Origin: Acidobacteriota bacterium
Lineage (GTDB): Bacteria; Acidobacteriota; Blastocatellia; Chloracidobacteriales; Chloracidobacteriaceae
NCBI GenBank assembly: GCA_016208495.1
Contig: JACQXX010000070.1
Span: 124,001 to 188,000 of the forward strand
Direction of reading: 5' to 3'
DNA length: 64,000 nucleotides
Shown: positions 1-64,000 of the stretch, one piece after another
Layout of the letters: each line of letters opens with the position of its first letter
How positions within the stretch are numbered: the first letter of the stretch is position 1
The notes under the pieces: model-generated
Database searches by the model: none
What the model was told of the DNA's origin: nothing
What the model saw: only the letters and a program-made list of their open reading frames with translations
Position numbers and translations under genes: made by a program

Positions 1-2363
1 GCCAGTTCAACTCCGAGGCCAATCGCCGCCATTCGTGGTGAAAACAACATCGCATACCCGACCAGAACGGCTGACCCAAGCGCCACAAGCTGGGCGACCC
101 AGGTCAGTTCGGTTACATAATGAACTGGTGAAAGTGGGTGAAGTTCTTTGTCTTCTTCGAGTTGTGGTTCACGATGAAAGCGAATGGCGCATCCGGCAAG
201 GCCAAACCCGGCGAGCATCCACAAGGCAGTTCGCAGGTCATTTGAAAAGTGCAGCCGATTCTGAACACCAATCACAGCCGTGCAAAAACTTCCGGTCAGC
301 GCCACGCCAATTCCCAACCCAATCCAGCTTTGAATCAATCGAGTTTGAGCCGTGATCACCCAGGCCGCAATCCAGGCCCCAATTGCCAGGAAGGCGATTG
401 ACCCATAAAAGGGTTGATCCCACATCAGATGATCGGCAATCAACAGCGCTTTGAAGGCAAACAGACATTCCCAAACACAGAGTGAGCCTCGGAGCCATTC
501 GGTTGCTGTTTCAAGCCGATCTTCCCAGGCTTCCAGGTCAGGTTCAATCAGCCAGCGTCCACAGCGCGGCACCACAAACAACCCGGTGGTTGGCAGTGCC
601 AGCAACATCACGACCAGCCCAGGAATGGTGACGATGGTTGGCCAGGCCATCCGCAAAGCGGCCAGCCCTGAAAGGCTCATCAAAAACGCAGTGCTGGTGC
701 CAAAGAGGATGCCAATGCGCAGAAATGCTTCAGATTGACTGGCCCAGCGTGTCCCAATCGCAAAAAAAGTGGTTAAGACCAGCGCCGTCAGCGCAAACCA
801 GAGCGCATCAAGTGGTGTGCGGAACCAGCCTTGAACCAGACTGAAATCCTCGGTGAAAAAGGCATGCAAGATGGGGAAGAGTGGCGAAACTGTGGTCAGT
901 ACGGCCAGAACCCAGGCGGCCTGATGGTTTGGCTCAGTCAGAATTCGCAGCCGTTGGTTTGACGAGAAAATGACTTCGGTTCGTGAAGCGAGCAGGAGCC
1001 CCAGGGCGCATAACGCGAAAGTGAGCAGCGTGATGACAAACGGAGCGTGAAACCAGATGAGTTCGTTGACGGCAACCGTGAGGAGTAACCCAGTCGAAAG
1101 ATAGCTCCAGGCAGAGTTTTGCCGGGTGTAGGCGGTCATTCCATAGAGCGCGGTGCCGACGAGCGTGACCCCAATCAAGGCTGGATGTGAAATCGTCCCA
1201 ACCAGATTGCCAGCCACCGCATTGAGTGCCGCCAGCACTTCGAACGGAAGCCAGCGGAACAATCCGGTATAGACAAACAATCCTGCCGCCAGGATCAGGT
1301 GACCTGAAATGAAAAACGGTTTTTGGACTTCACGAGCAAAATCTTGATCTGACTCAAGTTGGGGGAGTTTTTGTTCCAACACGAGCAGCCCGCCAGCAAA
1401 AAGAACCGTGACGGCGGCATAGACATCAGGCGGAGCGTGAACCACCGCGCCCAAAAATCCATACACACTGGCCAGCAAGGCTGGAATTGCCAGATACAGC
1501 ATCAGTGTTTCGCGGAGCACCATCGCCGTTGTCGCATACAGCACCGCGCACAGGAGTCCCACCATCCAGGCCCGGTTGCCACGGGCAATCAATCCAGAAT
1601 GCACCAGAAACCATGGATTGGCGGGTACTAAAAGCGACCCAAGCAGCAGCAAACCGCGTCCGGCGAGTTCTTCCTGGGTTCGGCGCAAGAGCCACACGCC
1701 CGCGCCAAACGTGGCCATCGTCAGGAGTGCCAGCAAGCCCGCCTGAACCACAGGTCGTTGTAATTGCAGGCTAATGACGTCGCGCAAGTAAATAATCGTC
1801 CCGATCACAAACATCATAGCGCCGCTATAGACCATCCAGCGGAGCATTTGCGGGTCAGACAGCCGTTCCAGCAAACTGACTTCGGGAACTGGTTCGGGTT
1901 GTGGAATTGGGCGAGGTGGAACTGGGTAGGCTGTCTTTGGTGGCTCAGCGGAGGTGCTTTTCGGAGGAGTTTCACTAAGTTTGGCTGCAAATTGCTCGGC
2001 ACGACCTGGGGGAGCTGGTGTCACGGGGGCCTGGGGCACCACCGGTGGGGCGTGTGGAACCGTTTCCGTCCTGGCTGGGGCTTTCTGGAGCAACCGGTCT
2101 ACAATCTGCTGCCGATACCCTCGATAATAGGTGCCAATTTTTTCCTGCAGAAACTGATTGGTCAGATTGCGTTGCGGCCAGGTATTGATCTCAGCCAGCA
2201 GGAAGTCAATATGCGAAATAAATTCCAGCGCCGGGGTGTCGAGCTTGAGGCCGCAGGTGATACAAAACGTCCAGTGCGGTTCAAGGGCGCTTCCACAGTT
2301 GCAACAGGTTTGGCGATATCCGGGCAGTTCAGGATGCGAAGATTCAGAGCTGGTTTGCGTCAT
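1..2363 (-). CDS. Zinc-ribbon multi-pass membrane protein (partial, runs off left edge)
   Basis: The frame is open from an ATG at 2363 to the left edge, so at least 787 residues are encoded and the C-terminus is missing. The start follows a GGAGGG Shine-Dalgarno sequence by a few bases. I see an N-terminal zinc ribbon with paired cysteines (C20/C23 and C34/C37), a Pro-rich linker (about residues 90-160), then a long run of hydrophobic segments beginning near residue 175. I checked the frame at both ends of the window and it stays hydrophobic and open. The layout resembles large bacterial polytopic proteins of the DUF2157/DUF2339 type, but I cannot assign a family with certainty. The apparent small genes on either strand inside this span are shadows. 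Function unknown; it acts in the inner membrane. Confidence 0.8.
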   Translation of the reverse strand, partial: MTQTSSESSHPELPGYRQTCCNCGSALEPHWTFCITCGLKLDTPALEFISHIDFLLAEINTWPQRNLTNQFLQEKIGTYYRGYRQQIVDRLLQKAPARTETVPHAPPVVPQAPVTPAPPGRAEQFAAKLSETPPKSTSAEPPKTAYPVPPRPIPQPEPVPEVSLLERLSDPQMLRWMVYSGAMMFVIGTIIYLRDVISLQLQRPVVQAGLLALLTMATFGAGVWLLRRTQEELAGRGLLLLGSLLVPANPWFLVHSGLIARGNRAWMVGLLCAVLYATTAMVLRETLMLYLAIPALLASVYGFLGAVVHAPPDVYAAVTVLFAGGLLVLEQKLPQLESDQDFAREVQKPFFISGHLILAAGLFVYTGLFRWLPFEVLAALNAVAGNLVGTISHPALIGVTLVGTALYGMTAYTRQNSAWSYLSTGLLLTVAVNELIWFHAPFVITLLTFALCALGLLLASRTEVIFSSNQRLRILTEPNHQAAWVLAVLTTVSPLFPILHAFFTEDFSLVQGWFRTPLDALWFALTALVLTTFFAIGTRWASQSEAFLRIGILFGTSTAFLMSLSGLAALRMAWPTIVTIPGLVVMLLALPTTGLFVVPRCGRWLIEPDLEAWEDRLETATEWLRGSLCVWECLFAFKALLIADHLMWDQPFYGSIAFLAIGAWIAAWVITAQTRLIQSWIGLGIGVALTGSFCTAVIGVQNRLHFSNDLRTALWMLAGFGLAGCAIRFHREPQLEEDKELHPLSPVHYVTELTWVAQLVALGSAVLVGYAMLFSPRMAAIGLGVEL

Positions 2364-2627
2364 AGGGTTCCCTCCGATGCTCATTCTTAAATGAACAGCG
2401 CGAGTGTAGGCAAGCAAGCCACCAGCATTTGGTGGAATCTGTGTCACTTCACCAATTGACACAGATTTCATTTTGGCCTGATATGCGACCAGACGCAAAG
2501 GTTTCTTTTAGAGGTAAAACTCACTTATTTCCGCATATTTGGAGGGAATCGCTGTGCAAGGAGCGCAAAAGTTGGTAAGCTACCGGCACTCGTTCACGTT
2601 CAACATTCCACGCGGAGTACCAAAGCC
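2364..2627. other. Divergent intergenic region, no feature recognised
   Basis: This spacer separates the minus-strand zinc-ribbon membrane protein from the plus-strand small membrane protein. It must hold promoters for both, but I could not pick out convincing -35/-10 boxes, and there are no repeats of the families seen elsewhere in the window. Confidence 0.4.
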
Positions 2628-2879
2628 ATGCGGCTCTTTTGGATCGTCTACATTGCCGGTGTCATTCTTTCTTCTCCATTATTCTATGGATACATGAAGA
2701 AGTATGAGTTTGCCCTGCGCCATTTGATCGAGCGGGAACTCGAACTTGACGACGATCCGGAAAACGACAAATTGAACGAATGGATTTATGACAATGCCGT
2801 GGTCTTGATGACCTGTTTGCTCAGTCTGAGCTGGCCAGTCTCGCTGCCGGATTTGTTTAAGGACAGTGATGGGCTGTGA
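2628..2879 (+). CDS. Small membrane protein, unknown function
   Basis: This 83-residue protein begins with a hydrophobic helix (about residues 3-22), followed by a strongly acidic stretch (ERELELDDDPENDK, about residues 36-49) and a second hydrophobic helix near residues 56-73. I recognise no family. It lies just upstream of the GIY-YIG-like gene on the same strand with a 66-bp gap, so co-transcription is possible but not shown. Codon use looks like the neighbouring core genes and unlike the AT-rich gene downstream. It could be a real small inner-membrane protein; I found no strong Shine-Dalgarno sequence. Confidence 0.5.
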   Translation: MRLFWIVYIAGVILSSPLFYGYMKKYEFALRHLIERELELDDDPENDKLNEWIYDNAVVLMTCLLSLSWPVSLPDLFKDSDGL

Positions 2880-2945
2880 GCTTATTTGCAAAGATTAGTT
2901 TGAGTTGATAAACCTTCTATAAAGTGTTGGATGAGGATGAGTTGT

Positions 2946-3476
2946 ATGGGAAATGAAGGTTTTGTTTATATACTAACAAATGAGTCAATGCCTAGTGTTA
3001 TTAAGATTGGACGGACACAAGATGTAGAGGGGCGTGTAAAAACACTGTCTCAGTCAACTTCAGTTCCAACCCCCTTTAAAGTTATTCACCAAGTCCGGGT
3101 AAGTGATTGCGTCAAAGTAGAAACAGAGGTACATCAAATTCTGACAAAGCAAGGATATAGGGTTAATAAGAAAAAAGAGTTTTTCCATTGTTCAACATCT
3201 ACTGCTATTGAAACTTTGAATTCTATTTGTGGGTATCCAGTTCCCCAAATTGAGATCGAAAATAGGAATTTACCTGAACATACCTCAAAACCTCTTGATC
3301 CGTTTAATCGAGTGAGGCGATCCGCTGATTCTCCTCAACTTAAGTCAGCGAGTGAAAGTGAAAAAGCTACATGCGGTTTATTAGTGGTTTATTTTCTTAT
3401 TTTTAGTGTGGTTGCTTCTTATACGGTCGGCAAATTGATAATTGCTATCTTGAAAACCTTACTATCGATAAATTGA
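2946..3476 (+). CDS. GIY-YIG / T5orf172-like domain protein with C-terminal membrane helix
   Basis: The N-terminal 95 residues fit the T5orf172/MUG113 branch of the GIY-YIG superfamily: a GFVYIL start, KIGRT about 15 residues later, then an arginine and a conserved helix. The C-terminal region has a hydrophobic helix (GLLVVYFLIFSVVASY), so the nuclease-like domain may be anchored to the membrane. I chose the ATG at 2946 over the upstream ATGs at 2931 and 2937 because a GAGG motif sits 9 bases before it. The gene is clearly AT-richer than its neighbours and abuts a MITE-like insertion, which suggests horizontal acquisition. Catalytic competence is uncertain; proteins with this domain are often phage or mobile-element linked. 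Confidence 0.7.
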   Translation: MGNEGFVYILTNESMPSVIKIGRTQDVEGRVKTLSQSTSVPTPFKVIHQVRVSDCVKVETEVHQILTKQGYRVNKKKEFFHCSTSTAIETLNSICGYPVPQIEIENRNLPEHTSKPLDPFNRVRRSADSPQLKSASESEKATCGLLVVYFLIFSVVASYTVGKLIIAILKTLLSIN

Positions 3477-3560
3477 TTTTTTTCAACTTGAACTAACCAA
3501 TCCCTTGCCGGAGTACCAGGCAAACAGGTTTTATTTTGGTGTCTTGAGATAGTCTCTAAG

Positions 3561-3906
3561 TACAAGTCCCCATAAATTGGGGATGGAATTTGGTTCTTTG
3601 ATCGAATCAACTCGGTTTTCGCCCGCAGGGCGGCGGAAAGTAGCCGGTGGTTTGCCGCTTTGGGCATACCACCGGAGTTCAACCCACCCAGCCTTGCGCC
3701 CGGATGGGCGCTGGAACCGGTCATCGGCCCGGTTCATCATCCGTTCTCGCTGGCTGAATCCAGCGCCCATCCGGGCGCGAATCAGTTTGCGGCCTGGATT
3801 CCGGTGGGTGCGCTGCAAAGCCAGCTTCCCACCGGCTACTCTCCATCGCCCTTCGGGCGGAAACCACATTTGATTTTATTTCATCCCTTTTTTATGGGGA
3901 CTTGTA
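3561..3906. mobile_element. MITE-like element with 16-bp terminal inverted repeats and CTAAG target duplication
   Basis: The ends are TACAAGTCCCCATAAA (3561-3576) and its exact reverse complement (3891-3906). CTAAG stands directly outside both ends (3556-3560 and 3907-3911), as expected for a 5-bp target-site duplication. The 346-bp interior has no credible gene and consists of nested palindromes, including CCGGTGGT/ACCACCGG arms and GCGCCCATCCGGGCGC blocks that recur elsewhere in the window. The right end lies only a few bases beyond the stop codon of the TetR gene. A non-autonomous element moved in trans is the simplest reading; no matching transposase gene is in the window. Confidence 0.7.
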
Positions 3907-3914
3907 CTAAGTCA

Positions 3915-4685
3915 TTATTCAGCCACTGAGTCGGTTTCCTCAAATTCTTCTGATTCTTCCAGCTCAACTGGCAGTGTATCTGGTGTTCCGATCTCCACGG
4001 CGGTCTGGCGCAGGTCAGTCATCATTCGCAGAATTTTCTTTCGCAGTGGAATCAACAGCGGCGTGCTGGCCAGTGCAATCAGTTTCACAATGATATCAAC
4101 CGTGTGGTCAATCAGCAGATGTGTCCGCCGACAACCTGGAGAATTGTCGTGAATCCAAAAAAGCACCACGCCCATGTGATAGACCCAGAGCAGGTTCGCC
4201 AGTTCGGATTGTAATTCCAGCGGCACTTTTCCCTTGGCGCCGCGCAGCACTTCGGCAAAAAGTTCGGTGCTTTCTTCACGGGTGCGGGCTGAGTCTTCAC
4301 TGAACGGATTGAGCGGACTTTTTGGATCCGCTGCTGTTTTAAAGAGCACTCCAGAGAAGGTGTGATACGGTTGAATGGTCGTCAATTTAGCTTTCATCAC
4401 CCCGAGCAGTCGGCCTTTGAGCGTTTTTTCCTGGGCCAAAACCGGCGCGCTGGCAGCGACGTGTTCGCTGTGGGTGTGGGCGTAAAATTCCTGGATCAGG
4501 ACTTCTTTCGATTTAAAGTAATAATAGGTATTGCCCAGGGAAATATTGGCGCGTTCGGCGATGGCCCGCATCGTGGTTTCTTCGTAACCGCGTTCACGAA
4601 ACAGATCCAGCGCGGTTTGTAAAATCAATGAGCGGGTTTGTTCAGATTTCGAAAGTTTCGGTGTTGACTCAGCCGGTGTTCCCAC
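3915..4685 (-). CDS. TetR/AcrR-family transcriptional regulator
   Basis: A 256-residue protein with a classical TetR N-terminal DNA-binding domain: helix-turn-helix at about residues 15-60, with the typical ending SLGNTYYYFKSKE. The C-terminal ligand-binding half is helical and ends with an acidic tail (EELEEF-type, last 25 residues). Translation probably begins at the GTG at 4685, which has GGAGG about 10 bases upstream. It is the last gene of a three-gene minus-strand operon (membrane protein, DUF393 protein, TetR), 20 bases after the DUF393 gene. Two identical palindromes upstream of the operon are the obvious candidate operators, implying autoregulation. The ligand is unknown. Confidence 0.9.
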   Translation of the reverse strand: MGTPAESTPKLSKSEQTRSLILQTALDLFRERGYEETTMRAIAERANISLGNTYYYFKSKEVLIQEFYAHTHSEHVAASAPVLAQEKTLKGRLLGVMKAKLTTIQPYHTFSGVLFKTAADPKSPLNPFSEDSARTREESTELFAEVLRGAKGKVPLELQSELANLLWVYHMGVVLFWIHDNSPGCRRTHLLIDHTVDIIVKLIALASTPLLIPLRKKILRMMTDLRQTAVEIGTPDTLPVELEESEEFEETDSVAE

Positions 4686-4704
4686 GGGTTACTTGCCTCC
4701 AGGA

Positions 4705-5064
4705 TCAAAAAAGTGATGAGCGGCGAAACCGGTGCCGATTGCGCGAGATCATTGAAACAAACCGGCGCACGGTTGGCAAATACTCTGGCGCTGCAAGTTT
4801 CAATGACCAGTGGCGATATTCACGCAGCGCCCACAAACACATCAGCCAGCCCTTCGCCCCGTAGTAAACATCACCTTTGTCGCTCACCACAGTTAAATCC
4901 TGAAGCGTCGCCGGGTGGTTTAAATCCGGAAACCGACGCCGGGCAAACTCCGATGCTGCCGGGACAAACAGCATTTCGATATATTTTGGCTGCTTCTCAA
5001 GCCAGGTTCGAATGCTGGTGCACAACTCACAGTTGATGTCATAGAGCACGGTCAGATTTTTCAT
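4705..5064 (-). CDS. DUF393 family protein (thioredoxin-like CxxC)
   Basis: A 119-residue protein matching the DUF393 family (DCC motif proteins, predicted thiol-disulfide oxidoreductases). The N-terminus gives a beta strand leading into a CxxC motif (NCELC, C12 and C15), followed by a helix, and the central part contains the YYGAKGWLMCLWAL segment typical of the family. It lies between the small membrane protein and the TetR gene in one operon. DUF393 proteins often sit beside membrane redox proteins, so a redox role at the membrane is plausible but not demonstrated. No Shine-Dalgarno sequence is visible: the start is preceded by four copies of a CCCTGAA heptamer (5079-5111). Confidence 0.85.
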   Translation of the reverse strand: MKNLTVLYDINCELCTSIRTWLEKQPKYIEMLFVPAASEFARRRFPDLNHPATLQDLTVVSDKGDVYYGAKGWLMCLWALREYRHWSLKLAAPEYLPTVRRFVSMISRNRHRFRRSSLF

Positions 5065-5078
5065 AGCAGCACCATTTT

Positions 5079-5111
5079 AGGGTTCAGGGTTCAGGGTTCA
5101 GGGTTCAGGGT
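5079..5111 (-). repeat. Heptamer tandem repeat (CCCTGAA on coding strand) before DUF393 start
   Basis: Four tandem copies of the 7-bp unit, reading CCCTGAA on the strand of the DUF393 gene, end 15 bases before its start codon. Between this and the stop codon of the upstream gene lies a purine-rich run of 9-10 bp GGGACAAAA-type repeats (5120-5157). The same heptamer recurs before several other start codons in the window. Confidence 0.9.
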
Positions 5112-5158
5112 TTCAAATTTTTGTCCCTTTTGTCCCTTTTGTCCTTTTTGTTGTCCTG

Positions 5159-5560
5159 TTAAACCTCATGGCAGTTGATGCAGGCATCTGGCATGACTGG
5201 CGGAGGAACGTTGTCGAGCATCGCCCGTCGCCGCAACCGGCTGAAAATGTAGAGGTTAAAGAAGTGCATTCCACCCAGGACAATCGCCACTGTTCCAATC
5301 TTTGACGATAAGGCTTCGATTCCAACTTGTGTGCTGTCAACTTGATACCCCAGTTTAAGGGCCAGGCTGATATAACCCAGATTGATCAAATAAAACCCAA
5401 CCACGAGCAAATGGTTGACTGAGTCGGCCAGTTCGGTGTTGCCGTGAAACACATCCACCAGAAAAACCCGCCCGTTTTTGTGGAGCGTTTGTGCAACCCA
5501 AATTGTCAAAATAATACTCAGGACCAGATAGGTCAGGTAGGTCATTACAATGATGTTCAT
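5159..5560 (-). CDS. Small integral membrane protein with C-terminal CxxCH
   Basis: About 133 residues from the ATG at 5560, chosen because AGAGGT lies a suitable distance upstream; an in-frame ATG at 5599 would extend into the operator. Three hydrophobic helices are visible (residues about 3-26, 50-72 and 88-108), with a basic segment (SRLRRRA) after the third. The last residues include CINCH, a CxxCH motif that is the sequence signature of c-type haem attachment, though here it may be a metal or redox site on the cytoplasmic side. It is the first gene of the operon with DUF393 and TetR genes and is likely controlled by the paired palindromes upstream. Confidence 0.75.
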   Translation of the reverse strand: MNIIVMTYLTYLVLSIILTIWVAQTLHKNGRVFLVDVFHGNTELADSVNHLLVVGFYLINLGYISLALKLGYQVDSTQVGIEALSSKIGTVAIVLGGMHFFNLYIFSRLRRRAMLDNVPPPVMPDACINCHEV

Positions 5561-5582
5561 ACAGCTACCTCTTTGAAGATTG

Positions 5583-5602
5583 TTTTTGAACGTGTTCAAA
5601 AA
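5583..5602. promoter_or_regulatory. Palindromic operator 1, upstream of TetR operon
   Basis: TTTTTGAAC-GT-GTTCAAAAA is a perfect inverted repeat with a GT spacer, 23 bases upstream of the chosen start of the operon. An almost identical palindrome lies 56 bp further upstream (centre to centre). Paired identical palindromes before an operon that encodes a TetR regulator are typical of its own binding sites; that link is inference. Confidence 0.75.
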
Positions 5603-5637
5603 AGAGAGTACGCCGTTCGAAGACCAGTGTCAATAAC

Positions 5638-5659
5638 TTTTTTGAACGTGTTCAAAAAA
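5638..5659. promoter_or_regulatory. Palindromic operator 2, upstream of TetR operon
   Basis: TTTTTTGAAC-GT-GTTCAAAAAA, a 22-bp perfect inverted repeat with the same core as operator 1. The promoter of the minus-strand operon presumably lies between or over the two sites, which would let a bound regulator occlude RNA polymerase. Confidence 0.75.
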
Positions 5660-5816
5660 ATAAAAAGGAGGCTGTTCGAGTGCAAAGTGGCGTTAAGCCG
5701 CCGCACTCCAGACGTGTACCGTGCCCTAAGGTTGCTGAGCGGTTGAATTTTGTAAGTGTTTGATTCTTTTCGTGTATTTCGTGTATTTCGTGGTTAGAAA
5801 TGGCTTGGATTTTATT

Positions 5817-8318
5817 TTAGTGTTCTTTCAAGATCGCCACTGCGCCGCCTTCGACCAGTGCCATCGCCAGTTCGTGAAGCTGGGAACTGGCTGTTTCATC
5901 CCGGGTTTGTGGGATTGTCGAAGCCGACTGGCTGGCTTCTGGCTCGGTCAGATCACGTTGATAGAGTTGGCGATAGGCGGCGTAGTTGTTCATGACAATA
6001 AAGACGTAATCCTTGGTTTCAGCAAACCCGACTTCGGGGGTAAACCGGTCTACGTCGTCACTTCCAGCCCGTTGCAGCCATCGCCGGACACCGGCTTCAC
6101 CCCCATTGTATGAGGCTACGACTGCCTGTGGGTGGCCAGGGAACTGCTTAAACAGGTTTGAAACGTATTGGGCGCCAAACAACACCGCATATTTGGGCTC
6201 ATACAAATCATCTCGCGAGTAGGTATCGAGTTTCAGTTGAGCGGCAATCTGATCGGCGGTCGAATCAATAAATTGAAACAGGCCGCGTGCGGCGGCGGCT
6301 GATTTCACCCACGGACGGAAGCGCGATTCCTGCCGGGCAATCGCCAGCAGGAGCCGTGGATCAACCTGCCGTGGGCGAGTAGCTTTGAGGATTGCCGGAC
6401 GGTACGGCGCGGGATAGAGCAATTCGGCCACATCGCGAGGCATCAATTCGAGCCGAAAATCAGCCGGGAGTGACCCAAAAACCCGTTCGGCGTAATCAAT
6501 GGCCTGCCAGGCCCGATTTCCCCGATTAGAGTACACCGCCAGTGAATAATTCCAGTTGTCATTCCCACCTGCTTTGACCCGTGGGGCTGGAAGTTCGGAA
6601 ATACCTTCATCAAACAGGCCCAAAAAGCAAAGTTCATCACCTAAATCACGCTGGACTGGAGTGTTGCTGGCACTGGTGATGACATTCCGGCCAACAGGAA
6701 CAAGCTGGTAATTCCAGGCTCGGGCATAGTCGGGCAGGTTGCGATAGCAGGTTTCAAGCAGCCGAAACAATTCACGCTGGGTGGCCAGGTCGGTTGTCAA
6801 CCGGAGCGCCTGGTGGGCTGCGTATTTCGCTTCCCCATAGCGTCCTGCCGTGCTCGCCGTTCGGGCCGTGGCCAGCAAGGTCGTCAATCGTTTGCTGAAT
6901 TCATTGGCCGCGCTGCCTTTGAGTGTTTCCCGCAAGTTCATCAGGCGTTCGGTGGCCCGCTGGCCATAATATTGATTTCGTTCGTCTGGAAGCCCAAGGT
7001 AAACGTCAATCGCCGGACTATATTGCTTGAGTTGCTCCAGGCAATAGCCGCGCAGAAAGTTCACTTCGCCCCGGTTGGTTGCACCCGGTGCCCGACGTCC
7101 AAGCGGCTCATTTTGGAGTTGATTTAAGACATTGAGCGCCGCCTGGAACTGGTTCAAATTCATCAGAATTTTGGCTCGCAGGAATTTGGCTGTGACTCCG
7201 GCTACTTCGGTTGACAGTCGTGTTTCCGTGCGGGCGCACCAGTCAAGCGCCGCCGTGGTATCTCCGGCCAGTCGAAGGGTATCAATCGCATTTAAGTGGG
7301 CACCGCCCAGGGTTTCACTCTTTGGGTACTCCGCAATAAAGGCTTCATACTGGGCAACGGCTTCACGCGCCCGGCCAGCGTTTTGATGGGCGTGTCCAAG
7401 CTGGTAAAAAGCCAGTTCACCATCCGGGGTTTTGGGAAATTCACGATGCGCGCGGTCATACCAGGTAATGGCTTCATCCCAGCGTTCTGAAATGTAGTGG
7501 GCGCGTCCGATTCCAAACAGGACTTCGGGCATTTGTTTGCAGGCCGGGTATTGTCGGACGATGGTCTGAAAGTGGCGAATTGCCCCTTCCGCGTGGCGAT
7601 TTTTGAGAAACAGTCGTCCGCGAGCGAGGTGGTCAGCTTCAGTGAGTGTTTCGCCGCCGAGTTCGTCCAGGTTTTCAGCCGCCAGCAGGGCCTGGTCATC
7701 TTTCCCGGTTTGAAGCAGGCGTTGAAAAATCAATCGGGCAGCATCGGCTTTATCCGCTTTGCGCAGTGCGATTGCCGTTTTTCCCAAAATTTCGCGGTCG
7801 GTGGTTGAAATATTCTGGTACACGCTGGCGGCAGCGCGGTAATTGCCGCTGTGCTCATAACTTTCAGCCAGTTTCCCCAGCGTCCCTTTCACCGCCGGGC
7901 TATTCGGATAGGAGGTCCGCAACAATTGCCAGTACACCTGTTCGTTTTTGAAGTCTTTGCGCTCGTGCTGGAGTTCAGCCAGGTGCCGCATGGCAAACGG
8001 GGATAATTTATTCTTTTGTTCAGCCACGGTGCGATAGAGTTGAATCGCTGTTGCCCCATCACCTGTCCAGTCAGCCAGTCGGGCGCGCAAATACTCATAA
8101 TTGTTGAGCTGATACAGTTCCGGCTCGGCTTTTTTCAATTCATCAAGCAGGCGGATGGCAACCTGGTAGGTGCGACGCGCCATGGCTTCCTGGATTTGGG
8201 CATGGTGGGAGGCAATTGAAAGCTTCGCTGTTTGGGCTGAAAGTGGAGCAACCATTCCGGTCATTCCTGAAAAAAAGACAAGGATCAGGCAGGCAAGTCG
8301 CCGCAGTTGATTGCGCAT
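5817..8318 (-). CDS. Soluble lytic murein transglycosylase (Slt70-like) with TPR array
   Basis: An 833-residue exported protein. A basic N-terminus and hydrophobic stretch (residues about 6-25) form a signal peptide. Most of the length (about 35-600) is alpha-helical with repeated TPR-like helices, matching the superhelical U-domain of Slt70 enzymes. The C-terminal catalytic domain is of the SLT type: the ARQESRF motif carries the catalytic glutamate (E664), followed by GLFQFI and a YNGGE motif. It cleaves the MurNAc-GlcNAc bond of peptidoglycan, forming 1,6-anhydro ends, in the periplasm. It is longer than E. coli Slt (about 645 residues) because of extra TPRs. It is transcribed alone, divergently from the sigma-54 activator gene. 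Confidence 0.92.
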   Translation of the reverse strand: MRNQLRRLACLILVFFSGMTGMVAPLSAQTAKLSIASHHAQIQEAMARRTYQVAIRLLDELKKAEPELYQLNNYEYLRARLADWTGDGATAIQLYRTVAEQKNKLSPFAMRHLAELQHERKDFKNEQVYWQLLRTSYPNSPAVKGTLGKLAESYEHSGNYRAAASVYQNISTTDREILGKTAIALRKADKADAARLIFQRLLQTGKDDQALLAAENLDELGGETLTEADHLARGRLFLKNRHAEGAIRHFQTIVRQYPACKQMPEVLFGIGRAHYISERWDEAITWYDRAHREFPKTPDGELAFYQLGHAHQNAGRAREAVAQYEAFIAEYPKSETLGGAHLNAIDTLRLAGDTTAALDWCARTETRLSTEVAGVTAKFLRAKILMNLNQFQAALNVLNQLQNEPLGRRAPGATNRGEVNFLRGYCLEQLKQYSPAIDVYLGLPDERNQYYGQRATERLMNLRETLKGSAANEFSKRLTTLLATARTASTAGRYGEAKYAAHQALRLTTDLATQRELFRLLETCYRNLPDYARAWNYQLVPVGRNVITSASNTPVQRDLGDELCFLGLFDEGISELPAPRVKAGGNDNWNYSLAVYSNRGNRAWQAIDYAERVFGSLPADFRLELMPRDVAELLYPAPYRPAILKATRPRQVDPRLLLAIARQESRFRPWVKSAAAARGLFQFIDSTADQIAAQLKLDTYSRDDLYEPKYAVLFGAQYVSNLFKQFPGHPQAVVASYNGGEAGVRRWLQRAGSDDVDRFTPEVGFAETKDYVFIVMNNYAAYRQLYQRDLTEPEASQSASTIPQTRDETASSQLHELAMALVEGGAVAILKEH

Positions 8319-8535
8319 GATGTCACCATTGATATACGAGTTATGAATTATGAATTATGAAGAGAGTAAATGCTTTGTTTTCAATGAAATGATCTTTTTA
8401 TGATTCGTCTGGTTGTTGAGAGGGGGAATGGTGTTGGGAAAAGTATCGCACACGTTTCATTGGGTGTGGTATGTTTACGCGCTCCCTTCTTGGATTTTAA
8501 ACCTCAAAAAAGTCTGTTTCTACCCTTAAAAATTT
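8319..8535. other. Divergent intergenic region
   Basis: Promoter region shared by the lytic transglycosylase (minus) and the sigma-54 activator (plus). It contains an AATTATG-type tandem (three short copies, about 8336-8360) next to the transglycosylase start. I looked for a TGGCAC-N5-TTGC sigma-54 promoter and did not find one. Confidence 0.4.
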
Positions 8536-9801
8536 ATGCGTTTTCCTTCACGTTCCGAGTCATTTGACCGCATTCGTGAAAAGGTGATTTCTGGCCAGGC
8601 GGCCCTTGAATTTGGAGATTCAGCCCAGGCCCTGACGTTGCTCGACGAAGCTGTGGGCCAGGTGTTATCGCTTGATTGGTCGGATGAGACCGTCTGGAAG
8701 CGATGGCCCGTGATGCAGGGGGTTCTGCAGTTTGCCAAACAATATCTTGATCAGGAAATTGCGGAAAGCTCGCTTGCCCCGGATGTCTCGGAAAATTCAG
8801 ATGAACCACGGTTTCTGACATCAATTCCCGAGTTAATGATTGTCAATCGTGAAATGCGGGCCATCATTGATCAAATTGTGCGCATCCGGCATACCCGGAT
8901 GAATGTGCTCATCACGGGTGAATCTGGCGTTGGTAAAGAGTTGCTGGCGAAAGCGATCCACGTCGAAAGTGATCTGCGCGATAACGTCTACATTCCCTTC
9001 AATTGTGCTGCCGTTGCTCCTGAACTGCTTGAAAGCCGGCTCTTTGGCCACCGCCGGGGTGCCTTTACGGGTGCGGTCACCGACCAGCGCGGCGTGATTC
9101 GAGCGGCTGAAGGCGGAACTTTGTTTCTGGATGAAGTTGGGGAACTCCCGCTTGAGGTCCAGCCGAAATTGCTTCGGTTCCTTCAGGAAGGCGAAATCCA
9201 GCCCTTAGGCGAAGACCGTCCGATCAAAGTGAAGGTCCGTATTGTCGCCGCGACCAACCGCCATCTGGAGGCCCAGGTCGCTGAAGGGAATTTTCGCGAA
9301 GATTTATTTCACCGGCTCAACGTGATTCGGCTCGATGTGCCACCGCTTCGTGAACGTCGCGAAGAGATTTTGCCGCTCGCCCAGCGGTTCTTGAAAGAAC
9401 TGGCTAGCCGGGCCAAAAAAGACCTGCAACTCTCGGAAGGCGCTGCCTTTATGCTCCAGAATTACAACTGGCCGGGCAACATTCGCCAACTTCGCAATGA
9501 AATGGAGCGAATGGTGGCCTATACCGAAGATAAACAGCTTATTACGCCCCGAATGTTATCTCCGGAAATTACATCGTTCAAACCGGTGACATCGGCCACC
9601 GTTGGTTCAAGTCGTTCAGATGGAAGCATCCGGGTTGAGTTTCCGCCTGGTCTGGAACTGGCTCAGATTATGGACGCGGTCGAAAAGCAGATCATTACCG
9701 AAACGCTGGCACGCAATAAGAACAACATTTCCAAAACCGCCCGTGAATTGGGGATTACTCGCAAAGGGCTGCACATCAAGCGGGACCGACTCGGGATTTG
9801 A
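8536..9801 (+). CDS. Sigma-54-dependent transcriptional activator (AAA+ / Fis HTH, no receiver domain)
   Basis: A 421-residue bacterial enhancer-binding protein. Residues 95-340 form the AAA+ domain with Walker A GESGVGKE (128-135), the sigma-54-contacting GAFTGA loop (175-180), Walker B (GTLFLDEVGE, about 195-203) and the arginine-rich PPLRERREEI segment. The C-terminus has a Fis-type helix-turn-helix (ISKTARELGITRKGL). The N-terminal 95 residues are short, helical and not a recognisable receiver, GAF or PAS domain, so its input signal is unknown. It binds upstream activating sites and remodels sigma-54 holoenzyme by ATP hydrolysis. No sigma-54 promoter was recognised next to it, so its targets may be elsewhere. 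Confidence 0.92.
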   Translation: MRFPSRSESFDRIREKVISGQAALEFGDSAQALTLLDEAVGQVLSLDWSDETVWKRWPVMQGVLQFAKQYLDQEIAESSLAPDVSENSDEPRFLTSIPELMIVNREMRAIIDQIVRIRHTRMNVLITGESGVGKELLAKAIHVESDLRDNVYIPFNCAAVAPELLESRLFGHRRGAFTGAVTDQRGVIRAAEGGTLFLDEVGELPLEVQPKLLRFLQEGEIQPLGEDRPIKVKVRIVAATNRHLEAQVAEGNFREDLFHRLNVIRLDVPPLRERREEILPLAQRFLKELASRAKKDLQLSEGAAFMLQNYNWPGNIRQLRNEMERMVAYTEDKQLITPRMLSPEITSFKPVTSATVGSSRSDGSIRVEFPPGLELAQIMDAVEKQIITETLARNKNNISKTARELGITRKGLHIKRDRLGI

Positions 9802-9811
9802 GAGAGGAATA

Positions 9812-9888
9812 AAGTCAGTACCACCTGCGTGAGCGGGTGGGTCTGGTTGCTTTCAACTTCCACCCGCTCACGCAGGTGGTACTGACTT
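9812..9888. repeat. Perfect 29-bp inverted repeat, dispersed GTCAGTACCACC family
   Basis: The arms 9812-9840 and 9860-9888 are exact reverse complements around a 19-base loop. The arm begins AAGTCAGTACCACC and ends GAGCGGGTGG. It lies between two convergent genes (sigma-54 activator and S41 peptidase), where the hairpin could stop transcription from both sides. Related single or degenerate arms occur at 18042-18069, 20427-20454 and 22277-22332, so it is a dispersed REP-like family and not a site specific to this pair. Confidence 0.9.
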
Positions 9889-9916
9889 GACGATGACTTA
9901 TCTCCAAACTCCACAA

Positions 9917-11200
9917 TTATTTGGCTAAAATAGCCGCCAGGATCGGGTCACGGGCATTTAAAAAGTCATCTATTGAGGTTCGGACATCAACATCCGGCAG
10001 CATCGAAGGTTCGTCTTTGTCCGAAGTCTTGAAGTATTTGGTCGAATAGGAAACTTCAAGGCCGGAATTGGGGAGTTTGAACGATTTGACTTCACCGAAG
10101 GCATTTGGTTTTTGCCCGGTTGGCTCTCCGAAGATCGTGGCTTTGGTTTGTTGTCGCAACTCAAGTGCATTTAAATACCCGGATGAAAACGTTCCTCGAC
10201 CAATAATGGCAAAGAGCCGTCCGGGCTGGTTGATGGCAGTTCGTTTTTTGATTTCTTCCAGCATTGGCCGGAAAATCACTGAATTCCCGCCGCCATTGTG
10301 CCGCAAATCAATCACCAGCCGATCTACCTGGTGCTGGTCAGCAAAAGCCCAGAGATCCTGATTAAATTTGGCAAAGGGCAGGTCATCCATATCCCGGCAG
10401 CGGTTGTATTTGACAAACAGCGTTTTCGACTCAGCTAGATATTCAAACCAGTAGTTGAGTTGTTGTTTCTGCCGATAAAGCGGGGCGCCACGTTTTTCAG
10501 GATCCAGCGCCTGAACCCAGGAAATTCCGTCAAGTTTCTCAACCGAATTGATTTCAACGGTGTGCGTTTGTCCTTGACGATCCTGATAGGTCAAACTGGC
10601 TCGGATGTCATCCGGAATGATTTTGAGGACCTTTAAAATTCCTGGATTCATCAAATACTGAGGGCTTTCAGTCAAGAGCCACTGGTCGTTTTCATATGAA
10701 ATCAATGGTTTCACCAGTTTGAACGCCTGATCAATCGGTGTATTTCCAATTCGGATTAGTTTGCAGCCGAGCAATGCCTGATGTTCTGCTGGGGACCGCA
10801 ACAGATACAACCCATCTTTGAACCACAGATGCGCCAATGGAAGCACTTTTTTAAACTGCGGATTGAAATCCGTGTGCGCATCATTGACTGAAGCCACAAT
10901 TCGCATCAGCTCAACTTTGATTTCATCATCCGACAGCTTTGGAAGTGTTTTGTCCAGTTGCTGAATAGATCGGTTGAAATCGGCTTTTTTGAGGTGAAAA
11001 AAGAGATTTTTGTGACGCGCCGGGAGTTCTTTGGCCAGGAACTGCACATCCTGGCGCCACTGCTCATCACGCGAGAGAGCTGGGGGAGATGCAGTTTGGC
11101 CAAACCCATCACTGGAAAATATTCCACATCCGAGCGTAAGGAGAAGACTCCAGACGAACAAAAAACGAAACCACGGTTTTTCAGGAACAGAGATCTTCAT
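9917..11200 (-). CDS. S41-family peptidase-like secreted protein
   Basis: About 427 residues from the ATG at 11200, chosen for an AAGG motif at proper spacing; an ATG one codon upstream (11203) and a TTG at 11212 are alternatives. A signal peptide is clear (LFVWSLLLTLGCGIF). The C-terminal half fits the tail-specific protease family S41: a DLRHNGGGNS strand-turn and RGTFSSG, where serine is the family nucleophile, followed by GEPTG. No PDZ domain is obvious. Members cleave peptide bonds in the periplasm or extracellularly. The start lies about 20 bases after the DUF4276 gene, so it may be co-transcribed with the ATPase/DUF4276 pair, which is odd for a secreted protein. Function in that cassette is unknown. 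Confidence 0.8.
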   Translation of the reverse strand: MKISVPEKPWFRFLFVWSLLLTLGCGIFSSDGFGQTASPPALSRDEQWRQDVQFLAKELPARHKNLFFHLKKADFNRSIQQLDKTLPKLSDDEIKVELMRIVASVNDAHTDFNPQFKKVLPLAHLWFKDGLYLLRSPAEHQALLGCKLIRIGNTPIDQAFKLVKPLISYENDQWLLTESPQYLMNPGILKVLKIIPDDIRASLTYQDRQGQTHTVEINSVEKLDGISWVQALDPEKRGAPLYRQKQQLNYWFEYLAESKTLFVKYNRCRDMDDLPFAKFNQDLWAFADQHQVDRLVIDLRHNGGGNSVIFRPMLEEIKKRTAINQPGRLFAIIGRGTFSSGYLNALELRQQTKATIFGEPTGQKPNAFGEVKSFKLPNSGLEVSYSTKYFKTSDKDEPSMLPDVDVRTSIDDFLNARDPILAAILAK

Positions 11201-11219
11201 CATAACCTTCAATTGAAAG

Positions 11220-11834
11220 TTAGCTTCGAAGCTGGTTCAAAAGAGATTCCACATCACGGTAAAGTTTTCGAAATGAAGCAGATCGCTCCAATGCTAATTC
11301 GAGGTCGAACTGCGCCGTAAGTGCTGCCTGATCAACTGTTGGGCTGTATTTTTGACCAGAGGGAAGGCGTTTGGTGAGCCATTCTTTGGTCCCTCTGATG
11401 GACTCAGGTTCTGGCGGTGTTTCTAAATTGCCAGGAAGTCCACGGATACCTCGCAATGATTCAGCCGCCGCCAGAAACCAGGCTTCATATTCGCGGTGTG
11501 CAAAAATAGTCACGATTGGCACATCAGTCCGAAGTCGTTTGGCTTCTTGGAGCAATGCTGGACCAAGTTGAGCCGGGCAATCATCGTCACTATCAAGCAA
11601 AATGAGAATGGCACCTGGACCATTCAGTTTGGCAATGGCCAGGCGGAGTGCTCGTTCAAATTCTCCACTTTGAGCAATTTGACCTTGTCTAACAATTTTC
11701 GAACGATCAGTTAGGACTGGCTGCGGCACATCAACCCACAACTCAGGATCAATCCGTTCTCGAATCCGGCGGATCAGAATCGGTAAGGCGACAACTTCTC
11801 CTTTTCCTTCAACAATGCAACTGATACAGATCAT
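11220..11834 (-). CDS. DUF4276 family protein (TOPRIM-like)
   Basis: A 204-residue protein with the features of DUF4276. The N-terminal strand ends in IVEGKGE, with E9 in the position of the conserved TOPRIM glutamate, and a later strand ends in LLDSDDD (D81, D83-D85), matching the acidic DxD cluster. An HREYEAWFLAA segment near residues 112-125 is also typical. TOPRIM folds bind metal and usually cut or join nucleic acid. Its ATG overlaps the stop of the upstream AAA ATPase by four bases (ATGA), so the two are translationally coupled and probably form one complex. Pairs of ABC-type ATPase and TOPRIM protein are known in anti-phage defence (for example PARIS and OLD-type systems); whether this DUF4276 pair is one is inference. 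Confidence 0.85.
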   Translation of the reverse strand: MICISCIVEGKGEVVALPILIRRIRERIDPELWVDVPQPVLTDRSKIVRQGQIAQSGEFERALRLAIAKLNGPGAILILLDSDDDCPAQLGPALLQEAKRLRTDVPIVTIFAHREYEAWFLAAAESLRGIRGLPGNLETPPEPESIRGTKEWLTKRLPSGQKYSPTVDQAALTAQFDLELALERSASFRKLYRDVESLLNQLRS

Positions 11835-13147
11835 TGTGCCTCGACCCCGAGATCAAAAAGATTGGTTCTGGTGTCAGCCACCGCTATTATTGGGGTAAGC
11901 TGGTCCATTCGAAGGAGTTCACCCGGAGTGAAGAGGTGATCTTTCAGAACAGTCATCCCTGCCTGTGAGAGGTGACCAATTTGAGAAGCACCTTTGTCAG
12001 AGATAACCGCCAGGATTGAGTCTGGATTCACGGTGTGATCATCGAGAATGTCAGGGCTGTGGCAGGTGACGATGACCTGTTTCGTGAGGCTAGCTTCTTC
12101 CATTGCCTCGCGCAGGACTGCTGCAGCGGCTGGATGCAAGTAAAGCTCAGGTTCTTCAATGCAAACGACATTGACTGGGTGGGGGCCAGTTTGAAAAAGA
12201 GCGGTCAGGATTCCAAGGATTCGCAATGTTCCATCTGACATTGCTGAGGCTGCAAAGGCAGACTTTTGAGCCGCTTGGCCATTTGGTGGAATCTGTTCAA
12301 AGACCAGTAATGCTTCCTGAAAGCCGTGTATAACTGATGTGCCGGGGAAAAGAGTACTTGAAGGTATTACTTTGATCCCATGAACTGATGGGACAACAGC
12401 TTTGAGGTAGTTTTCAATACGTTCTTTTATTTGTGGATATTCATGAGCAAGAAAATTGATGATGCTTGCAAGATTATCTCCGTTCATACTCAACGGATAG
12501 CTGTTGGTTAATTGTTGGATTTGCCTTATTTCAAAAAGGTTATCAAAATCATATAGATTGATTTGAGTGAGCGCCGTATAAACTTGGCGAAATGGTTCAA
12601 ATCCGGATAAACCTATTAAACATAAAGATGTTTGGGGAGGAATCGGAGTCCAGGAAGTAACCTGAGAAGGAGACCATTGAAAAAGCGGTTCAAGGTTAGT
12701 TTGAATTATCTTCCCTTTATGAGCGCGAAAGAAAATCTCTGTTTGGCCAGGTGGGTTAGGAAAAGGTGACAGTACTAACTCTTCATCCTGAACCTGAAAA
12801 TCAGCCGTTGGAGTAACCTTTGATTTTAAACGCAAAGCATAATGTCCTGTTTGGCCTGATGGAAAAGCAAACTCCAACCGTATGCCAAGCATTCGGTTGG
12901 GTTGTGGGGCTTGAAATGATTCGTAGAGGCCATGAGATGAGTACAATAAACTCGAAAAACCACCTCTTCTTTTAACCACCTCATTTAGTGAATATTGCAA
13001 GCTAGCGGAAACAAATCGCAAAGCTTGCAAAAAGTTCGTCTTTCCCGCTCCATTTGGTCCGACAAGGTAAGTCAACGGGCCAAGCTCAACATCGCAAAAG
13101 GCGATGCTTTTGAAATTCTCGATGACGACTCGCTTTAGAAAAACCAT
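11831..13147 (-). CDS. AAA/ABC-type ATPase (AAA_21/AAA_15-like, RecF/OLD family relative)
   Basis: A 438-residue ATPase of the SMC/RecF/OLD type: the N-terminus reads FLKRVVIENFKSI, Walker A is GPNGAGKT (30-37), an ABC-signature-like segment lies at SAMSDGTLRI (301-310), Walker B at VVCIEEPE (326-333) and the H-loop at TCHSPD (361-366). The central 180 residues are variable and hold no coiled coil. The protein should dimerise in an ATP-dependent manner and sense or bind nucleic acid or a phage protein. It is the first gene of a minus-strand cassette with DUF4276 and the S41 peptidase. The middle of the gene is AT-richer than its neighbours, consistent with an acquired accessory module. Upstream lies a palindromic repeat element and no other defence gene. 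Confidence 0.88.
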   Translation of the reverse strand: MVFLKRVVIENFKSIAFCDVELGPLTYLVGPNGAGKTNFLQALRFVSASLQYSLNEVVKRRGGFSSLLYSSHGLYESFQAPQPNRMLGIRLEFAFPSGQTGHYALRLKSKVTPTADFQVQDEELVLSPFPNPPGQTEIFFRAHKGKIIQTNLEPLFQWSPSQVTSWTPIPPQTSLCLIGLSGFEPFRQVYTALTQINLYDFDNLFEIRQIQQLTNSYPLSMNGDNLASIINFLAHEYPQIKERIENYLKAVVPSVHGIKVIPSSTLFPGTSVIHGFQEALLVFEQIPPNGQAAQKSAFAASAMSDGTLRILGILTALFQTGPHPVNVVCIEEPELYLHPAAAAVLREAMEEASLTKQVIVTCHSPDILDDHTVNPDSILAVISDKGASQIGHLSQAGMTVLKDHLFTPGELLRMDQLTPIIAVADTRTNLFDLGVEAQ

Positions 13148-13192
13148 ACTTCACCAGCCTGTTTCCTGGCAAAAAACTCAACATTTTTTCCA

Positions 13193-13292
13193 GCGCCCAT
13201 CCGGGCGCGACGTGAAATTGGGCGGTGACCCGGTGGTAGCGCTCAAAGCAGCGCGACCACCGGCTATTTTCCGGCGCCCATCCGGGCGAAAA
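13193..13292. repeat. Palindromic repeat, CCGGTGGT / GCGCCCATCCGGGCGC family
   Basis: Two copies of the near-palindrome GCGCCCATCCGGGCG (13193 on and 13274 on) flank a CCGGTGGT...ACCACCGG hairpin. The same parts make up the interior of the MITE-like element at 3561-3906, and the hairpin part recurs near 23.6 and 27.3 kb. No gene is present. Confidence 0.8.
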
Positions 13293-13390
13293 CCAGATGT
13301 GCCAACTTGGGCAAACCCTCGATGATCTGGAGTGATCCTTTACCCAAAAAATTTGGTTTTCTCTCAGCCCAAACCCTCAGCCTTCAATCC

Positions 13391-14362
13391 TTATGGAATC
13401 AGCAGTAATTTCCCCATCACGTTTCGGCTTTCAAGTTCGCGATGGGCATCAGCCGCATTTGCGAGTGAAAATGTCTGGGCAATGTGGGGAACGAAGGTTC
13501 CTTCCGCGACATATCGCAGGATATGCGACATATCCGAATTGGGAAGGTAGCGCCCGGAAGCCAGCAGGTTTCCATACTGAAAGCCAAAAATCGCTGCATT
13601 TTTCGGGTAAAAATCGCGCGTGTTGATCAGGCTGTCTTCCAGCGTGACATTGGCCAGGGCGGCGACGCGGCCAAACGGTGCCAGGACTTTGAGCCCCTGA
13701 GCAAAGACTTTGCCTCCAACGGCGTCGAGGAAGGTATTGATGCCTTTGCCATCGGTGGCTTCACGAACAGCGCTCACCAAATCCTGACTCGTGTAGTTAA
13801 TCATCACATCCGCGCCAAGTTGCTGCGCCATCGCCAGTTTTTCATCGCTGCTCGCGCTGGCAATGATCCGGGCTCCGATTTGGCGGGAAATCTGAATCGC
13901 GGCATGTCCGACACCGCTCACGGCGGCTGGAATCAGGATTGTCTCTCCGGCCTGGAGTTTTAAGAGTGAATGGATGCAATACCAGGCGGTGAGCCAGTTG
14001 ATTGGTAAGGCAGCGGCCTGTTCGTACGAAGTCCCGTCTGGAATCAACGCCATATGTTGTTCCAGTGCCACCGTTTCCGTTGTATAGAGGCCCGTTCGGT
14101 TTGAAAAAATCACGACCCGGCTGCCAACCGGGAAACTGGCCGAAGTTGACTCGACGACCTCACCACTGGCTTCAATGCCAGGTCTGGCCGGCACCTGGGC
14201 GCCATGGTAGGCGCCGCTTCGCAAGAGTACATCCGCACGATTAACCCCAATCGCCCGAATTGCCACCCTGGCCGCGTTTTCTCCGAGTGGAAGTGAGGCT
14301 TCTTCCACGAGGTTGAGTTGTTCTGGTCCACCAAAAGCTTCGACAAGAATTGAATGACGCAT
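13391..14362 (-). CDS. Zinc-type alcohol dehydrogenase-like / NADPH:quinone oxidoreductase (MDR family)
   Basis: About 323 residues from the ATG at 14362. The open frame extends further upstream, but that part translates tandem repeats and is not protein. The sequence is a medium-chain dehydrogenase/reductase of the quinone-oxidoreductase class: the N-terminal GroES-like domain contains IGVNRADVLLRSG and PGIEASGEV, and the Rossmann domain has an AAVSGVGHAAIQ glycine motif. Catalytic-zinc cysteines are absent, as expected for zeta-crystallin-like enzymes that reduce quinones or enones with NADPH. The start codon lies a few bases after CT-rich repeats of a heptamer family, with no clear Shine-Dalgarno sequence. 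Confidence 0.88.
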   Translation of the reverse strand: MRHSILVEAFGGPEQLNLVEEASLPLGENAARVAIRAIGVNRADVLLRSGAYHGAQVPARPGIEASGEVVESTSASFPVGSRVVIFSNRTGLYTTETVALEQHMALIPDGTSYEQAAALPINWLTAWYCIHSLLKLQAGETILIPAAVSGVGHAAIQISRQIGARIIASASSDEKLAMAQQLGADVMINYTSQDLVSAVREATDGKGINTFLDAVGGKVFAQGLKVLAPFGRVAALANVTLEDSLINTRDFYPKNAAIFGFQYGNLLASGRYLPNSDMSHILRYVAEGTFVPHIAQTFSLANAADAHRELESRNVMGKLLLIP

Positions 14363-14366
14363 AAGA

Positions 14367-14442
14367 CAGAATGAAGAATTGAGAATGAAGAATTGAGAAT
14401 GAAGAATGAAGAATGAAGAATTGAGAATGAAGAATTGAGAAT
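14367..14442. repeat. Heptamer tandem repeat (AGAATGA / AGAATTG)
   Basis: About ten alternating 7-bp units AGAATGA and AGAATTG on the plus strand, i.e. CT-rich on the coding strand of the oxidoreductase starting at 14362. The same units occur at 14812-14847, after the stop of the next upstream gene and in the opposite sense, and after the recD2 stop at 58514-58578. Confidence 0.9.
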
Positions 14443-14448
14443 GACCTG

Positions 14449-14716
14449 AATTTCGCCCAAAATAGCACCACTTTGCTGAAAAATCAGTACCGACCAGGTC
14501 GGGACACACCTCGTGACCAAAAAGCGGCCAAGTCATTGAGTGGAATCGAAATTCACCGAAATTGAGCCTTCGCAATCACGAACCTGACTTCCAACCTGTC
14601 TTTTATGTCCTTTATGTCCTTTATGTCCTTTATGTCCTTTTCGTCCTTTGGCTCTGGCTCAATCAACCACCTGTGTGACCAAAACTGAGGACAAGATCGG
14701 TATTTTGGGCGAAATT
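14449..14716. mobile_element. Small element with perfect 16-bp terminal inverted repeats inside a heptamer-repeat spacer
   Basis: AATTTCGCCCAAAATA at 14449-14464 is matched exactly by its reverse complement at 14701-14716. The 268-bp element has no gene. Inside are an unrelated 9-bp tandem (TCCTTTATG, about 14603-14642) and a stretch that is clearly homologous to 58579-58780. It is flanked on both sides by GAATGAA-type heptamers. I saw no certain target-site duplication. It may be a non-autonomous mobile element that uses the heptamer tracts as landing sites. Confidence 0.55.
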
Positions 14717-14847
14717 TGGGGAATGAAGAATGCAGAAAACAATGAGTGGTTCGCGGTTAGTTCTTGATTCTTGGAAAGTATTGGTTCCAAAGTACTAAGT
14801 ACCAAGCACTCAATTCTTCATTCTCAATTCTCAATTCTTCATTCCTC

Positions 14848-16779
14848 TTATTCTTCCCATTTGAGCCGCACAAAGTAGAACTCTTCGCTGCGACTCGCCG
14901 GGGTGACTCGAAGGCGAGCGGTATAGTTGTTCTCGCGGCTTGGTTTTTCAAGCAGAATGACCCGGCCTGAGCCTTCTCGCTGCTTGACCGTGAAACCTGA
15001 AACTTCAAAGCGCGGCAACGGGTCACGAAAATCAGAATCGGCATTGCGGAATTGCCGGCGGCGTTCCTGGGGGCTGTAGAGTTCGCTTCCTGAAACTTCG
15101 ATTTCCACATCATCGGTCCCACTGACATAAAATTTCAGGTCGCATCGTTTCCGATTGAGGCTGGTTCGTCCATCGCGGTCCCGATTCCGGTCAGTGCTGG
15201 AAAATCGGTCATTGGGTCCGGAAACGGGTTCGTCGTCCCAATCATCATCCGAACGGCGGCGAGTGTCTCCGGTAGTTGTGCGCGGACGCTCGCTTCGGTC
15301 TGGCTGGTATCGCGAAGCCGATGACCGCCGATCAATTCCAAGGAAGGGATTGTAAATATATTCGAGCGAAAATGACGACTGGTCGGGAAAGCTGAGGTTG
15401 TTGCGCGCACCATAGGCCGGATCAAGTCCCCACTGGCCAACCGCAAGCAGGTTTTTCTTCTTGGTGGCTTTGTCTTCCCAGCCCCAGAATGGTTTGGCTT
15501 TGTCCGCAGCTTCTTTGCGTCCATAAAACGACCCGGCAATTTGATCTATCTGTGGGCGTGGACGATTTCCAAATGGCTGATAAGCATAGTATTTATCAAA
15601 GGTTCGGTCTTCGCGCCCGGCATTGGAATTGGCTCGTTCCCACCACTCCTCATAGATTGGGAGCAGGGCATATCCGACTTCGCGGTCATTAGCGTGGCGT
15701 GGGCGCTCAGCCCGTCCGCGATAGACAAAGGTCACCCCGGTTCCGGTTGAAAACGTGTCATTCGAAAGCGAATACCGCGAGTTTTTGCCCTGGCTGCCAT
15801 ACACACCGTGTCCGCCGGATTCGATAAAAATCACCGGATGCGACCCCTGATACAGTTCAACTTCGCCGTCAATATCGTGAAATCCGTTCCGAACCTGGCT
15901 ATCAGCCCGGAATGAATAAATATTGTTGTGAGCCAGCGTTTCCATGGCTTGAAGGCGACCAAACTGGCTTCGATCTTTGGCAACGGTCAGAATTAACCCT
16001 TCGTTGTCATTTTCGTGGCAGCTACCGGCAATGCAGGTGTCTGAATAATCACGAGGATGAAACAGGTTATAGATCACAAACCAGTGGCTTTCGGTTTCCA
16101 TCACCGTGTAGTAGACATATGCCTGTGACGTGCCCTGATCCAGCGAATCCCAGTTGTTGTCGCCACGCCAGTCGCCGTCATAGTCAAAGCGGGTAATGTA
16201 ATCAGCTTTGGGTTGAAACCAGGTTTCCTGGGCGACAAAAGGGGCATAGTGTTCGGCCAGTTCAAAATAGGAATCCCGCGAAGCTCGTTCATCACGAAAC
16301 TCCTGGCGTTCGGCTGGTTTCCGAGCCTGGGCGCTCGTGCTGACATCCATCACCACGGTCGCGGTCTTTCCGTCCAGTGAGGCTTCGATGGTGTAGCGTC
16401 CAGGTCGGTCCGGTGCGCTATAGAGAAAGCAATCCTGGATCGTGGCCTGGTTGAGCACTTGAAAAAACCGGTTCTCGCCGCTGACAAACGGCCCATCATC
16501 GGTGCCCTGGTATTTAAATTCTTTCGAAATCCATCCGCCGTCACGACTGACAATGCGCACTTTGGCGCCGGTCTTTTTCAACCGCCCGGTCAGGATCTCC
16601 TTGTCCTTTTTTTCAACTTCACCAAAGACCCGCACCTGGATCACAGCGGTTTCCAGTGGGCGAATGCGAGTTCCGGGTTCAACTTTGATTTCCAGCCGGG
16701 TCACTTTTTCTCCGGCACGGACTGATTGAGGGAGCAATGGGATCAGCGACAAAGCAAGAAACAGGATCAATTTCTTCAT
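14848..16779 (-). CDS. Secreted protein with Vps62-like region, unknown function
   Basis: About 643 residues from the ATG at 16779, chosen because it opens a clean signal peptide (MKKLILFLALSLIPLL...). The first 130 residues after it form a beta-rich domain. Residues about 165-420 contain histidine- and tyrosine-rich motifs such as ESHWFVIYNLFHPRDY, FIESGGHGVYG and GRAERPRHAN that resemble Vps62-type (vacuolar protein sorting 62) domains; this assignment is tentative. A low-complexity Arg/Asp/Ser region follows (about 485-560), then a beta-rich C-terminal domain. It is exported. The start lies 19 bases after the stop of the gene upstream, so the two are probably an operon. Confidence 0.6.
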   Translation of the reverse strand: MKKLILFLALSLIPLLPQSVRAGEKVTRLEIKVEPGTRIRPLETAVIQVRVFGEVEKKDKEILTGRLKKTGAKVRIVSRDGGWISKEFKYQGTDDGPFVSGENRFFQVLNQATIQDCFLYSAPDRPGRYTIEASLDGKTATVVMDVSTSAQARKPAERQEFRDERASRDSYFELAEHYAPFVAQETWFQPKADYITRFDYDGDWRGDNNWDSLDQGTSQAYVYYTVMETESHWFVIYNLFHPRDYSDTCIAGSCHENDNEGLILTVAKDRSQFGRLQAMETLAHNNIYSFRADSQVRNGFHDIDGEVELYQGSHPVIFIESGGHGVYGSQGKNSRYSLSNDTFSTGTGVTFVYRGRAERPRHANDREVGYALLPIYEEWWERANSNAGREDRTFDKYYAYQPFGNRPRPQIDQIAGSFYGRKEAADKAKPFWGWEDKATKKKNLLAVGQWGLDPAYGARNNLSFPDQSSFSLEYIYNPFLGIDRRSSASRYQPDRSERPRTTTGDTRRRSDDDWDDEPVSGPNDRFSSTDRNRDRDGRTSLNRKRCDLKFYVSGTDDVEIEVSGSELYSPQERRRQFRNADSDFRDPLPRFEVSGFTVKQREGSGRVILLEKPSRENNYTARLRVTPASRSEEFYFVRLKWEE

Positions 16780-16798
16780 AGACAAGAACTTCACTTCT

Positions 16799-18022
16799 TT
16801 AAGGGAGTGGAAGGCGGATAAACCGTGGCCGGTAAATATCCGCATTGGCAAAGTGTTCGGCAAAGGAAAATGTGTTGACGTTGTAGCTGATAAGCAACTC
16901 ACCGGGGGCTGAAAGATGTGGGTGAGCCTTGGCATTATAGGTTGTGATGTTGGGGGTGAGTGTCGTTTCCGGGCAGGTCCAGATTGGAATTGGTGGTCCC
17001 CACGGTCCGGCTGGACTATTACTATAACTAACCGCCACTGTATTGCTCAAGGTATCAAGTTGAAACACCAGCAGATAGCGGCCATCCGCCAGTGGTGTGA
17101 CGCTAAATTCTGACGAAAGCCGGGATGCAACCGGTGTCGCCGAACGGAAGGTCGTGACCCAGGTTCGGCCATTCCAGAAACGATATTGTGAAAATTGAGC
17201 GATTTTGTCTGGTTTGACACGTCCGACAACCAGTTTTTTATTGCCGGGGTCGTTTCTGAGGCCATACACATAGAGGTATCCATCTGGACGCGGGGCACCG
17301 GCCATCGTGGTGTTGGGCATCACCGCCATTCCAAAGGCCAGTTCGCCCTGGGCACCACTTGCGGCTTGAAACAACCGTGTATCCACCTGGGTGTAGGTAC
17401 GAAACGGATCCGCCAGATTGGCCACCGAATCACTCAACAGGGAAATGCCATCCGTTGCAAAATTAAACACGCCGCTGCCACCGGGTTTCATTCGCAGGCT
17501 GAACAGATACAGCCTGCCATTGACGACCAGTCCATCATTGGGCCAGAACCAGTGTGAAGCTGAGGTATTGGGTACAACTCTGGGCAAAGCGACACCCGTG
17601 TTTGAAGTCTTCCACAAAAATTGGATTTGATTTGGATTGGGCAGACCACCAGAGAGCAGAGCACTGGTGTTGCGAATGATGGTGCTGCCTTCGACTCGCT
17701 GGTTTTGCGTGTTGACTGAACCAATAAACGTGTCGCTAAAGACCCAAAATGTCGTGGTGTTGCCAGCCGTGCCGGGACGTTCATCACCAGAAATTGGAAT
17801 CGAATAAATCCCATCGGCCCCAGTCCAGCCAGTTTGCCGATCAAACAAAGCGTCCCATTCGGGCGCGGCTATAGCACTGTAAGGAGTGATATTGGCTCGG
17901 GTTGGGAGGTCTAACTGAGGGTCAGATTGAGCAAAGCAGAAGCTGACTGACTGTAACCAGCCAAAAATGCTCAAGCAAATCATGAGCACCAGAAGTCGAA
18001 ACGCAAAGAGCTTCCTGGGCAT
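16799..18022 (-). CDS. Secreted DUF4185-like beta-propeller protein
   Basis: About 407 residues from the ATG at 18022, preferred over a GTG at 18046 because AGGAAAA lies at good spacing. A signal peptide covers residues about 8-31 (ending near FCFAQS). The rest is beta-rich with repeated Trp/Asp motifs (WVFSDTFIGS, HWFWPNDGLVV, YLYVYGLRNDPGNKKLVVGR) typical of DUF4185/DUF5005 and five-bladed glycosidase-like propellers that bind or cleave extracellular polysaccharides. I cannot identify catalytic residues. It precedes the Vps62-like gene in a likely two-gene operon of exported proteins. Confidence 0.7.
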   Translation of the reverse strand: MPRKLFAFRLLVLMICLSIFGWLQSVSFCFAQSDPQLDLPTRANITPYSAIAAPEWDALFDRQTGWTGADGIYSIPISGDERPGTAGNTTTFWVFSDTFIGSVNTQNQRVEGSTIIRNTSALLSGGLPNPNQIQFLWKTSNTGVALPRVVPNTSASHWFWPNDGLVVNGRLYLFSLRMKPGGSGVFNFATDGISLLSDSVANLADPFRTYTQVDTRLFQAASGAQGELAFGMAVMPNTTMAGAPRPDGYLYVYGLRNDPGNKKLVVGRVKPDKIAQFSQYRFWNGRTWVTTFRSATPVASRLSSEFSVTPLADGRYLLVFQLDTLSNTVAVSYSNSPAGPWGPPIPIWTCPETTLTPNITTYNAKAHPHLSAPGELLISYNVNTFSFAEHFANADIYRPRFIRLPLP

Positions 18023-18041
18023 AGGTTTTCCTGAGTTGAAT

Positions 18042-18069
18042 CCCACCCGCCAACGCTGGTGGTACTGAC
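18042..18069. repeat. Single arm of the GTCAGTACCACC dispersed repeat
   Basis: CCCACCCGCCAACGCTGGTGGTACTGAC is one arm of the palindrome found complete at 9812-9888, here with changes in its centre. It lies at the start of the DUF4185-like gene. Confidence 0.8.
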
Positions 18070-18130
18070 AAATTTGAAATTACATTCTTGATGTATCAGA
18101 AAGCGAAGTTATTGAAATGACTGTTTTTCG

Positions 18131-18155
18131 CTGAACCCTGAACCCTGAACCCTAA
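18131..18155 (-). repeat. Heptamer repeat after kynA stop
   Basis: Three copies of the CCCTGAA-family heptamer, reading TTCAGGG on the coding strand just downstream of the tryptophan dioxygenase stop codon (opposite polarity to the copies that precede start codons). Confidence 0.9.
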
Positions 18156-18161
18156 ATGGTA

Positions 18162-18926
18162 TTAGCTTTTGGCACTGTGGGCCAGATCGTCGAAGTAGCG
18201 GCGAGTATGTTCCATCCCGGTTTTCAGGTTTTCAGAACAGGAATGTTGATTGCCGACCGTGCCCGATGTCGATGTAAATTCCGGTCCGAGCACGGTGGCG
18301 GCGGCTTCATAATGCAGTTTCCGCCAGCCGAAGAGTTGCTCATCAAACCGGGCAATTTCAGCTTTCAGCGGTTCCAGTTCTTCAGGTTTGACATCTGGAT
18401 GGCTGGCCACGTGGTCATAGGCTGTCCGGAGGGTGCCTTTTCCGAGCCGTTCCTGGGCAATGCGCGTCAAAATGCCATCCGGCCCCCGATATTTGGCCAG
18501 AAAATCCTGCATGCCGCTTCCAGAGACCAGTTCGTGATACATCTCGTCGCCGTGGCGTCCGGTGAGGAGTTCGATGATGGTCAATTGGGCGCTTTGCAGG
18601 CCCGAAGCACCACGCAACGCATCGCGAAATGACAGAAAGCTTTCTCGTGAAAGCGTCTTCATCACTTCAAAACCCTGAGTGGCACAGATAAATTCCTGGT
18701 TGACCCGGTTCATCAGGGCGGTTGCTGAAACCGCTTCTGGTGGAGAAGCGTGCAACCGGCGGATCACTTCGTCCAAATTGCGAATGATTTGGAAAAACCA
18801 GAGTTCAAAATGCTGGTGGATGGCAATAAACATCACCTCATCATACTTGTCAGTCTGGATATTGGACTGCAGGCGGTGAAGTTCATCAAGTTTAATGTAA
18901 TCCCAATAATTGATTCGGTCAGTCAT
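18162..18926 (-). CDS. kynA: Tryptophan 2,3-dioxygenase family protein
   Basis: 254 residues of the TDO fold. H37 in the IHQHFELWF helix corresponds to the active-site histidine, FRDALRGASGLQSAQ matches the conserved FR...SGFQS segment, and H205 in WRKLH corresponds to the proximal haem ligand. TDO opens the indole ring of L-tryptophan to N-formylkynurenine using O2 and haem. The usual GTGGSSG substrate loop after the ligand helix is replaced by TSTSGTVGNQ, so substrate specificity may differ. KMO (39928-41262) and kynureninase (48633-49895) are on the same strand in the window, supporting a kynurenine route; a formamidase was not found. Confidence 0.85.
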   Translation of the reverse strand: MTDRINYWDYIKLDELHRLQSNIQTDKYDEVMFIAIHQHFELWFFQIIRNLDEVIRRLHASPPEAVSATALMNRVNQEFICATQGFEVMKTLSRESFLSFRDALRGASGLQSAQLTIIELLTGRHGDEMYHELVSGSGMQDFLAKYRGPDGILTRIAQERLGKGTLRTAYDHVASHPDVKPEELEPLKAEIARFDEQLFGWRKLHYEAAATVLGPEFTSTSGTVGNQHSCSENLKTGMEHTRRYFDDLAHSAKS

Positions 18927-18954
18927 TTATCTCTTCTCGCTTGGGGGAATTGGT

Positions 18955-19200
18955 GTGGGTGTTGGGCTGAAGACCTTGGGCTAGGGGCTGAGGGCTGAAG
19001 AAAGAGGGCTGAAGAAAGAGGGCTGAAGAAAGAGGGCTAGGGGCTGAAGACTCGCAAGCTCGGGGCTGAAGACTTCGGGTTCAAGACAAAATCCCCGTCT
19101 TCTTCAACGCATTTTCTTCAGCCCTAAGCCCCAAGTCTTCAGCCCCAAGCCCCAAGCTCGAAGTCTTCAGCCCCAAGCCCGATATTTTCAGCCCTGGATT
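18955..19200. repeat. Imperfect inverted heptad-repeat spacer between queC and kynA
   Basis: On the minus (coding) strand the spacer starts with GGGCTTGGGGCTGAAGA-type units after the queC stop and ends with CTTCAGCCC-type units before kynA, forming a long imperfect hairpin. Units are mostly 7 bp or multiples (a 14-bp GGGCTGAAGAAAGA unit is repeated three times near 19000-19035). No gene is present. Confidence 0.85.
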
Positions 19201-19202
19201 TC

Positions 19203-19892
19203 TCAATCCCGATACGGCACCGGATCAGTTATCCCAGCTTCGGCAAAGCCTTTGAGGCGCAACTGGCAACTGTCGCACTCGCCACAGGCCGTGCCATCTG
19301 GGGTTGGATCATAACAACTGTGAGTGAGGCCATAGTCTACACCAAGTTCAAGCCCGCGCCGAATAATTTCCCCCTTCGTCAGTGTCATCAGAGGGGCATG
19401 AATCTGAAGGTGCTGTTTCCCTTCAACCCCAGCTCGTGTGGCCAGATTGGCCAGCGTTTCATAAGCCTGAATATATTCTGGCCGGCAGTCGGGATAGCCT
19501 GAATAATCGAGTGCATTGACCCCGATGAAGATATCTTCCGCACCCAGGACTTCGGCCCAGGCGAGGGCAAATGACAGGAAAATGGTGTTTCGGGCTGGCA
19601 CGTAGGTTACTGGAATTCCAGTGGAGAGTTGTTCGTTGGAACGATTTTTGGGAACGTCAATCGCTGCCGTCAGGGCCGAGCCACCGATGGCGCGCATATC
19701 AAATGACACGACGAGATGGTCTTTGACCTGTGATTGGGCAGCGATGTGGCGTGCGGCTTCAAGTTCGCGGGCGTGGCGCTGTCCATAGTCAAATGACAAC
19801 GCATAGACGGCATAGCCTTCTGATTGGGCAATGGCCAGAACGGTGGTCGAATCAAGACCACCACTGAGCAACACAACGGCTGGTTTGGACAT
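19203..19892 (-). CDS. queC: 7-cyano-7-deazaguanine synthase QueC
   Basis: 229 residues, full length for QueC. The PP-loop SGGLDST (residues 10-16) binds [11 protein letters not shown] follows, and the C-terminus carries the four-cysteine zinc site (HSC...CGECDSC). The enzyme converts 7-carboxy-7-deazaguanine, ammonia and ATP to preQ0, a precursor of the modified tRNA nucleoside queuosine and of 7-deazaguanine DNA modifications. No queD, queE or queF gene is nearby, and no DNA-modification (dpd) genes, so queuosine synthesis is the likelier role. Confidence 0.96.
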
Positions 19893-19931
19893 AAATCTAT
19901 AGAGTGCTCTGGCTTGACGGAGCTTTCAAAT

Positions 19932-20201
19932 TCATTCGGTTGGGTTACTTTTTGGTTTATCCTGAATCGCAAGCAACATGTCAATTGCTTCGACGGCTTC
20001 TCTCAGGTTGGTTTGAAACAGAATTCGATGGAGTTTGATGGCTTCAATTCTCTTATTTTGAGCCAAAAGGTCTTTGACTGCCTCCAGGTATTCCAGGTTT
20101 GAACTGAAATGGGTTGGATTTGGTTTCCGCTTGAGATATTGAATGAACACCACGATTTCGTTGAGTAAAAGCACTGTCAGAATCAAATAAACAAAGAACA
20201 T
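19932..20201 (-). CDS. Small membrane-anchored protein, unknown function
   Basis: About 89 residues from the ATG at 20201, which has GGAGGC upstream; a longer reading from 20252 has no such site. One N-terminal hydrophobic helix (FFVYLILTVLLLNEIVVFI) is followed by a basic segment and two amphipathic helices (EYLEAVKDLLAQNKR and REAVEAIDMLLAIQ), similar to the cytoplasmic helical hairpins of small membrane proteins with a degenerate ribosomal-L7/L12-like or TPR-like tail. No family recognised. It precedes queC by 39 bases on the same strand and may be co-transcribed. Confidence 0.65.
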   Translation of the reverse strand: MFFVYLILTVLLLNEIVVFIQYLKRKPNPTHFSSNLEYLEAVKDLLAQNKRIEAIKLHRILFQTNLREAVEAIDMLLAIQDKPKSNPTE

Positions 20202-20426
20202 ACTGCCTCCAGGAAATGTGAATTTTCCTGGGTATGGCAAGATAGGTGCCATTCATTCAAAGAGCAATGGATTGAATGTGTAAGATATTGAAAAAGAATG
20301 GCTTTGCTAGACTTGAATAGAGTCTGCGTCGGTGTGATGGATGATAGTTTGCTTCAATTTTGATTTAAATTGAATTACCAAAATCCCCTGTGAGTTCCTT
20401 TGGACCTATCCCAAAACTCAGATTTG

Positions 20427-20454
20427 GTCAGTACCACCTGCGTTAGCGGGTGGG
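20427..20454. repeat. Single arm of the GTCAGTACCACC dispersed repeat
   Basis: GTCAGTACCACCTGCGTTAGCGGGTGGG differs from the left arm at 9814 by one base in its centre. It lies just beyond the rsmB stop codon, in the spacer before the small membrane-protein gene. Confidence 0.85.
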
Positions 20455-20482
20455 TTGGAACGACTGATGACTGACAGGGAAC

Positions 20483-21979
20483 TCAATCTCGTTTCCGTTT
20501 TCGAAATCGGGCAGCAAAAAAACCATCTGGACCTGCATCTGGCCAGGTGCGCAGGTATTTCTCCGAAGTCAGGGCTGACCCCGCATCCGCTGGCGGTTCA
20601 AGCTCAAACTCCGGATGGCGATTGCGAAACCGGCGTGCGACTTCTTCGCCTTCTTTTTCTTCAAGCGAGCAGGTTGCATAGAGCAACACCCCACCAGGTT
20701 TGACCGCCAGAGCCGCATTTTCAAGAATCCGGCTCTGGAGTTCAGCCAGTTCCGGCAGTTTTTGCGGCGTGAGTTTCCATTTAATTTCGGGATGTCGCCG
20801 GAGCGTGCCCGTACCAGAGCAAGGTGCATCAACCAGCACAGCATCAAATCCAGCCGGTTCCAGGTGCAGGTACTTTGGCGCGGTGGCAAACAGCGTTTCC
20901 TGGCTGAAATCAACTTTTCCAGTCGTCAGAATTGTGACGCCGAGCCGTTCGCAATTGTTTTTAAGGTCAGTTACTCGTCGCGGATGCAGGTCACAGGCGA
21001 TCAGTTCTCCGCGATTGTTCATCTGGGCCGCGAGTTGCGCGGTTTTTCCACCTGGTGCGGCGCAGCAATCAAGCACTCGCATACCGGGCTGGACGCCGAG
21101 CCAGCGGGCTACCTGTTGTGAGGCCGCATCCTGAACATAGGCCGCGCCTTGTTCGACCAGTGGCCACAGGACTGAAAAATCACCTTCAATCCAGTGAACC
21201 GTTTGCGGGTCGTTACCAACGGTCTGGAGCTGAACGCCGGCTTGTTCAAGAGTTTGCCGTGTCTGGTCAATCGGTGCCCGCAGTGGATTGAACCAGAGAT
21301 AGAAATTGGGAATTGTATTGTCGGCCTGGGCAATCTGGAGGGTCCGTGCCGGTGACCACTGGCGTGCCCAGTGGGTGAGAAGCCACGACGGATGCGACAC
21401 CAGGTGAGCGAGTTCGTCCCAGTTGCGCCCGGTTGGTTCCGGGAGTGGTGCCGTTGCATCAAAGCGAATCCCCTGGCGGAGCGCCTCGCGCAAAATTGCG
21501 TTAGTAAATCCACCTAAATGAACAAGTTGCGTTTGGAGTTTGATGAGATTGACTGATTCGTTAACGGCGGCTGATTCGGGAATGCGTGACAGAAACGCAA
21601 TCTGGTACAGGCCCATCCGAAGGGCTGTTCGGACGGCTGGTTCAATGTGTTGGAGCGAACGGCTGGCCAGCCGGGCAATCTGATGGTCAATCCACCCACG
21701 CCAGCGCAGCACGCCAAAGGTGATTTCCTGGGCCAGTCGGCGGTCGGCTTCGCGGTGGTCGGCATTTCCGGCGCCTTCACGGAGTGCTTTCTGCAAAAAA
21801 CCATCCAGCACGTCGGAATCGAGAAAGTCACCCTGCTCAACAAACATCAAGGCATCAAAACTGACACGACGGGCAAGGGTAACCACAGGTTGGATCGGGA
21901 GCGATGGCTGATGGGAAACAGGAGATTGGCGAGAAGGCTTTGGGGAATTGGGGTTCGCTGGTGGGCGGCGATGTTTCAC
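20483..21979 (-). CDS. rsmB: 16S rRNA m5C967 methyltransferase RsmB
   Basis: The N-terminal NusB-like helical domain and a C-terminal SAM-dependent methyltransferase of the RsmB/NOL1/NOP2 family are both present. Motif I is VLDCCAAPGGKTAQLAA, motif IV VDAPCSGTGTLRRHP and motif VI LLYATCSLEEKEG, giving both the PC and the TC cysteines used in m5C transfer. Expected product: 5-methylcytidine at 16S rRNA position 967. The start is uncertain: GTG at 21979 gives 498 residues with a Pro-rich leader, GTG at 21886 gives 467; E. coli RsmB has 429. The open frame continues upstream through the tRNA gene, which cannot be coding. No clear Shine-Dalgarno sequence. Confidence 0.93.
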   Translation of the reverse strand: MKHRRPPANPNSPKPSRQSPVSHQPSLPIQPVVTLARRVSFDALMFVEQGDFLDSDVLDGFLQKALREGAGNADHREADRRLAQEITFGVLRWRGWIDHQIARLASRSLQHIEPAVRTALRMGLYQIAFLSRIPESAAVNESVNLIKLQTQLVHLGGFTNAILREALRQGIRFDATAPLPEPTGRNWDELAHLVSHPSWLLTHWARQWSPARTLQIAQADNTIPNFYLWFNPLRAPIDQTRQTLEQAGVQLQTVGNDPQTVHWIEGDFSVLWPLVEQGAAYVQDAASQQVARWLGVQPGMRVLDCCAAPGGKTAQLAAQMNNRGELIACDLHPRRVTDLKNNCERLGVTILTTGKVDFSQETLFATAPKYLHLEPAGFDAVLVDAPCSGTGTLRRHPEIKWKLTPQKLPELAELQSRILENAALAVKPGGVLLYATCSLEEKEGEEVARRFRNRHPEFELEPPADAGSALTSEKYLRTWPDAGPDGFFAARFRKRKRD

Positions 21980-22009
21980 TGACGAATACAAACTGAGGGA
22001 AATGAAAAA

Positions 22010-22093
22010 TGCCGGAGGAGAGACTCGAACTCTCACGAGGTTACCCTCACCGGATTTTGAGTCCGGCGCGTCTACCAGTTCCACCACTCCGGC
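22010..22093 (-). tRNA. tRNA-Leu (anticodon CAA)
   Basis: On the minus strand the sequence opens GCCGGAG and closes CTCCGGC plus discriminator A, forming a 7-bp acceptor stem. The anticodon stem CCGGA/TCCGG encloses loop CTCAAAA, giving anticodon CAA. A long variable arm (TGAGGGTAACCTCG region) marks a class II tRNA, and GTTCGAGTC fits the T loop. CCA is not encoded. It lies 30 bases upstream of the proposed rsmB start on the same strand. No integrase or att-like duplication is next to it. Confidence 0.96.
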
Positions 22094-22276
22094 ATAGAAA
22101 AAATTTGTGTGTGAAGAGAACGCGCATAGTAGCCAAAAAGCCCCCATCCGTCAACACCCTTTTTTGGTGAAAATCTCAATTGGATCTCCCTGGTTGAACC
22201 GGGTTGGCGTTCTGATGGAAGTGATGTAAAAAGCAGGCTCTCATTTCTTTTCTTATCAAATAGCATAGGAAATCAA

Positions 22277-22332
22277 TCAGTACTACTTCCCGTGAGCTGG
22301 TTAACCCACCCGCTGACGCAGGCGGTACTGAC
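22277..22332. repeat. Degenerate two-arm copy of the GTCAGTACCACC repeat
   Basis: Left arm TCAGTACTACTTCCCGTGAG and right arm CCCACCCGCTGACGCAGGCGGTACTGA are diverged, with a very short loop. It lies just upstream of the MDR oxidoreductase gene, so it could form a hairpin in or before that leader. Confidence 0.8.
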
Positions 22333-22363
22333 CATTTATCCTTCACCAAATGGAGCAAATCAA

Positions 22364-23368
22364 ATGACGACCCGAATCAACCGGCAATGGCGACTGGCGA
22401 CCCGGCCCGTCGGACTGATTGACGATAGTGTGTTTACCTGGACCGAAGAACCAGTGCGCGAACTCAACGAAGGCGAATTCCTGGTTCATAATTTGTACCT
22501 GTCGCTTGACCCAACCAACCGCATGTGGGCTCAGCACGATACTTATTTACCAGTCGTTCCGATTGGCGATGTCATGCGCGGCGGCACCATCGGTGTGATC
22601 GAAGCCTCGCGCAACCCCAATTTTCCGGAAGGCGCCCACGTCCAGGGGTTGCTTGGCTGGCAGGATTACGCCATTAGCAAAGGGCCCGGGGTCTCGATCT
22701 TGCCGGTCAATCCGCATATTCCGCTTTCAGCCTATATGGGCTTGTTTGGGCATATTGGGATGACCGCTTATTTTGGGCTGCTTGACATTGGCCAACCCAA
22801 AGAAGGAGAAACCCTGGTGGTTTCGGCTGCCGCTGGTGCGGTTGGCTCGATTGTCGGCCAGATTGGAAAAATCAAAGGCTGCCACGTTGTCGGAATTGTC
22901 GGCAACGATGAAAAATGCGACTGGATTGTCAAAGATCTCGGGTTTGACTCCGCCATCAATTACAAGACGGAAAACATTGCCAAAGCGCTGAAACAGCATT
23001 GTCCAAAGGGCATTGACATTGATTTTGAAAATGTCGGCGGCGAAATCATGGATGCCATCCTGGGCCAGATCAATCTCCGGGCACGAATTGTCCTGTGCGG
23101 GTTGATTTCACAGTACAACTCGAAGACACCCCAGCCGGGGCCATACAATTTTGCCAATGTGCTGGTCCAACGTGCTCGAATTGAAGGCTTTATCGTGCTT
23201 GATTACGCTGCCCGAGCCCACGAAGCCTTTGCCGAATTGGGCCAGTGGATGAAAGAAGGGAAGCTCAAATACCGCGTGGATGAAGTTGAAGGTCTGGAAC
23301 ATGCTCCACAATCCCTGAACAAACTCTTTGAAGGTTCCAACATTGGGAAACTGGTGGTGAAAATATAA
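22364..23368 (+). CDS. NADP-dependent oxidoreductase, MDR/leukotriene B4 dehydrogenase-like (curA type)
   Basis: About 334 residues from the ATG at 22364, chosen for GGAG eight bases upstream; the open frame reaches further up into a repeat. The N-terminal domain has NLYLSLDPTNRMW, and the Rossmann part reads LVVSAAAGAVGSIVGQIGK, followed by CDWIVKDLGFDSAINYK and IDIDFENVGGE. These are hallmarks of the zinc-free MDR branch that includes prostaglandin/alkenal reductases and curcumin reductase CurA, which reduce activated C=C bonds with NADPH. The physiological substrate is unknown. A strong hairpin at 23414-23464 follows the gene. Confidence 0.9.
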   Translation: MTTRINRQWRLATRPVGLIDDSVFTWTEEPVRELNEGEFLVHNLYLSLDPTNRMWAQHDTYLPVVPIGDVMRGGTIGVIEASRNPNFPEGAHVQGLLGWQDYAISKGPGVSILPVNPHIPLSAYMGLFGHIGMTAYFGLLDIGQPKEGETLVVSAAAGAVGSIVGQIGKIKGCHVVGIVGNDEKCDWIVKDLGFDSAINYKTENIAKALKQHCPKGIDIDFENVGGEIMDAILGQINLRARIVLCGLISQYNSKTPQPGPYNFANVLVQRARIEGFIVLDYAARAHEAFAELGQWMKEGKLKYRVDEVEGLEHAPQSLNKLFEGSNIGKLVVKI

Positions 23369-23413
23369 GGCTGAAGAAGCCTGGGTCTCAGGGCTTGGGG
23401 CTGAAGACTCTGT

Positions 23414-23464
23414 AAACCAAAACGGGGAGGCTTTGAAATTTTCAAAGCCTCCCCGTTTTGGTTT
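23414..23464. terminator. 25-bp perfect hairpin between convergent genes, likely bidirectional terminator
   Basis: AAACCAAAACGGGGAGGCTT... (23414-23438) pairs exactly with 23440-23464. It has A-rich and T-rich outer ends on both strands, as a bidirectional intrinsic terminator would, and sits after the MDR gene and upstream (in the opposite sense) of the NHL gene stop. Degenerate copies at 23854-23904 and 27184-27232 show it also belongs to a repeat family. Confidence 0.7.
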
Positions 23465-23544
23465 GAATCTGAAACCGAAGTCTTCCGCTCGAAGTCCTAC
23501 CTTTCCTGGTAGAAGTTTTTGATTGGATTCGATTGGGTCGAGTT

Positions 23545-23775
23545 GATTGGTTCTCATCCTGAAAGGATGGAGCAATTTTAGCCGGTCGGTTGGCCGCTTT
23601 GGGCCTACCACCGGAAACAGGTTGAATTTCCTCTCCTTCCCTCACGGCCCGCGTCCCATTGGGGCGCGGGCCGTGCAGGGAAATCTGGAGACTGACCCGC
23701 ATCCGGTGGTGGCGCGTCCAAAGCGACGCTGACCACCGGCTAAAATTGCTCCATCCCTCTGGGATGAAATCAAAA
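23545..23775. repeat. Large nested palindromic repeat, CCGGTGGT family
   Basis: Outer arms TAGCCGGT...CTACCACCGG and CCGGTGGTGGCGCG...GACCACCGGCTA enclose a central hairpin CACGGCCCGCG/CGCGGGCCGTG. The outermost blocks CATCCTGAAAGGATGGAGC and GCTCCATCCCTCTGGGATG are also inverted. A copy with its two halves exchanged lies near 27262-27450. It ends in a shared AAAACCGACAT-type tail. Confidence 0.85.
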
Positions 23776-23853
23776 AACCGACATCTGAAAGCTCAAGGCT
23801 TGGGGCTGAGAAAACCAGGGTTGAGGGGTGAAGAAAACGGGCTGAAGAACATG

Positions 23854-23904
23854 TAAAACAAAACGGGGAGGCTCTGAATACTTCAAAGTCTCCCCATTCT
23901 GTTT
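23854..23904. repeat. Imperfect copy of the GGGGAGGCTTTGAA hairpin
   Basis: AAAACAAAACGGGGAGGCTC pairs imperfectly with TCTCCCCATTCTGTTT downstream. It lies close to the stop codon of the first NHL gene (minus strand) and may serve as its terminator. Confidence 0.65.
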
Positions 23905-23958
23905 GGAGTTTATCTTCAGCTCAAGGTCTTCAGCCCCAATCCCTGAGCCCGATTGGTT

Positions 23959-26817
23959 TTACCTGACTCCGGTTGGAGTTCGGAATTGACCCACGGCAGA
24001 GCCGATGGTTGCGGTTTGGCCTGGGAGTGTCCCCGTAACCAGGGTAAACCCGCCAACCAGGGCCGGTCCTGAGAGTTCGTGCATCTGGATGCGATTGTTC
24101 ATTGTGTCACCAATGACGAGATGGATCACTCCGGACGCAGCCACTTTGGTTGGCCGACCATCCATCACCATGGCATCACCTGAAACGGTGACTCCGGCTG
24201 GACCGCGAACTTGACCCAGTGCTGACCCAGTGCCCGCCACGAGAGAAGCATCACCCAGGGCGACAGCGGTGCAAACTGGTCCGTTGGTGTAACGGGTAAC
24301 CCGGTTGTTACCGGTGTCAGCCACAAAGAGATCACCAGTCAGGACATCAACCGTGACAGCTTTTGGTGCCCGGACCTGGTTCAAGGCCGAACCCATTCCG
24401 GCGACCACAATCCCGGAGCCAGGTGTGACTGGCGCCGCCACAATATTCACTGCTGGTTCGTAAGCCACAATGCGGTTGTTCAGGGTGTCGGCAATCCAGA
24501 GGTGGCCCTCGCAGTCCACAACCATGCCTTCTGGGCCACGCACCTGATTTGGACCTGAGCCAGTACCAGCCAGCAGCGTCCAGGTCGCACCGCCATCGGA
24601 AGAAGCCAGCACCCGGTTGTTGCCGGTGTCGGCGACATAGACGATGTTTGGATCATCAGGTTGAACCGCCACGCCTGCCGGCAACTTAAAGCCAACCGGC
24701 GCAACGGTGGTGTTGGGCAGGAGTGCCCAGGTGGCACCGCTGTCGGTTGATTTCTGGATGCGATTGTTCCCTGTATCGGCAACATAGATGTTGACGCCGT
24801 CGCTGGTCTGGGTGACACCCTTTGGATTCTTAACCCGTCCGACAGATGTGCCGGTGGTCATGAGTGGCGCCAACCAGTCGGTACCATCAAATACCTGAAT
24901 GCGGCTGTTGGTCGTGTCGGCCACGAGCAACGTCACGTTCGGGTTGGTGCAGCCCATTTCCATTGGCTCGCAGTCATTCATGATATCGAGCGAAAAGGCA
25001 CGGATATTTCCTGTGTCCGAGATTGCATTATCGCTGACAAACAGGGTCCAGGTGCCGTTGGGGTCTTCACCATCAAAGGCATTGAGAGAGTTGTTAGGTG
25101 AGTAGGTACCAGTAAATGGATTTTCAGCCGACGTAGCGTCTTCAATGGCTGGTGCCCCGCCATCACTGTCAAGCACCGTCTGGCAGAAATTGTTCCCTGA
25201 GTTACCGACCGAAGAGGTGACTGGCACCCCCATTCGATCAATCAAAGTAACCGTCGTGCCACCTGGCGAGGTCAATTGAACAATCAGATCACCAACCCAG
25301 CTATGGTCAAGCCCGGCGTTGGTATCGCCAATGTTTGGCGTGCAGGAAGTACCGTCAAATCGGAAATTGAGGTCACCAATCATTCCGGTAAATCCACTGA
25401 CATTGAGCGTCACCGTGGTACCGCCAGCATTATTGTCGGGAATTGCCACCACCGGCCCGGTGTAGCTATAGGTTTCAGTGGTCGGCATACATTCACCACC
25501 GCCGCCACCACCTGAGGCGCTGGCTCGGGCCACCATCAGGTCATAGGTGCCGGTGCTGGATGCACTAAAATGTGTCACACGGACAAAATAGGTACCAGCA
25601 GTCGGAATGAGGTAACTAAAGCCTTCTGCTGCCCTGGCACTGGAGATAGAGGAATCAGCACTGAACAACAGGACATCACTCGGATCACGCAACTCAACCA
25701 CCAGATCTGTCCCACCATTGTTTTCAGGGTCACAATCAGCATTGATGGAGAGGATGTCTCCGGCTTCACAGACGATGGAATAGTAATCAATGTCAGCCGC
25801 AACACCGATTGAAGCTGTACTGACATCAACTACTTCACCAGCGGTAATGAGTGGCGTGGCGGTCGCGGAGGTATTGTTGGATTCGACTTCAGGGATGGAG
25901 GTCGAGGTCACCACCACATAGAGTGTACAGGGGTTAATAATAGCTGCGGCACTAAAAGCATTCACCCGAAGGAAATAGGTGCCGGTGGCTAGAATCGTGC
26001 GACCTGCGATGCAGGAGGCAAGTCCACTTTCCTCGACCCCATCTCCACCATTTCCGCTGGCGTCATCATCGTCAAACTCGATTTCAGTGGTGCCGTCAGT
26101 GTCAAACAATCGAAGCTGCGAGTCACGTGAGGTACCAACCTGGGCTGGTGGTGAACCGGTGTCCACATAGGCCCAAACGCGTGAGCCTGCCGTGGCGGAA
26201 AACGAAAAGAAATCCTGGTCAGCCGCCGGGCTGATTGTGAGCGTCACAATTGCGGCGGGATCAGTTGGGGTAATCGTCAGCGGTGTGGCCGTGGCTGAGG
26301 TGCCGTTGGGTTCAGTTTCGGTCACCATCGAAGTCGGAACCGGCTGACTGGCGCGGGTGTTGAAGTTGTAGTAGGGCTTGAGTGAATCAAGCTCAGCCCG
26401 GATCGCATTAAATTCAGCAAGAACGGAAGCCGAAACTGGTGGTGCGGATTTGCTGTATTCCGATTGCGCGATCACGATTTTCAACTGGGCCAGGCGGGTG
26501 ACCAGTTCGGTGACTCTGGCTTCAAGGGCTTGACTGTAAACTGCCTGGGCGGCATCGGTTGCCAGACCGTTTTTCTTGCTTGGCGATGCTTTTTCAGTGG
26601 CCTGGGCCTGTTCCAGCGCCTGACGAGCCAGATCAAGGTTGGTTTTGGTATCCTGAGCCGCTTTGGCGGCAGGTGGCGTGACGGCTGATGTGGTGTTTGT
26701 GCTGGCGTCTGGAGCAAAGACTCCAGTGAACCCACACAAAACCAGCGCGGTAACGGCCAGTATCCACTTGCTGAACCAGCGTTGTGTCGCATTGTGTACA
26801 GATGGTCGGTTGATCAT
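23959..26817 (-). CDS. Secreted multidomain protein: helical region, PPC domains, P-domain and NHL propeller
   Basis: 952 residues. An N-terminal signal or anchor (WILAVTALVLCGFTGVF) is followed by an Ala/Gln-rich helical region (about 40-150). Two bacterial pre-peptidase C-terminal (PPC) domains begin at TETEPNGTSATATPL and PEVESNNTSATATPL. A proprotein-convertase P-domain follows (WVGDLIVQLTSPGG ... DPNGTWTLFVSD). The C-terminal 330 residues hold six NHL blades (for example LLVADTTNSRIQ, IYVADTGNNRIQ, LWIADTLNNRIV). The protein has no peptidase domain and looks like an extracellular binding or scaffold protein. Its propeller is closely related to that of the gene upstream. GGGGG precedes the start at a suitable distance. 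Confidence 0.85.
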   Translation of the reverse strand: MINRPSVHNATQRWFSKWILAVTALVLCGFTGVFAPDASTNTTSAVTPPAAKAAQDTKTNLDLARQALEQAQATEKASPSKKNGLATDAAQAVYSQALEARVTELVTRLAQLKIVIAQSEYSKSAPPVSASVLAEFNAIRAELDSLKPYYNFNTRASQPVPTSMVTETEPNGTSATATPLTITPTDPAAIVTLTISPAADQDFFSFSATAGSRVWAYVDTGSPPAQVGTSRDSQLRLFDTDGTTEIEFDDDDASGNGGDGVEESGLASCIAGRTILATGTYFLRVNAFSAAAIINPCTLYVVVTSTSIPEVESNNTSATATPLITAGEVVDVSTASIGVAADIDYYSIVCEAGDILSINADCDPENNGGTDLVVELRDPSDVLLFSADSSISSARAAEGFSYLIPTAGTYFVRVTHFSASSTGTYDLMVARASASGGGGGGECMPTTETYSYTGPVVAIPDNNAGGTTVTLNVSGFTGMIGDLNFRFDGTSCTPNIGDTNAGLDHSWVGDLIVQLTSPGGTTVTLIDRMGVPVTSSVGNSGNNFCQTVLDSDGGAPAIEDATSAENPFTGTYSPNNSLNAFDGEDPNGTWTLFVSDNAISDTGNIRAFSLDIMNDCEPMEMGCTNPNVTLLVADTTNSRIQVFDGTDWLAPLMTTGTSVGRVKNPKGVTQTSDGVNIYVADTGNNRIQKSTDSGATWALLPNTTVAPVGFKLPAGVAVQPDDPNIVYVADTGNNRVLASSDGGATWTLLAGTGSGPNQVRGPEGMVVDCEGHLWIADTLNNRIVAYEPAVNIVAAPVTPGSGIVVAGMGSALNQVRAPKAVTVDVLTGDLFVADTGNNRVTRYTNGPVCTAVALGDASLVAGTGSALGQVRGPAGVTVSGDAMVMDGRPTKVAASGVIHLVIGDTMNNRIQMHELSGPALVGGFTLVTGTLPGQTATIGSAVGQFRTPTGVR

Positions 26818-27183
26818 TTATCCCCCTAAATTGTTCTTTTAATTCTTGAATCCTGATTTTATCGTGCGGGAAATGGAATCAAGAGTGAATAATCTGGAAA
26901 AGGGCAGTTTCCAGAGAGACATCAAATGGCATGAGCATGGTGGCTATTTGAAACGAATACTCTTTCTACTCCAGACACTGATGGACGTACCGGATGGCTT
27001 TAATAGATAGGTTGTATTTGTTGTATAACCTGTTGAAAGGTAAGGGAAGCGAGGCAACTGAACCCTTTTTGTAACATAAGTAAAGGCTGTGGGTAAATGC
27101 CTTCAATGCTGGGCTGAAGAAGGTGGGCTGGGAAAACCAGGGCTGAGGGCTTGGGGCTGAAGACAATGGGTTGAATACCTTGT
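26818..27183. other. Spacer upstream of the first NHL gene
   Basis: The part nearest 26817 should contain the promoter, but I cannot place it. From about 27108 to 27180 there are GGGCTGAAGA and GGGCTTGGGGCTGAAGA heptad units like those in other spacers. The small open frames here have no support. Confidence 0.5.
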
Positions 27184-27232
27184 AAAACAAAGCGAGGAGA
27201 CTCTGAATAAATCAAAGTCTCCCCTTTTGTTT
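27184..27232. repeat. Imperfect copy of the GGGGAGGCTTTGAA hairpin
   Basis: AAAACAAAGCGAGGAGACTC pairs with TCTCCCCTTTTGTTT across a short loop. Third copy of the hairpin family; as at 23.4 kb it is followed by a large CCGGTGGT palindrome, so the two modules travel together. Confidence 0.7.
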
Positions 27233-27261
27233 GGGGTTGATGAGGTCGAGTCCACTGGTTT

Positions 27262-27500
27262 TCATCCCGGAGGGATGGAGTAAGGTTAGCCGGTGGTCAG
27301 CGTTGCTTTGAACGCGCCACCACCGGATTTGGTCACCCTCCAGTTCTCCGCACGACCCGCGCCCCGTTGGGGCACGGGTCGTGCCGAGGAAGAAAGGAAA
27401 TCGAACCTGTTTCCGGTGGTAGCTCCCTGTAACCGAGCAACCAACCGGCTATCCGAACGGCAACGCTTCGCGGTGCACAACCAAAAACCGACACGTGAAA
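27262..27500. repeat. Large nested palindromic repeat, CCGGTGGT family (halves exchanged relative to 23.6 kb copy)
   Basis: Its left arm TAGCCGGTGGTCAGCG...CACCACCGG matches the right arm of the 23545-23775 copy on the opposite strand, and its right arm CCGGTGGTAGC...AACCGGCTA matches that copy's left arm. The central hairpin is GCACGACCCGCGCC/GGCACGGGTCGTGC. A shared AAAACCGACA...GTGAAAG tail closes the element next to the stop of the second NHL gene. Confidence 0.8.
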
Positions 27501-27507
27501 GGGAGTT

Positions 27508-30500
27508 CTATCGAACTCCGGTTGGAGCGCGGAACTGACCGACTGACGAACCAACCGTGGCCGTTTGCGTCGCCGTGCTACCGGTGACGAGTGAGAATCC
27601 CGCAACCTGGGTAGTTCCGGCAAGTTCAACTCGCTGAATACGATTGTTTAACGTGTCACCAATCACCAGACTGACGACACCGGTGTTGGCCACTTTCGGG
27701 GTGAACCCACGGCGATCCATCATCTCAGGAGCTCCACCTGAGACGGTGATTCCGGCTGGACCGCGAACCTGACCCAGTGCCGACCCGGTCGGGGCCACCA
27801 GTGAAGCATCGCTCAATACTACCGGTGAGAGGACTGGACCATTGGTGTAATGGGTGATGCGGTTGTTGGCGGTATCGGCCACATAGAGGTCGCCAGTCAA
27901 CACATCAACCGTGACGCCCTTGGGTGCCCGTACCTGATTGAAGGCTGAACCAAAACCGGCCACGACGACACCCGTTCCAGGTGTGACTGGGATTCGAATG
28001 GCCCCTGGTCGGGGAACAAGAGCAGCCGGGTAGGCCACAATGCGGTTGTTGAGGGTGTCGGCAATCCAGAGGTTGCCGTCGCAATCAACGACCATGCCTT
28101 CTGGACCACGAACCTGATTTGGATTTGAACCTGTTCCAGCCAGGAGCGACCAGCTTGCGCCGCCATCTGAGGAAGCCAGCACGCGGTTGTTGCCGGTGTC
28201 GCCAATATAGACCACGTTTGGATCTGTCGGCTGGACCGCAACCGCCGCTGGTGACTTGAGCGTGTTTGGCGCCGCGCCCGTGATCGGCACCACCGCCCAG
28301 GTGGCACCGCTGTCGGTTGATTTCTGGATGCGGTTGTTGCCGGTGTCGGCGACATAAATGTTGACGCCGTCAGCCGTTTGGGTGACGCCCTTCGGGTTCT
28401 TGACCTTGCCAACCGTGGTGCCGGCTGGCATTAACACTGACCAGTCACCTTGTGGAGCCGCCTCGCCGCAGGTTACATCTCCAACCACGGTAAACTGGTA
28501 GCTGCAGGTTGCCTGAGAGGCGGTGTTGGTCACCACCACCAGGAAGGTGCCGTTGGCTGGTACATCAAACGAGAACGGCTGGGTGACACTTGATCCGACG
28601 TCGCCGACAAAGTTGGTCGCCTGGTTATTTGGATCATAGCTGTTCAGATAGGCACTGGCGTGGGCGTTGGTTCCACACGGTGTTCCTGTCCCCATATTCG
28701 GGTCAAAATTGACCGTGATGCACTGTGTCGCGGCCATGTTGTTGGTAAAGGTATAGGCATCGTAGTTGTACATCGTCCCCACGTTGAAAATACCTGGGTA
28801 GACTTTCGATGGGCAGGTGCTCGGAATCGCATCTCGGAAAATACGTCCGCTCTGGACACCCGTGGTAAACGATGAACACCCCGGATCGCCCGTACCAAAC
28901 GTCCCGTTGATTGGACCCACGTCAAGCGTGGTCGGCATCCCGTCCCCAACGGTGAATTTCTGAACGCGGCTGTTGGTCGTGTCGGCCACCAGCAGATTCA
29001 CGTTCGGGTTGGTGCATTCGCCTTCGCACGGTGGGCAGACAATCTGCAATTGCAGGTCGTCAATAAAAAAGTTGGACGTACCACTTCCGGTTGGATTGGT
29101 GTAGGTAAAGAGGATGGTGTGCGTTCCCCCATCAGCATAGGCCGACAGGTCAAAGGTTTGCAGGGTATACCCAACCGCACCGGTTGCGGGTTCGGTATAG
29201 GTGTTGATCGTGTCGCCATCCACTGTCAGGACCATCGTGGCATCGAATGGGGCTTCGGTGAATGGAATTTCCAGGAAGAAATTCAACGTCGCCGTCGTGC
29301 CAGTTGGAATCGTGACATCCTGGCTGAGCGTGGTGATTTCGGCTGAGTCCGTACCACCGCCCCACCACCAGACATCGCCGGTGCGTGGGCCGGTGCCGGT
29401 GCCGGTGCCACACCCACCAATCGTGCAGAAACCATTCCCAAAATTGGTCGAGGTTGAATCCCAAAATGTCGTTTGCTGCTCCAGGCTTGGGTCGGTAAAC
29501 GCGTTGCTGTCTGGGGTGCATGGCTCGCAATCGCCACCACCACCGCCATCAGCCGTTGAGAAAAGGACCGCCAGCCCGTCGGCCAGTGTTGCCGCCGTGT
29601 TGCAGGCATAAGTCAACCCAATCGTGGCACCATCATTTTGGATCCCGGTGGTTGAGCCTGACCCGGCTTCGGGGTTTCCTGCTCCGTACTGGTACACGAT
29701 GTCCCCATTGTCATAGAGCAGGACCTGGAATGAGAATGCATCAGTCCCACCACCAAAATGATCGGAGTTGATCCAGCTAATGACATTGACGCCGGTATTT
29801 GGACCGTTGTCGGCTGGGCGTGGCGAGGTTGCAAAATATTGATGCCGGATATTGGTGCTGATCAGATCGTCATGCAGCGGATAAAACCGCGCTCCACCGC
29901 CGGTGCTCGGTACGACTGGCAATGGGCAGTCATTCGAGAGGTCGCCACCATTATCACTCAACAACGAGCTGATATACCCGTTGGTTGAGGCTACGACCGT
30001 ATTGAGCGTGGTTCCATAAAAGCTGAACCCAGCGCCTCCCAGGGTAACAGTTGCTGCCCCTTCATCAGCATCGCCACCCGGTATTAACAGCGTTCCAGTT
30101 CCAGAAATATCAATAAACTGGAAGGCGGGTGGGGTAACGGCTTCATTGCTGTCACGGAAGGTGTAGCCAAACGCATCTGGCCCACCGGCCAGATTTGGGT
30201 TGATATGGGTATTCGCCGGGCGTTTGTCGTTGGTCCGGGGTTCATCGAGGATCCGCCGTCCCTGCTGTCTGACAAACTCGGAGTATTGAGCCAGCAATGC
30301 TTTCTTTTTGAGATAGCCTTGATCCAGATTTGCTGGCTCAGTGCGGAAATGGTACTCAAACAAGATGCGTGAAATGACGGTTTTGACCTGGAGATCGTTG
30401 AGTCGAACCCCATTGCCATACTCTTTGAGCAAATATTGCTCTTCCTTTGAAAAGGTCAGCGTGCTGTTGCCCCGCTCACCGCTCACCGGACGTTGAAATT

Positions 30501-30729
30501 CTGAATACAACTGAGAGAGTTGCTTTGATTCTTCTGGGGTTAACCCGGCGTTGGGAGAACCCTGGAACTTTTTGGTTTTATTGGGTTTTTGTTTGTTATT
30601 AGCAGAGACCTTGTCGTTGAATCTTGCAAAGCTGCCGGCTGCGATCATCGCAACCACGCAACACAGCGCAAAACACAAGGCAATCTGCCACGGAGAAAAC
30701 TTGAGTCGGGAAGTGATTTTTTCGGGCAT
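27508..30729 (-). CDS. Secreted NHL-propeller protein with jelly-roll domain
   Basis: About 1073 residues from the ATG at 30729 (CAGGAG upstream); a longer frame from 30801 lacks support. An N-terminal membrane helix or signal (IALCFALCCVVAMIAAGSF) precedes a helical region (to about 190). A beta domain follows (DAFGYTFRDSNEAVTPP...), then a jelly-roll/MAM-like domain with a DLSAYADGGTHTILFTYTN strand pair, a PPC-like insert (about 640-760) and a C-terminal NHL propeller of six blades very similar to the gene downstream. It is exported and probably cell-surface or secreted. The two genes look like a tandem duplication with N-terminal domain exchange. Confidence 0.85.
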   Translation of the reverse strand: MPEKITSRLKFSPWQIALCFALCCVVAMIAAGSFARFNDKVSANNKQKPNKTKKFQGSPNAGLTPEESKQLSQLYSEFQRPVSGERGNSTLTFSKEEQYLLKEYGNGVRLNDLQVKTVISRILFEYHFRTEPANLDQGYLKKKALLAQYSEFVRQQGRRILDEPRTNDKRPANTHINPNLAGGPDAFGYTFRDSNEAVTPPAFQFIDISGTGTLLIPGGDADEGAATVTLGGAGFSFYGTTLNTVVASTNGYISSLLSDNGGDLSNDCPLPVVPSTGGGARFYPLHDDLISTNIRHQYFATSPRPADNGPNTGVNVISWINSDHFGGGTDAFSFQVLLYDNGDIVYQYGAGNPEAGSGSTTGIQNDGATIGLTYACNTAATLADGLAVLFSTADGGGGGDCEPCTPDSNAFTDPSLEQQTTFWDSTSTNFGNGFCTIGGCGTGTGTGPRTGDVWWWGGGTDSAEITTLSQDVTIPTGTTATLNFFLEIPFTEAPFDATMVLTVDGDTINTYTEPATGAVGYTLQTFDLSAYADGGTHTILFTYTNPTGSGTSNFFIDDLQLQIVCPPCEGECTNPNVNLLVADTTNSRVQKFTVGDGMPTTLDVGPINGTFGTGDPGCSSFTTGVQSGRIFRDAIPSTCPSKVYPGIFNVGTMYNYDAYTFTNNMAATQCITVNFDPNMGTGTPCGTNAHASAYLNSYDPNNQATNFVGDVGSSVTQPFSFDVPANGTFLVVVTNTASQATCSYQFTVVGDVTCGEAAPQGDWSVLMPAGTTVGKVKNPKGVTQTADGVNIYVADTGNNRIQKSTDSGATWAVVPITGAAPNTLKSPAAVAVQPTDPNVVYIGDTGNNRVLASSDGGASWSLLAGTGSNPNQVRGPEGMVVDCDGNLWIADTLNNRIVAYPAALVPRPGAIRIPVTPGTGVVVAGFGSAFNQVRAPKGVTVDVLTGDLYVADTANNRITHYTNGPVLSPVVLSDASLVAPTGSALGQVRGPAGITVSGGAPEMMDRRGFTPKVANTGVVSLVIGDTLNNRIQRVELAGTTQVAGFSLVTGSTATQTATVGSSVGQFRAPTGVR

Positions 30730-31050
30730 GCTGTCCACTCCTGGGATAAGGTAATAGAGCGTACCTTGCCTGAGGCCAGGTTCATTTTTTTGGAGAAACA
30801 ACTGATGGTAAAAACTTTAGAGATCTGATTGAGAACGCCGAAACCGCAAGATGAATTGGTGCTATAAGTAGAACGATATGTGTGAGATAGGCTGTGCCAA
30901 TATACACGGTTGACCTGTCACCGTCAAACGATTGTTTTGATGGAAAAGTCGTTTGTGGCAAAGCAAGGAATTTACGATTTTGAAGACCAGTATCTCTTGA
31001 GAAAAAAGAGGTTTAAGGGAGTAAGGTTCTTGTTGAATATTGAGGGATTG
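30730..31050. other. Spacer without recognisable feature
   Basis: About 320 bases between the O-antigen-ligase-like gene and the second NHL gene, both on the minus strand. It is AT-richer than the coding regions and should contain the NHL gene promoter. It contains none of the repeat families seen in other spacers. A plus-strand open frame crossing it continues antisense into the ligase gene and is not credible. Confidence 0.4.
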
Positions 31051-33117
31051 TCAGTCAAAGGTTGGATTGGATTTGTGCTTTGTTTTGGACCTGTTTGGGC
31101 GTTGAATTCCTCTGGCCTGTTTGAGTTGTTTGTTGAGCGGGCTGATATATCTGCGAGGTCCATTCAGAGCTTTTGCCGCGGCAATTTCAGTTTGGGCTTG
31201 ATCAAGTTGTTCCAACCGCAAGGCAACCTGGGCCCGAATCACATGAATGCCAAAATAATGGGGATTGATGGTTTCAATCTCATCGCTCAGGGTATCAGCT
31301 TCAAAAATTTGGTCATTTTGGAGCAACAATCGGGCTTGAAAAAAACGATACTGGTCGGGAAAGAGACCATGTGGAAGCGCTTTTTCAGCTTCGGCAGCCG
31401 CCTGGGTCAGGAAGAAATCCTGGTCGCTGTCTGGTAAGAGAACCGTGATGGCCTCCAGAGCACGCGCAAAATAATAATGATGGTCGGTTTGATACAGCCC
31501 ATAAGAAAAGGCTTTTTGGCCGAGTTCCAGGCACTGCCGGGTATTTTTCTGGCGCGCGGCATCCATGCTTTGATAGATGGTGTATTCAGCCGCGACTATG
31601 GGGAAAAGATAGATCACGGCTGCCAGCACTGGCGTTCCCAGCAGCCCCCAGACCAGAAATTCACGTGATTGAGCTGGTTTGTGACGAGTTGACGTTTTCT
31701 GTGAGGAGGAGCGAACTGACGAAGCGGAGGTTGATTCCTTTGCAAGCTGTTGATTCCAGACAAAAATGATGGCGATGAGTCCAAAGAAATACAGCCCAGT
31801 GGTCAACGTGAAATAAATGAACAGCAAGTCAATCGTAACCGCCAGGAGCGCCAGGATCAGCAGAAGACTCACGCCTTTTTCCTGGATGGTGGTTGATTTC
31901 TTCAATGCCTGCCAGCCGGAAATAAAGGCGAATCCGACAATCACCAGCAGCATCACACTTGAAAACGCCCCATAGTTAACCAGATAGCTCAGGATAAGGT
32001 TGTGAGGATCTTCGACCGCCAGCCCGGAGGTCGCCCGGGCATCATCAGCCGTGATGTAATTCAAGCAGGCGAGCCGATACATTTCTGGCCCGCACCCGGT
32101 GGCCCAGTAATCAGGCACAACCCGCAATGCCCATTTCCACAGCGTTGTCCGGCCTGCACCAGTGAAGCCCTCCTGAACCGTCCCAGCCAGACGGGTTCGA
32201 ACCGTATGCCCAATTGGGGTGAACCAGACCAGCCCTCCGAACACAAGGAGCAGACACCCCGTGACAATCCAGCCCTGGCGAACCTGTTGTGGCGAAAGCT
32301 TTTGAAAGAAAGTACTTCGTTCCCGAAAAACCAGTATCAAGCCCACAACTCCGGCCACGCCGAGCCCGGCCCAGGCCCCGCGTGTTCCAGTAAACAAAAT
32401 TGCCGCGAGCATCACTGCCGCTGCCGCCAGATTGATCCATTTCCAGAGTGATTTGGTACTCACCACGGTCGCGGCCAGGGCTGCAAACAGCGTGAAGAGC
32501 AAGAAATTTCCCGCATAGTCGGCATGTCCGAGGGTCCCTTTCAGGCGAAACAAGAGGGGATCCGCCGCATTGACCGCCGCTGGCTGATGGAAAAAGGCAT
32601 AGAACCCAAGCAGGGAAACGCCAATACCCGGCAATACCAGGATCTGAAAAAACCGAAAGAGCCAGATGCGATCTGCCGTCAGGGCAATGGTAAGCGCAAG
32701 AAAACACACCAGATAACCGGCATATGTCAAAAAGCCTGTCCGGATGTCGAGCGATCCAACCAGAGAAATGATCGGGGAAAGCGAAAACAGGGCTGACACC
32801 CCAATCATCAAGACCAATCCTCCCACCAGGAAACAGATGGGAGTTTGAATGGCGGTCAACTGGCGCTCACGTAAGGCATAGCCACCCATCAGCGTGATCA
32901 GGAGCGCCGAACCGACCAGTAACAGCGCAAACTTTGGGGTCACCGCCGAGTACAGCAGGGTTTCAATTTCCAGTAATGGAATCACCACCGCCAGTGCCGA
33001 CACCACATGGAAAAGTTTTCGGCGCAGACGCTCGATGTGAAAGGCAGGAAATTCGGGCAATGGAAGCAGGGCCTGGGCAAAGCGCTCAAAGGCGCCAGAT
33101 AGAGGTGGATTTGTCAT
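31051..33117 (-). CDS. O-antigen ligase/polymerase-like membrane protein (Wzy_C) with C-terminal TPR-like region
   Basis: 688 residues. About 11-12 transmembrane helices occupy residues 40-470, including the FTGTRGAWAGLGVAGVVGL segment characteristic of the O-antigen ligase family (Wzy_C), and a large periplasmic loop lies near residues 280-360. The C-terminal 170 residues are helical repeats (ARQKNTRQCLELGQKAFSYG, AQVALRLEQLDQAQTEIAAA) resembling TPRs. Members ligate or polymerise glycans on lipid carriers or proteins at the outer face of the inner membrane. No glycosyltransferase genes are adjacent, so the substrate is unknown; a general O-linked protein glycosylation ligase is an alternative. 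Confidence 0.85.
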   Translation of the reverse strand: MTNPPLSGAFERFAQALLPLPEFPAFHIERLRRKLFHVVSALAVVIPLLEIETLLYSAVTPKFALLLVGSALLITLMGGYALRERQLTAIQTPICFLVGGLVLMIGVSALFSLSPIISLVGSLDIRTGFLTYAGYLVCFLALTIALTADRIWLFRFFQILVLPGIGVSLLGFYAFFHQPAAVNAADPLLFRLKGTLGHADYAGNFLLFTLFAALAATVVSTKSLWKWINLAAAAVMLAAILFTGTRGAWAGLGVAGVVGLILVFRERSTFFQKLSPQQVRQGWIVTGCLLLVFGGLVWFTPIGHTVRTRLAGTVQEGFTGAGRTTLWKWALRVVPDYWATGCGPEMYRLACLNYITADDARATSGLAVEDPHNLILSYLVNYGAFSSVMLLVIVGFAFISGWQALKKSTTIQEKGVSLLLILALLAVTIDLLFIYFTLTTGLYFFGLIAIIFVWNQQLAKESTSASSVRSSSQKTSTRHKPAQSREFLVWGLLGTPVLAAVIYLFPIVAAEYTIYQSMDAARQKNTRQCLELGQKAFSYGLYQTDHHYYFARALEAITVLLPDSDQDFFLTQAAAEAEKALPHGLFPDQYRFFQARLLLQNDQIFEADTLSDEIETINPHYFGIHVIRAQVALRLEQLDQAQTEIAAAKALNGPRRYISPLNKQLKQARGIQRPNRSKTKHKSNPTFD

Positions 33118-33119
33118 AG

Positions 33120-33338
33120 TTGGGTTTGGAGTTGAAAAACCAGGGCTGAAGACACCGGGCTTGGGGCTCAGGGCTGAGGGCTTGGGGCTGAGAAAACCAG
33201 GAGCAGGGCTGAAGAAGTCGAGCTGAAGAAGTCGGGCTGAAGAATTGGTTTTATTTCATCCCTCATCCTTCATCCCTCATCCCTTGGATTGCCCCGAGCT
33301 TGCGAGTCTTCAGCCCTGAGCCCCAAGTCCTGGTTTTC
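33120..33338. repeat. Inverted heptad-repeat spacer (GGGCTGAAGA / TCTTCAGCCC)
   Basis: On the coding (minus) strand, GGGGCTCAGGGCTGAAGAC units follow the radical SAM stop codon, a GGGATGA tandem sits in the middle (33250-33282) and CTTCAGCCC units precede the ligase start codon. The whole spacer can fold into a long imperfect hairpin. Confidence 0.85.
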
Positions 33339-34730
33339 TCAGCCCAGCGCCTTCAGTCGGTTCAGAAGTTCTTCCTTTTCATCCCGATAGAACATGTTGA
33401 AGGTATCAAACGGGATGATCCGTCCATCCGGGTGGACAATGTGAACGCAGCTTTTTTTGACGGATCGCACGTCGAAGTTAAATGGATCCAAAAATTGCAT
33501 AATCAAAATCCGGAAGACATTTTCATAGCCAATCGAATCGGGCACCTGAACCAGCGGCAGACAACACAGGAGTTGTTTGAGTGACAGCGCGGAGGATTGG
33601 GGTGAATGCGAGGTCGAAAAGAGCTTGAAGACGTGGTCTTTGATCGCGGGATCCTGTTCATACACGATGGTATTGCTGCCGTGCTGGAGCAACACGTTTG
33701 GGTCAATCAGGCTGGTCAGCGGGACCGCCTGGCCATTGACTTTCAAGGCGTAAGCCATCGCCAGACAGTCAGGATGACATGGCACCGGGATCATATCTGC
33801 CGGAGAGAGCCACGAGCATTGTTTGAGAATTTGCTGGCGGACTTCGCCAAGTGTCAACCGGTCTCGGGCTGGATCAAAGTTTTCCACCCGCCCCGCATTC
33901 TGAATCGGCTGAAACGTCACGCCGCGAACGCAGGGCTGTTGCAGCGCAAACTCAACGATCTCACCGATTTCGCTGTCATTTAACCCTTTTTTCAGCGTCA
34001 CCACCAGCGTGGTTGACAGGTTGTACCGGTTAAGTCGTTCGAGTGCCCGCCGGTGGACTTCGCGTAAATCGAGGCCGCGCAGTTCCTTGATTGGCTCGGC
34101 TCGAAGCGAGTCAAACTGCAGGTAAATTTCAAAATCAGGCAGGTATTCGCTCAGGCGTTTGACGAATTCTTCATCTTGAGCAATCCGAATCCCGTTGGTA
34201 TTGACCATTATATGTTTGATCGGACGGCGTTTGGCCGCATCAAGAATGGCAAAAAATTCAGGATGAATCGTCGGCTCTCCACCACTAATCTGGACAATAT
34301 CGGGCTCGCCTTCATTACAGACGACACAATCGAGCAAAAACTCAACCTGTTCGAGTGAGCGCCACGTCTGGCGATGCGGCCCCGATTCGGCATAACAAAT
34401 TGGACATTGCAAATTGCACTGGTCGGTAATTTCAACCAGCGTCAGGCAACTGTGCTGTTCGTGGTCGGGGCATAGACCGCAATCGTAGGGGCATCCGTAC
34501 CTGATCGGGGTATTGAATTTAAGCGGCATCTGGCCTGGTTTCAGGTAGTTGCGCGCGAGTTTGTAGTATTCGACATCCGTCGAAATCAGCACCCGCTGGT
34601 GTTTGTGCTCCGGGCAGTATTTGTGCAGAAACACCTGGTCATCCTGAAAAATGACTTTGGCTTCGACCTTGCGGAAACAGGTCGCGCAGATGCTGTTGGT
34701 CAACTCATAGAAAAGATAAGGTCGGTCCAT
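33339..34730 (-). CDS. Radical SAM protein of the tetraether-lipid-synthase (Tes)-like family
   Basis: 463 residues. The core radical SAM motif is CNLQCPIC (C105, C109, C112), followed by a GGEPT motif. The N-terminus has extra cysteines in the pattern of Tes/MJ0619-type proteins: C15/C18, C39 in YCPEH, and CPYDCGLC...HSC (C80, C84, C87, C95). Archaeal Tes uses such extra sites for additional Fe-S clusters and an iron centre and joins lipid tails carbon to carbon. Bacterial homologues are linked to membrane-spanning lipids, which Acidobacteriota are known to make (iso-diabolic acid). The role here is therefore plausibly lipid-tail coupling; that is inference. The start is preceded by five heptamer repeats and no visible Shine-Dalgarno. 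Confidence 0.82.
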   Translation of the reverse strand: MDRPYLFYELTNSICATCFRKVEAKVIFQDDQVFLHKYCPEHKHQRVLISTDVEYYKLARNYLKPGQMPLKFNTPIRYGCPYDCGLCPDHEQHSCLTLVEITDQCNLQCPICYAESGPHRQTWRSLEQVEFLLDCVVCNEGEPDIVQISGGEPTIHPEFFAILDAAKRRPIKHIMVNTNGIRIAQDEEFVKRLSEYLPDFEIYLQFDSLRAEPIKELRGLDLREVHRRALERLNRYNLSTTLVVTLKKGLNDSEIGEIVEFALQQPCVRGVTFQPIQNAGRVENFDPARDRLTLGEVRQQILKQCSWLSPADMIPVPCHPDCLAMAYALKVNGQAVPLTSLIDPNVLLQHGSNTIVYEQDPAIKDHVFKLFSTSHSPQSSALSLKQLLCCLPLVQVPDSIGYENVFRILIMQFLDPFNFDVRSVKKSCVHIVHPDGRIIPFDTFNMFYRDEKEELLNRLKALG

Positions 34731-34736
34731 AAAATA

Positions 34737-34771
34737 GGGTTCAGGGTTCAGGGTTCAGGGTTCAGGGTTCA
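34737..34771 (-). repeat. Heptamer tandem repeat directly before the radical SAM start
   Basis: Five copies of CCCTGAA on the coding strand end about 6 bases before the ATG at 34730. Same unit as at 5079-5111, 47124-47147 and 56243-56309. Confidence 0.92.
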
Positions 34772-34940
34772 GGGAAATCCAATTTTTTCAAGAATGACAG
34801 GCATGGTTGAGTAGAGCTTACTGATTGAACACCCGCATGTAACTTCAGGTTCAGGCATTGTTCATTTTCCATTCAGGATTTGGAAACAGCGTTGTGACTA
34901 ATTCTCAAGTGTAACCAACCATTACCTGAGAGGAATTGCC

Positions 34941-36902
34941 ATGAAACTGTTTTCAAAATCTGAACCTGCTGAAAATACAACATTTGAAGAAATCCTGTCG
35001 CGCCGCATCGAGCGCCGTTCATTCCTGAAAGGGGCGCTTTCCGCAGCCCCATTGCTGGTGGCTGGAACATCGTTGATTGATTCGACCGATGCCAGTGCTC
35101 AGGAACTTCCACTCGACGATGAGGACCTGACGCTGGGAACGGCTGAAAATCGAGCGGCAACCCTGGCCGATAAACTCGAATTCCTCCCCATTCGTCTCAA
35201 TACTGAAGATCGCATCACGGTCGCCAATGGATATGCGGCCTCGGTTTTGCTCAAATGGGGAGATCCGCTGACGAGCAATGCCCCGGCGTTCAGTTTGATT
35301 CGCCAAACCCCAGCCGCCCAGGCTGAGCAATTTGGCTTTAACTGTGATTATGTCGGCTATTTCCCCTTGCCGAACTTTGCCGCCAAAAGCTCAACCACTG
35401 GACTGCTGGTGGTCAACCACGAATACACTGACCCGCTTAATATGTTTTTGGGCTATCAGGCGGGAAACCCTACCAAAGATCAGGTGGATATCGAACTCGC
35501 TGCCCACGGGGCGTCAGTGGTTGAAATCGAGCGGACGTCAAACGGGTGGCGCTATAAAGTCGGTTCTGCCTTCAATCGCCGCATCACCGGTCAAACCGAA
35601 ATCCTGTTTACTGGACCTGCGGCTGGAAATGAATTGCTGAAAACTTCGGAAGACCCAACTGGAACACGTGTGCTTGGAATGCTCAACAACTGCGCTGCCG
35701 GAAAGACGCCGTGGGGCACGGTACTCACCTGCGAAGAAAACTTCAACCAGTATTTTGCCAACAACGGTAAGCTCACGGATGCAGACCCACGCAAACGAGT
35801 TCACAGCCGGTATGGGCTGACCAGCGCGGCGAGCGAACGGGCCTGGGAAAAGTTTTACAACCGGTTTGACATTGAAAAAGAACCAAACGAACCGTTCCGC
35901 TTTGGCTGGGTGGTTGAGTTTGACCCCTATGATCCGACGTTTGTGCCGCGCAAACGCACTGCCCTGGGGCGGTTCAAACACGAAGCCGCGACAACTGTGG
36001 TCGCCAAAGATGGCCGGGTTGTGGTCTACACGGGGGATGACGAGCGGTTTGACTATATGTACAAATTCGTCACCAAAAACAAAGTCAATCTGCAAAATCG
36101 GGCTGCGAATTTCAACTTGCTGGATGAAGGCACCCTCTATGTTGCCAGATTGAGCGACAATGGCACTGGAACCTGGATTCCATTGATTGGCGGCCAGGGC
36201 CCACTGGCTGGCTGGACGCAAGCCGACGTCTGTATCAACACCCGTGGAGCGGCTGACCTGGTTGGCGCCACCAAAATGGATCGTCCTGAAGACATTGAAG
36301 TCAACCCGGTCTCCGGTAAAGTATATTGTGTAATGACCAATAATACCCGCCGGGGAACTGACAACAACCCGACCACCGATGCGGCTAACCCACGCGCAGC
36401 TAACAAACATGGTCATATCATCGAACTAACCGAAGCCGGTGACGATCATGCCGCAACTGCTTTTGAATGGGATATTTTTATGCTCTGTGGTGACCCACAA
36501 GTTGCTGCTGACGGTGTGTATTACGCCGGATTCAGTCTGGCGGGAATGAGTCCGATTTCAACGCCGGACAACATCACGTTTGATAAGCGTGGGAATTTGT
36601 GGATTTCAACCGACGGCATGCCGTCAACCCTCAAAGTTCACGATACCATTTATGCTGTGCCCACCGCCGGCCCCAATCGTGGGAAGCTCAAACCATTTTT
36701 GAGTGCTCCGATTGGCGCCGAGATTTGCGGCCCGGAAATGACTCCGGCCAATGACACGTTTTTCTGTGCGATTCAGCATCCAGGTGAAGGCGGCACGGTT
36801 GAAAAACCAACCAGCACCTGGCCGGATGGCACCACACCAGCTCGTCCGAGCGTGATTGCCGTGGTCAAAACATCAGACGGTTCAAAAATCATCGGGCGGT
36901 AA
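34941..36902 (+). CDS. phoX: PhoX-family alkaline phosphatase (DUF839), Tat-exported
   Basis: 653 residues, usual PhoX length. The N-terminus has a twin-arginine signal, RRSFLKG (R25, R26), with a following Ala-rich hydrophobic stretch. The body is a large beta-propeller with family motifs such as NNCAAGKTPWGTVLTCEENFNQYF, GRFKHEAATTV, YTGDDERFDYMYKFV and DRPEDIEVNPVSGKVYC. PhoX enzymes are Ca/Fe-dependent phosphomonoesterases (and some diesterases) that release phosphate outside the cytoplasm. I see no obvious Pho box upstream. The start has GAGAGGAATTGCC upstream, a good ribosome-binding site. It is divergent from the radical SAM gene. Confidence 0.93.
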   Translation: MKLFSKSEPAENTTFEEILSRRIERRSFLKGALSAAPLLVAGTSLIDSTDASAQELPLDDEDLTLGTAENRAATLADKLEFLPIRLNTEDRITVANGYAASVLLKWGDPLTSNAPAFSLIRQTPAAQAEQFGFNCDYVGYFPLPNFAAKSSTTGLLVVNHEYTDPLNMFLGYQAGNPTKDQVDIELAAHGASVVEIERTSNGWRYKVGSAFNRRITGQTEILFTGPAAGNELLKTSEDPTGTRVLGMLNNCAAGKTPWGTVLTCEENFNQYFANNGKLTDADPRKRVHSRYGLTSAASERAWEKFYNRFDIEKEPNEPFRFGWVVEFDPYDPTFVPRKRTALGRFKHEAATTVVAKDGRVVVYTGDDERFDYMYKFVTKNKVNLQNRAANFNLLDEGTLYVARLSDNGTGTWIPLIGGQGPLAGWTQADVCINTRGAADLVGATKMDRPEDIEVNPVSGKVYCVMTNNTRRGTDNNPTTDAANPRAANKHGHIIELTEAGDDHAATAFEWDIFMLCGDPQVAADGVYYAGFSLAGMSPISTPDNITFDKRGNLWISTDGMPSTLKVHDTIYAVPTAGPNRGKLKPFLSAPIGAEICGPEMTPANDTFFCAIQHPGEGGTVEKPTSTWPDGTTPARPSVIAVVKTSDGSKIIGR

Positions 36903-37013
36903 AAAAACAGGGCTGAAGAAGATGGACTGAGGGTTAAAGAAATCGGGTTTCATTCGACCTGACTTCTTTAGCCCTCAGTTCGCATTGGTGGCATAGTCTT
37001 CAAAGTGTTGATT

Positions 37014-37229
37014 TTACTTTGTTTCATTTTCGTCAGGGATAAAAATGAGGTTGAGAAGGTAACACATACAAATCACAATCCCTAAAACTGAAAGACTTCC
37101 AATCCAACCCAATTCAATCTTGAACTGCTTTAAAACAAATACAGTTATCTGCCAGAGAAAGAGCGAAATCACATAGAGAATTGCTTCTCGTTCATACTTT
37201 TCTTTCCAATCTAATCCCATAAAATCCAT
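37014..37229 (-). CDS. Small two-helix membrane protein
   Basis: About 68-71 residues (ATG at 37229 or 37220). Two hydrophobic helices (AILYVISLFLWQITVFVL and IGSLSVLGIVICMCYLLNLIFI) are followed by a charged tail, PDENETK. It lies 14 bases downstream of the Lgt-like gene on the same strand and may be co-transcribed. The gene is AT-richer than its neighbours. No family recognised. Confidence 0.55.
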   Translation of the reverse strand: MDFMGLDWKEKYEREAILYVISLFLWQITVFVLKQFKIELGWIGSLSVLGIVICMCYLLNLIFIPDENETK

Positions 37230-37243
37230 TCAATCTTGAGAGG

Positions 37244-38023
37244 TTAAATTTCAGCTTGATTGGCTGGGGGAGTTGTCTGTTGAAGCCCAAATTTGAGTGT
37301 GAACCAGCAAAACACTGCCGCACCAAGCGCCGCCCACTGAATCGCGCTCAACCCAAAATATGGATAAGGTCGTGGCTTGATAAACTCAATTCCAAATCGA
37401 AATGCAAAGTAGCCGAACATAAATAGCCGGAACAAATACCCGTTAAAGTGTGGTTTCTGGGTATGCCAGCGGAGGAACATCCCAAACAGGATCAGAAAGA
37501 GTATTTCATAGATTTGCGTCGGGTGACGCGGCAGGTGGTCTTCGAATCCAAAATCAACGCCCCAGGGAAGGGTCGTGGGCACACCATACGTCACATCATC
37601 TTTTCCAGTCAGAAAACATCCAACCCGACCGATGCAGGTTCCGACAATCATCGGAAAGACATAGACATCACCTGTCGAATAGGTAACACCAACCAGCTTT
37701 TTCGCCAGTTCGACCCCCATCCAGCCTCCGATAAACCCGCCGACAATCGTTTTTCCCTCCAGCCAGACCATGGGGTTGGTTCGCGTGTGTTCGAGGTAGT
37801 AGGGCAAAGCTTCGAGCCAGTTCAAGATTTTAGCCCCAAACAGTGCGCCGAAAATACACCCGACTAAAATCACCATGATTTGTTCAAGTGGCACAAACGC
37901 GGTCTGGTTGCCCTTGCGCAAATGCCGGTACAGATGAAAGCCAACTGAATAGGCAATCAATTCAAAAAACAAATGTGGGTGAATCGTGAGTCCAAACAGG
38001 TGGATGTAAACCGGAAATGTCAT
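37244..38023 (-). CDS. Prolipoprotein diacylglyceryl transferase-like protein (Lgt family, catalytic residues not conserved)
   Basis: 259 residues with seven predicted transmembrane helices in Lgt order. Family landmarks are KTIVGGFIGGWMG (91-103), GRVGCFLTGKDD (132-143) and RHPTQIYE (166-173). True Lgt has HGG in the first block and GRxGNFxxGE in the second; here the histidine is Val94, the asparagine is Cys136 and the glutamate is Lys141. Lgt transfers diacylglycerol from phosphatidylglycerol to the lipobox cysteine, and the missing residues are essential in E. coli, so this is probably a paralogue with another membrane role. AAACCCTAAACCC repeats precede the start, with no clear Shine-Dalgarno. 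Confidence 0.8.
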   Translation of the reverse strand: MTFPVYIHLFGLTIHPHLFFELIAYSVGFHLYRHLRKGNQTAFVPLEQIMVILVGCIFGALFGAKILNWLEALPYYLEHTRTNPMVWLEGKTIVGGFIGGWMGVELAKKLVGVTYSTGDVYVFPMIVGTCIGRVGCFLTGKDDVTYGVPTTLPWGVDFGFEDHLPRHPTQIYEILFLILFGMFLRWHTQKPHFNGYLFRLFMFGYFAFRFGIEFIKPRPYPYFGLSAIQWAALGAAVFCWFTLKFGLQQTTPPANQAEI

Positions 38024-38191
38024 TGGTTCCAGGGTTTAGGGTTTAAAAGACAAAAAGGACGAAAGAGATATAAAATTGAAATCCCGGAATCCTCGGGGTA
38101 CCTCGAAGAGATTGGAATTTCAAAGCTGAGTCGGTAGTATAGCGCGAACTGTTATTTCCCCAACCCCAGGCAATCAAAGGAACATTTTGCT

Positions 38192-38713
38192 ATGTACTGC
38201 CCTCAATGCGGTTCGCAAAACAATGAACAGGTCAAATTCTGCCGGACGTGCGGTACGAATCTGGGTCAGATCTCACAGGCCATCACCGGTCAGAGAACAA
38301 AGAAAAAGAAAAAATCCGTTCCGCTCTCTGAAGTTGACCAAAAGCGAATGACAGCCAGTTTTGGTCAGCTTTTTTTAGGCGTCGGTTTTTTTCTGCTGGC
38401 CATCATGATGTATTTCTCTCGCCAAACCTGGGGCTTGTGGTTGCTGATTCCAGCTTTTGGCATCTTTGGAAAAGGGGCCGGCACGCTACTCACCATCGCC
38501 ATAGCATATGGAGAAGCTGAGTCCGCTGATGAAGATGAAGCCGAATCAACGGCTGCCGTCACTGCTGAAACCCCAGCCCGCCGAACGGCTGAACTCCCGC
38601 CTCCGGCCTATGATACCAACCATTTTATGAATAACCCCCCATCAAGCGTGACGGAATCTCCCACTCAGACCTTTGAAGACAAGGTCCGAATTCAAAAACA
38701 GGAAAGACAATAA
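38192..38713 (+). CDS. Zinc-ribbon membrane protein, unknown function
   Basis: 173 residues. An N-terminal zinc ribbon (CPQC ... CRTC, cysteines 3, 6, 17, 20) is followed by a basic linker with KKKKK, two transmembrane helices (about 55-75 and 78-105) and an acidic Ala/Glu/Pro tail. AAGGA lies 9 bases upstream of the ATG. This architecture is common in bacterial small membrane proteins of unknown function and echoes the partial protein at the left edge of the window. After the stop come GGGCTGAAGA repeats. Confidence 0.75.
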   Translation: MYCPQCGSQNNEQVKFCRTCGTNLGQISQAITGQRTKKKKKSVPLSEVDQKRMTASFGQLFLGVGFFLLAIMMYFSRQTWGLWLLIPAFGIFGKGAGTLLTIAIAYGEAESADEDEAESTAAVTAETPARRTAELPPPAYDTNHFMNNPPSSVTESPTQTFEDKVRIQKQERQ

Positions 38714-38795
38714 AGCCGGGCTGAAGAAAACGGGCTGAAGATTTCAAACGTGTTTCTTGAAAGGTATTTGTTCCGAAAGGCCAGTCATCAGAGAC

Positions 38796-39842
38796 TCAGT
38801 GAGAATCTTCTTTTTTCAGAGGAACCACTGCATCAAGTTCCTGAATAAATATGATTAAGTCTCTCGATGTCAATGCTTTGTGCTGCAGCTCAACCAGGTG
38901 TGATTCGTTCAAAATTCCCTGGATGCGCTCTTTTAAAGAAGTCGAAATTTGCCCGAATCGAGTCTCCAGAGTAATCAATAGCATTTTGATGATGCCTTCG
39001 AGTTTGCCTTCGAGTTTGCCTTCGAGTTTGCCTTCGAGTTTGCCTTCGAGTTTGCCTTCGAGTTTGCCTTTGGCCAAAGCCATTCGCTCAATACTGGTTA
39101 CATATGGCATATGATTTTCATCCTCGTAAGTTTGTAATTCATCCTGGAACCTTCGCTCCAGTTCAGGTGGAAGCTCCATAAACCAATCAATTAGACGAAA
39201 GAGTTTTCGGATATCGGCGGCTTCAAATCCACGTTCGTACAGCGAACGGACGATGCGAAATTTCCATTCGCCACGTGTTTGCGGTTCATTTTTGGTTTCC
39301 ATCGTCTTGATGTGAGCCAAAACAATTGGAGCAAATCGATTTTGGCTTGCTTCAAGCGCTTCAACCGACAAATCCATCAGCTTGACGGTGGGAAATCGGA
39401 CCGACATGTCATATCCCCACCGTGACCAGCCGAAAGAATTTGGTCGCCAGTCTTTGGTTTGATCACCCAAGACAACCAGACTCACCACTTGTTTTCCATA
39501 TTCATCATAGATGCGCGCCCCATATCGAAAGAGACGCTCTGGGAACTTACTTTCCCGCCAGCCCTGGACTTCTGTATGGACCAAAACCCATTCGGTTCCA
39601 CCATCGAGTGTCCGAACTTCCTTGAGTTTATCAGCCAGTTGTCGCCCGAACTTTGCCGTCGCCGTGATTTTCTGAAATTCCTTGTCGCGCGATTGGGGTG
39701 GCACACTCCAATCAATGGCATCATGGACAATCGGAAACAACAACTCCAGGAAGTCTTTGAAATATTCGTCCAAAGCTTCTTTCCATGGGCTGTCGTAATC
39801 ATCACGCTCAGTCGGTTCCGTGAAATCGGAATCATCCACCAT
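38796..39842 (-). CDS. Rpn/PD-(D/E)XK nuclease family (transposase-like) protein with KLEG minisatellite
   Basis: About 348 residues from the ATG at 39842, preceded by GAGAGGA. It resembles the Rpn/PD-(D/E)XK nuclease-family transposase group: the N-terminal domain has TEWVLVHTEVQGW (about 85-97), where the acidic and glutamine positions fit ExK-type cores, then FRYGARIYDEYGKQVVSLVVLGD. Near residues 265-290 a KLEG tetrapeptide is repeated about six times, encoded by an exact 12-bp tandem (38995-39066), as often seen in this family. Rpn proteins promote recombination or act in phage defence in some bacteria; the role here is unknown. It lies downstream of the kmo gene's stop-side... spacer on the minus strand, with no transposon ends visible. 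Confidence 0.75.
   Translation of the reverse strand: MVDDSDFTEPTERDDYDSPWKEALDEYFKDFLELLFPIVHDAIDWSVPPQSRDKEFQKITATAKFGRQLADKLKEVRTLDGGTEWVLVHTEVQGWRESKFPERLFRYGARIYDEYGKQVVSLVVLGDQTKDWRPNSFGWSRWGYDMSVRFPTVKLMDLSVEALEASQNRFAPIVLAHIKTMETKNEPQTRGEWKFRIVRSLYERGFEAADIRKLFRLIDWFMELPPELERRFQDELQTYEDENHMPYVTSIERMALAKGKLEGKLEGKLEGKLEGKLEGKLEGIIKMLLITLETRFGQISTSLKERIQGILNESHLVELQHKALTSRDLIIFIQELDAVVPLKKEDSH
38995..39066 (-). repeat. Six exact 12-bp tandem repeats inside the Rpn-like gene
   Basis: The unit CCTTCGAGTTTG is repeated six times without mismatch on the plus strand, encoding repeated GKLE/KLEG on the minus strand. Copy number can change by slippage in steps of four residues without breaking the frame. 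Confidence 0.97.
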
Positions 39843-39927
39843 CTTCGTTCCTCTCAAAATGATTGTTGTTACCCCTGATGGTCTTCAGCCCGTTTTCTTC
39901 AGCCCCAAGCCCTAAGCCCTGCTTTTT

Positions 39928-41262
39928 TCAGCCCAGGTTCCCCAAAACCCACCAACCGGCGAGCAAAAGTGGCAGCAAGAGTATTCCAATCCCCGCCATC
40001 AACAAAATTCGATCCTGTTTTTGGGCCCGTTCCACCGCATCGGCATAGGGAATCAAGGTGAAGGAAACCATGGTGTAGAGCGGGAGGTACACGCCCGGCA
40101 ACAAGGTGGCCAGGAAGTTGTCGAGTTTCTTTTTCATCAAAAACCAGGGAGAAGCCACCTTGTCCCGCATTTCCAGATAGTTGGCAATCGCCAGTTCTGA
40201 GAGGACATCGGTGTTTCGTTTACGCCGTGACTGATAGGCTTCAAAAACGGCGGGCCAGTCTTCGCCGTGCATATCCATACAGGCATTCAACACTGAGCAA
40301 TCTTCAAACGAGGCGTTCATCCCTTGACCGTAAAATGGAACCACCGCGTGGGCCGCGTCCCCGGCCAGCACAAAGCGTCCCCGGTAATGCCACGGGGCAC
40401 ACCGAACCGTGACCATGGCACCCGTCGGGTTGTGGAAAAAGTCTTCGACCAGTGTCGGCATCAGTGGCACGGCATCCGGGAAATGGAGCGTGAAAAAGCG
40501 CCGCACGTCCTCTGGGGTTTTCAGCGATTCAAAGCTCATTGGCCCCTGGTGTGGAAAAAAGAGCGTGCAGGTAAATGTTCCATCCAGGTTTGGCAGCGCA
40601 ATCATCATGAAATCGTGGCGCGGCCAGATGTGAAGTGCATTTTTATCAAGGGCATGAGCTCCATCGGGAAGTGCCGGGATGGTGAGTTCTTTGTAGCCGT
40701 GACTCAAAAACTGCTGGCTATAGTCAAAGCGCTCGGTCCGAACCTGCATGGTATCGCGAATGGCCGAATAGGCGCCATCCGTGCCGACAACCATTTCGGC
40801 TGAAACGGTTTTAACTTCTTTGGTGAGCTGGTCTTCGAGTGTGATGGTCGTGCGATTGAGATCGGCCCCGACGCATCTATGGTTAAAGAATACCTCGACG
40901 TTTGGGTAAGTTTCCGCCAAATTGATCAGGGCAACATTGAGTGCATTGCGTGAAATCGAATAGATCACTTCCTGGTCGTTTTTCCCATAGGGCTGGAAAG
41001 TCAGTTGACCCGTCGGGGAATGAATCATTCGTCCCCGCATCGGAATCGCCAGCTCCATCAACTTGTCACCAATGCCCACTTCCTGCAAAGCATTGATTCC
41101 ACGTCGGGAAAGCGCGAGATTGATTGACCGTCCTCGGGGGACGGGGCGATCTCGCATATCGTCGTTGCGTTCAAAAAGCGTCACTTTATAGCCGCGTTGA
41201 GCCAGATAAACCGCCATCAGGCACCCGGCTAACCCCGAACCAACCACAGTAAAAGAAGGCAT
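39928..41262 (-). CDS. kmo: Kynurenine 3-monooxygenase
   Basis: 444 residues, the usual length. The N-terminal FAD fold has VVGSGLAGCLMAVYLAQRG (GxGxxG at residues 8-13) and ends in ER. The substrate-side motif is RGRSINLALSRRG, and the second FAD motif is VLAGDAAHAVVPFYGQGMNA. The C-terminus has a hydrophobic helix (about 415-440), matching the membrane-associating tail of KMO. It hydroxylates L-kynurenine to 3-hydroxykynurenine with NADPH and O2. AGGAG lies upstream of the ATG. Substrate from TDO (18.2 kb) and product to kynureninase (48.6 kb) link it to those genes. It is divergent from the kinase gene. Confidence 0.95.
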   Translation of the reverse strand: MPSFTVVGSGLAGCLMAVYLAQRGYKVTLFERNDDMRDRPVPRGRSINLALSRRGINALQEVGIGDKLMELAIPMRGRMIHSPTGQLTFQPYGKNDQEVIYSISRNALNVALINLAETYPNVEVFFNHRCVGADLNRTTITLEDQLTKEVKTVSAEMVVGTDGAYSAIRDTMQVRTERFDYSQQFLSHGYKELTIPALPDGAHALDKNALHIWPRHDFMMIALPNLDGTFTCTLFFPHQGPMSFESLKTPEDVRRFFTLHFPDAVPLMPTLVEDFFHNPTGAMVTVRCAPWHYRGRFVLAGDAAHAVVPFYGQGMNASFEDCSVLNACMDMHGEDWPAVFEAYQSRRKRNTDVLSELAIANYLEMRDKVASPWFLMKKKLDNFLATLLPGVYLPLYTMVSFTLIPYADAVERAQKQDRILLMAGIGILLLPLLLAGWWVLGNLG

Positions 41263-41349
41263 GGAAAAAAACTCCTGTTTGACAGTCGAAGTGAAGCGAA
41301 AGAATATAGCATACCCTACTTAATTTCGGTTTCGGAGCGCCCCAGCACA

Positions 41350-43494
41350 ATGAAGCAATGTCCCGACTGTAAACGAGTGTTTCGCGATGACGAGATGGTA
41401 TGCCCTGAGCATGGGAAATACCTGACACCACAAATGATCCTGGATGGGAAATACCGGCTGGAGGAAAAAATCGGTGAAGGCGGCATGGGCGAAATCTATC
41501 GTGCCACGCATATCCGTCTTGGAACAACCTGGGCCGTGAAAATCCTCAACCTCGATTTACTTTCAGACGAATCTTCGGTTCAGCGATTCTGGCGTGAAGC
41601 CCAGGTCTCAACCCAGATCAATCACCCAAATGTGATCAATGTCGTGGACATCGTCGAATCGAAAGAATGCGGCGTGATGTACATTGTGATGGAACACCTG
41701 GTTGGAAAAAACCTGAAGGAACGGCTCTATGAAGGGCATTTTCTGACCTGGGAAGAAATCCATCTCGTCCTCAGACAGGTGTGCAATGTGCTTGATTGCG
41801 CCCACGCTAAAGGGATCATTCACCGGGATTTAAAGCCGGATAACATTTTTCTGGTGGATACTCCGGAGATTGCCCGGTCAGTCAAAGTGCTCGACTTTGG
41901 CATTGCCTATGTGGGGAGGGATATGCGGTTGACCATGACCGGCGAATTGATGGGCTCGCCGGAGTATATGTCTCCCGAACATTGTGAAGACCGTGACATG
42001 GATTTTCGCGCTGACATCTACACCCTGGGCGTGGTGCTCTATGAACTGCTCACCGGAGACGTGCCGTTTTCGCTGTTGCGCTATGGCTATCAAACCATCA
42101 TGGTCAAGCACCTGAGCGAACTTCCGCGCCGAATTCGCGAGATTCGGCCCGATGTTCCTGAAGCCGTCGAAGCGGTGGTCTTAAAAGCACTCAGTAAAAA
42201 TCCAAACCAGCGCCAGCAATCAGCCTTGCAGCTTGCCCAGGAGTTTGAGGAGGCGTTGATAACCTCAGGCATTCACTTAAAAGAGCTGTCGTTTCCATTA
42301 CTTCAAACCCAATCAACCAACGCCATGCCGGATGTGATGGGGGCGCCATCCCCGTGGAGCATTTCTCCCCTGACCCAGGAAAGCCCGACCAGTTTGACCA
42401 ACCCTGGGACGGAGACGTTGGATCCGTTTACCTCCCCGCTGGCATCTCCTCTGACCAAAGAAGATTTGGACCCGGTGACGGATCCGGCGGAAGATGTAGT
42501 GGTTGAACCGGCTGAAACCATTGAAATGAATCCAGGGCCGGCGCTGACTGAAGATTTTCTGCTGCCATCTGTCACCCAAGAAGTACCCTCTGGGCATGAC
42601 CCGCTGGCCACAAATCCAATTCACATTGCCGCACGCGAAGGGATGATGCTGCCGCTGCGAACGGTTTCGTTTGAGGTTGTGACGCTCAACACGTTTGGAC
42701 AGGTCGTCTTTCAAACCAAACGTCAGGCTGAAATTTTTGATGAACCGCTGGTCAGTGGTGATTTTCTGGAGATGATTGAAATTCCATCCGGTAGTTTTGA
42801 GATGGGTGACACTCTGTCGGAAGCTGAGCAGCCCGTTCATAAAGTGGTGATGCCAACCTTCTTTATCAGTAAATTTCCAATCACCCAGGCGCAATGGCGC
42901 GAAGTCTCAACCTGGCCAAAAGTTGAGCGAGATTTAGTACCGGCGCCATCGAAATTTTCAGGCCCCATGTTTCCAGTCGAACAAATTACCTGGGATGATG
43001 CGATGGAGTTTTGTGCCCGTCTGGCCAAAAAGACCCACCGGAGCTATCGCCTGCCGACCGAAGCCGAATGGGAATATGCCTGCCGGGCAGGGACGGTTTC
43101 GCCCTTTGCTTTCGGGGAAACCCTCACGGCTGAGATTGTGAACTACAATGGGGAATACCCCTATGGTCAGGCGCCGAAAGGTGAAAATCGTCGGAAACCA
43201 ACCCCCGTTGGCAGTTTGCATATCCCGAATGCCTTTGGCGTGTATGACATGCACGGAAATGTCATGGAATGGTGCCTGGACGTCTGGCATCCGACCTATG
43301 TGGACGCTCCGACCGATGGAAGCGCCCGCCGTCACACTGACGACCAGCGGTATCGGGTGGTACGAGGCGGTTCGTGGAATCACAGCGCCCATGACTGCCG
43401 CTCCGCCTACCGATATGGCCGGCTTCCGGATCTGAAAAATAGTTATCTGGGATTTCGGGTGGTGATGACGTTGAGCGACTGGTGGCGGGCTTGA
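41350..43494 (+). CDS. Ser/Thr protein kinase fused to a formylglycine-generating-enzyme/sulfatase-modifying domain
   Basis: 714 residues. An N-terminal zinc ribbon (CPDC...CPEH, residues 4-21) precedes a Hanks-type kinase domain (about 35-300): glycine loop GEGGMGE (42-48), K64, HRDLKPDN (158-165) and DFG (182-184). A Pro/Thr/Glu-rich linker (about 310-475) contains no transmembrane helix, so the protein is probably cytoplasmic. The C-terminal domain (about 475-710) is of the FGE/SUMF1 fold: IPSGSFEMGDT, RLPTEAEWEYACRAGT, VYDMHGNVMEWCLDVW, VVRGGSW. True FGE oxidises a sulfatase cysteine; fused domains in STPKs are usually sensory or binding. Target proteins are unknown. Confidence 0.93.
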   Translation: MKQCPDCKRVFRDDEMVCPEHGKYLTPQMILDGKYRLEEKIGEGGMGEIYRATHIRLGTTWAVKILNLDLLSDESSVQRFWREAQVSTQINHPNVINVVDIVESKECGVMYIVMEHLVGKNLKERLYEGHFLTWEEIHLVLRQVCNVLDCAHAKGIIHRDLKPDNIFLVDTPEIARSVKVLDFGIAYVGRDMRLTMTGELMGSPEYMSPEHCEDRDMDFRADIYTLGVVLYELLTGDVPFSLLRYGYQTIMVKHLSELPRRIREIRPDVPEAVEAVVLKALSKNPNQRQQSALQLAQEFEEALITSGIHLKELSFPLLQTQSTNAMPDVMGAPSPWSISPLTQESPTSLTNPGTETLDPFTSPLASPLTKEDLDPVTDPAEDVVVEPAETIEMNPGPALTEDFLLPSVTQEVPSGHDPLATNPIHIAAREGMMLPLRTVSFEVVTLNTFGQVVFQTKRQAEIFDEPLVSGDFLEMIEIPSGSFEMGDTLSEAEQPVHKVVMPTFFISKFPITQAQWREVSTWPKVERDLVPAPSKFSGPMFPVEQITWDDAMEFCARLAKKTHRSYRLPTEAEWEYACRAGTVSPFAFGETLTAEIVNYNGEYPYGQAPKGENRRKPTPVGSLHIPNAFGVYDMHGNVMEWCLDVWHPTYVDAPTDGSARRHTDDQRYRVVRGGSWNHSAHDCRSAYRYGRLPDLKNSYLGFRVVMTLSDWWRA

Positions 43495-43503
43495 AGAAGA
43501 ATG

Positions 43504-43683
43504 TGGTTAGTGGTTAGTGGTTAGTGGTTAGTGGTTAGTGGTTAGTGGTTAGTGGTTAGTGGTTAGTGGTTAGTGGTTAGTGGTTAGTGATTAGTGATTA
43601 GTGGTTAGAAATCAATGCTTTCGAAGAAGCACCAGGCACAATGAACCAGGGACTAGCCACTAACCACTAACCACTAACCACTA
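43504..43683. repeat. Heptamer TTAGTGG tandem (about 15 copies) with inverted copies, between convergent genes
   Basis: About fifteen copies of TGGTTAG/TTAGTGG run from 43504 to 43608, and the inverse CCACTAA appears four to five times at 43652-43683. For both flanking convergent genes (kinase, dioxygenase) the coding strand thus reads TTAGTGG after the stop codon. The two arrays could pair into a long hairpin. Confidence 0.95.
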
Positions 43684-43706
43684 GATGGTTTCTTCATTCC
43701 ACAGGG

Positions 43707-44729
43707 TCAGGGGCGGGTAAACTGGAACTCACTCGAAATCAACCCACCTGGATTTCTGACCTGTAAGGTAACGGTTTGCCCGGAGGCAATTTTTTTGCCA
43801 GCTTTTTTGGCAATCAAGATACTGGTGGGATTGGTGGTGTCGTTGGTGGTTTTCTTTTGGGAAACGCCATTGACCAGCAGGGAAGCCCCGCTGTCAAAAT
43901 TGCTCCCAGTCACGATCAATTGCTTGCCGTTGATGACGGCACTGGAAATAGCTGGTGATTCAGAGGTTGAAATTCCTTCGAGGGCAATGTCAAAAGTGGC
44001 CAGATACCCTTGCTCATCCAGGGTAACTGGAAGCAGCAACTGGTCTCCGTTATTGCGATAAATGCCATCCTGGGTATTGCGGGTGTTTCGCGTCCCTTTT
44101 GAACTATAGGGAGACTGGGAATGCACCAGATCAGTGACGGTATCGTCAAAATAGAGTTGTGACGTGAATTCGTGGGTAACGCTGGAGCCGTTAAAGAGTC
44201 GGATTTTAAAATGGATGTGAACCGTGCGCCCCGTGTACCAGCCCGGATAAATGGTAATGAATTCAACCGCACCGTTGGCATCGGTGACCTGATACCCGCG
44301 CAGGAATTTCTGGCCTACGGTATTAAATCCTTCGCCAGTATCCCGCACGTCGGAATAAACCCCCAGCGCATCACAGTGCCAGATATCAACCAGAGCACCT
44401 GGCAGCGGAACACAACTTCCTGCGGTTGTTCGGGTGACATTGATTCTTAACCGGAGCGGCGTTCCATCCTTCACGGTGTTATTGGTGGGATCCATTCGAA
44501 TATCAGAGCGGTTGAGCATTTCATCAACAAAATAGGGACCTTCGGTTTGTTCTGGCCTGACCACACAGGACAGAGCATCCGCTTTGACAGTTGGGAGGGA
44601 TTTGGAACTGGACCAGAATCCAGGAGGCAAGGTTTCCCACCCGGCGAGCATGGCCACTCCGGTGGCTCCAAAAAGCCGAAGCAAATCACGCCGGCTTGAA
44701 AAACGGTTAGTCAGGTGTTTTTTGGCCAT
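43707..44729 (-). CDS. Intradiol ring-cleavage dioxygenase with C-terminal IPT/TIG-like domain, Tat-exported
   Basis: 340 residues. The N-terminus has a twin-arginine motif, SSRRDLLRLFG (R13, R14), then a hydrophobic stretch. The central domain (about 55-250) is of the intradiol dioxygenase family: EGPYFVDE, ALVDIWHCDALGVYSDV (Y125), YPGWYTGRTVHIHFK (Y161/Y165, H171, H173), which supplies the two Tyr and two His ligands of Fe(III). The C-terminal 80 residues look like an IPT/TIG immunoglobulin-like domain (IVTGSNFDSGASLLVNG ... VRNPGG), which is unusual for this family and suggests surface attachment. Catechol-type aromatic substrates are likely, in the periplasm. The start is at a palindromic AAGGAATTCCTT next to the ATG. 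Confidence 0.88.
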   Translation of the reverse strand: MAKKHLTNRFSSRRDLLRLFGATGVAMLAGWETLPPGFWSSSKSLPTVKADALSCVVRPEQTEGPYFVDEMLNRSDIRMDPTNNTVKDGTPLRLRINVTRTTAGSCVPLPGALVDIWHCDALGVYSDVRDTGEGFNTVGQKFLRGYQVTDANGAVEFITIYPGWYTGRTVHIHFKIRLFNGSSVTHEFTSQLYFDDTVTDLVHSQSPYSSKGTRNTRNTQDGIYRNNGDQLLLPVTLDEQGYLATFDIALEGISTSESPAISSAVINGKQLIVTGSNFDSGASLLVNGVSQKKTTNDTTNPTSILIAKKAGKKIASGQTVTLQVRNPGGLISSEFQFTRP

Positions 44730-44835
44730 AAGGAATTCCTTTACATTTGGGATGAGATGGCGGGGAATGTGCCAGTATTTTGATTCAGTCGCCTGAAGGA
44801 ATTGTTTTTTGAGCCGTAGGTGCTATCAACTTGTG

Positions 44836-44864
44836 AAAAAATCCCGCTGCCGTCGGACAGCGGG
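44836..44864 (-). terminator. Rho-independent terminator downstream of the Spy/CpxP-like gene
   Basis: On the minus strand CCCGCTG pairs with CAGCGGG around an 8-base loop and is followed by ATTTTTT. It ends transcription of the Spy/CpxP-like gene before the dioxygenase gene. A second GC-rich hairpin (GGAGCCGG/CCGGCTCC) lies closer to the stop, about 44929-44950. Confidence 0.75.
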
Positions 44865-45011
44865 AGAGATGTGTGTAGCGAAGTAACTGGAAGGAAAGAG
44901 CTATAGAAACGAGAGAAGGGGGAGCCGGCGGACCGGCTCCGGACGCTGTTTTGGATTCGGCCTGGTGAGTTCACAAAACAGCCTGTCCCAACTGAGAGTC
45001 CCAGATCAAAG

Positions 45012-45833
45012 TTATTCCGCGCTGTGACGACCAAACCGTTCGCCCATCATCATTTTCATCCGATCATGGAGCGCTTCAGCCGTGGCACGTTGTTCCGGGG
45101 TTAAAATCGCATCATTTTTGAGCCGGGTTCGTTCACGTTGCACAATCAGGTCGGTCATGGTCTGAGTCTGTTGATCAAGCAGGGCATTGATCTGAGTTTG
45201 GTCGGCGGTGCCGGTGGCAGTCAGGGTTTTCAGTTGCTGGTTTTGGGTATGCAGTTGTTGCACTAAATTCGAAACGACTGGGCGGTCAGCTTCAAGATTG
45301 GTTTGGATTTTGGCTTCTTGTTCTGGGGTCAGACCCAACACTCTGGCCATTCGCTCTTCACGATGATGGGCGCCCATAAAGGGCATTGGGCCAAAACCTC
45401 GATCAAAATTCGGTCGAAGGCTTTCAGCTTTCTCAAGCTGTTCAGCCGTCAAAATCTTCTGCATTTGACTGCGAGTCTCGGTGTGGCGCAATTGCAGGCT
45501 GGTCATCAGTTTCGCTTGCTGTTCAGCCAGGGCCCGGACTTCAGCTTCGTGAAACTGACCATCGGCATTGACGTCGCGAATTTGATCCTGGAATTGGGAA
45601 AGTTGTTGAAAGATGGGCTTGACGGCCTGATGTTCGCGCGCCATCAAGGTTTTCATCTCTGATTTTTGGGCGTCGGTTAAATTCAATTCCTGAGCAAATT
45701 GAGCCCGGCGGTCCTTCATCCCTCGTCGTTCTGGGTGCTGGCCGAATGCAAAGGTTTGAGGAAGGAAAGTGCTCAACAAAACAGCACCCAAAACGGCAAC
45801 ACTGCCAAAAAGGAAAAGAAATTGTTTTTTCAT
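45012..45833 (-). CDS. Spy/CpxP-family periplasmic protein with duplicated LTxxQ domain
   Basis: About 273 residues from the ATG at 45833 (AGGAG upstream). A signal peptide (MKKQFLFLFGSVAVLGAVLL) is followed by two copies of the Spy/CpxP all-helical unit. LTxxQ-type motifs appear four times: LNLTDAQ, KILTAEQ, LGLTPEQ and AILTPEQ. Single-domain Spy and CpxP are about 160 residues, so this is a tandem fusion. Such proteins bind unfolded proteins or metal in the periplasm and dampen Cpx-type signalling. It is divergent from a CpxR-like regulator gene and histidine kinase gene, the arrangement of cpxP with cpxRA in enterobacteria. Confidence 0.88.
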   Translation of the reverse strand: MKKQFLFLFGSVAVLGAVLLSTFLPQTFAFGQHPERRGMKDRRAQFAQELNLTDAQKSEMKTLMAREHQAVKPIFQQLSQFQDQIRDVNADGQFHEAEVRALAEQQAKLMTSLQLRHTETRSQMQKILTAEQLEKAESLRPNFDRGFGPMPFMGAHHREERMARVLGLTPEQEAKIQTNLEADRPVVSNLVQQLHTQNQQLKTLTATGTADQTQINALLDQQTQTMTDLIVQRERTRLKNDAILTPEQRATAEALHDRMKMMMGERFGRHSAE

Positions 45834-46024
45834 GGTCGGTTCTCCTGCGGGATAAGATCTGTGATTGCCAGAGCCATTCACTGTGTATTGGAAGATACGC
45901 CAGTTTGGTCAGATGTGCGGTCTAGGTATGTCAACGGTGCGTCAGGATTTGTCATGAAGACGCTGACCTTTCTTTACAGAAAAAATGGAACCGGTCGAGT
46001 ATAGTCAAAAAAAGTATTTGGAGT

Positions 46025-46042
46025 GCTGTGACTTGTCACAGC
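46025..46042. promoter_or_regulatory. 18-bp perfect palindrome between the Spy-like gene and the response regulator
   Basis: GCTGTGAC-TT-GTCACAGC is exact over both 8-bp arms. It lies 34 bases upstream of the response-regulator ATG in the divergent promoter region of the Cpx-like genes. It may bind a dimeric regulator. It does not resemble the enterobacterial CpxR box (GTAAA-N5-GTAAA). Confidence 0.6.
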
Positions 46043-46076
46043 TTTGATTTCCAAAAAACCTCAGCCCTGCAAACCT

Positions 46077-46787
46077 ATGGACTCAATTTTACTCATTGAC
46101 GATGACATTGAACTGTGCCAGCTCATGGAAGAATACCTTGAGCCTGAAGGATTTTTAATTGAAAAAGTCCACACTGGACGACTTGGGGTTGAGCGAGCTT
46201 TGGCGGGAACCTATTCACTGGTTGTCCTGGATGTGATGTTGCCTGAATTGAACGGTTTTGACGTCCTTCGCCAGATTCGGGCACGCTCAAAAGTACCTGT
46301 CTTGATGTTGACCGCCCGTGGGGAAGATGTGGATCGAATTGTCGGCCTCGAAATCGGTGCGGATGACTATCTGTCCAAGCCATTTAATCCACGTGAGTTA
46401 CTGGCTCGAATGCGCGCCATCCTACGCCGTACCCGCCCGGAACCAACCCCAACTGGTTTGGTTTCACCGACAGAAAAAATCCAGGTCAATGATGTCGAAC
46501 TCGATCCCCGGTCGCGAACTGTCCGACGCGGTGGAAAATTGATCGAACTGACCACGGTTGAATTTGATTTACTCGATGCGTTGCTCAGAGCGGCTGGCAA
46601 TGTCGTCTCTCGCGAACATTTATGCGAAACCGCGTTGGGTCGCTCATTTCATCCTTTTGATCGCAGCATTGATATGCACATCAGCAACCTGCGCAAAAAG
46701 CTCGGGACACGATCTGGCGGGCAAGAGCGGATTAAATCCATTCGGGGCGTTGGGTATATCTACACCTTTGACAGTGATGAGGCGTGA
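46077..46787 (+). CDS. OmpR/PhoB-family response regulator (CpxR-like)
   Basis: About 236 residues from the ATG at 46077. The receiver domain (2-118) has the DDD acidic pocket (D8-D10), phospho-acceptor D52 (VVLDVMLP) and K near residue 101 in SKPFNPRELL. A winged-helix C-terminal domain (about 135-232) ends with IRGVGYIYTF. The N-terminus, DSILLIDDDIELCQLMEEYL, is CpxR-like, and the gene pairs with the histidine kinase gene 360 bases downstream and the divergent Spy/CpxP-like gene, so envelope stress is the likely signal. No Shine-Dalgarno sequence is visible; AAACCT precedes the ATG. Confidence 0.92.
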   Translation: MDSILLIDDDIELCQLMEEYLEPEGFLIEKVHTGRLGVERALAGTYSLVVLDVMLPELNGFDVLRQIRARSKVPVLMLTARGEDVDRIVGLEIGADDYLSKPFNPRELLARMRAILRRTRPEPTPTGLVSPTEKIQVNDVELDPRSRTVRRGGKLIELTTVEFDLLDALLRAAGNVVSREHLCETALGRSFHPFDRSIDMHISNLRKKLGTRSGGQERIKSIRGVGYIYTFDSDEA

Positions 46788-46871
46788 ATCTGGGTTCCGG
46801 GTTCCGGGTCTTTGAAGTTTGATCCTTTTTGTCCTTTTCGGGCTCTTATGTCATTTTTGTTTTTTTCCTAA

Positions 46872-46986
46872 TAAGTACCTTACCGAAAATTTCCAGACAT
46901 TTTAACCACGAAACACACGAACGACACGAAAAGAATCAAACACTTACCAAGCCCAATATCTCAGGAAACGTATGACAAGGTACTTA
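46872..46986. repeat. Short element bounded by TAAGTACCTT / AAGGTACTTA
   Basis: TAAGTACCTT at 46872-46881 and its exact inverse at 46977-46986 bound 115 bp containing a CACGAAACACACGAACGACACGAAAAG tract, whose inverse (TTCGTGTATTTCGTGT) also appears at 5768-5795. It lies between the response regulator and histidine kinase genes. Confidence 0.55.
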
Positions 46987-47118
46987 CTACAGCGAGGTTT
47001 TGGTTTTAACCTGCGAAGCGGGTGATGGCTCGTAGCCCAGGGGTTGCACCCTGGGCTATATGCCTTCCGCCCAGTTCCTGGGCTCAAAACCAGGCTTCAA
47101 TACCAAACCTCGTTGTAG
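46987..47118. repeat. Element with 14-bp terminal inverted repeats and inner TAGCCCAGGG hairpin
   Basis: CTACAGCGAGGTTT (46987-47000) and AAACCTCGTTGTAG (47105-47118) are inverted with one mismatch. Inside, TAGCCCAGGG/CCCTGGGCTA (47033-47058) forms a perfect 10-bp hairpin. It lies adjacent to the previous element, and the two together separate the kinase gene from its regulator. Confidence 0.65.
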
Positions 47119-47123
47119 TACTA

Positions 47124-47147
47124 AAACCCTGAACCCTGAACCCTGAA
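47124..47147 (+). repeat. Heptamer tandem repeat directly before the histidine kinase start
   Basis: Three copies of AACCCTG end within a few bases of the ATG at 47150 and replace any Shine-Dalgarno sequence. Polarity is the same as at other starts. Confidence 0.92.
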
Positions 47148-47149
47148 TT

Positions 47150-48529
47150 ATGCAAAGCCTTTTTCTCAAAATTTTTCTCTGGTTCTGGCTGGCAATGGCG
47201 CTGATGGTTGCGGCATTGATTCTCGCCACGATGACGGTTGATTCCTCTGACCGTCGGTTTCGAACTTCGTTTGGGCGAATGATTTCGGTTCAGGCATTGA
47301 GTGCCGTCGAAACCTATGAGCGGTCTGGGGCGGCTGGCCTGACTGGTTTTTTAGAGCGAGTCAATAAAGTTTCAGGCTTACGCGGATATTTTTATGACCG
47401 GGAAGGGGTTCTGGTCAGTGGGATTGGGGCGGATAGTCCTGAAAAATCCGGCCTGGCTCAGCAAGTGAAAACTCAGCGACGAGTTCAAGTTGAATCACTT
47501 GAAACTGTGATGCTGGTGGCGACCCCAATTTTTGATTCCAAAGGGACCTTATTTGTCTACATTGAAGAAATTCCGCGTCCCCCATTCAATCCATGGCTCG
47601 GAAATCCAGAGGTTCTGTCAGTCCGCATTTTTGCGGTGGTGTTGACCGGGAGCCTGGTTTGTTATGGACTGGCTCGCTATCTGGCCCATCCGATTGAGAA
47701 ATTACGGGTTGCGACGCAACAATTTGCCAATGGTGAATTGACTGTCCGGATTAGTTCAGCAATTGGGCGGCGACGGGATGAAATCGGCCAACTGGCACAT
47801 GATTTCGATGGGATGGCTGAACGCATTGAAGGACTGGTCAATTCACAACGACGGTTGCTAAGTGATATTTCACACGAACTGCGCTCTCCGCTGGCTCGCC
47901 TGTATGTCGCGCTCGGTTTGGCCCGCCGTCGGTCAGGGCCAGACGCAAAAGCCGCGCTCGACCGAATCGAACACGAAACCGAGCGACTCAATGAACTGAT
48001 TGGGCAACTTCTGACGCTCACGAAACTGGAAAGCCATTCCTTGTTGGCTGATGCTGAAACTTTTGATCTTGGGCGGCTGGTTCAGGACGTGGCGGCGGAT
48101 GTGGATTTTGAAGCGCAGGCCATCAACCGTGGAGTTTCTGTGGAGGCTGTCAATTCATGCCGGTTGACTGGTTCGTACGAACTGGTTCGGCGGGCAATCG
48201 AAAATGTGCTCCGCAACGCGATTTCCTACACGCCAGAGCAATCTGAGGTCAAAGTTTCACTGGAAACTTTTTCAAGCGGTGGCAATCAACTGGCGCGAAT
48301 TACGGTGCGCGATTTCGGCCCTGGCGTGCCGGAAGCGGAACTGAACCGAATTTTTCAGCCCTTTACCCGGGTTGGCGATGACCGTGACCGTAAAACCGGC
48401 GGCATCGGACTCGGTCTGGCGATTACTGAACGAGCAGTAAACGCTCACGGAGGCACCGTGCAGGCGGCAAACCTCCCTGATGGGTTTGAGGTTGCATTGA
48501 CCTTGCCGTTGTCTGAACAACACCTTTAA
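47150..48529 (+). CDS. Sensor histidine kinase (CpxA-like)
   Basis: 459 residues. TM1 (about 5-28) and TM2 (157-176) enclose a periplasmic sensor region of about 125 residues. HAMP (177-229) is followed by the HisKA helix with phospho-acceptor H242 (LSDISHELRSPLARLY). The HATPase_c domain has the N box ENVLRNAISYTP, G1 RDFGPGVPE and G2 TGGIGLGLAI. The overall order and HELRSPLARL motif match CpxA. It phosphorylates the regulator encoded upstream. The 362-bp gap to that gene is filled with two TIR elements and heptamers, so the pair may not be on one transcript. Confidence 0.93.
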   Translation: MQSLFLKIFLWFWLAMALMVAALILATMTVDSSDRRFRTSFGRMISVQALSAVETYERSGAAGLTGFLERVNKVSGLRGYFYDREGVLVSGIGADSPEKSGLAQQVKTQRRVQVESLETVMLVATPIFDSKGTLFVYIEEIPRPPFNPWLGNPEVLSVRIFAVVLTGSLVCYGLARYLAHPIEKLRVATQQFANGELTVRISSAIGRRRDEIGQLAHDFDGMAERIEGLVNSQRRLLSDISHELRSPLARLYVALGLARRRSGPDAKAALDRIEHETERLNELIGQLLTLTKLESHSLLADAETFDLGRLVQDVAADVDFEAQAINRGVSVEAVNSCRLTGSYELVRRAIENVLRNAISYTPEQSEVKVSLETFSSGGNQLARITVRDFGPGVPEAELNRIFQPFTRVGDDRDRKTGGIGLGLAITERAVNAHGGTVQAANLPDGFEVALTLPLSEQHL

Positions 48530-48632
48530 ACCTGCCAGGTTTTATACCATTTTGGAGTGAATACCTCGTATTATGGGAAAGCTAAGCCCTTGAAGAACTT
48601 AGATTTCCTTGACCCCTGACCCCAAACTGGTA

Positions 48633-49895
48633 TTAGATGAGCCCTTGCCAGATTTGGGCAAAGCGCCAGACTTCATGAAAGGTATTGTACAGCGGTACTG
48701 GCGCGACCCGGATGACGTTTGGTTCGCGGAAATCGCCAATCACCCCGACTTCTTCCAGGCTCTGAAATACAGCGCGTGCTTGATCAAAAACCCGGATTGA
48801 AATCTGACACCCACGGTCTTTAAGTTCACGGGGAGTTATGACGGATGCTGTGCCAGTCTGGTTTTGATCAAGCAAGTAGAGCAGATAACTGGTCAATTTT
48901 TCGGATTTTTCCCGAAGTGCCAGGATTCCCGCTTCGTGAAAGACATCAAGCGAGGCTTTGAGGGCCGCCATTGACAGAATTGGCAGATTACTCAACTGCC
49001 AGCCCGCAGCACCAGGTTGTAAGTCAAAGGTGGGTCGCATTTCAAAGCGAATCTGGGGTTTGGTGCCCCACCACCCGGTAAAGCGTGGCAGTTCCGGGGC
49101 GTTTCGATGACGCTGGTGGACAAAACACCCGGCCACGGCACCAGGGCCTGAATTCAGGTATTTGTACGAACACCACACCGCAAAATCAACGTCCCAGTCA
49201 TGCAGCCGAAGCGGTACATTTCCGACCGCATGGGCCAGATCAATCCCCACCACACAGCCCTGTTGATGAGCTGCCTCGGTGATGGCCGCCATATCAAAGA
49301 CCTGGCCCGTCAGGTAGTTCACGCCGGCAAACATCACGAGCGCAATTTTCTGACCATGTTCTTCGATCAATGCGACGATATCTTCCGTGCGGAGCGTGTC
49401 TTCACCTGGACGGGGATGGGCTTCGAGGAATGCCGATTCCGGGTCAAATCCATGAAACCGAATCTGGCTCTGGAGGGCATACTGGTCCGATGGGAAAGCG
49501 TTGGCTTCGAGCAGAATCTGATGGCGAGTTGCCGTTGGACGAAAAAACGAGACCATCAACAAATGCAGGTTGACGGTCAGGCCATTCATAATCACAACTT
49601 CTTCGGGCTGGGCACCGACCAGTTCGGCCATTGGTCCAAGCAGGGCCTGTTCGTACGAAACCCACGGATTGTGCTCTTTAAAGTGTCCGTGGACCGCCAG
49701 TCGTGCCCAATCGTCAATTTCCCGCAGAACTGATTCACGGACTCCCCTGGGCTGCAATCCAAGTGAATTTCCACAGAAATAAATCAGCGGTTCGCCAGTT
49801 GAACTGGGTTCCGGCTGGTGAAACTGGTTTCGGAAATGGGCAAGCGGATCAGCCTGATCCAGTTGGAGTGCAAAGGCTTCGGTTGGAAGAAACAT
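48633..49895 (-). CDS. kynU: Kynureninase
   Basis: 420 residues from the ATG at 49895; the open frame extends into tandem repeats upstream that are not coding. A PLP-dependent enzyme of fold type I: FCGNSLGLQP near the N-terminus, NGLTVNLHLLM, DLAHAVGN (D219 positions the PLP) and CSYKYLNSGPG, where K245 forms the Schiff base. It cleaves 3-hydroxykynurenine to 3-hydroxyanthranilate and alanine (or kynurenine to anthranilate). Together with TDO and KMO in this window it would supply the quinolinate/NAD branch, although 3-hydroxyanthranilate dioxygenase is not here. CTGTCAGTCCTT precedes the start without a Shine-Dalgarno sequence. Confidence 0.96.
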   Translation of the reverse strand: MFLPTEAFALQLDQADPLAHFRNQFHQPEPSSTGEPLIYFCGNSLGLQPRGVRESVLREIDDWARLAVHGHFKEHNPWVSYEQALLGPMAELVGAQPEEVVIMNGLTVNLHLLMVSFFRPTATRHQILLEANAFPSDQYALQSQIRFHGFDPESAFLEAHPRPGEDTLRTEDIVALIEEHGQKIALVMFAGVNYLTGQVFDMAAITEAAHQQGCVVGIDLAHAVGNVPLRLHDWDVDFAVWCSYKYLNSGPGAVAGCFVHQRHRNAPELPRFTGWWGTKPQIRFEMRPTFDLQPGAAGWQLSNLPILSMAALKASLDVFHEAGILALREKSEKLTSYLLYLLDQNQTGTASVITPRELKDRGCQISIRVFDQARAVFQSLEEVGVIGDFREPNVIRVAPVPLYNTFHEVWRFAQIWQGLI

Positions 49896-49899
49896 AAGG

Positions 49900-50046
49900 A
49901 CTGACAGGGTGACAAGATGACAGGGTGACAAGATGACAACTGACAGAGTGACAAGATGACAGGGTGACAACTGACAGGGTGACAATAAGCAGATTTGTCA
50001 TTCTGTCAGTTGTCACTTTGTCACCCTGTCACCTTGTCACCTTGTC
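49900..50046. repeat. Inverted tandem repeat spacer (GGTGACAA / TTGTCACC units)
   Basis: On the coding (minus) strand the spacer reads GGTGACAAGGTGACA after the E1 stop, then TTGTCACCCTGTCA units up to the kynU start. Units are 8-10 bp. The two halves are imperfectly complementary and would fold into one long hairpin in a read-through transcript. Similar units appear at 56080-56180 and 61195-61258. Confidence 0.92.
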
Positions 50047-50048
50047 AG

Positions 50049-52166
50049 TTAGTACTCGGCCAGTTCTTTGATCCTGGCCAGCACGTCGGGGATTTGCGGC
50101 AGGATGTAATCTTCAACTTGTGGCGCATAGGCCACAAAGGTATCGAGGCCGCCGATACGTTGCACCGGGGCATCGAGGTACTCAAACAACTCGGTACCTA
50201 TCCGGGCAGCCAGTTCGGCACCATAGCCCCATGAAAGCGGTTCTTCGTGGGCGACAATGACGCGGTTGGTTTTCTTGACTGAGGTGGCAATGGCTTCCCA
50301 GTCATAGGGAACCAGTGTTCGCAGGTCAATCACTTCGACGGAAATGCCTTCTTTTTCAGCCTGTTTGGCAGCCACGACAGATTGTTGCACCAGCGCGCCA
50401 TAGGTCACGATGGTCAGGTCATCGCCGGGCCGAACCAGGTTGGCCTTCCCAAAGGGGATCATATAATTTGAACCGGGGTTCCGTCCTTTATTATATGCCT
50501 GGCGATAGAGGTGTTTGTGCTCAAGGAAAATCACCGGGTCTTCGCACCGGATGGCTGTTCGGAGCAGCCCATTGGCATCCTCGGCGTTGCTTGGGAAAAC
50601 AACCCGAAAGCCCGGTGTGTGGGTAAAGAGGGCTTCGGCACACTGGCTGTGATAAATCGCACCGCCTTTGAGGTAGCCGCCGGTTGGGACTCGAACCACC
50701 ACGGGTGCCGCAAACGCATTGTTTGACCGCCAGCGCATCAGGGCCAGTTCATTTCGCAGTTGCATAAAGGCTGGCCAGATGTAATCCATAAACTGGATTT
50801 CAACCACGGGTTTGAAGCCGCGAGTCGCCAGCCCGATGGCCCGACCAACAATGTTGGCTTCGGCCAGTGGCGAGTTATAGACGCGAGTTCCACCGAATTT
50901 TCGCTGCAGGTTGTGGGTGACTTTAAACACGCCGCCTTTGCCTTTGACTTCCGTGAGGACTTCTTCACGGCTGGCATCGGCCACATCTTCGCCAAAGACC
51001 ACAATCCGTGGATCGCGTGTCATTTCGTCGTGCATACAGGCATTGAGCAGGTCAACCACGGTCAATGGTTTGTCGGCGTCAAAGGTGGCCGGGCTGTCAA
51101 AATCGGCTGAGGTTGGGTCTACGTCAGGTGAAAAAACGTACCGGGTTGCCGTTTCGGGGGCTGGTTGCGGAGAGGCCAGGGCCGCGTCGGTGGCTTCAGT
51201 CAATTCTTTTTCGACTTCGGCTTTGAGGGCCGCCAGACCGTCGGCGGTCAAAATGTTTTCGGCGATCAGAAAATCAGCAAAGGTTTTGATTGGATCGCGT
51301 TTGGATTCTGATTCGCGTTCACCGGGCAGGCGATAGAGTTTTTCATCGTCTGAGAGGGAATGTGAATAGGGGCGGATGACCTGGGCATGCACCAGCGCGG
51401 GTCCACGTCGGGCACGGGCATAGTCCACGGCTTCGCGCATCACAGAATAACTCGCCAGCGGGTCCGTTCCATCAACTTCCAAAATCAGCAAATTCGGAAA
51501 GCCGCGCACCAGCTTGGAGATGCTGCCGCCAGCGGTTTGAACTTCAATCGGAACTGAAATCGCATAGCCGTTGTCTTCGATGACAAACACAACCGGAAGT
51601 TTCAGGTTGCAGGCCGTATTGAGCGCTTCAAAAAATTCACCTTCGCTGGTGGTTCCATCGCCAGATGAGCAATACACCACTTCATCGGCTTGAAAACTGG
51701 TCTTAAACGGCAGATCAGTATATTTCAACTCTGAGTGTCGGAAGCTGGCTTCAGCGCACCCAACCGCTTGCAGAAACTGAGTGCCGGTGCAGCTTGATTT
51801 CGAGACAATGTTGAGGTCCTTATGCCCCCAATGTGAAGGCATTTGACGACCACCGGAATTTGGATCGGCTTCGGCACCAACTGCGGCCTGCAGCATTTCC
51901 AATGCTGTCATCCCCAGTTGTAAACACAGGGCACGGTCACGGTAATAGGCATAAAACCAGTCATAGGCTGGTTTCAAAACCTTTCCTGCTGCGACCAAAA
52001 TCGCCTCATGCCCGGCACCGCTGATCTGAAAATAGATTTTGTTTTGACCTTTGAGTTGAATCTCTTTGTCGTCAATGCGACGTGAGAGATACATCGTGCG
52101 GTACATCTGGACGAGTTCCTGGGGCTGCAAGCCGTGGTATTTTTCAGGTTGCTGAATCGTTTGCAC
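50049..52166 (-). CDS. 2-oxoacid dehydrogenase E1, fused alpha and beta subunits (branched-chain type)
   Basis: 705 residues starting at a GTG with AGGAG 8 bases upstream. The alpha half (about 1-330) has the TPP motif [17 protein letters not shown] ... VIEDN. The beta half (about 365-705) has [31 protein letters not shown] and [13 protein letters not shown]. Fused E1 proteins of this kind act on branched-chain 2-oxoacids or pyruvate, decarboxylating the acid with TPP and passing the acyl group to an E2 lipoyl domain. E2 and E3 genes are not adjacent. The substrate is not certain; branched-chain acids would supply iso-fatty acids, which fits the Tes-like enzyme only loosely. Confidence 0.92.
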
Positions 52167-52386
52167 GGGTAATTCTCCTACGGAATGAAAACATGGTGCT
52201 GCCGCCGCAGTACCAGTGATGATAATGAATGATTGGCGGTATGAAAGAAATAAATGACGGGAAGAAGACGCATCCTACCGGAACCAGACAGGTTCCACAA
52301 CTCTCCTTCCAAAATGACCTGATGACGCAATGACTTTCAGTCGCTTGACTCAATGCCGCAGTCGCTTTGTCCGAGCCGACAGTGTG

Positions 52387-53409
52387 TCATTGCTCCATTT
52401 GGTTGATGGCTTGTAGAAGTTGGGGGAGGGTGTATTTCCCAGGACCGCTGTGCTCACGAACTGAAGCCAGCACACCCTCGCGCAAAACCGAATTGCAGGG
52501 GGTTGGCACGCCAAATTGATTGCCTAAGCGCACAATTTCGCCGTTGAGCCACTCGACTTCAGTCACTGGGCGACCAAGACGCAAATCCTGCCAGGTCGAA
52601 GGATAAGATCGTTCGTGCTCTGGGGTGTCATCCAAAACCGTGGCGGTTGAGCCGTGGTTGCGCACCATTGATTCCACCTGAACGCGAATATCGAAAAAGC
52701 CGAGTTCGTCAGTGTAATCAATTCCCGCCGCGTCGAGGACGCGCATGCCTTCTCTCACCACGCGTTCCATCAAAGCCACATTTTCCGGAATACTCAAAGC
52801 CTTCTGAAGCCACAGGTTTTGGAGTGAAAGGGTGGCATTATTCAGATTGGCGAGTAATTTCCCCCATTTCAAGTTGATGATTTTGGGGTGCTCACCGGTG
52901 CGAAACCCAATCGCGGCGGCATCTGCCGCCAGTGTTGCCGTCAAGGCATCGGTGCCGGTTGGATATTTGCCGAAGTAGATTTGATCAAGGATGGTGCGCC
53001 GAACCACGCCTGGGCTGATGAAGTTGGCGTTGACGTTGACCAGGGCGCCATAGACGTGCGTGAAGTGGGGGCTGAGTTGGGGCTCGTTCTCCACTCCGTT
53101 TTGAAAACTGACGACCGGGATGTCCGAAGGGAAATGAGCTTTGAGTTGAATCAGGCTTTCGGCTGTGTGCGGAGATTTGACACACACAAACAGAATGTCG
53201 TGCGGATCTAGGGTGATTGAACTGAGGGTGTCAGTCGCAACAATTGGAACCTGGATTGTTTCACGGAGCTGTTCCACCACCAGGCCGTGCCTCTGGATGT
53301 GGGCAACATGTTCTGATCGGCCAACCAGGATGACATTGCGTCCAAGATGGGAAAGTAACCCTCCGTAAACACTTCCAACTGCTCCGGCCCCAAAAATGAT
53401 GTACCGCAT
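52387..53409 (-). CDS. Ketopantoate reductase-like (2-dehydropantoate 2-reductase family)
   Basis: 340 residues. The N-terminal Rossmann domain has FGAGAVGSVYGGLLSHLG (residues 5-22), and the KWGKLLANLNNA motif in the second half carries the family lysine. The C-terminal helical domain follows ApbA/PanE. The family reduces 2-dehydropantoate to pantoate with NADPH in coenzyme A synthesis, but many homologues use other substrates, and without other pan genes nearby the role is only probable. It starts 5 bases after the HPt gene, so the two are co-transcribed. Confidence 0.85.
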   Translation of the reverse strand: MRYIIFGAGAVGSVYGGLLSHLGRNVILVGRSEHVAHIQRHGLVVEQLRETIQVPIVATDTLSSITLDPHDILFVCVKSPHTAESLIQLKAHFPSDIPVVSFQNGVENEPQLSPHFTHVYGALVNVNANFISPGVVRRTILDQIYFGKYPTGTDALTATLAADAAAIGFRTGEHPKIINLKWGKLLANLNNATLSLQNLWLQKALSIPENVALMERVVREGMRVLDAAGIDYTDELGFFDIRVQVESMVRNHGSTATVLDDTPEHERSYPSTWQDLRLGRPVTEVEWLNGEIVRLGNQFGVPTPCNSVLREGVLASVREHSGPGKYTLPQLLQAINQMEQ

Positions 53410-53414
53410 GGCTT

Positions 53415-53771
53415 TTAGACGGTTGATAAAATTTGGCTCACTCGGGCAAACTCAGCTTCCAGCTCATCGAGCAGTGCAGCCGCTGTGACAAAGTCCCGTT
53501 CAAGTCCTTTGTGCTCAAGCGTGGCACACAACTGGATCATCCGGCAAGCGCCAAAGTTACTGCTGCTGCCTTTTAGTGTATGGGCCGCACTCTTCACGCG
53601 CTCGCCATTGGCAACGGCAATATTTTCCCGAATGGCCACCAGATGCAGCGGTGTATCTTCAAGGTAGAGCGACACCATTTCGCGAAAAAAACTATCATCA
53701 TCCCCATCCTGAAGATTGATTTTCAGTGTTGTGAGAACTTTAAAGTCAATGGAATCATTCTGATCAGTCAT
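53415..53771 (-). CDS. HPt (histidine phosphotransfer) domain protein
   Basis: 118 residues forming a single HPt four-helix domain, with AHTLKGSSSNFGA carrying the phospho-accepting H64. Such proteins relay phosphate from hybrid kinases to response regulators. No hybrid kinase or receiver gene is adjacent; it is followed by the ketopantoate reductase-like gene 5 bases later. It is therefore an orphan phosphorelay part whose partner must be elsewhere, unless it serves the Cpx-like kinase 5 kb away, which lacks a receiver. Confidence 0.9.
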   Translation of the reverse strand: MTDQNDSIDFKVLTTLKINLQDGDDDSFFREMVSLYLEDTPLHLVAIRENIAVANGERVKSAAHTLKGSSSNFGACRMIQLCATLEHKGLERDFVTAAALLDELEAEFARVSQILSTV

Positions 53772-53954
53772 AAGTGACAGGATATTGGAGGAAAGAGGTG
53801 AAACCGGAAACCACTCAAACGGCCACTGATGAGCACAAGCCCGGAATTTGTTGAGAATGAGGTGTTTCCAGTTTGGCGACGGCCCGAGGGAAAAGAAACA
53901 TCACCTGGTAAAGAATTCAGAAACTATCGCATACCCGATTCTCAGGGCGCAACG

Positions 53955-54125
53955 GTTCCGGGTTCCGGGTTCCAGGTTTGAAAAACAGGGTTCGAGATTC
54001 CGGGAAAGGACATCAAGGACGACAGGGACAAAAAGGACCAAAATTCGAAAACCCGGAACCCGGAACCCGGAACCCGGAACCCGGAACCCGGAACCCGGAA
54101 CCCGGAACCCGGAACCCGGAACCCC
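53955..54125. repeat. ACCCGGA heptamer tandem (about ten copies) with inverted copies
   Basis: From about 54050 to 54124 the 7-bp unit ACCCGGA is repeated ten times, and inverse units GGGTTCC appear at 53957-53978. On the coding strand of the flanking minus-strand genes the stop of the coiled-coil gene is followed by GGTTCCGG units, and the HPt gene is preceded by GGAACCCGG units, again G-rich first. Confidence 0.93.
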
Positions 54126-54129
54126 CAAA

Positions 54130-54924
54130 TCACGCTTGCTTGATCAGTTTGGCAAAGGCCCGGAGCCCGCTCACAATATCTTGATTATCAACCGCCTTGA
54201 GCATTGAGCGTTCGACTTCGTCGCTGAGCATCTGCATGCGATTGTGGAAGGTCTGTTCGGTTTGGTGGAGTGCATTTTGGAGTTCAGTCAAATCGCTTCG
54301 CAGTTTGCGGTCGGTCTCGTTTCCAGTAATGAGCTGACTATCAATGTTTTTGAGATGTTCGTTCACGGCTTCCATCTGGACTTTGAGTTCGCGAACGTCA
54401 TTGACCAGTGAAATGACATCATCGCGTGGATATTTCACTTCGCGGCGAATTTCTTGCAGTTTGGCCCACAAAAACTGATGGGCGGCATGGGCTGGACGAA
54501 AGAAGGTCGCCAGCAAATAAAAAGCCGCAAAGTAGTATCCGGTTTGACCTTGTGACCAGTAGGTCACGCCGGCAATCACCGCTGCGGCACCGATGTGTGC
54601 TCCAATCGCCGTCACCAGTGTGATCCATCGCATCCGCAGTAGATATTTTTCACGGTCTGGATTGACTGCAATCTTCCGCTCGTGTGAAAGGTGCATTTCA
54701 AACAGCAGCGCCCGGATTTCAAAGTGCAAATCCCAGGGCACTTTCAGAATCACCATCAACCCGGTCAGGCACAGAAATCCCATGCCGACATTGAGTAACA
54801 CCGCACCTGAAACCTGGGGCAGCGGACTCCAATGAAACACCCAGGACAATACACTCAAAACGCCAAAGGCCAGACATCCCAACACGCAAAGCCCAAGGAT
54901 GGCTTCAAAGAATTTTTTCGACAT
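54130..54924 (-). CDS. Membrane protein with C-terminal coiled coil, unknown function
   Basis: 264 residues. Two N-terminal transmembrane helices (about 6-32 and 37-62) and a second pair (about 100-145) are followed by a coiled-coil region (about 165-250: RDDVISLVNDVRELKVQMEAVNEHLKNID ... ELQNALHQTEQTFHNRMQMLSDEVERSM, given here in pieces). GGAAG lies upstream of the ATG. No family recognised. It may be a membrane anchor that oligomerises in the cytoplasm. Confidence 0.7.
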   Translation of the reverse strand: MSKKFFEAILGLCVLGCLAFGVLSVLSWVFHWSPLPQVSGAVLLNVGMGFLCLTGLMVILKVPWDLHFEIRALLFEMHLSHERKIAVNPDREKYLLRMRWITLVTAIGAHIGAAAVIAGVTYWSQGQTGYYFAAFYLLATFFRPAHAAHQFLWAKLQEIRREVKYPRDDVISLVNDVRELKVQMEAVNEHLKNIDSQLITGNETDRKLRSDLTELQNALHQTEQTFHNRMQMLSDEVERSMLKAVDNQDIVSGLRAFAKLIKQA

Positions 54925-55035
54925 GGTTTTTCGGACTTCCTTTCGAAGATGAGTGAATGATAGGGCGTAAGCCTAGCCACGGCAGGTTCGCGGAGAGAAT
55001 ATCAGTATGGCGGTTTGTGGGTTGTCCCATCCGTG

Positions 55036-55095
55036 GGGCTGGGGGCTAGGGGCTGAGGGCTGAAGACTTCCGCCCCGAGCTTGCGAGTCTTCAGC
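55036..55095. repeat. Inverted heptad spacer (GGGCTGAGGGCTGAAGA)
   Basis: GGGGCTGAGGGCTGAAGACTT and its inverse AGTCTTCAGCTCTCAGCCCT are separated by about 15 bases, between the GntR stop and the membrane-coiled-coil gene. A 22-bp CGAGCTTGCGAGTCTTC block within it recurs in other heptad spacers (19.0, 33.3 and 63.4 kb). Confidence 0.85.
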
Positions 55096-55097
55096 TC

Positions 55098-56021
55098 TCA
55101 GCCCTCAGTCTTTTGAGGTAAAAACTGTTCGACAAAGGTCCGCAATTCGGCCAGCGAAGTATCAGACAACACATGGAAAACCCAGGCTTTACAGTCGGCG
55201 GGAATCAGTTTGGCGGTCAACACATCGGTGAGCAGAAAGCCGCAGGCGCGTAACCCGCGATTCCATTCCGGTTCGCGGGCATCGCGGAAGTTCAGTGCCA
55301 GTGAGTCAACCCCCGCTGCCACGAGTGTGGTATGGGCCCAGCGCAAGAATTCCGGCCAATGTGAGACCACCGTAACCACCGAATCCGCCGCCCGAATATC
55401 CTTGACCGGGAGTGTTTGATGAACTGACCTTGCTCGCAAAAACATGCAGTTATAATCAGGTGGCAGGTCAGCCCGGACATGCTCGGCCAGACCATACATG
55501 GCAATCGGCGCCGAATTTTCCAACATTTTTGGATCCGAACAGGCTTCAAGTCCAGCGCCAATCGCCGGAAACCCTGTGAATTCAGTGATTTCAGCCACCA
55601 GGATGCGACGAAATTCCGGGTCGCGTTCAATCAGCAGAAAATGATCCGGCGGCTGAATCGCCATCCATTCCTGGACCGAAGCTTTAATTTCAGCCAGTGA
55701 AAACCCTTGCTGGCGGGCAATTTTAATAAAGGTTGAAATAATCTGGTCGAGCTGAAGCCGTTTATTAAACTCAGTTTCGCCAGCCAGCTCTCGGACATAG
55801 ACTCCGCTGCCTTTGCGGAACTCAACCCATTTTCGCCGGGCCAGGTCGCGATAGGCGGCACTGACCGTGTTGGCGTGGATTCGAAACCGTCGCGCCAGTT
55901 CGCGGGTACTCGGGAGTTTTTGACCCGGTTTAAGGTCATTGCTGACAATTGCCATCATGATCTGCGTGGTAATTTGTTCGCGGATCGGAACTTCGCTATT
56001 TTTCGATAACCAGAGTTGCAT
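55098..56021 (-). CDS. GntR-family transcriptional regulator with unusual C-terminal domain
   Basis: 307 residues. The N-terminal winged helix (about 1-75) has PIREQITTQIMMAI, LPSTRELARRFRIHANTVSAAYRDL and a beta wing. A short YtrA-like helical region follows (about 80-115). The last 180 residues form an alpha/beta domain that I do not recognise (EFRRILVAEI, SVVTVVSHWPEFLRWAHTTL), longer than YtrA (about 130 residues total) and without the PLP-enzyme domain of MocR regulators. It likely binds a ligand through this domain. It is divergent from recD2, but the shared spacer is mostly heptamer repeat and no operator is evident. Confidence 0.88.
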   Translation of the reverse strand: MQLWLSKNSEVPIREQITTQIMMAIVSNDLKPGQKLPSTRELARRFRIHANTVSAAYRDLARRKWVEFRKGSGVYVRELAGETEFNKRLQLDQIISTFIKIARQQGFSLAEIKASVQEWMAIQPPDHFLLIERDPEFRRILVAEITEFTGFPAIGAGLEACSDPKMLENSAPIAMYGLAEHVRADLPPDYNCMFLRARSVHQTLPVKDIRAADSVVTVVSHWPEFLRWAHTTLVAAGVDSLALNFRDAREPEWNRGLRACGFLLTDVLTAKLIPADCKAWVFHVLSDTSLAELRTFVEQFLPQKTEG

Positions 56022-56242
56022 AAGAAAATCAATCGGTTTCAGGGTTTTCGGAAGGGATGAGGGATGAAAAAATCACCATGTCACCATGTCATTCGGTCAT
56101 CTGGTCAGGATTTGGGGTTCAGGGTTCAGGGTTTGCCCCTTGAGAAAATGACAATGTGACAAAATGACAACGATGACAAGCTTGCCTGATGATAAAATGA
56201 TCAAAAGAACACACAAGACAACAAATGATTCAGAACTTCGAA

Positions 56243-56309
56243 CCTTGAACCTTGAACCCTGAACCCTGAACCCTGAACCCTGGTTTTCGAACCCCGAACC
56301 CTGAACCCT
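56243..56309 (+). repeat. Heptamer tandem (AACCCTG) directly abutting the recD2 start
   Basis: About seven copies of the CCCTGAA/AACCCTG unit, with two CCCCGAA variants, run right up to the ATG at 56310. The start codon follows CCCT without any gap or Shine-Dalgarno sequence. Confidence 0.95.
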
Positions 56310-58517
56310 ATGGACTCGACTCAACCCAGAATTTTAGTCGGTGTTGTTGAACGTGTAACCTATCATAATGCAGATAGTGGTTACACGGTTGCTCGTTTAC
56401 GCGTGGCTGGTGAAAAAGATCAGGTGACAATCACCGGGAATTTCCCGGCGATTACACCCGGAGAAACCCTCCGCTTGACTGGGGTTTGGATCAGCCATAA
56501 ACAATATGGCCCGCAATTTAAAACCAGTTCCTATGAGGTGTGTAAGCCAGCCACCATTGCCGGGATTGAAAAATATCTTGGGTCTGGATTAATCAAAGGG
56601 ATTGGACCTGTCACCGCCAAACGAATCGTGGCTCATTTTGAAGACAAAACACTCGACATCATTGAAAATGAAATCGAGCGGCTACTGGAAGTTGACAGCA
56701 TCGGCAAAAAGCGGGTTCAGATGATTACCCGGGCCTGGGCTGAACAAAAAGCTGTTAAAGAAGTCATGCTTTTTCTCCAATCGCACGGGGTGACGACACA
56801 CTTTGCGGTCAAGATTTTTAAGGAATACGGCCCTCGCGCCATTCAAACCGTTTCAGAAAACCCCTTTCAACTGGCGCGAGACATTTACGGCATCGGGTTT
56901 AAAACGGCTGACCAGATTGCCGCCAATCTGGGAATTGCGCCAGATTCAGTCGAGCGGATTCGAGCCGGAATTACCCACATTCTGTCAGACGCCACCGAGA
57001 ACGGGCATTGTTTTTTACCTGAATCAAAACTGATTGCCGAAACCGAAGCTCTGCTCACGACCAACGTTCCGGAATTGATCCGGCGCACAGCCATGCAAAT
57101 GGCCCACGAAAAGGAAGTCCAGCTTGAAGTTCGACCGGCACCAGATGACGACGACCCGGAACGGTTATTCTACCTGCCGTCGCTCTGGTATGCCGAACAA
57201 AACGTGTCCCGATTACTGCGCGGGTTGCTGGCCAGACCGCTCAATTATGATGAATTGAAAGTCTTTAGCTGGCTTGAACGCTACACGAGAAAAGAAAAAC
57301 TCGAACTCTCTGACGAACAAAAACTGGCGATTTTGACTGCCACTCAGCACCGGGTGATGATTCTGACTGGCGGCCCTGGGTGTGGGAAAACCACGACGCT
57401 CCGGGTTATGGTGAAACTGTTGACGGCGATGGGGAAGCGGGTCCAGTTGGCCAGTCCCACCGGTCGGGCATCACAACGACTCTCGGAAGTGACTGGCGTC
57501 GAAGCCCGCACGCTCCATCGGTTGCTGGCGTTTGACCCCAAAGAACGCGCCTTTACACGCAATGCCGAGTTCCCGCTTGATGCCGATGTGGTGATTGTGG
57601 ATGAAGCCTCAATGCTCGACATTGTACTGGCTTCGCACCTGCTCAAGGCGGTTCCATCCACCGGGCAACTGGTGCTGGTGGGCGACGTTGATCAGTTGCC
57701 GTCGGTTGGTCCAGGCCGAATGCTGGCCGATGTGATTGATTCTAAAGTGATTCCGGTCATCCGACTGACCCAGGTGTTTCGTCAGGCGCAGGGAAGCCTC
57801 ATCATTACCAATGCTCATCGGATTCGGGACGGACACTTTCCGCGATTGATTGCCCCCGGTGGTGCGGAAGTCACCGATTGTTATTACCTTGAGGCTGAAG
57901 AACCCGAAGATATTCACAAGCTGCTCATCAATGCCGTAACTCGAAGCCTTCCCAAACGGTTTGGATATGATCCGCTGGCTGACATCCAGGTGTTGACCCC
58001 GATGAACCGTGGTTCGGTAGGCGCCGCCGAACTCAATTTGATCTTGCAGCAACACCTCAATCCGTTTGCTTCAAACAAAGAGCAAATCGAGAAAATGGGC
58101 CGTGTCTTTCGCGAAGGCGACAAGGTCATCCAGAAGGTCAACAATTATCAACTCGAAGTCTTTAATGGAGATGTGGGCCTGATTCGCAACATTGACACCG
58201 AAAATCACACGGTCTGGATCGAATTTTCCGAGCGCGAAGTCGAGTATGACTGGGCTGACCTGAACGAACTGGGGCACGGTTTTGCCATGTCGGTTCACAA
58301 AAGCCAGGGTTCGGAATATTCGGCGGTGGTGATGATCCTGCATGCTCAAGCCTGGCCGGTGCTCAGCCGAAATCTGGTGTACACCGGACTCACCAGGGCG
58401 AAAAAAACCGCCGTCCTCATCGGCAACAAACGTGCCATTGGCGCCGCCATGCGCAAAATGGAAGCCAGTACGCGCAACACCCGGCTCGCTGAAATTTTGC
58501 CGTTGCCGATTGAATGA
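56310..58517 (+). CDS. recD2: ATP-dependent DNA helicase RecD2
   Basis: 735 residues, normal for RecD2 (SF1B, 5'-3' helicase). The N-terminal OB-like region is followed by helix-hairpin-helix repeats (LIKGIGPVTAKRIVAHF, 94-110; GIGFKTADQIAANLGI, 195-210), then the helicase core with Walker A GGPGCGKT (354-361), motif II VDEASML and QVFRQA, and the C-terminal HKSQGSEY motif near residue 667. RecD2 unwinds DNA with 5' overhangs in repair and genome stability in bacteria without RecBCD. The TGA stop is itself part of a following GAATGAA repeat unit. There is no Shine-Dalgarno sequence; a heptamer tract abuts the start. Confidence 0.96.
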   Translation: MDSTQPRILVGVVERVTYHNADSGYTVARLRVAGEKDQVTITGNFPAITPGETLRLTGVWISHKQYGPQFKTSSYEVCKPATIAGIEKYLGSGLIKGIGPVTAKRIVAHFEDKTLDIIENEIERLLEVDSIGKKRVQMITRAWAEQKAVKEVMLFLQSHGVTTHFAVKIFKEYGPRAIQTVSENPFQLARDIYGIGFKTADQIAANLGIAPDSVERIRAGITHILSDATENGHCFLPESKLIAETEALLTTNVPELIRRTAMQMAHEKEVQLEVRPAPDDDDPERLFYLPSLWYAEQNVSRLLRGLLARPLNYDELKVFSWLERYTRKEKLELSDEQKLAILTATQHRVMILTGGPGCGKTTTLRVMVKLLTAMGKRVQLASPTGRASQRLSEVTGVEARTLHRLLAFDPKERAFTRNAEFPLDADVVIVDEASMLDIVLASHLLKAVPSTGQLVLVGDVDQLPSVGPGRMLADVIDSKVIPVIRLTQVFRQAQGSLIITNAHRIRDGHFPRLIAPGGAEVTDCYYLEAEEPEDIHKLLINAVTRSLPKRFGYDPLADIQVLTPMNRGSVGAAELNLILQQHLNPFASNKEQIEKMGRVFREGDKVIQKVNNYQLEVFNGDVGLIRNIDTENHTVWIEFSEREVEYDWADLNELGHGFAMSVHKSQGSEYSAVVMILHAQAWPVLSRNLVYTGLTRAKKTAVLIGNKRAIGAAMRKMEASTRNTRLAEILPLPIE

Positions 58518-58578
58518 AGAATGAAGAATGAAGAATTGAGAATGAAGAATTGAGAATGAAGAATTGAGAATGAAGAAT
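58514..58578 (+). repeat. Heptamer tandem (AGAATGA / AGAATTG) after recD2
   Basis: About eight units start inside the last two codons of recD2, so the TGA stop codon is donated by the first GAATGAA unit. Same family as 14367-14442, where it precedes a start with the opposite polarity. Confidence 0.93.
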
Positions 58579-58780
58579 GACCTCAATTTCGCCCCAAATA
58601 GCACCCTGTTGCGCAAAGATCAGTGCCGACCAACCCCGGACCTTGCTCGCAACGGGAGATTTCGTCGAGCCGTACCTGGCATCAAACTTCACCACAGGCT
58701 CCTGATGACTCCCACAAAACTGACTTCCATCTGGGCCTTTATGTCCTTTGGTTCAGGCTCAATCAACCATCTGGGTGACC
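58579..58780. repeat. Dispersed spacer module, homologous to 14440-14680
   Basis: It shares CCTCAATTTCGCCC, AATAGCACC, ATCAGTGCCGACC, TTTATGTCCTTTGG and GGCTCAATCAACCA in the same order with the element at 14449-14716. Here only the left terminal repeat is present, so this may be a truncated copy. From 58781 to 59090 I see no gene, only a GTGGTGCGAAGCCCACGG hairpin (58839-58856). Confidence 0.75.
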
Positions 58781-59090
58781 ATACCCATCAGCGCCAGGAT
58801 AAGGGTTTTAGGCCCGCAGGGTCGCTGTGTAATAGCCGTGGTGCGAAGCCCACGGTTTCGGCCAGATCGAGGTTTGAGCCCTACAAAAGCATCGTTCAAT
58901 GCCAACGGAACGGAGTTTTCTTATCCTGGCGCTTATGATGGGATGCTCCCGTGAGTGGCGCTGACGCTGACCCACGGCTGTTTGAAGGTATCTCGTGCAG
59001 GATGCGCGGTCAGGTTGAATGTTCAAACGCATCCCAAATTTGAGCCAGCGGTAAGCTGATGCTTTGGGTCCACACTGAATTGACCAGTCG

Positions 59091-61112
59091 TTACTCACTT
59101 TTTTTGGTTTTGGGAGGCGGTTCCGACACCAGCAGTTTGGTTTGACGATCAGGATTTGAACTTTCATCTGAACTCGGAGTCGGATTTGGGGGAAGCGACC
59201 CGGTTTGTTCTTTTGGTGTTTTTGATGAAAGACTTCCAGTTGATCGGTCTGGTCGCAAACTTTTCAGAAAATCGGTACTGAGGCTTTTGGTTAATCGCTC
59301 TGGGGTCAGGCTGTGCAAAAATCCGGTTGATCTGGCGGCACGTTCGGCTTCGGCGAATTCATCGGCGCGCACTTTGGCGAGGGCCACCGCTGTTTCAAGT
59401 TTCTTGCATAATTCGAGCTGGCGCGGCTTTTTGCGGACCCTGGCACGTGCCAGTACCGTGGCTGGCTGAGGCTGGATGCCAGTAATGATGACATATATTT
59501 TTTCATCAAGCAGCCGATCCAGCAGCGATTGCAGGTTGACCAATCCAGTCGCATCCATAACCGGAACTGATTGAATATTCAAAATAATAGTGCGAGTTCC
59601 GTCGGCCACTTCGGTAATGGTCGCCATCGCTTTTTGCGCGGCGCCAAAAAAGAGCGGGCCGGCGATTTCATACAAAATCGTGCCTTTGGGAAGCGGTTCA
59701 CGCAGGGTAGGGTGATAATCCTCGATGAGTTGGACATTTGAAATACGGGCCATCCAGTGCATAAACAGGAACGACGCCAGCACCATACCGGCTGAAACCC
59801 CAACCACCATATCAAATACCACTGTTAGCAAAAAACACACCAGCATGACCACCACGTCACTTCGTGGTGCCACCTTCAGCAGGTGGACAAAGTGTTTGGC
59901 CTCGCTCATATTCCAGGCCACGATGAGCAACAGAGCCGCGAGAGCCGCCATTGGGAGCATTGCCACCACCGGGGCCAGCATCAGTACTGCCAGGAGCACA
60001 AACAGGGCATGAACAATGGCGGCGATGGGGGACCGGCCTCCGGCGCGGATATTGGTGGCGGTTCGGGCAATGGCACCGGTGGCGGCAAATCCGCCAAAAA
60101 ACGGAGACAGCATATTCCCCAGCCCCTGGGCAAAAAGTTCAGCATCCGGGTCGTGCTGCGTTCCGGCCATACCATCGGCCACCACGGCTGAGAGCAGCGA
60201 CTCAATCGCCCCAAGCATGGCAATCGCACAGGCGGATGGGAAAAGTTCATGAATCAGGTGAAACGTAACCACCAGCGGCTTTCCATCCGCACCGGGGAAA
60301 TTCCAGGGTAAGGCTGGAAGTGGCGGCAGGCGTGGGATTCCAGCCTGCTTCAGGCCGTCAATTTCGTAAGAAAACCGGCTTCCAATCGTGGCGACATCAA
60401 AGCCTGGAATATATTTTCGCAACAGAAATGCGGAGAGAGCCGCGACCACCAGAGCCACAAGCGGCGCCGGGATGCGTTTGGTGAGTCGAGGCCAGACCAG
60501 CAAGAGGGTTAGTGTCAAGATTCCAATGACGAAATCTTCCCAGCGAGTTGTCGGGAGGGCCAGCACCAGAATTTCAACCCGCTCCAGGTACTCATCCGGC
60601 ATGTGCGGGACGGAAAGCCCAAGAAAATCCTTGAATTGCAAGGTGGCAATGACAACCGCAATCCCCGAGGTAAACCCGGTTGTGACCGGATAGGGCACAT
60701 ATTCGATAAATTTTCCGAGGCGCATCACCCCAAAGATGGTTAACATCACGCCCGCCATCAGCGAAGCCAGGAGCAGTCCTCCAAGGCCAAACTTGGCCGA
60801 AATCGGGGCTAAAACTACGACAAATGCTGCCGTTGGGCCCGAAATCTGAGTCCGTGACCCACCCAGGACAGCAATGATCGTACCGGCGACGATGGCTGTA
60901 TAGAGACCATGTTGCGGAGCGACTCCGCTGGCAATCGCAAGCGCCATTGAGAGCGGAAGGGCAACAATCCCGACGATGATACCGGCCAGGGCATCGGCCC
61001 GAAAATCACTGGCGCTATACCCAGCCCGAAAAGCTTCGCGGAGTGCAAAAGCAGGTTGAACTTTGAACGACGTGAAAATGTCGTATCGCTTGGGAAGCCA
61101 GGAATCTTTCAT
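59091..61112 (-). CDS. SulP-family anion transporter with STAS domain
   Basis: 673 residues. Ten to fourteen transmembrane segments (about 25-450) include the SulP signature region YTAIVAGTIIAVLGGSRTQISGP. The C-terminal STAS domain (about 480-600) has IILNIQSVPVMDATGLVNL; the position often held by a phosphorylatable serine (DSSG in anti-sigma antagonists) is DATG here, so it is not a phospho-switch. A Lys/Ser/Pro-rich tail of about 70 residues follows. The family moves sulfate, bicarbonate or other anions, commonly as a proton or sodium symport; the substrate cannot be told from sequence. TCATGG marks the start; no Shine-Dalgarno sequence is evident. Confidence 0.92.
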   Translation of the reverse strand: MKDSWLPKRYDIFTSFKVQPAFALREAFRAGYSASDFRADALAGIIVGIVALPLSMALAIASGVAPQHGLYTAIVAGTIIAVLGGSRTQISGPTAAFVVVLAPISAKFGLGGLLLASLMAGVMLTIFGVMRLGKFIEYVPYPVTTGFTSGIAVVIATLQFKDFLGLSVPHMPDEYLERVEILVLALPTTRWEDFVIGILTLTLLLVWPRLTKRIPAPLVALVVAALSAFLLRKYIPGFDVATIGSRFSYEIDGLKQAGIPRLPPLPALPWNFPGADGKPLVVTFHLIHELFPSACAIAMLGAIESLLSAVVADGMAGTQHDPDAELFAQGLGNMLSPFFGGFAATGAIARTATNIRAGGRSPIAAIVHALFVLLAVLMLAPVVAMLPMAALAALLLIVAWNMSEAKHFVHLLKVAPRSDVVVMLVCFLLTVVFDMVVGVSAGMVLASFLFMHWMARISNVQLIEDYHPTLREPLPKGTILYEIAGPLFFGAAQKAMATITEVADGTRTIILNIQSVPVMDATGLVNLQSLLDRLLDEKIYVIITGIQPQPATVLARARVRKKPRQLELCKKLETAVALAKVRADEFAEAERAARSTGFLHSLTPERLTKSLSTDFLKSLRPDRSTGSLSSKTPKEQTGSLPPNPTPSSDESSNPDRQTKLLVSEPPPKTKKSE

Positions 61113-61179
61113 GGAAATACAATTCAGTCAGTTGCGAATAGTGAGTTCAGAATGAAGCATGAAGCATGGAAATCCTACC

Positions 61180-61258
61180 CTGTCACCTGGTCATTTTGTC
61201 ACCTTGTCACCTGTCATTCTGTCATTTTGTCACCTTGTCACCTGGTCACCTGGTCAAC
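61180..61258. repeat. GGTGACAA-type tandem repeat after the duplicated unknown gene
   Basis: On the coding (minus) strand the repeat reads CCAGGTGACAAGGTGACAAAATGACAG after the stop of the gene at 61263, then CATGCTTCATGCTTCATTC before the SulP start. The GGTGACAA units match those at 49900-50046. Confidence 0.88.
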
Positions 61259-61262
61259 TCTG

Positions 61263-63227
61263 TTATCCCATTCCTTCCTTGCGTTTGGTGGCGAGCCGTC
61301 CAGCGGCCTGACGAATCATATCCGGAATACCTTTGCTCTTGCTCAAGTTAATCAGGTCACGTTGTTGCAAGCGATTCAGAAACTGCATGCTGAAACTGAC
61401 CGGGCAGCGTGGGTTCCGAATCAGGTTATGCATGATGTTATAGGAACTGATCCAGGCGCGGTTCATGGCAATGGCCCGCAGTACGTCTTCATTAATGCCC
61501 TTGATTGCGGCAAAAGCTTCCACTTCCAAATCAGTGATTTTGGGATTTTTGATCACCGCCGTTGAAATCAGTTTGTTGGCATCCCGGATCAAAATTCCAC
61601 GGACTTCGCGGTTCCCACGAAACGCGGCGAAAATCCGTTCTTTGATCGACATTCTGGCCAGTTGTTGATAGATCGAAAGGCGACTGATGTCTTCGCCACC
61701 TTTCTGATGGTCTTTGATGAGTTGTTCCGAAAGCGGACTGGTCTCGATCAGTTCGGTATCGGCAACATCCTTTACCATCCGATTGAAAATCGCGAGGGCG
61801 TCTTCGACCGAAGGCGCCTCGTCTGAAATTGGGACTCCGGCTTCGGCCTCAAACTCCGTTAACAGCGCTTCAAATTCATCTTCAACAAACGGCGTTTCAG
61901 TGATTCCCGCAAATTTATCAGCCCGGGCCTTTTTTTCTTCAGCGATTCGGGCGGCCCCGAGTTCCTTTTCGAAGAATTCAAGTCGGACTTCCTTCGCCCG
62001 GCGCTCGGCTTCAAACGTTCTGGAAGGGTTATTTAAAACAGCATCAATCAGCTCAGGTGTTCGAATCAGACGCTGCTGGTTGATGGTGACGGCTTCGAGC
62101 AGTGACCCGCTCTGGGTCATTTTGGCAAAGGCCAGAACGGCATGGTCTGGCGTTGAGGCATTCACGAGCAATGCTTCACCCAGTGAAACTGAAGTCCGCG
62201 GCCAGGTCATGAGAAAGACCAGGACTTCTTCGGGGGTTTCCCGATTTTGGGCAAACGGCACCAACGATTCCGGATCCTTTTCATCCAGGGAAGCCATGGC
62301 GGCGGTGGCGATTTCCGCATCCGTGTCCTGGGTCAATAAAACTTGAGCAAACAGCAAATCTTCCGGCGCCAGCGGGATTTTGCCCATGGCGGTCATCAAT
62401 TTGGCCGGACGGGGTGCTCTGCCTTGCTGAATCATCGCCACGGGTGGGGATGACGACAGTTTGATATCTTTCTTCGGACCAGTCGGTTTGGGTGGTTGAG
62501 CCGGTGCTGGTGGACTCGTTGCCAATGGCGGAGGCGGAGGCAATGGCGACAGCGGAGCGCCTGGGGCCGTGGTGACCAGCGGAGGCAGGTCTAAATCCGC
62601 AATCGGAGCGGTAAACATTGATCCGCCAGCCGTGGGCTTTGGCGGCGCTGCGGCGATAACCGTGAACTGAGCATCCGCCTGGGTGCCACGGCTTTGAGCG
62701 GCGGCCTCCTGGCTGATGCGCTGTTTTCCATACTCTTTCTCGAAAAATTCAACCCGAAGTTCACGTGCCCTTCGCTCGGATTCGGGCGAACGCTTTGGGT
62801 TATGCAGAATGGCATCAATCAGTTGCGGATTCCGGATCAACCGCTGCTGGTTGATGGTCAGGACCTCAATCAGCGATGTACTTTGGGTTGAAAGTGCAAA
62901 TTTGACAATTGCCTCATCGGGTGTAGCCCGATTTAAAATGACAGCTTCAACCACTGCTTCCGGGATGCCCGGCGTCGTGCATAAGAAAAAGAGCAAGTCC
63001 GGCGGAGTGTTGGCCTGATGGGCCAGTGACAGCATCATTTCGGGATTGAAGCCGGCCAGCGTTTCAGGTACTGCCGCTCGAATTTCTTCTTCCTGGTCGC
63101 GAACCAGAACCGAAAGAACCATTAACAAATCTTCCGGCGGAAGAGGGAGAATGCCCTTGGCGGCAGCAAGCCGTGCGGCTTTGGGAGCTTTACCGGTGCG
63201 GATGGCGTCAACAATTGGATGAGGCAT
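61263..63227 (-). CDS. Internally duplicated helical protein, unknown function
   Basis: 654 residues. Two homologous modules of about 160 residues (about 5-175 and 265-430) share LPLPPEDLL/IPLAPEDLL, TPD(E/H)A, LT(or V T)INQQRLIR and a charged FFEKE(Y/L)G helix. A Pro-rich linker (about 195-255) separates them. The C-terminal 230 residues hold a third helical region with a related repeat pattern (AVIKNPKITDLEVEAF, NLIRNPRCPVSFSM), as in HEAT-like arrays. No signal peptide or catalytic motif is seen. Probably a cytoplasmic scaffold. I do not recognise the family. Nearest neighbours are a SulP transporter and a divergent DUF4139-type gene. Confidence 0.72.
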   Translation of the reverse strand: MPHPIVDAIRTGKAPKAARLAAAKGILPLPPEDLLMVLSVLVRDQEEEIRAAVPETLAGFNPEMMLSLAHQANTPPDLLFFLCTTPGIPEAVVEAVILNRATPDEAIVKFALSTQSTSLIEVLTINQQRLIRNPQLIDAILHNPKRSPESERRARELRVEFFEKEYGKQRISQEAAAQSRGTQADAQFTVIAAAPPKPTAGGSMFTAPIADLDLPPLVTTAPGAPLSPLPPPPPLATSPPAPAQPPKPTGPKKDIKLSSSPPVAMIQQGRAPRPAKLMTAMGKIPLAPEDLLFAQVLLTQDTDAEIATAAMASLDEKDPESLVPFAQNRETPEEVLVFLMTWPRTSVSLGEALLVNASTPDHAVLAFAKMTQSGSLLEAVTINQQRLIRTPELIDAVLNNPSRTFEAERRAKEVRLEFFEKELGAARIAEEKKARADKFAGITETPFVEDEFEALLTEFEAEAGVPISDEAPSVEDALAIFNRMVKDVADTELIETSPLSEQLIKDHQKGGEDISRLSIYQQLARMSIKERIFAAFRGNREVRGILIRDANKLISTAVIKNPKITDLEVEAFAAIKGINEDVLRAIAMNRAWISSYNIMHNLIRNPRCPVSFSMQFLNRLQQRDLINLSKSKGIPDMIRQAAGRLATKRKEGMG

Positions 63228-63379
63228 AGGCGTTGAGTTGGATCTTCCACCTTTGAGCGGCAGTCGTCGCTAAAGTTCAGTATGAGTTGAAAATGGAAAT
63301 TTGGCGGTGTGATACTGGAATTTTGAAGGGGCATTATGCCACAACTTTCGGGAGTGGCCGAATGACAATTTTGGGGTGG

Positions 63380-63515
63380 AAGAAGTCGGGCGGAAGAAAA
63401 CGGGCAGAAGACTCGCAAGCTCGGGGCACAGGAAGGGATGAGGGATGAGGGATGAGGGATGAAAGAAAACCAATTCTTCAGCCCGATGTCTTCAGCTTCG
63501 GCCCAAAAATCTCTT
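63380..63515. repeat. Inverted heptad spacer with GGGATGA tandem, divergent promoter region
   Basis: Plus strand: GTCGGGCGGAAGAAAACGGGCAGAAGAC, then four copies of GGGATGA (63436-63462), then TTCTTCAGCCCGATGTCTTCAGC. The spacer is palindromic overall, so both divergent genes see G-rich units distal and C-rich units proximal to their start. Confidence 0.88.
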
Positions 63516-63610
63516 GACTCTCTTTCCGATTCAGAGTTGTATATCGAAACCTGTCTGGAACCATATCTCTTCTGTTTTTAACTTACTGATTTTAAGGAGT
63601 TTTATTCTTT

Positions 63611-64000
63611 ATGCTGAACATTCGTCGGGTGATTTTATACAAACACGGAGTCGGATATTTTGAACGAGTTGGCGACGTCGTTGACGATCAGCGGGTTGAT
63701 CTGTTTTTCCGCGCTTCGGAAGTGAGTGATGTGCTGAAATCGCTGACGGTGATTGATTTAGATGGAGGGACGGTCGCATCAGTCTCATATGATTCGATCA
63801 AACCCATTGAAGAGCTTCTGGCCGACATTGCGTTTAATATCCCCGATGAAGGTAGCCTGCTCCGATTGTTGCCGCAGTTGAAAGGTGCTGAAGTTGAAAT
63901 TCAAATGGGCAACGAATCCATTGCGGGAACAGTGATTGGGATTGATTTCTCAAAGGCCCAGTCGGCTGATGGCATTGTGACCATTCCGTTTGTGGCTCTG
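63611..64000 (+). CDS. DUF4139-type (mucoidy inhibitor-like) protein, N-terminal part only
   Basis: The frame is open from the ATG at 63611 to the right edge (130 residues). AAGGAG lies 11 bases upstream. The N-terminus reads LNIRRVILYKHGVGYFERVG, followed by ASEVSDVLKSLTVIDLDGG and a VSYDS motif, as in N-terminal regions of DUF4139/DUF4140 proteins from Acidobacteriota. The typical protein is about 500-600 residues with a beta-rich C-terminal domain. Function is unknown. Assignment from the N-terminus alone is fairly but not fully sure. Confidence 0.75.
   Translation, partial: MLNIRRVILYKHGVGYFERVGDVVDDQRVDLFFRASEVSDVLKSLTVIDLDGGTVASVSYDSIKPIEELLADIAFNIPDEGSLLRLLPQLKGAEVEIQMGNESIAGTVIGIDFSKAQSADGIVTIPFVAL

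Follow-up and report, generated by a model that had tools for sequence, protein, structure and literature searches.

PARIS (AriA-AriB) consists of two adjoining genes that encode an AAA_15/AAA_21 ATPase and a TOPRIM nuclease. The system senses Ocr, being triggered by this anti-restriction protein, and its nuclease AriB cleaves tRNA. In class 2 OLD proteins and in GajA of Gabija, an SMC-type ATPase and a TOPRIM plus helical C-terminal domain are carried by one polypeptide. The two-metal site of Burkholderia OLD comprises E400/E404, D455/D457, T506/E508 and K562, and its helical domain spans residues 505-594 (PMC6755086). In Septu (PtuAB), the partner nuclease is an HNH protein. HEC-01 is a candidate anti-phage family, catalogued in PADLOC and uncharacterised. 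HEC denotes a Hma-embedded candidate, and PMC12988326 credits its discovery, by 'guilt by embedding', to the 2024 preprint of Payne et al., which it cites for the family (10.1101/2024.01.29.577857). Our literature search, with bioRxiv preprints outside its scope, returned no paper mentioning DUF4276 or HEC-01 and no phage-protection experiment on HEC-01.

We analysed a locus of three genes within a stretch of 64,000 nucleotides of acidobacterial DNA (here denoted the window):

11831 to 13147, minus strand: HEC-01A ATPase of 438 amino acids; SMC/Rad50/PtuA-type ABC ATPase (AAA_21/AAA_15), presumed sensor/regulator
11220 to 11834, minus strand: HEC-01B DUF4276 protein of 204 amino acids; predicted OLD-like TOPRIM nuclease with a C-terminal helical domain
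9917 to 11212, minus strand: S41-family exported peptidase; a neighbour, judged to lie outside the system

The ORF reading of the window showed that all three genes are real and intact. The first-pass annotation had described a 4-base overlap of the ATPase and DUF4276 ORFs, which we located at 11831-11834, and RecF/OLD-type motifs in the ATPase, which were likewise found: Walker A (GPNGAGKT) occupies residues 30-37 and Walker B ends in CIEEPE at residues 329-334. The TOPRIM-like cluster noticed in the DUF4276 protein, E9 with D81, D83, D84 and D85, is all there. The Pfam scores of the ATPase are 93 bits for AAA_21 (cut-off 27) and 83 bits for AAA_15 (cut-off 32.1); DUF4276, at 46 bits, and Peptidase_S41, at 36 bits, both exceed their curated cut-offs.

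To name the pair, both proteins were compared with the PADLOC models. The ATPase matches HEC-01A (PDLC04178) over residues 2-426 with 376 bits (E 4.8e-113), and the DUF4276 protein matches HEC-01B (PDLC04196) over residues 1-201 with 243 bits (E 8.4e-73). The matches are full-length, the families and their order are those of HEC-01, and the two genes adjoin through the 4-base overlap. On these profile matches the PADLOC naming is unambiguous, and the pair belongs to HEC-01; what had been put forward as a new candidate is therefore already listed. The ATPase scores far lower against AriA (96 bits), Old (86 bits), AbiLi (78 bits) and GajA (56 bits). We rejected the alternative identities one by one. 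PARIS shares the two-gene layout and the ATPase families, and AriB, like HEC-01B, is related to the OLD TOPRIM; however, AriB belongs to DUF4435 (PF14491), whereas HEC-01B combines DUF4276 with an OLD-like helical domain, and in the window protein DUF4276 is the sole Pfam family above cut-off, DUF4435 not being listed at E <= 0.01. Gabija was set aside since ATPase and nuclease are separate genes and no GajB helicase lies beside the pair in the window, where an S41 peptidase, a sigma-54 activator and an alcohol dehydrogenase are found. Septu was excluded because the DUF4276 protein has no HNH match in Pfam. The PtuA fold, which relates both Septu and the retron Ec78/Ec83 effectors to this locus, is among the closest solved structures to HEC-01A. 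AbiL was discarded on its AbiLi score and because the DUF4276 protein has no AbiLii match at E <= 0.01. In fold and layout, the pair does resemble OLD, PARIS and Gabija, as had been pointed out.

In 84,980 scanned genomes we confirmed 261 relatives, and homologous ATPase-DUF4276 pairs occur in more than 10 bacterial phyla. The best 80 of these 261 relatives, together with two loci from plasmids, a phage record and a viral contig, made up the 84 loci used below. The ATPase gene adjoins DUF4276 in 83 of these 84, and the two are separate ORFs in the homologous loci too. The first scoring rule found an adjoining ATPase ORF in 76 loci; in six further loci the ATPase ORF overlaps a DUF4276 ORF that had been over-extended by naive start choice, and in one (L098) the ORF filter had dropped the genes, both of which tblastn recovers in order. 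In the 84th locus (L076) the contig starts 40 bases upstream of DUF4276, placing the ATPase beyond its end. The exact -4 gap is the commonest arrangement (34 of 76 scorable pairs), and the gap lies between -60 and +15 in 71 of the 76. The pairwise distances of ATPase and DUF4276 are correlated (r = 0.70; 1000 permutations of the labels gave no more than 0.20), showing that the two proteins diverge together. One degenerate pair was also observed (L116, 9545-10609), in which the ATPase lacks the stretch matching window residues 64-354 and DUF4276 is intact.

Next to these pairing data stands the conservation of the predicted catalytic residues. Among 73 DUF4276 proteins, G10, D81, E115, E117 and W119 are each present in all 73, E9 and K150 in 72, E13 in 69 (otherwise D) and D83 in 66 (E or N in the rest); conservation is lower at D84 and D85. 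The TOPRIM acids predicted in the first pass, namely E9, D81 and D83, are thus kept in the homologues. In the ATPase, Walker A, an SDGT signature, the IEEPE Walker B and the H-loop (H363) are kept across 70 homologues, and its model (pLDDT 90.4) matches the heads of SMC, Rad50 and PtuA at Z 18-21.

The AlphaFold2 model of the DUF4276 protein (pLDDT 96.9, pTM 0.91) has an alpha/beta core up to about residue 112, followed by an all-helical part. A sequence search of the PDB gave no match for this protein, and Foldseek alone found nothing significant against pdb (best E 0.03), nor did the viral Foldseek search. The likeness to OLD surfaced only when Foldseek candidates were re-ranked with VIA-align, where the C-terminal part of Burkholderia OLD came first (6nk8; Z 9.2; rmsd 4.3 over 167 of 198 residues aligned; residues 1-203 on 392-594). 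Xanthomonas OLD regions reached Z 7.4-7.7 and Thermus OLD 6.9; the best clearly unrelated alpha/beta fold reached 7.7, so that the 9.2 of OLD is modestly higher. AriB was not among the VIA-align candidates, which excludes nothing. An hhalign comparison with the C-terminal half of one GajA was not significant (probability 1.7%), although the VEGxxE motif was aligned nonetheless. The alignment starts of 1 and 392 put E9/E13 on E400/E404 if ungapped, and both proteins present ExxxE, DxD, an ExE just past a strand and a lysine in the same order, a residue set (ExxxE, DxD, xxE, Lys) that class 2 OLD and GajA have in common with HEC-01B. E9/E13, D81/D83, E117 and K150 would accordingly parallel OLD E400/E404, D455/D457, E508 and K562 (PMC6755086), an equivalence that we infer from register and order rather than from coordinates. 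The DUF4276 protein, which has the acids of a TOPRIM two-metal site, is therefore best predicted to be an OLD class-2-like TOPRIM with a helical domain, split from its ATPase into a second ORF, unlike the single polypeptide of OLD and GajA.

To learn about the genomic context of the pair, we inspected the neighbourhoods of the 84 loci (best 80 of 261 relatives plus 4). In ten of them the pair lies in, or directly adjoins, a defence operon:

L072, L127, L128 and L144: pair within DISARM
L074: pair directly after HmaA
L073 and L082: pair after HmaA and PDC-S01
L136: pair flanked by a DUF1156 methylase and a PLD helicase
L077: pair followed by an HKD-Snf2 helicase and a type IIG enzyme
L067: pair beside Gabija (GajA-GajB)

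The argument is these ten named loci and not a statistic, and many other homologous loci have ordinary neighbours. The expectation that homologous pairs occur near defence genes was nevertheless borne out, in DISARM, Hma, Gabija, methylase-helicase and type IIG operons, and the embedding beside HmaA is that of HEC-01. We also observed a PDC-S01-type gene between HmaA and the pair, in the same orientation and separated from them by short distances (L073, 7423-8640; L082, 3144-4361); the gene in L073 was assigned by PADLOC match and that in L082 by clustering with it.

The window copy differs from such homologues in having an ordinary chromosomal neighbourhood outside any defence operon. The surrounding genes, which by Pfam encode a TPR-transglycosylase, the S41 peptidase, a sigma-54 activator and an alcohol dehydrogenase, show no defence neighbours, and the proposed defence island is not recognisable around the pair. 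The first pass had reported palindromic repeats on both sides and read them as a sign of an island. The repeats are there: a perfect 29-bp inverted repeat at 9812-9888 on one side and direct repeats at 13186-13207 and 13267-13288 on the other. They do not mark island borders, since both families are dispersed, the first with 141 copies at no more than 2 mismatches in the 8.4-Mb genome and the second recurring at 3697-3777. The 29-bp family often occurs as inverted pairs about 20 bases apart and is REP/REPIN-like. At 14354-14444, 14588-14649 and 14809-14847, around where the dehydrogenase gene has its 5' end, lie tandem arrays of short units, GAATGAAGAATTGA and TGTCCTTTA, and the first of these stretches recurs inverted at the last; beyond them, an ORF at 14848-16935 encodes a 695-amino-acid product without a Pfam match.

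Together, the acids conserved in the nuclease and the homologues within defence operons uphold the original proposal of an ATPase and TOPRIM-type nuclease as a candidate defence pair. We consider it highly probable that the pair is an anti-phage module of the HEC-01 type that acts as a split, two-protein system resembling OLD and PARIS, with the S41 gene as a chance neighbour. From this reading we infer complex formation, regulation, nuclease activity, a trigger, a target and protection as follows. HEC-01A, an SMC/Rad50/PtuA-type ABC ATPase, would form dimers via its ATP sites, bind HEC-01B in a complex and watch the cell for a sign of infection. Two Mg ions would be held by E9/E13, D81/D83, E115/E117 and K150 in the TOPRIM nuclease HEC-01B, which would cleave nucleic acid once the control by the ATPase is lifted. 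The outcome may be destruction of the invader's DNA, or a halt in growth through cleavage of host nucleic acid, where an AriB-like attack on tRNA is possible. A more specific role, that of a guard module by analogy with PARIS and Ocr, is tentative and rather doubtful: its repeated insertion among the parts of DISARM, Hma, type IIG and methylase-helicase systems may reflect service as a second line, in which the pair would sense the inactivation of such a restriction-like host system by a phage and free its OLD-like nuclease, possibly against tRNA. Stand-alone copies such as the one in the window would then respond to a broader anti-restriction cue.

The pair might instead serve plasmid maintenance or act in the manner of a toxin-antitoxin module, with the ATPase keeping a toxic nuclease in check and defence being incidental; this would fit the layout of an ATPase with a nuclease, the presence of the pair on large Streptomyces plasmids and the description of PF13304 as a 'putative AbiEii toxin'. 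The ATPase, however, comes first, is large and is catalytically conserved, unlike small antitoxins; homologous pairs stand within DISARM and Hma operons; and in PARIS, which has the same layout, deletion of either gene is non-toxic (PMC9122126). We regard this explanation as unlikely.

A housekeeping ATPase-nuclease for DNA repair or chromosome maintenance (RecF/SbcCD/OLD-like) would agree with the closeness of the ATPase fold to SMC, Rad50 and PtuA heads, and PMC12796447 reports an archaeal OLD-family ATPase that has a role in the cell cycle. Housekeeping genes would be expected to be nearly universal in relatives, whereas the branch of the window is very patchy, having relatives in 9 of 396 sampled genomes of Acidobacteriota. 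On the DUF4276 tree the phylum labels are scattered (deep support is weak) and the row closest to the window protein is a planctomycete (60% identical), which suggests horizontal transfer. Among viral contigs we found a single relative, and among phage records one unannotated scaffold with a relative. HEC-01 occurs twice more in the genome of the window, at G000:C30 and G000:C48, as divergent pairs whose proteins match the HEC-01A and HEC-01B models in their own right; three divergent pairs in one genome, like the defence-operon neighbourhoods of homologues, also speak against a housekeeping role, which we hold to be quite improbable.

The S41 peptidase had been included in the cassette in the first pass, as a secreted protein just after DUF4276. 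It does begin there, on the same strand, 7-19 bases past the DUF4276 stop depending on the start used (TTG 11212, ATG 11203 or 11200), and its N-terminus is a hydrophobic export signal. Direct and iterated profile searches detected no S41 gene in any of the 84 homologous loci (0/84; best 80 of 261 relatives plus 4), so S41 genes do not recur beside the pair in these loci and the peptidase is judged not to belong to the cassette. Orthologues 46-47% identical to it occur in two related genomes (G001 and G034), where their neighbours are different and the pair is absent. One contig of G001 keeps the transglycosylase gene with the sigma-54 gene, and another keeps the dehydrogenase with further window genes, which places the S41-pair block at a rearrangement point. 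In the same genome as the window, one of the other HEC-01 pairs (G000:C30; L153, 7787-11363) has a convergent S41-family gene directly downstream; this second S41 protein belongs to another subfamily (24% identical to the window S41), and S41 genes number at least 15 in this genome. A cassette of all three genes, with the exported peptidase as a functional part, for instance in protease-dependent activation or as an envelope effector, would account for the two adjacencies, but the 84 loci, the orthologue neighbourhoods, the convergent second gene and an export signal implying action in another compartment make it very improbable, and we judge the S41 gene to be a chance neighbour and no component of the pair's system.

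These results resolve the cassette into a pair that is real, widespread and linked to defence, belonging to a family already named, and a protease outside it. What the analysis adds is a mechanistic assignment for DUF4276, the predicted OLD class-2-like TOPRIM plus helical domain with its specific residues. Seen as a split OLD, HEC-01 would become directly comparable with PARIS-type models.

Follow-up and report, generated by a model that had tools for sequence, protein, structure and literature searches.

The gene at 33339..34730 on the minus strand of the 64,000-nucleotide stretch of DNA analysed here (the window) encodes a radical SAM protein predicted to have the tetraether lipid synthase (Tes) fold, and it belongs to a clade whose members are paired with a gene for an Lgt-like enzyme. 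We assign a probability of about one half to the reading that it is the radical SAM part of an undescribed diacylglyceryl-transfer/radical-SAM module, in which the Lgt-like enzyme is the other component and whose product is not a membrane-spanning lipid. Given that the Lgt-like gene adjoins it across many bacterial phyla, the gene probably belongs to an unstudied lipid-modifying system; a literature search outside the subscription journals returned no report of a pairing between Lgt and a radical SAM enzyme, or of a system built from the two.

Linkage to an Lgt-like gene and local sequence context

The original prediction described the gene as standing alone. However, a gene for an Lgt-like integral membrane protein of 259 amino acids lies upstream on the same strand (37244..38023, minus strand), separated from it in the window by a PhoX-type phosphatase gene (34941..36902, plus strand). 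In G001, a genome of the same family, the Lgt-like and radical SAM genes adjoin each other (69213-69965 and 69985-71346, a gap of ~20 nt), and the phoX gene between the partners in the window is therefore probably a recent insertion. To survey the locus more widely, one genome per species was scanned and the best 80 loci were kept, which are 62-79% identical to the window protein. Clustering of the neighbouring ORFs in these best 80 loci returned one dominant neighbour, the Lgt-like protein encoded directly upstream. By tblastn with nine Lgt-like queries, the Lgt-like gene was found in 75 of the 80 loci; in 71 of them it shares the strand of the radical SAM gene and lies no more than 1.3 kb upstream of it, and in 54 loci the spacing between the two genes was -40 to +30 nt, covering ~11 phyla as counted from record labels, some of which belong to metagenome-assembled genomes and are doubtful. 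The five loci with no Lgt-like match by this search were L110, L114, L115, L116 and L117, and the upstream sequence of L115 and L117 is short. Pairing with an Lgt-like gene recurs in divergent lineages (G231, G017 and two mycobacterial plasmids), and the module is spread over Paenibacillus, cyanobacteria and Acidobacteriota, among which culturable hosts exist.

The two genes also occur together at the level of genomes. Among 297 Acidobacteriota genomes, 17 carry both, one the radical SAM gene alone, one the Lgt-like gene alone and 278 neither (Fisher p=1.7e-25, a value that treats the genomes as independent, which they are not). Members of the radical SAM clade were counted as 17 genomes at 61% identity or above plus the divergent G231, and Lgt-like matches as 18 genomes with at least 114 bits, the next match having 75. 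The exceptions are G267, with a radical SAM gene and no Lgt-like match, and G071, with the reverse; the radical SAM matches in G267 and G135 are partial. Linkage of this kind establishes that the two genes are functionally coupled but does not in itself demonstrate lipid chemistry.

The partner is additional to the housekeeping Lgt, which is also present in all 16 genomes checked and scores 133-206 bits, compared with 79-118 bits for the Lgt-like copy. Similar to Lgt, the partner belongs to the PF01790 fold family (106 bits for the window protein, against a gathering cut-off of 24.9). The Lgt residues discussed in PMC4728403 are R143, E202, Y235, R239 and H103; with the E. coli reference letters taken only from the alignment, all 76 Lgt-like proteins compared retain the positions of R143, Y235 and R239, and 75 of them that of E202. 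In contrast to Lgt, the partner is an extra copy with motifs of its own (GKTxVGG and TGD), and the window protein remains far below the cut-offs of the Lgt equivalog models (67.5 of 334 bits and 42.4 of 118.9 bits). The position of the HGGL His (H103) is occupied by Val in 70 of the 76 proteins. We rejected this loss as proof of an altered acceptor, since the housekeeping Lgts of the same genomes also lack that His, in a comparison in which L202, L206 and L211 gave no ORF.

The original prediction had further drawn attention to a C-rich heptamer leader. An AGGGTTC array of 5.6 copies is indeed present upstream of the radical SAM gene (34736..34774, plus strand), but it is one of many 7-bp arrays across the window and is not specific to this gene, and a leader function was rejected on these grounds. 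The 7-bp tandem arrays are of an unusual style, in that their consensus differs from one to the next (for example 5079-5112, 14368-14444 and 34736-34774; further arrays lie at 43503-43608, 54050-54124 and 58512-58580). The window also contains a perfect 12-bp tandem repeat of 6.5 copies (38993-39070) within an ORF without a Pfam match (38796-39857, minus strand), where it encodes KLEG repeats.

Fold, metal-cluster sites and phylogeny of the radical SAM protein

The ORF begins with ATG, encodes 463 amino acids and contains the radical SAM motif CNLQCPIC (CX3CX2C; codons 105-112, 34395..34418, minus strand). The Pfam domains of the protein are Radical_SAM and the HMPTM (MJ0619-type) zinc ribbon, with nothing else from Pfam. 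Its nearest sequence in the PDB is Tes/GDGT-MAS (7tol, E 2.5e-64), and the alignment with MJ0619 gives 216 bits and 28.9% identity over 485 aligned positions. An AlphaFold2 model based on 39 aligned relatives (mean pLDDT 83, pTM 0.86) superimposes on 7tom with Z 43.5 and rmsd 2.6 over 419 aligned residues at 29% identity. Given that the next different protein in the structure search reached only Z 19.5, a Tes fold is well supported for the modelled protein. In calling this a Tes-like radical SAM gene, the original prediction was right about the ORF, the motif at residues 105-112, the superfamily and the fold.

Assignment to a curated family is another matter. The NCBIfam Tes model (NF045702) gives the window protein 284.5 bits, below its cut-off of 450, while an acidobacterial Tes-type protein used as a control (L022) scores 579.5 bits. 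The best curated model is that of TrsS (NF045646), which matches the full length with 316.5 bits and is likewise below its cut-off, here 490.

To compare the metal sites, we aligned 92 sequences of the query clade, 80 from the species scan and 12 further ones. The sites described for Tes in PMC9433317 include a rubredoxin site (C9/C12/C33/H36), an N-terminal cluster, [Fe4S4]N (C73/C77/C80 and a His), and the radical SAM cluster. The rubredoxin-like ligands correspond to C15, C18, C39 and H42 of the window protein (codons 15-42, 34605..34688, minus strand) and are present in 92 of 92 sequences. The same is true of C80, C84, C87 and H90 at the [Fe4S4]N positions (codons 80-90, 34461..34493, minus strand), although invariance at residues 80-93 is partly by construction, as these motifs were used in the scan patterns. 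Next to them, the alignment identifies a Q-H-x-C motif (QHSC; codons 92-95, 34446..34457, minus strand), which is common to the window protein, L051, the par2 clade, the mycobacterial proteins and most other rows on the query side of the tree, and absent in Tes. The protein, as read from its translation, has 16 cysteines outside CNLQCPIC, and the original prediction had placed seven extra cysteines in the order of Tes. This holds for the six Cys and two His before the radical SAM motif, but not for the C-terminal set, which differs from that of Tes.

In Tes, the C-terminal cluster, [Fe4S4]C, has a labile Met439, and Tyr459 is reported to be conserved in 1,000 archaeal homologues and not essential in vitro (PMC9433317). 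All three of C338, C455 and C470 occur in the full-length archaeal Tes, bacterial Tes-type, TrsS, 685-residue (see below) and par2 rows of the alignment (L024 ends early), and we therefore infer that these cysteines are the [Fe4S4]C ligands. In the query clade, the C455 position is Ser, Thr or Ala in 92/92 sequences, and the C470 position is Asp in 91 and Glu in one (Asp442 of the window protein; codon 442, 33405..33407, minus strand). The Tyr459 position is Ile throughout (92/92), and Met is found at the Met439 position in 63 of the 92. Other cysteines are conserved instead: C318 of the CHPDC motif is invariant (92/92), while C322 at the C338 position is Cys in 64/92 (codons 318-322, 33765..33779, minus strand); a CC motif that is not in Tes (C389 and C390; codons 389-390, 33561..33566, minus strand) is invariant in 92/92; and so is C428 at the C456 position (codon 428, 33447..33449, minus strand; 92/92). 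As aligned, L051 retains C318 and C428, and by eye it shows CNC in the matching region. C318, C389, C390 and C428 may therefore form a four-Cys cluster, a proposal that comes from conservation, because the model is uncertain at residues 350-395, the stretch containing C389 and C390. Judged by the alignment, none of the 92 clade members retains the Tes form of the C-terminal site, which in Tes holds the covalent S-C intermediate; the site has been remodelled throughout. A check for conservation of the extra cysteines thus had a divided outcome: the rubredoxin and N-cluster ligands are retained in 92/92 and the Tes C455 and C470 positions are lost in 92/92.

A phylogenetic comparison with archaeal and bacterial Tes, suggested along with the original prediction, did not place the protein among them. 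In a tree of 57 rows, which leaves out L156, a branch with support 100/99 parts TrsS, archaeal and bacterial Tes and the 685-residue proteins from the query side, which comprises par2, four other rows, L021, L051 and the query clade. In a second tree, from which seven long-branch rows were removed and to which two plasmid rows were added, forcing the query clade together with Tes costs 68.5 log units (AU p=2.05e-6; this is a quick tree for which the program warns of long branches). On these phylogenies the query clade lies outside Tes. The trees also bear on the very remote prospect that the gene product is of the TrsS type, or else a class D radical SAM enzyme, as yet uncharacterised, that is linked to a methyltransferase. 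Full-length similarity, a similar compact C-terminal region and the highest curated score all favour TrsS; yet that score is far below the cut-off, true TrsS proteins form a separate clade and keep Cys at the Tes positions 455 and 470, and the partner of the window protein is Lgt-like, not a methyltransferase as in the par2 clade and the haloarchaeal match.

Several relatives met in this comparison merit a record of their own. L034-L042 (family f34) are true TrsS proteins in Acidobacteriota that score above the NCBIfam cut-off, and several of them have one in-frame TGA, consistent with selenocysteine. The par2 proteins (L163, L164 and L166) are a sister radical SAM clade of the CKEF type with an adjoining methyltransferase gene; the methyltransferase beside the acidobacterial par2 member appears by eye to be ArsM- or TrsM-like. 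Radical SAM relatives from a haloarchaeon and from Mycolicibacterium (L181 and L184) also adjoin a methyltransferase gene. A defence system was considered as well and rejected, as PADLOC shows only generic viperin radical-SAM similarity (49 bits).

Membrane-spanning lipids and the 685-residue homologue

The principal claim of the original prediction was that the gene could make membrane-spanning lipids. The possible involvement of bacterial Tes homologues in lipid synthesis is an already published hypothesis: PMC8941075 proposes them for brGDGT synthesis, and such homologues have been used to suggest possible makers of these palaeothermometer lipids (PMC8941075, PMC11868695). Iso-diabolic acid is listed among the common features of subdivision 4 strains (PMC4644332) and is present in Chloracidobacterium (PMC12816986), and the g4 relatives carry the gene. 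Together with the Tes fold (Z 43.5) and the similarity to MJ0619 (28.9% identity, 216 bits), these observations favour a bacterial synthase that joins fatty-acid tails into tetraether or membrane-spanning lipids. We nevertheless consider this improbable for the window protein: the Tes C455 and C470 positions are lost in the remodelled cluster site of all 92 sequences, a single clade with Tes is rejected (AU p=2.05e-6), the score is below the Tes cut-off that the acidobacterial Tes-type protein exceeds with 579.5 bits, and the near-obligate pairing with an Lgt-like gene would be left unexplained. Compared with Tes/GDGT-MAS (MJ0619; 7tol, 7tom), the window protein shares the fold, the rubredoxin site, the N-terminal [Fe4S4] ligands and the radical SAM motif, but its C-cluster ligands are replaced, ~20 residues fewer precede CHPxC, and it belongs to another clade and has an Lgt-like partner.

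The distribution of the gene argues in the same direction. Of 58 relatives, most of which belong to the class, 14 have a full-length orthologue at 66% identity or above and one more has a fragment, while at least 54 have a Tes-type homologue of 685 amino acids. In the genome of the window, this homologue is located on another contig (G000:C88; L002 1228-3285, L217 8408-10465), near ORFs that by eye resemble metK and ahcY. Like the window protein, it has the Radical SAM domain and the HMPTM zinc ribbon. In contrast, the alignment indicates that it keeps C338, Met439, C455 and C470, with Tyr at or next to the 459 position, and lacks the N-terminal cluster cysteines, and it groups with bacterial Tes at 100/100. 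Of the two proteins that this genome encodes, the 685-residue one is the better tail-coupling candidate.

This distinction matters for surveys of brGDGT producers. Loose BLAST cut-offs, such as those given in PMC8941075 (E below 1e-50 and identity over 20%), could collect the query clade, which has 216 bits and 28.9% identity to MJ0619, although its cluster site and partner point away from brGDGT synthesis. The change of C470 to Asp, the CC motif and the Lgt-like neighbour offer a simple filter for telling this clade from true Tes.

Proposed chemistry and candidate acceptors

In the module that we propose, the Lgt-like enzyme, in which the positions of the essential Lgt residues R143 and R239 are kept, would take diacylglyceryl from phosphatidylglycerol and transfer it to an acceptor; the best candidate acceptor, where present, would be the outward-facing Cys of a small protein. 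The radical SAM enzyme would abstract a hydrogen, either from the lipid or from its acceptor, and the rebuilt C-terminal cluster may act as an electron acceptor or relay rather than as the S-C trap of tail-to-tail coupling. The product would be a modified diacylglyceryl lipid or a lipid-protein conjugate. A lipid role for the gene is plausible because of the Lgt-like partner, and the module would open a specific question on bacterial lipid or lipoprotein chemistry. A more general proposal is tentative: Lgt-type and Tes-fold radical SAM enzymes could constitute a widespread system that installs a radically modified diacylglyceryl on a membrane acceptor, often the C-terminal Cys of a small protein. 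If true, this would be a class of lipid-protein or polar-lipid modification not described before, and it would explain why some 'bacterial Tes homologues' are found in organisms without tetraethers.

Alternatively, the pair might make a free polar lipid, such as the betaine lipid DGTA, with the Lgt-like enzyme alkylating the head group and the radical SAM enzyme editing the product. DGTA is a predominant polar lipid of Chloracidobacterium and described as unique in the class (PMC12816986). The g4 relatives have the pair, and Lgt chemistry could conceivably give an sn-3 ether. However, BtaA is missing from five genomes of other families that have the pair (G014, G018, G021, G026 and G034), and the pair is missing from several f4 genomes that have BtaA, which makes this reading quite doubtful. 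A link to DGTS/DGTA through BtaA was rejected on this mismatch in distribution between the BtaA family and the pair. To our knowledge, DGTA has not been reported from Paenibacillus or cyanobacteria.

Returning to the proposed transfer to a membrane acceptor, a small ORF with at least two predicted membrane segments lies directly downstream of the radical SAM gene in 53 of the 78 loci that have enough downstream sequence, and is absent beside the pair in the other 25, about a third. A Cys is located within the last 30 residues of 52 of these 53 small proteins, compared with 26% expected from the rest of their sequence, L134 being the single match without it. The proteins have three helices; the conserved Cys is near the end of the last one, and in 41 of 52 the residue before it is A, G or T. 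Judging from the positive charges between helices 2 and 3, this Cys seems to lie at the outer face of the membrane, where Lgt works. The radical SAM protein of G017 is very divergent, and there the operon runs from the Lgt-like gene through a small protein ending VLAGTCFAIVMAYQ to the radical SAM gene. Plasmids of Mycobacterium avium and M. branderi carry, in a row, an Lgt family gene, two small C-terminal-Cys membrane proteins and the radical SAM gene.

These arrangements also agree with a reading in which both enzymes act on one target: the substrate of the radical SAM enzyme would be a peptide or protein, perhaps the small C-terminal-Cys protein, and the Lgt-like enzyme would attach a lipid to it. 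The known acceptor of Lgt is a protein Cys (PMC4728403), and the position of the small-protein Cys, the residue before it and the two small proteins between the plasmid genes all fit. We nonetheless regard this as rather unlikely, given that many loci, the window included, have no such small gene next to the pair, and that no peptide-binding domain was found, Pfam returning only Radical_SAM and the zinc ribbon. For the module as we propose it, the same gaps mean that the small protein cannot be the universal acceptor: about one third of the loci lack it, and a search of the window's own genome, G001 and G003 returned no convincing match.

Beyond these cases, the small gene is found beside the pair in G014, G018, G021, G026 and G034 (E 1e-17 or better) and, by inspection, in G292. 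At G026:C50:22858-23684, three tandem copies of the small protein are encoded beside one radical SAM gene.
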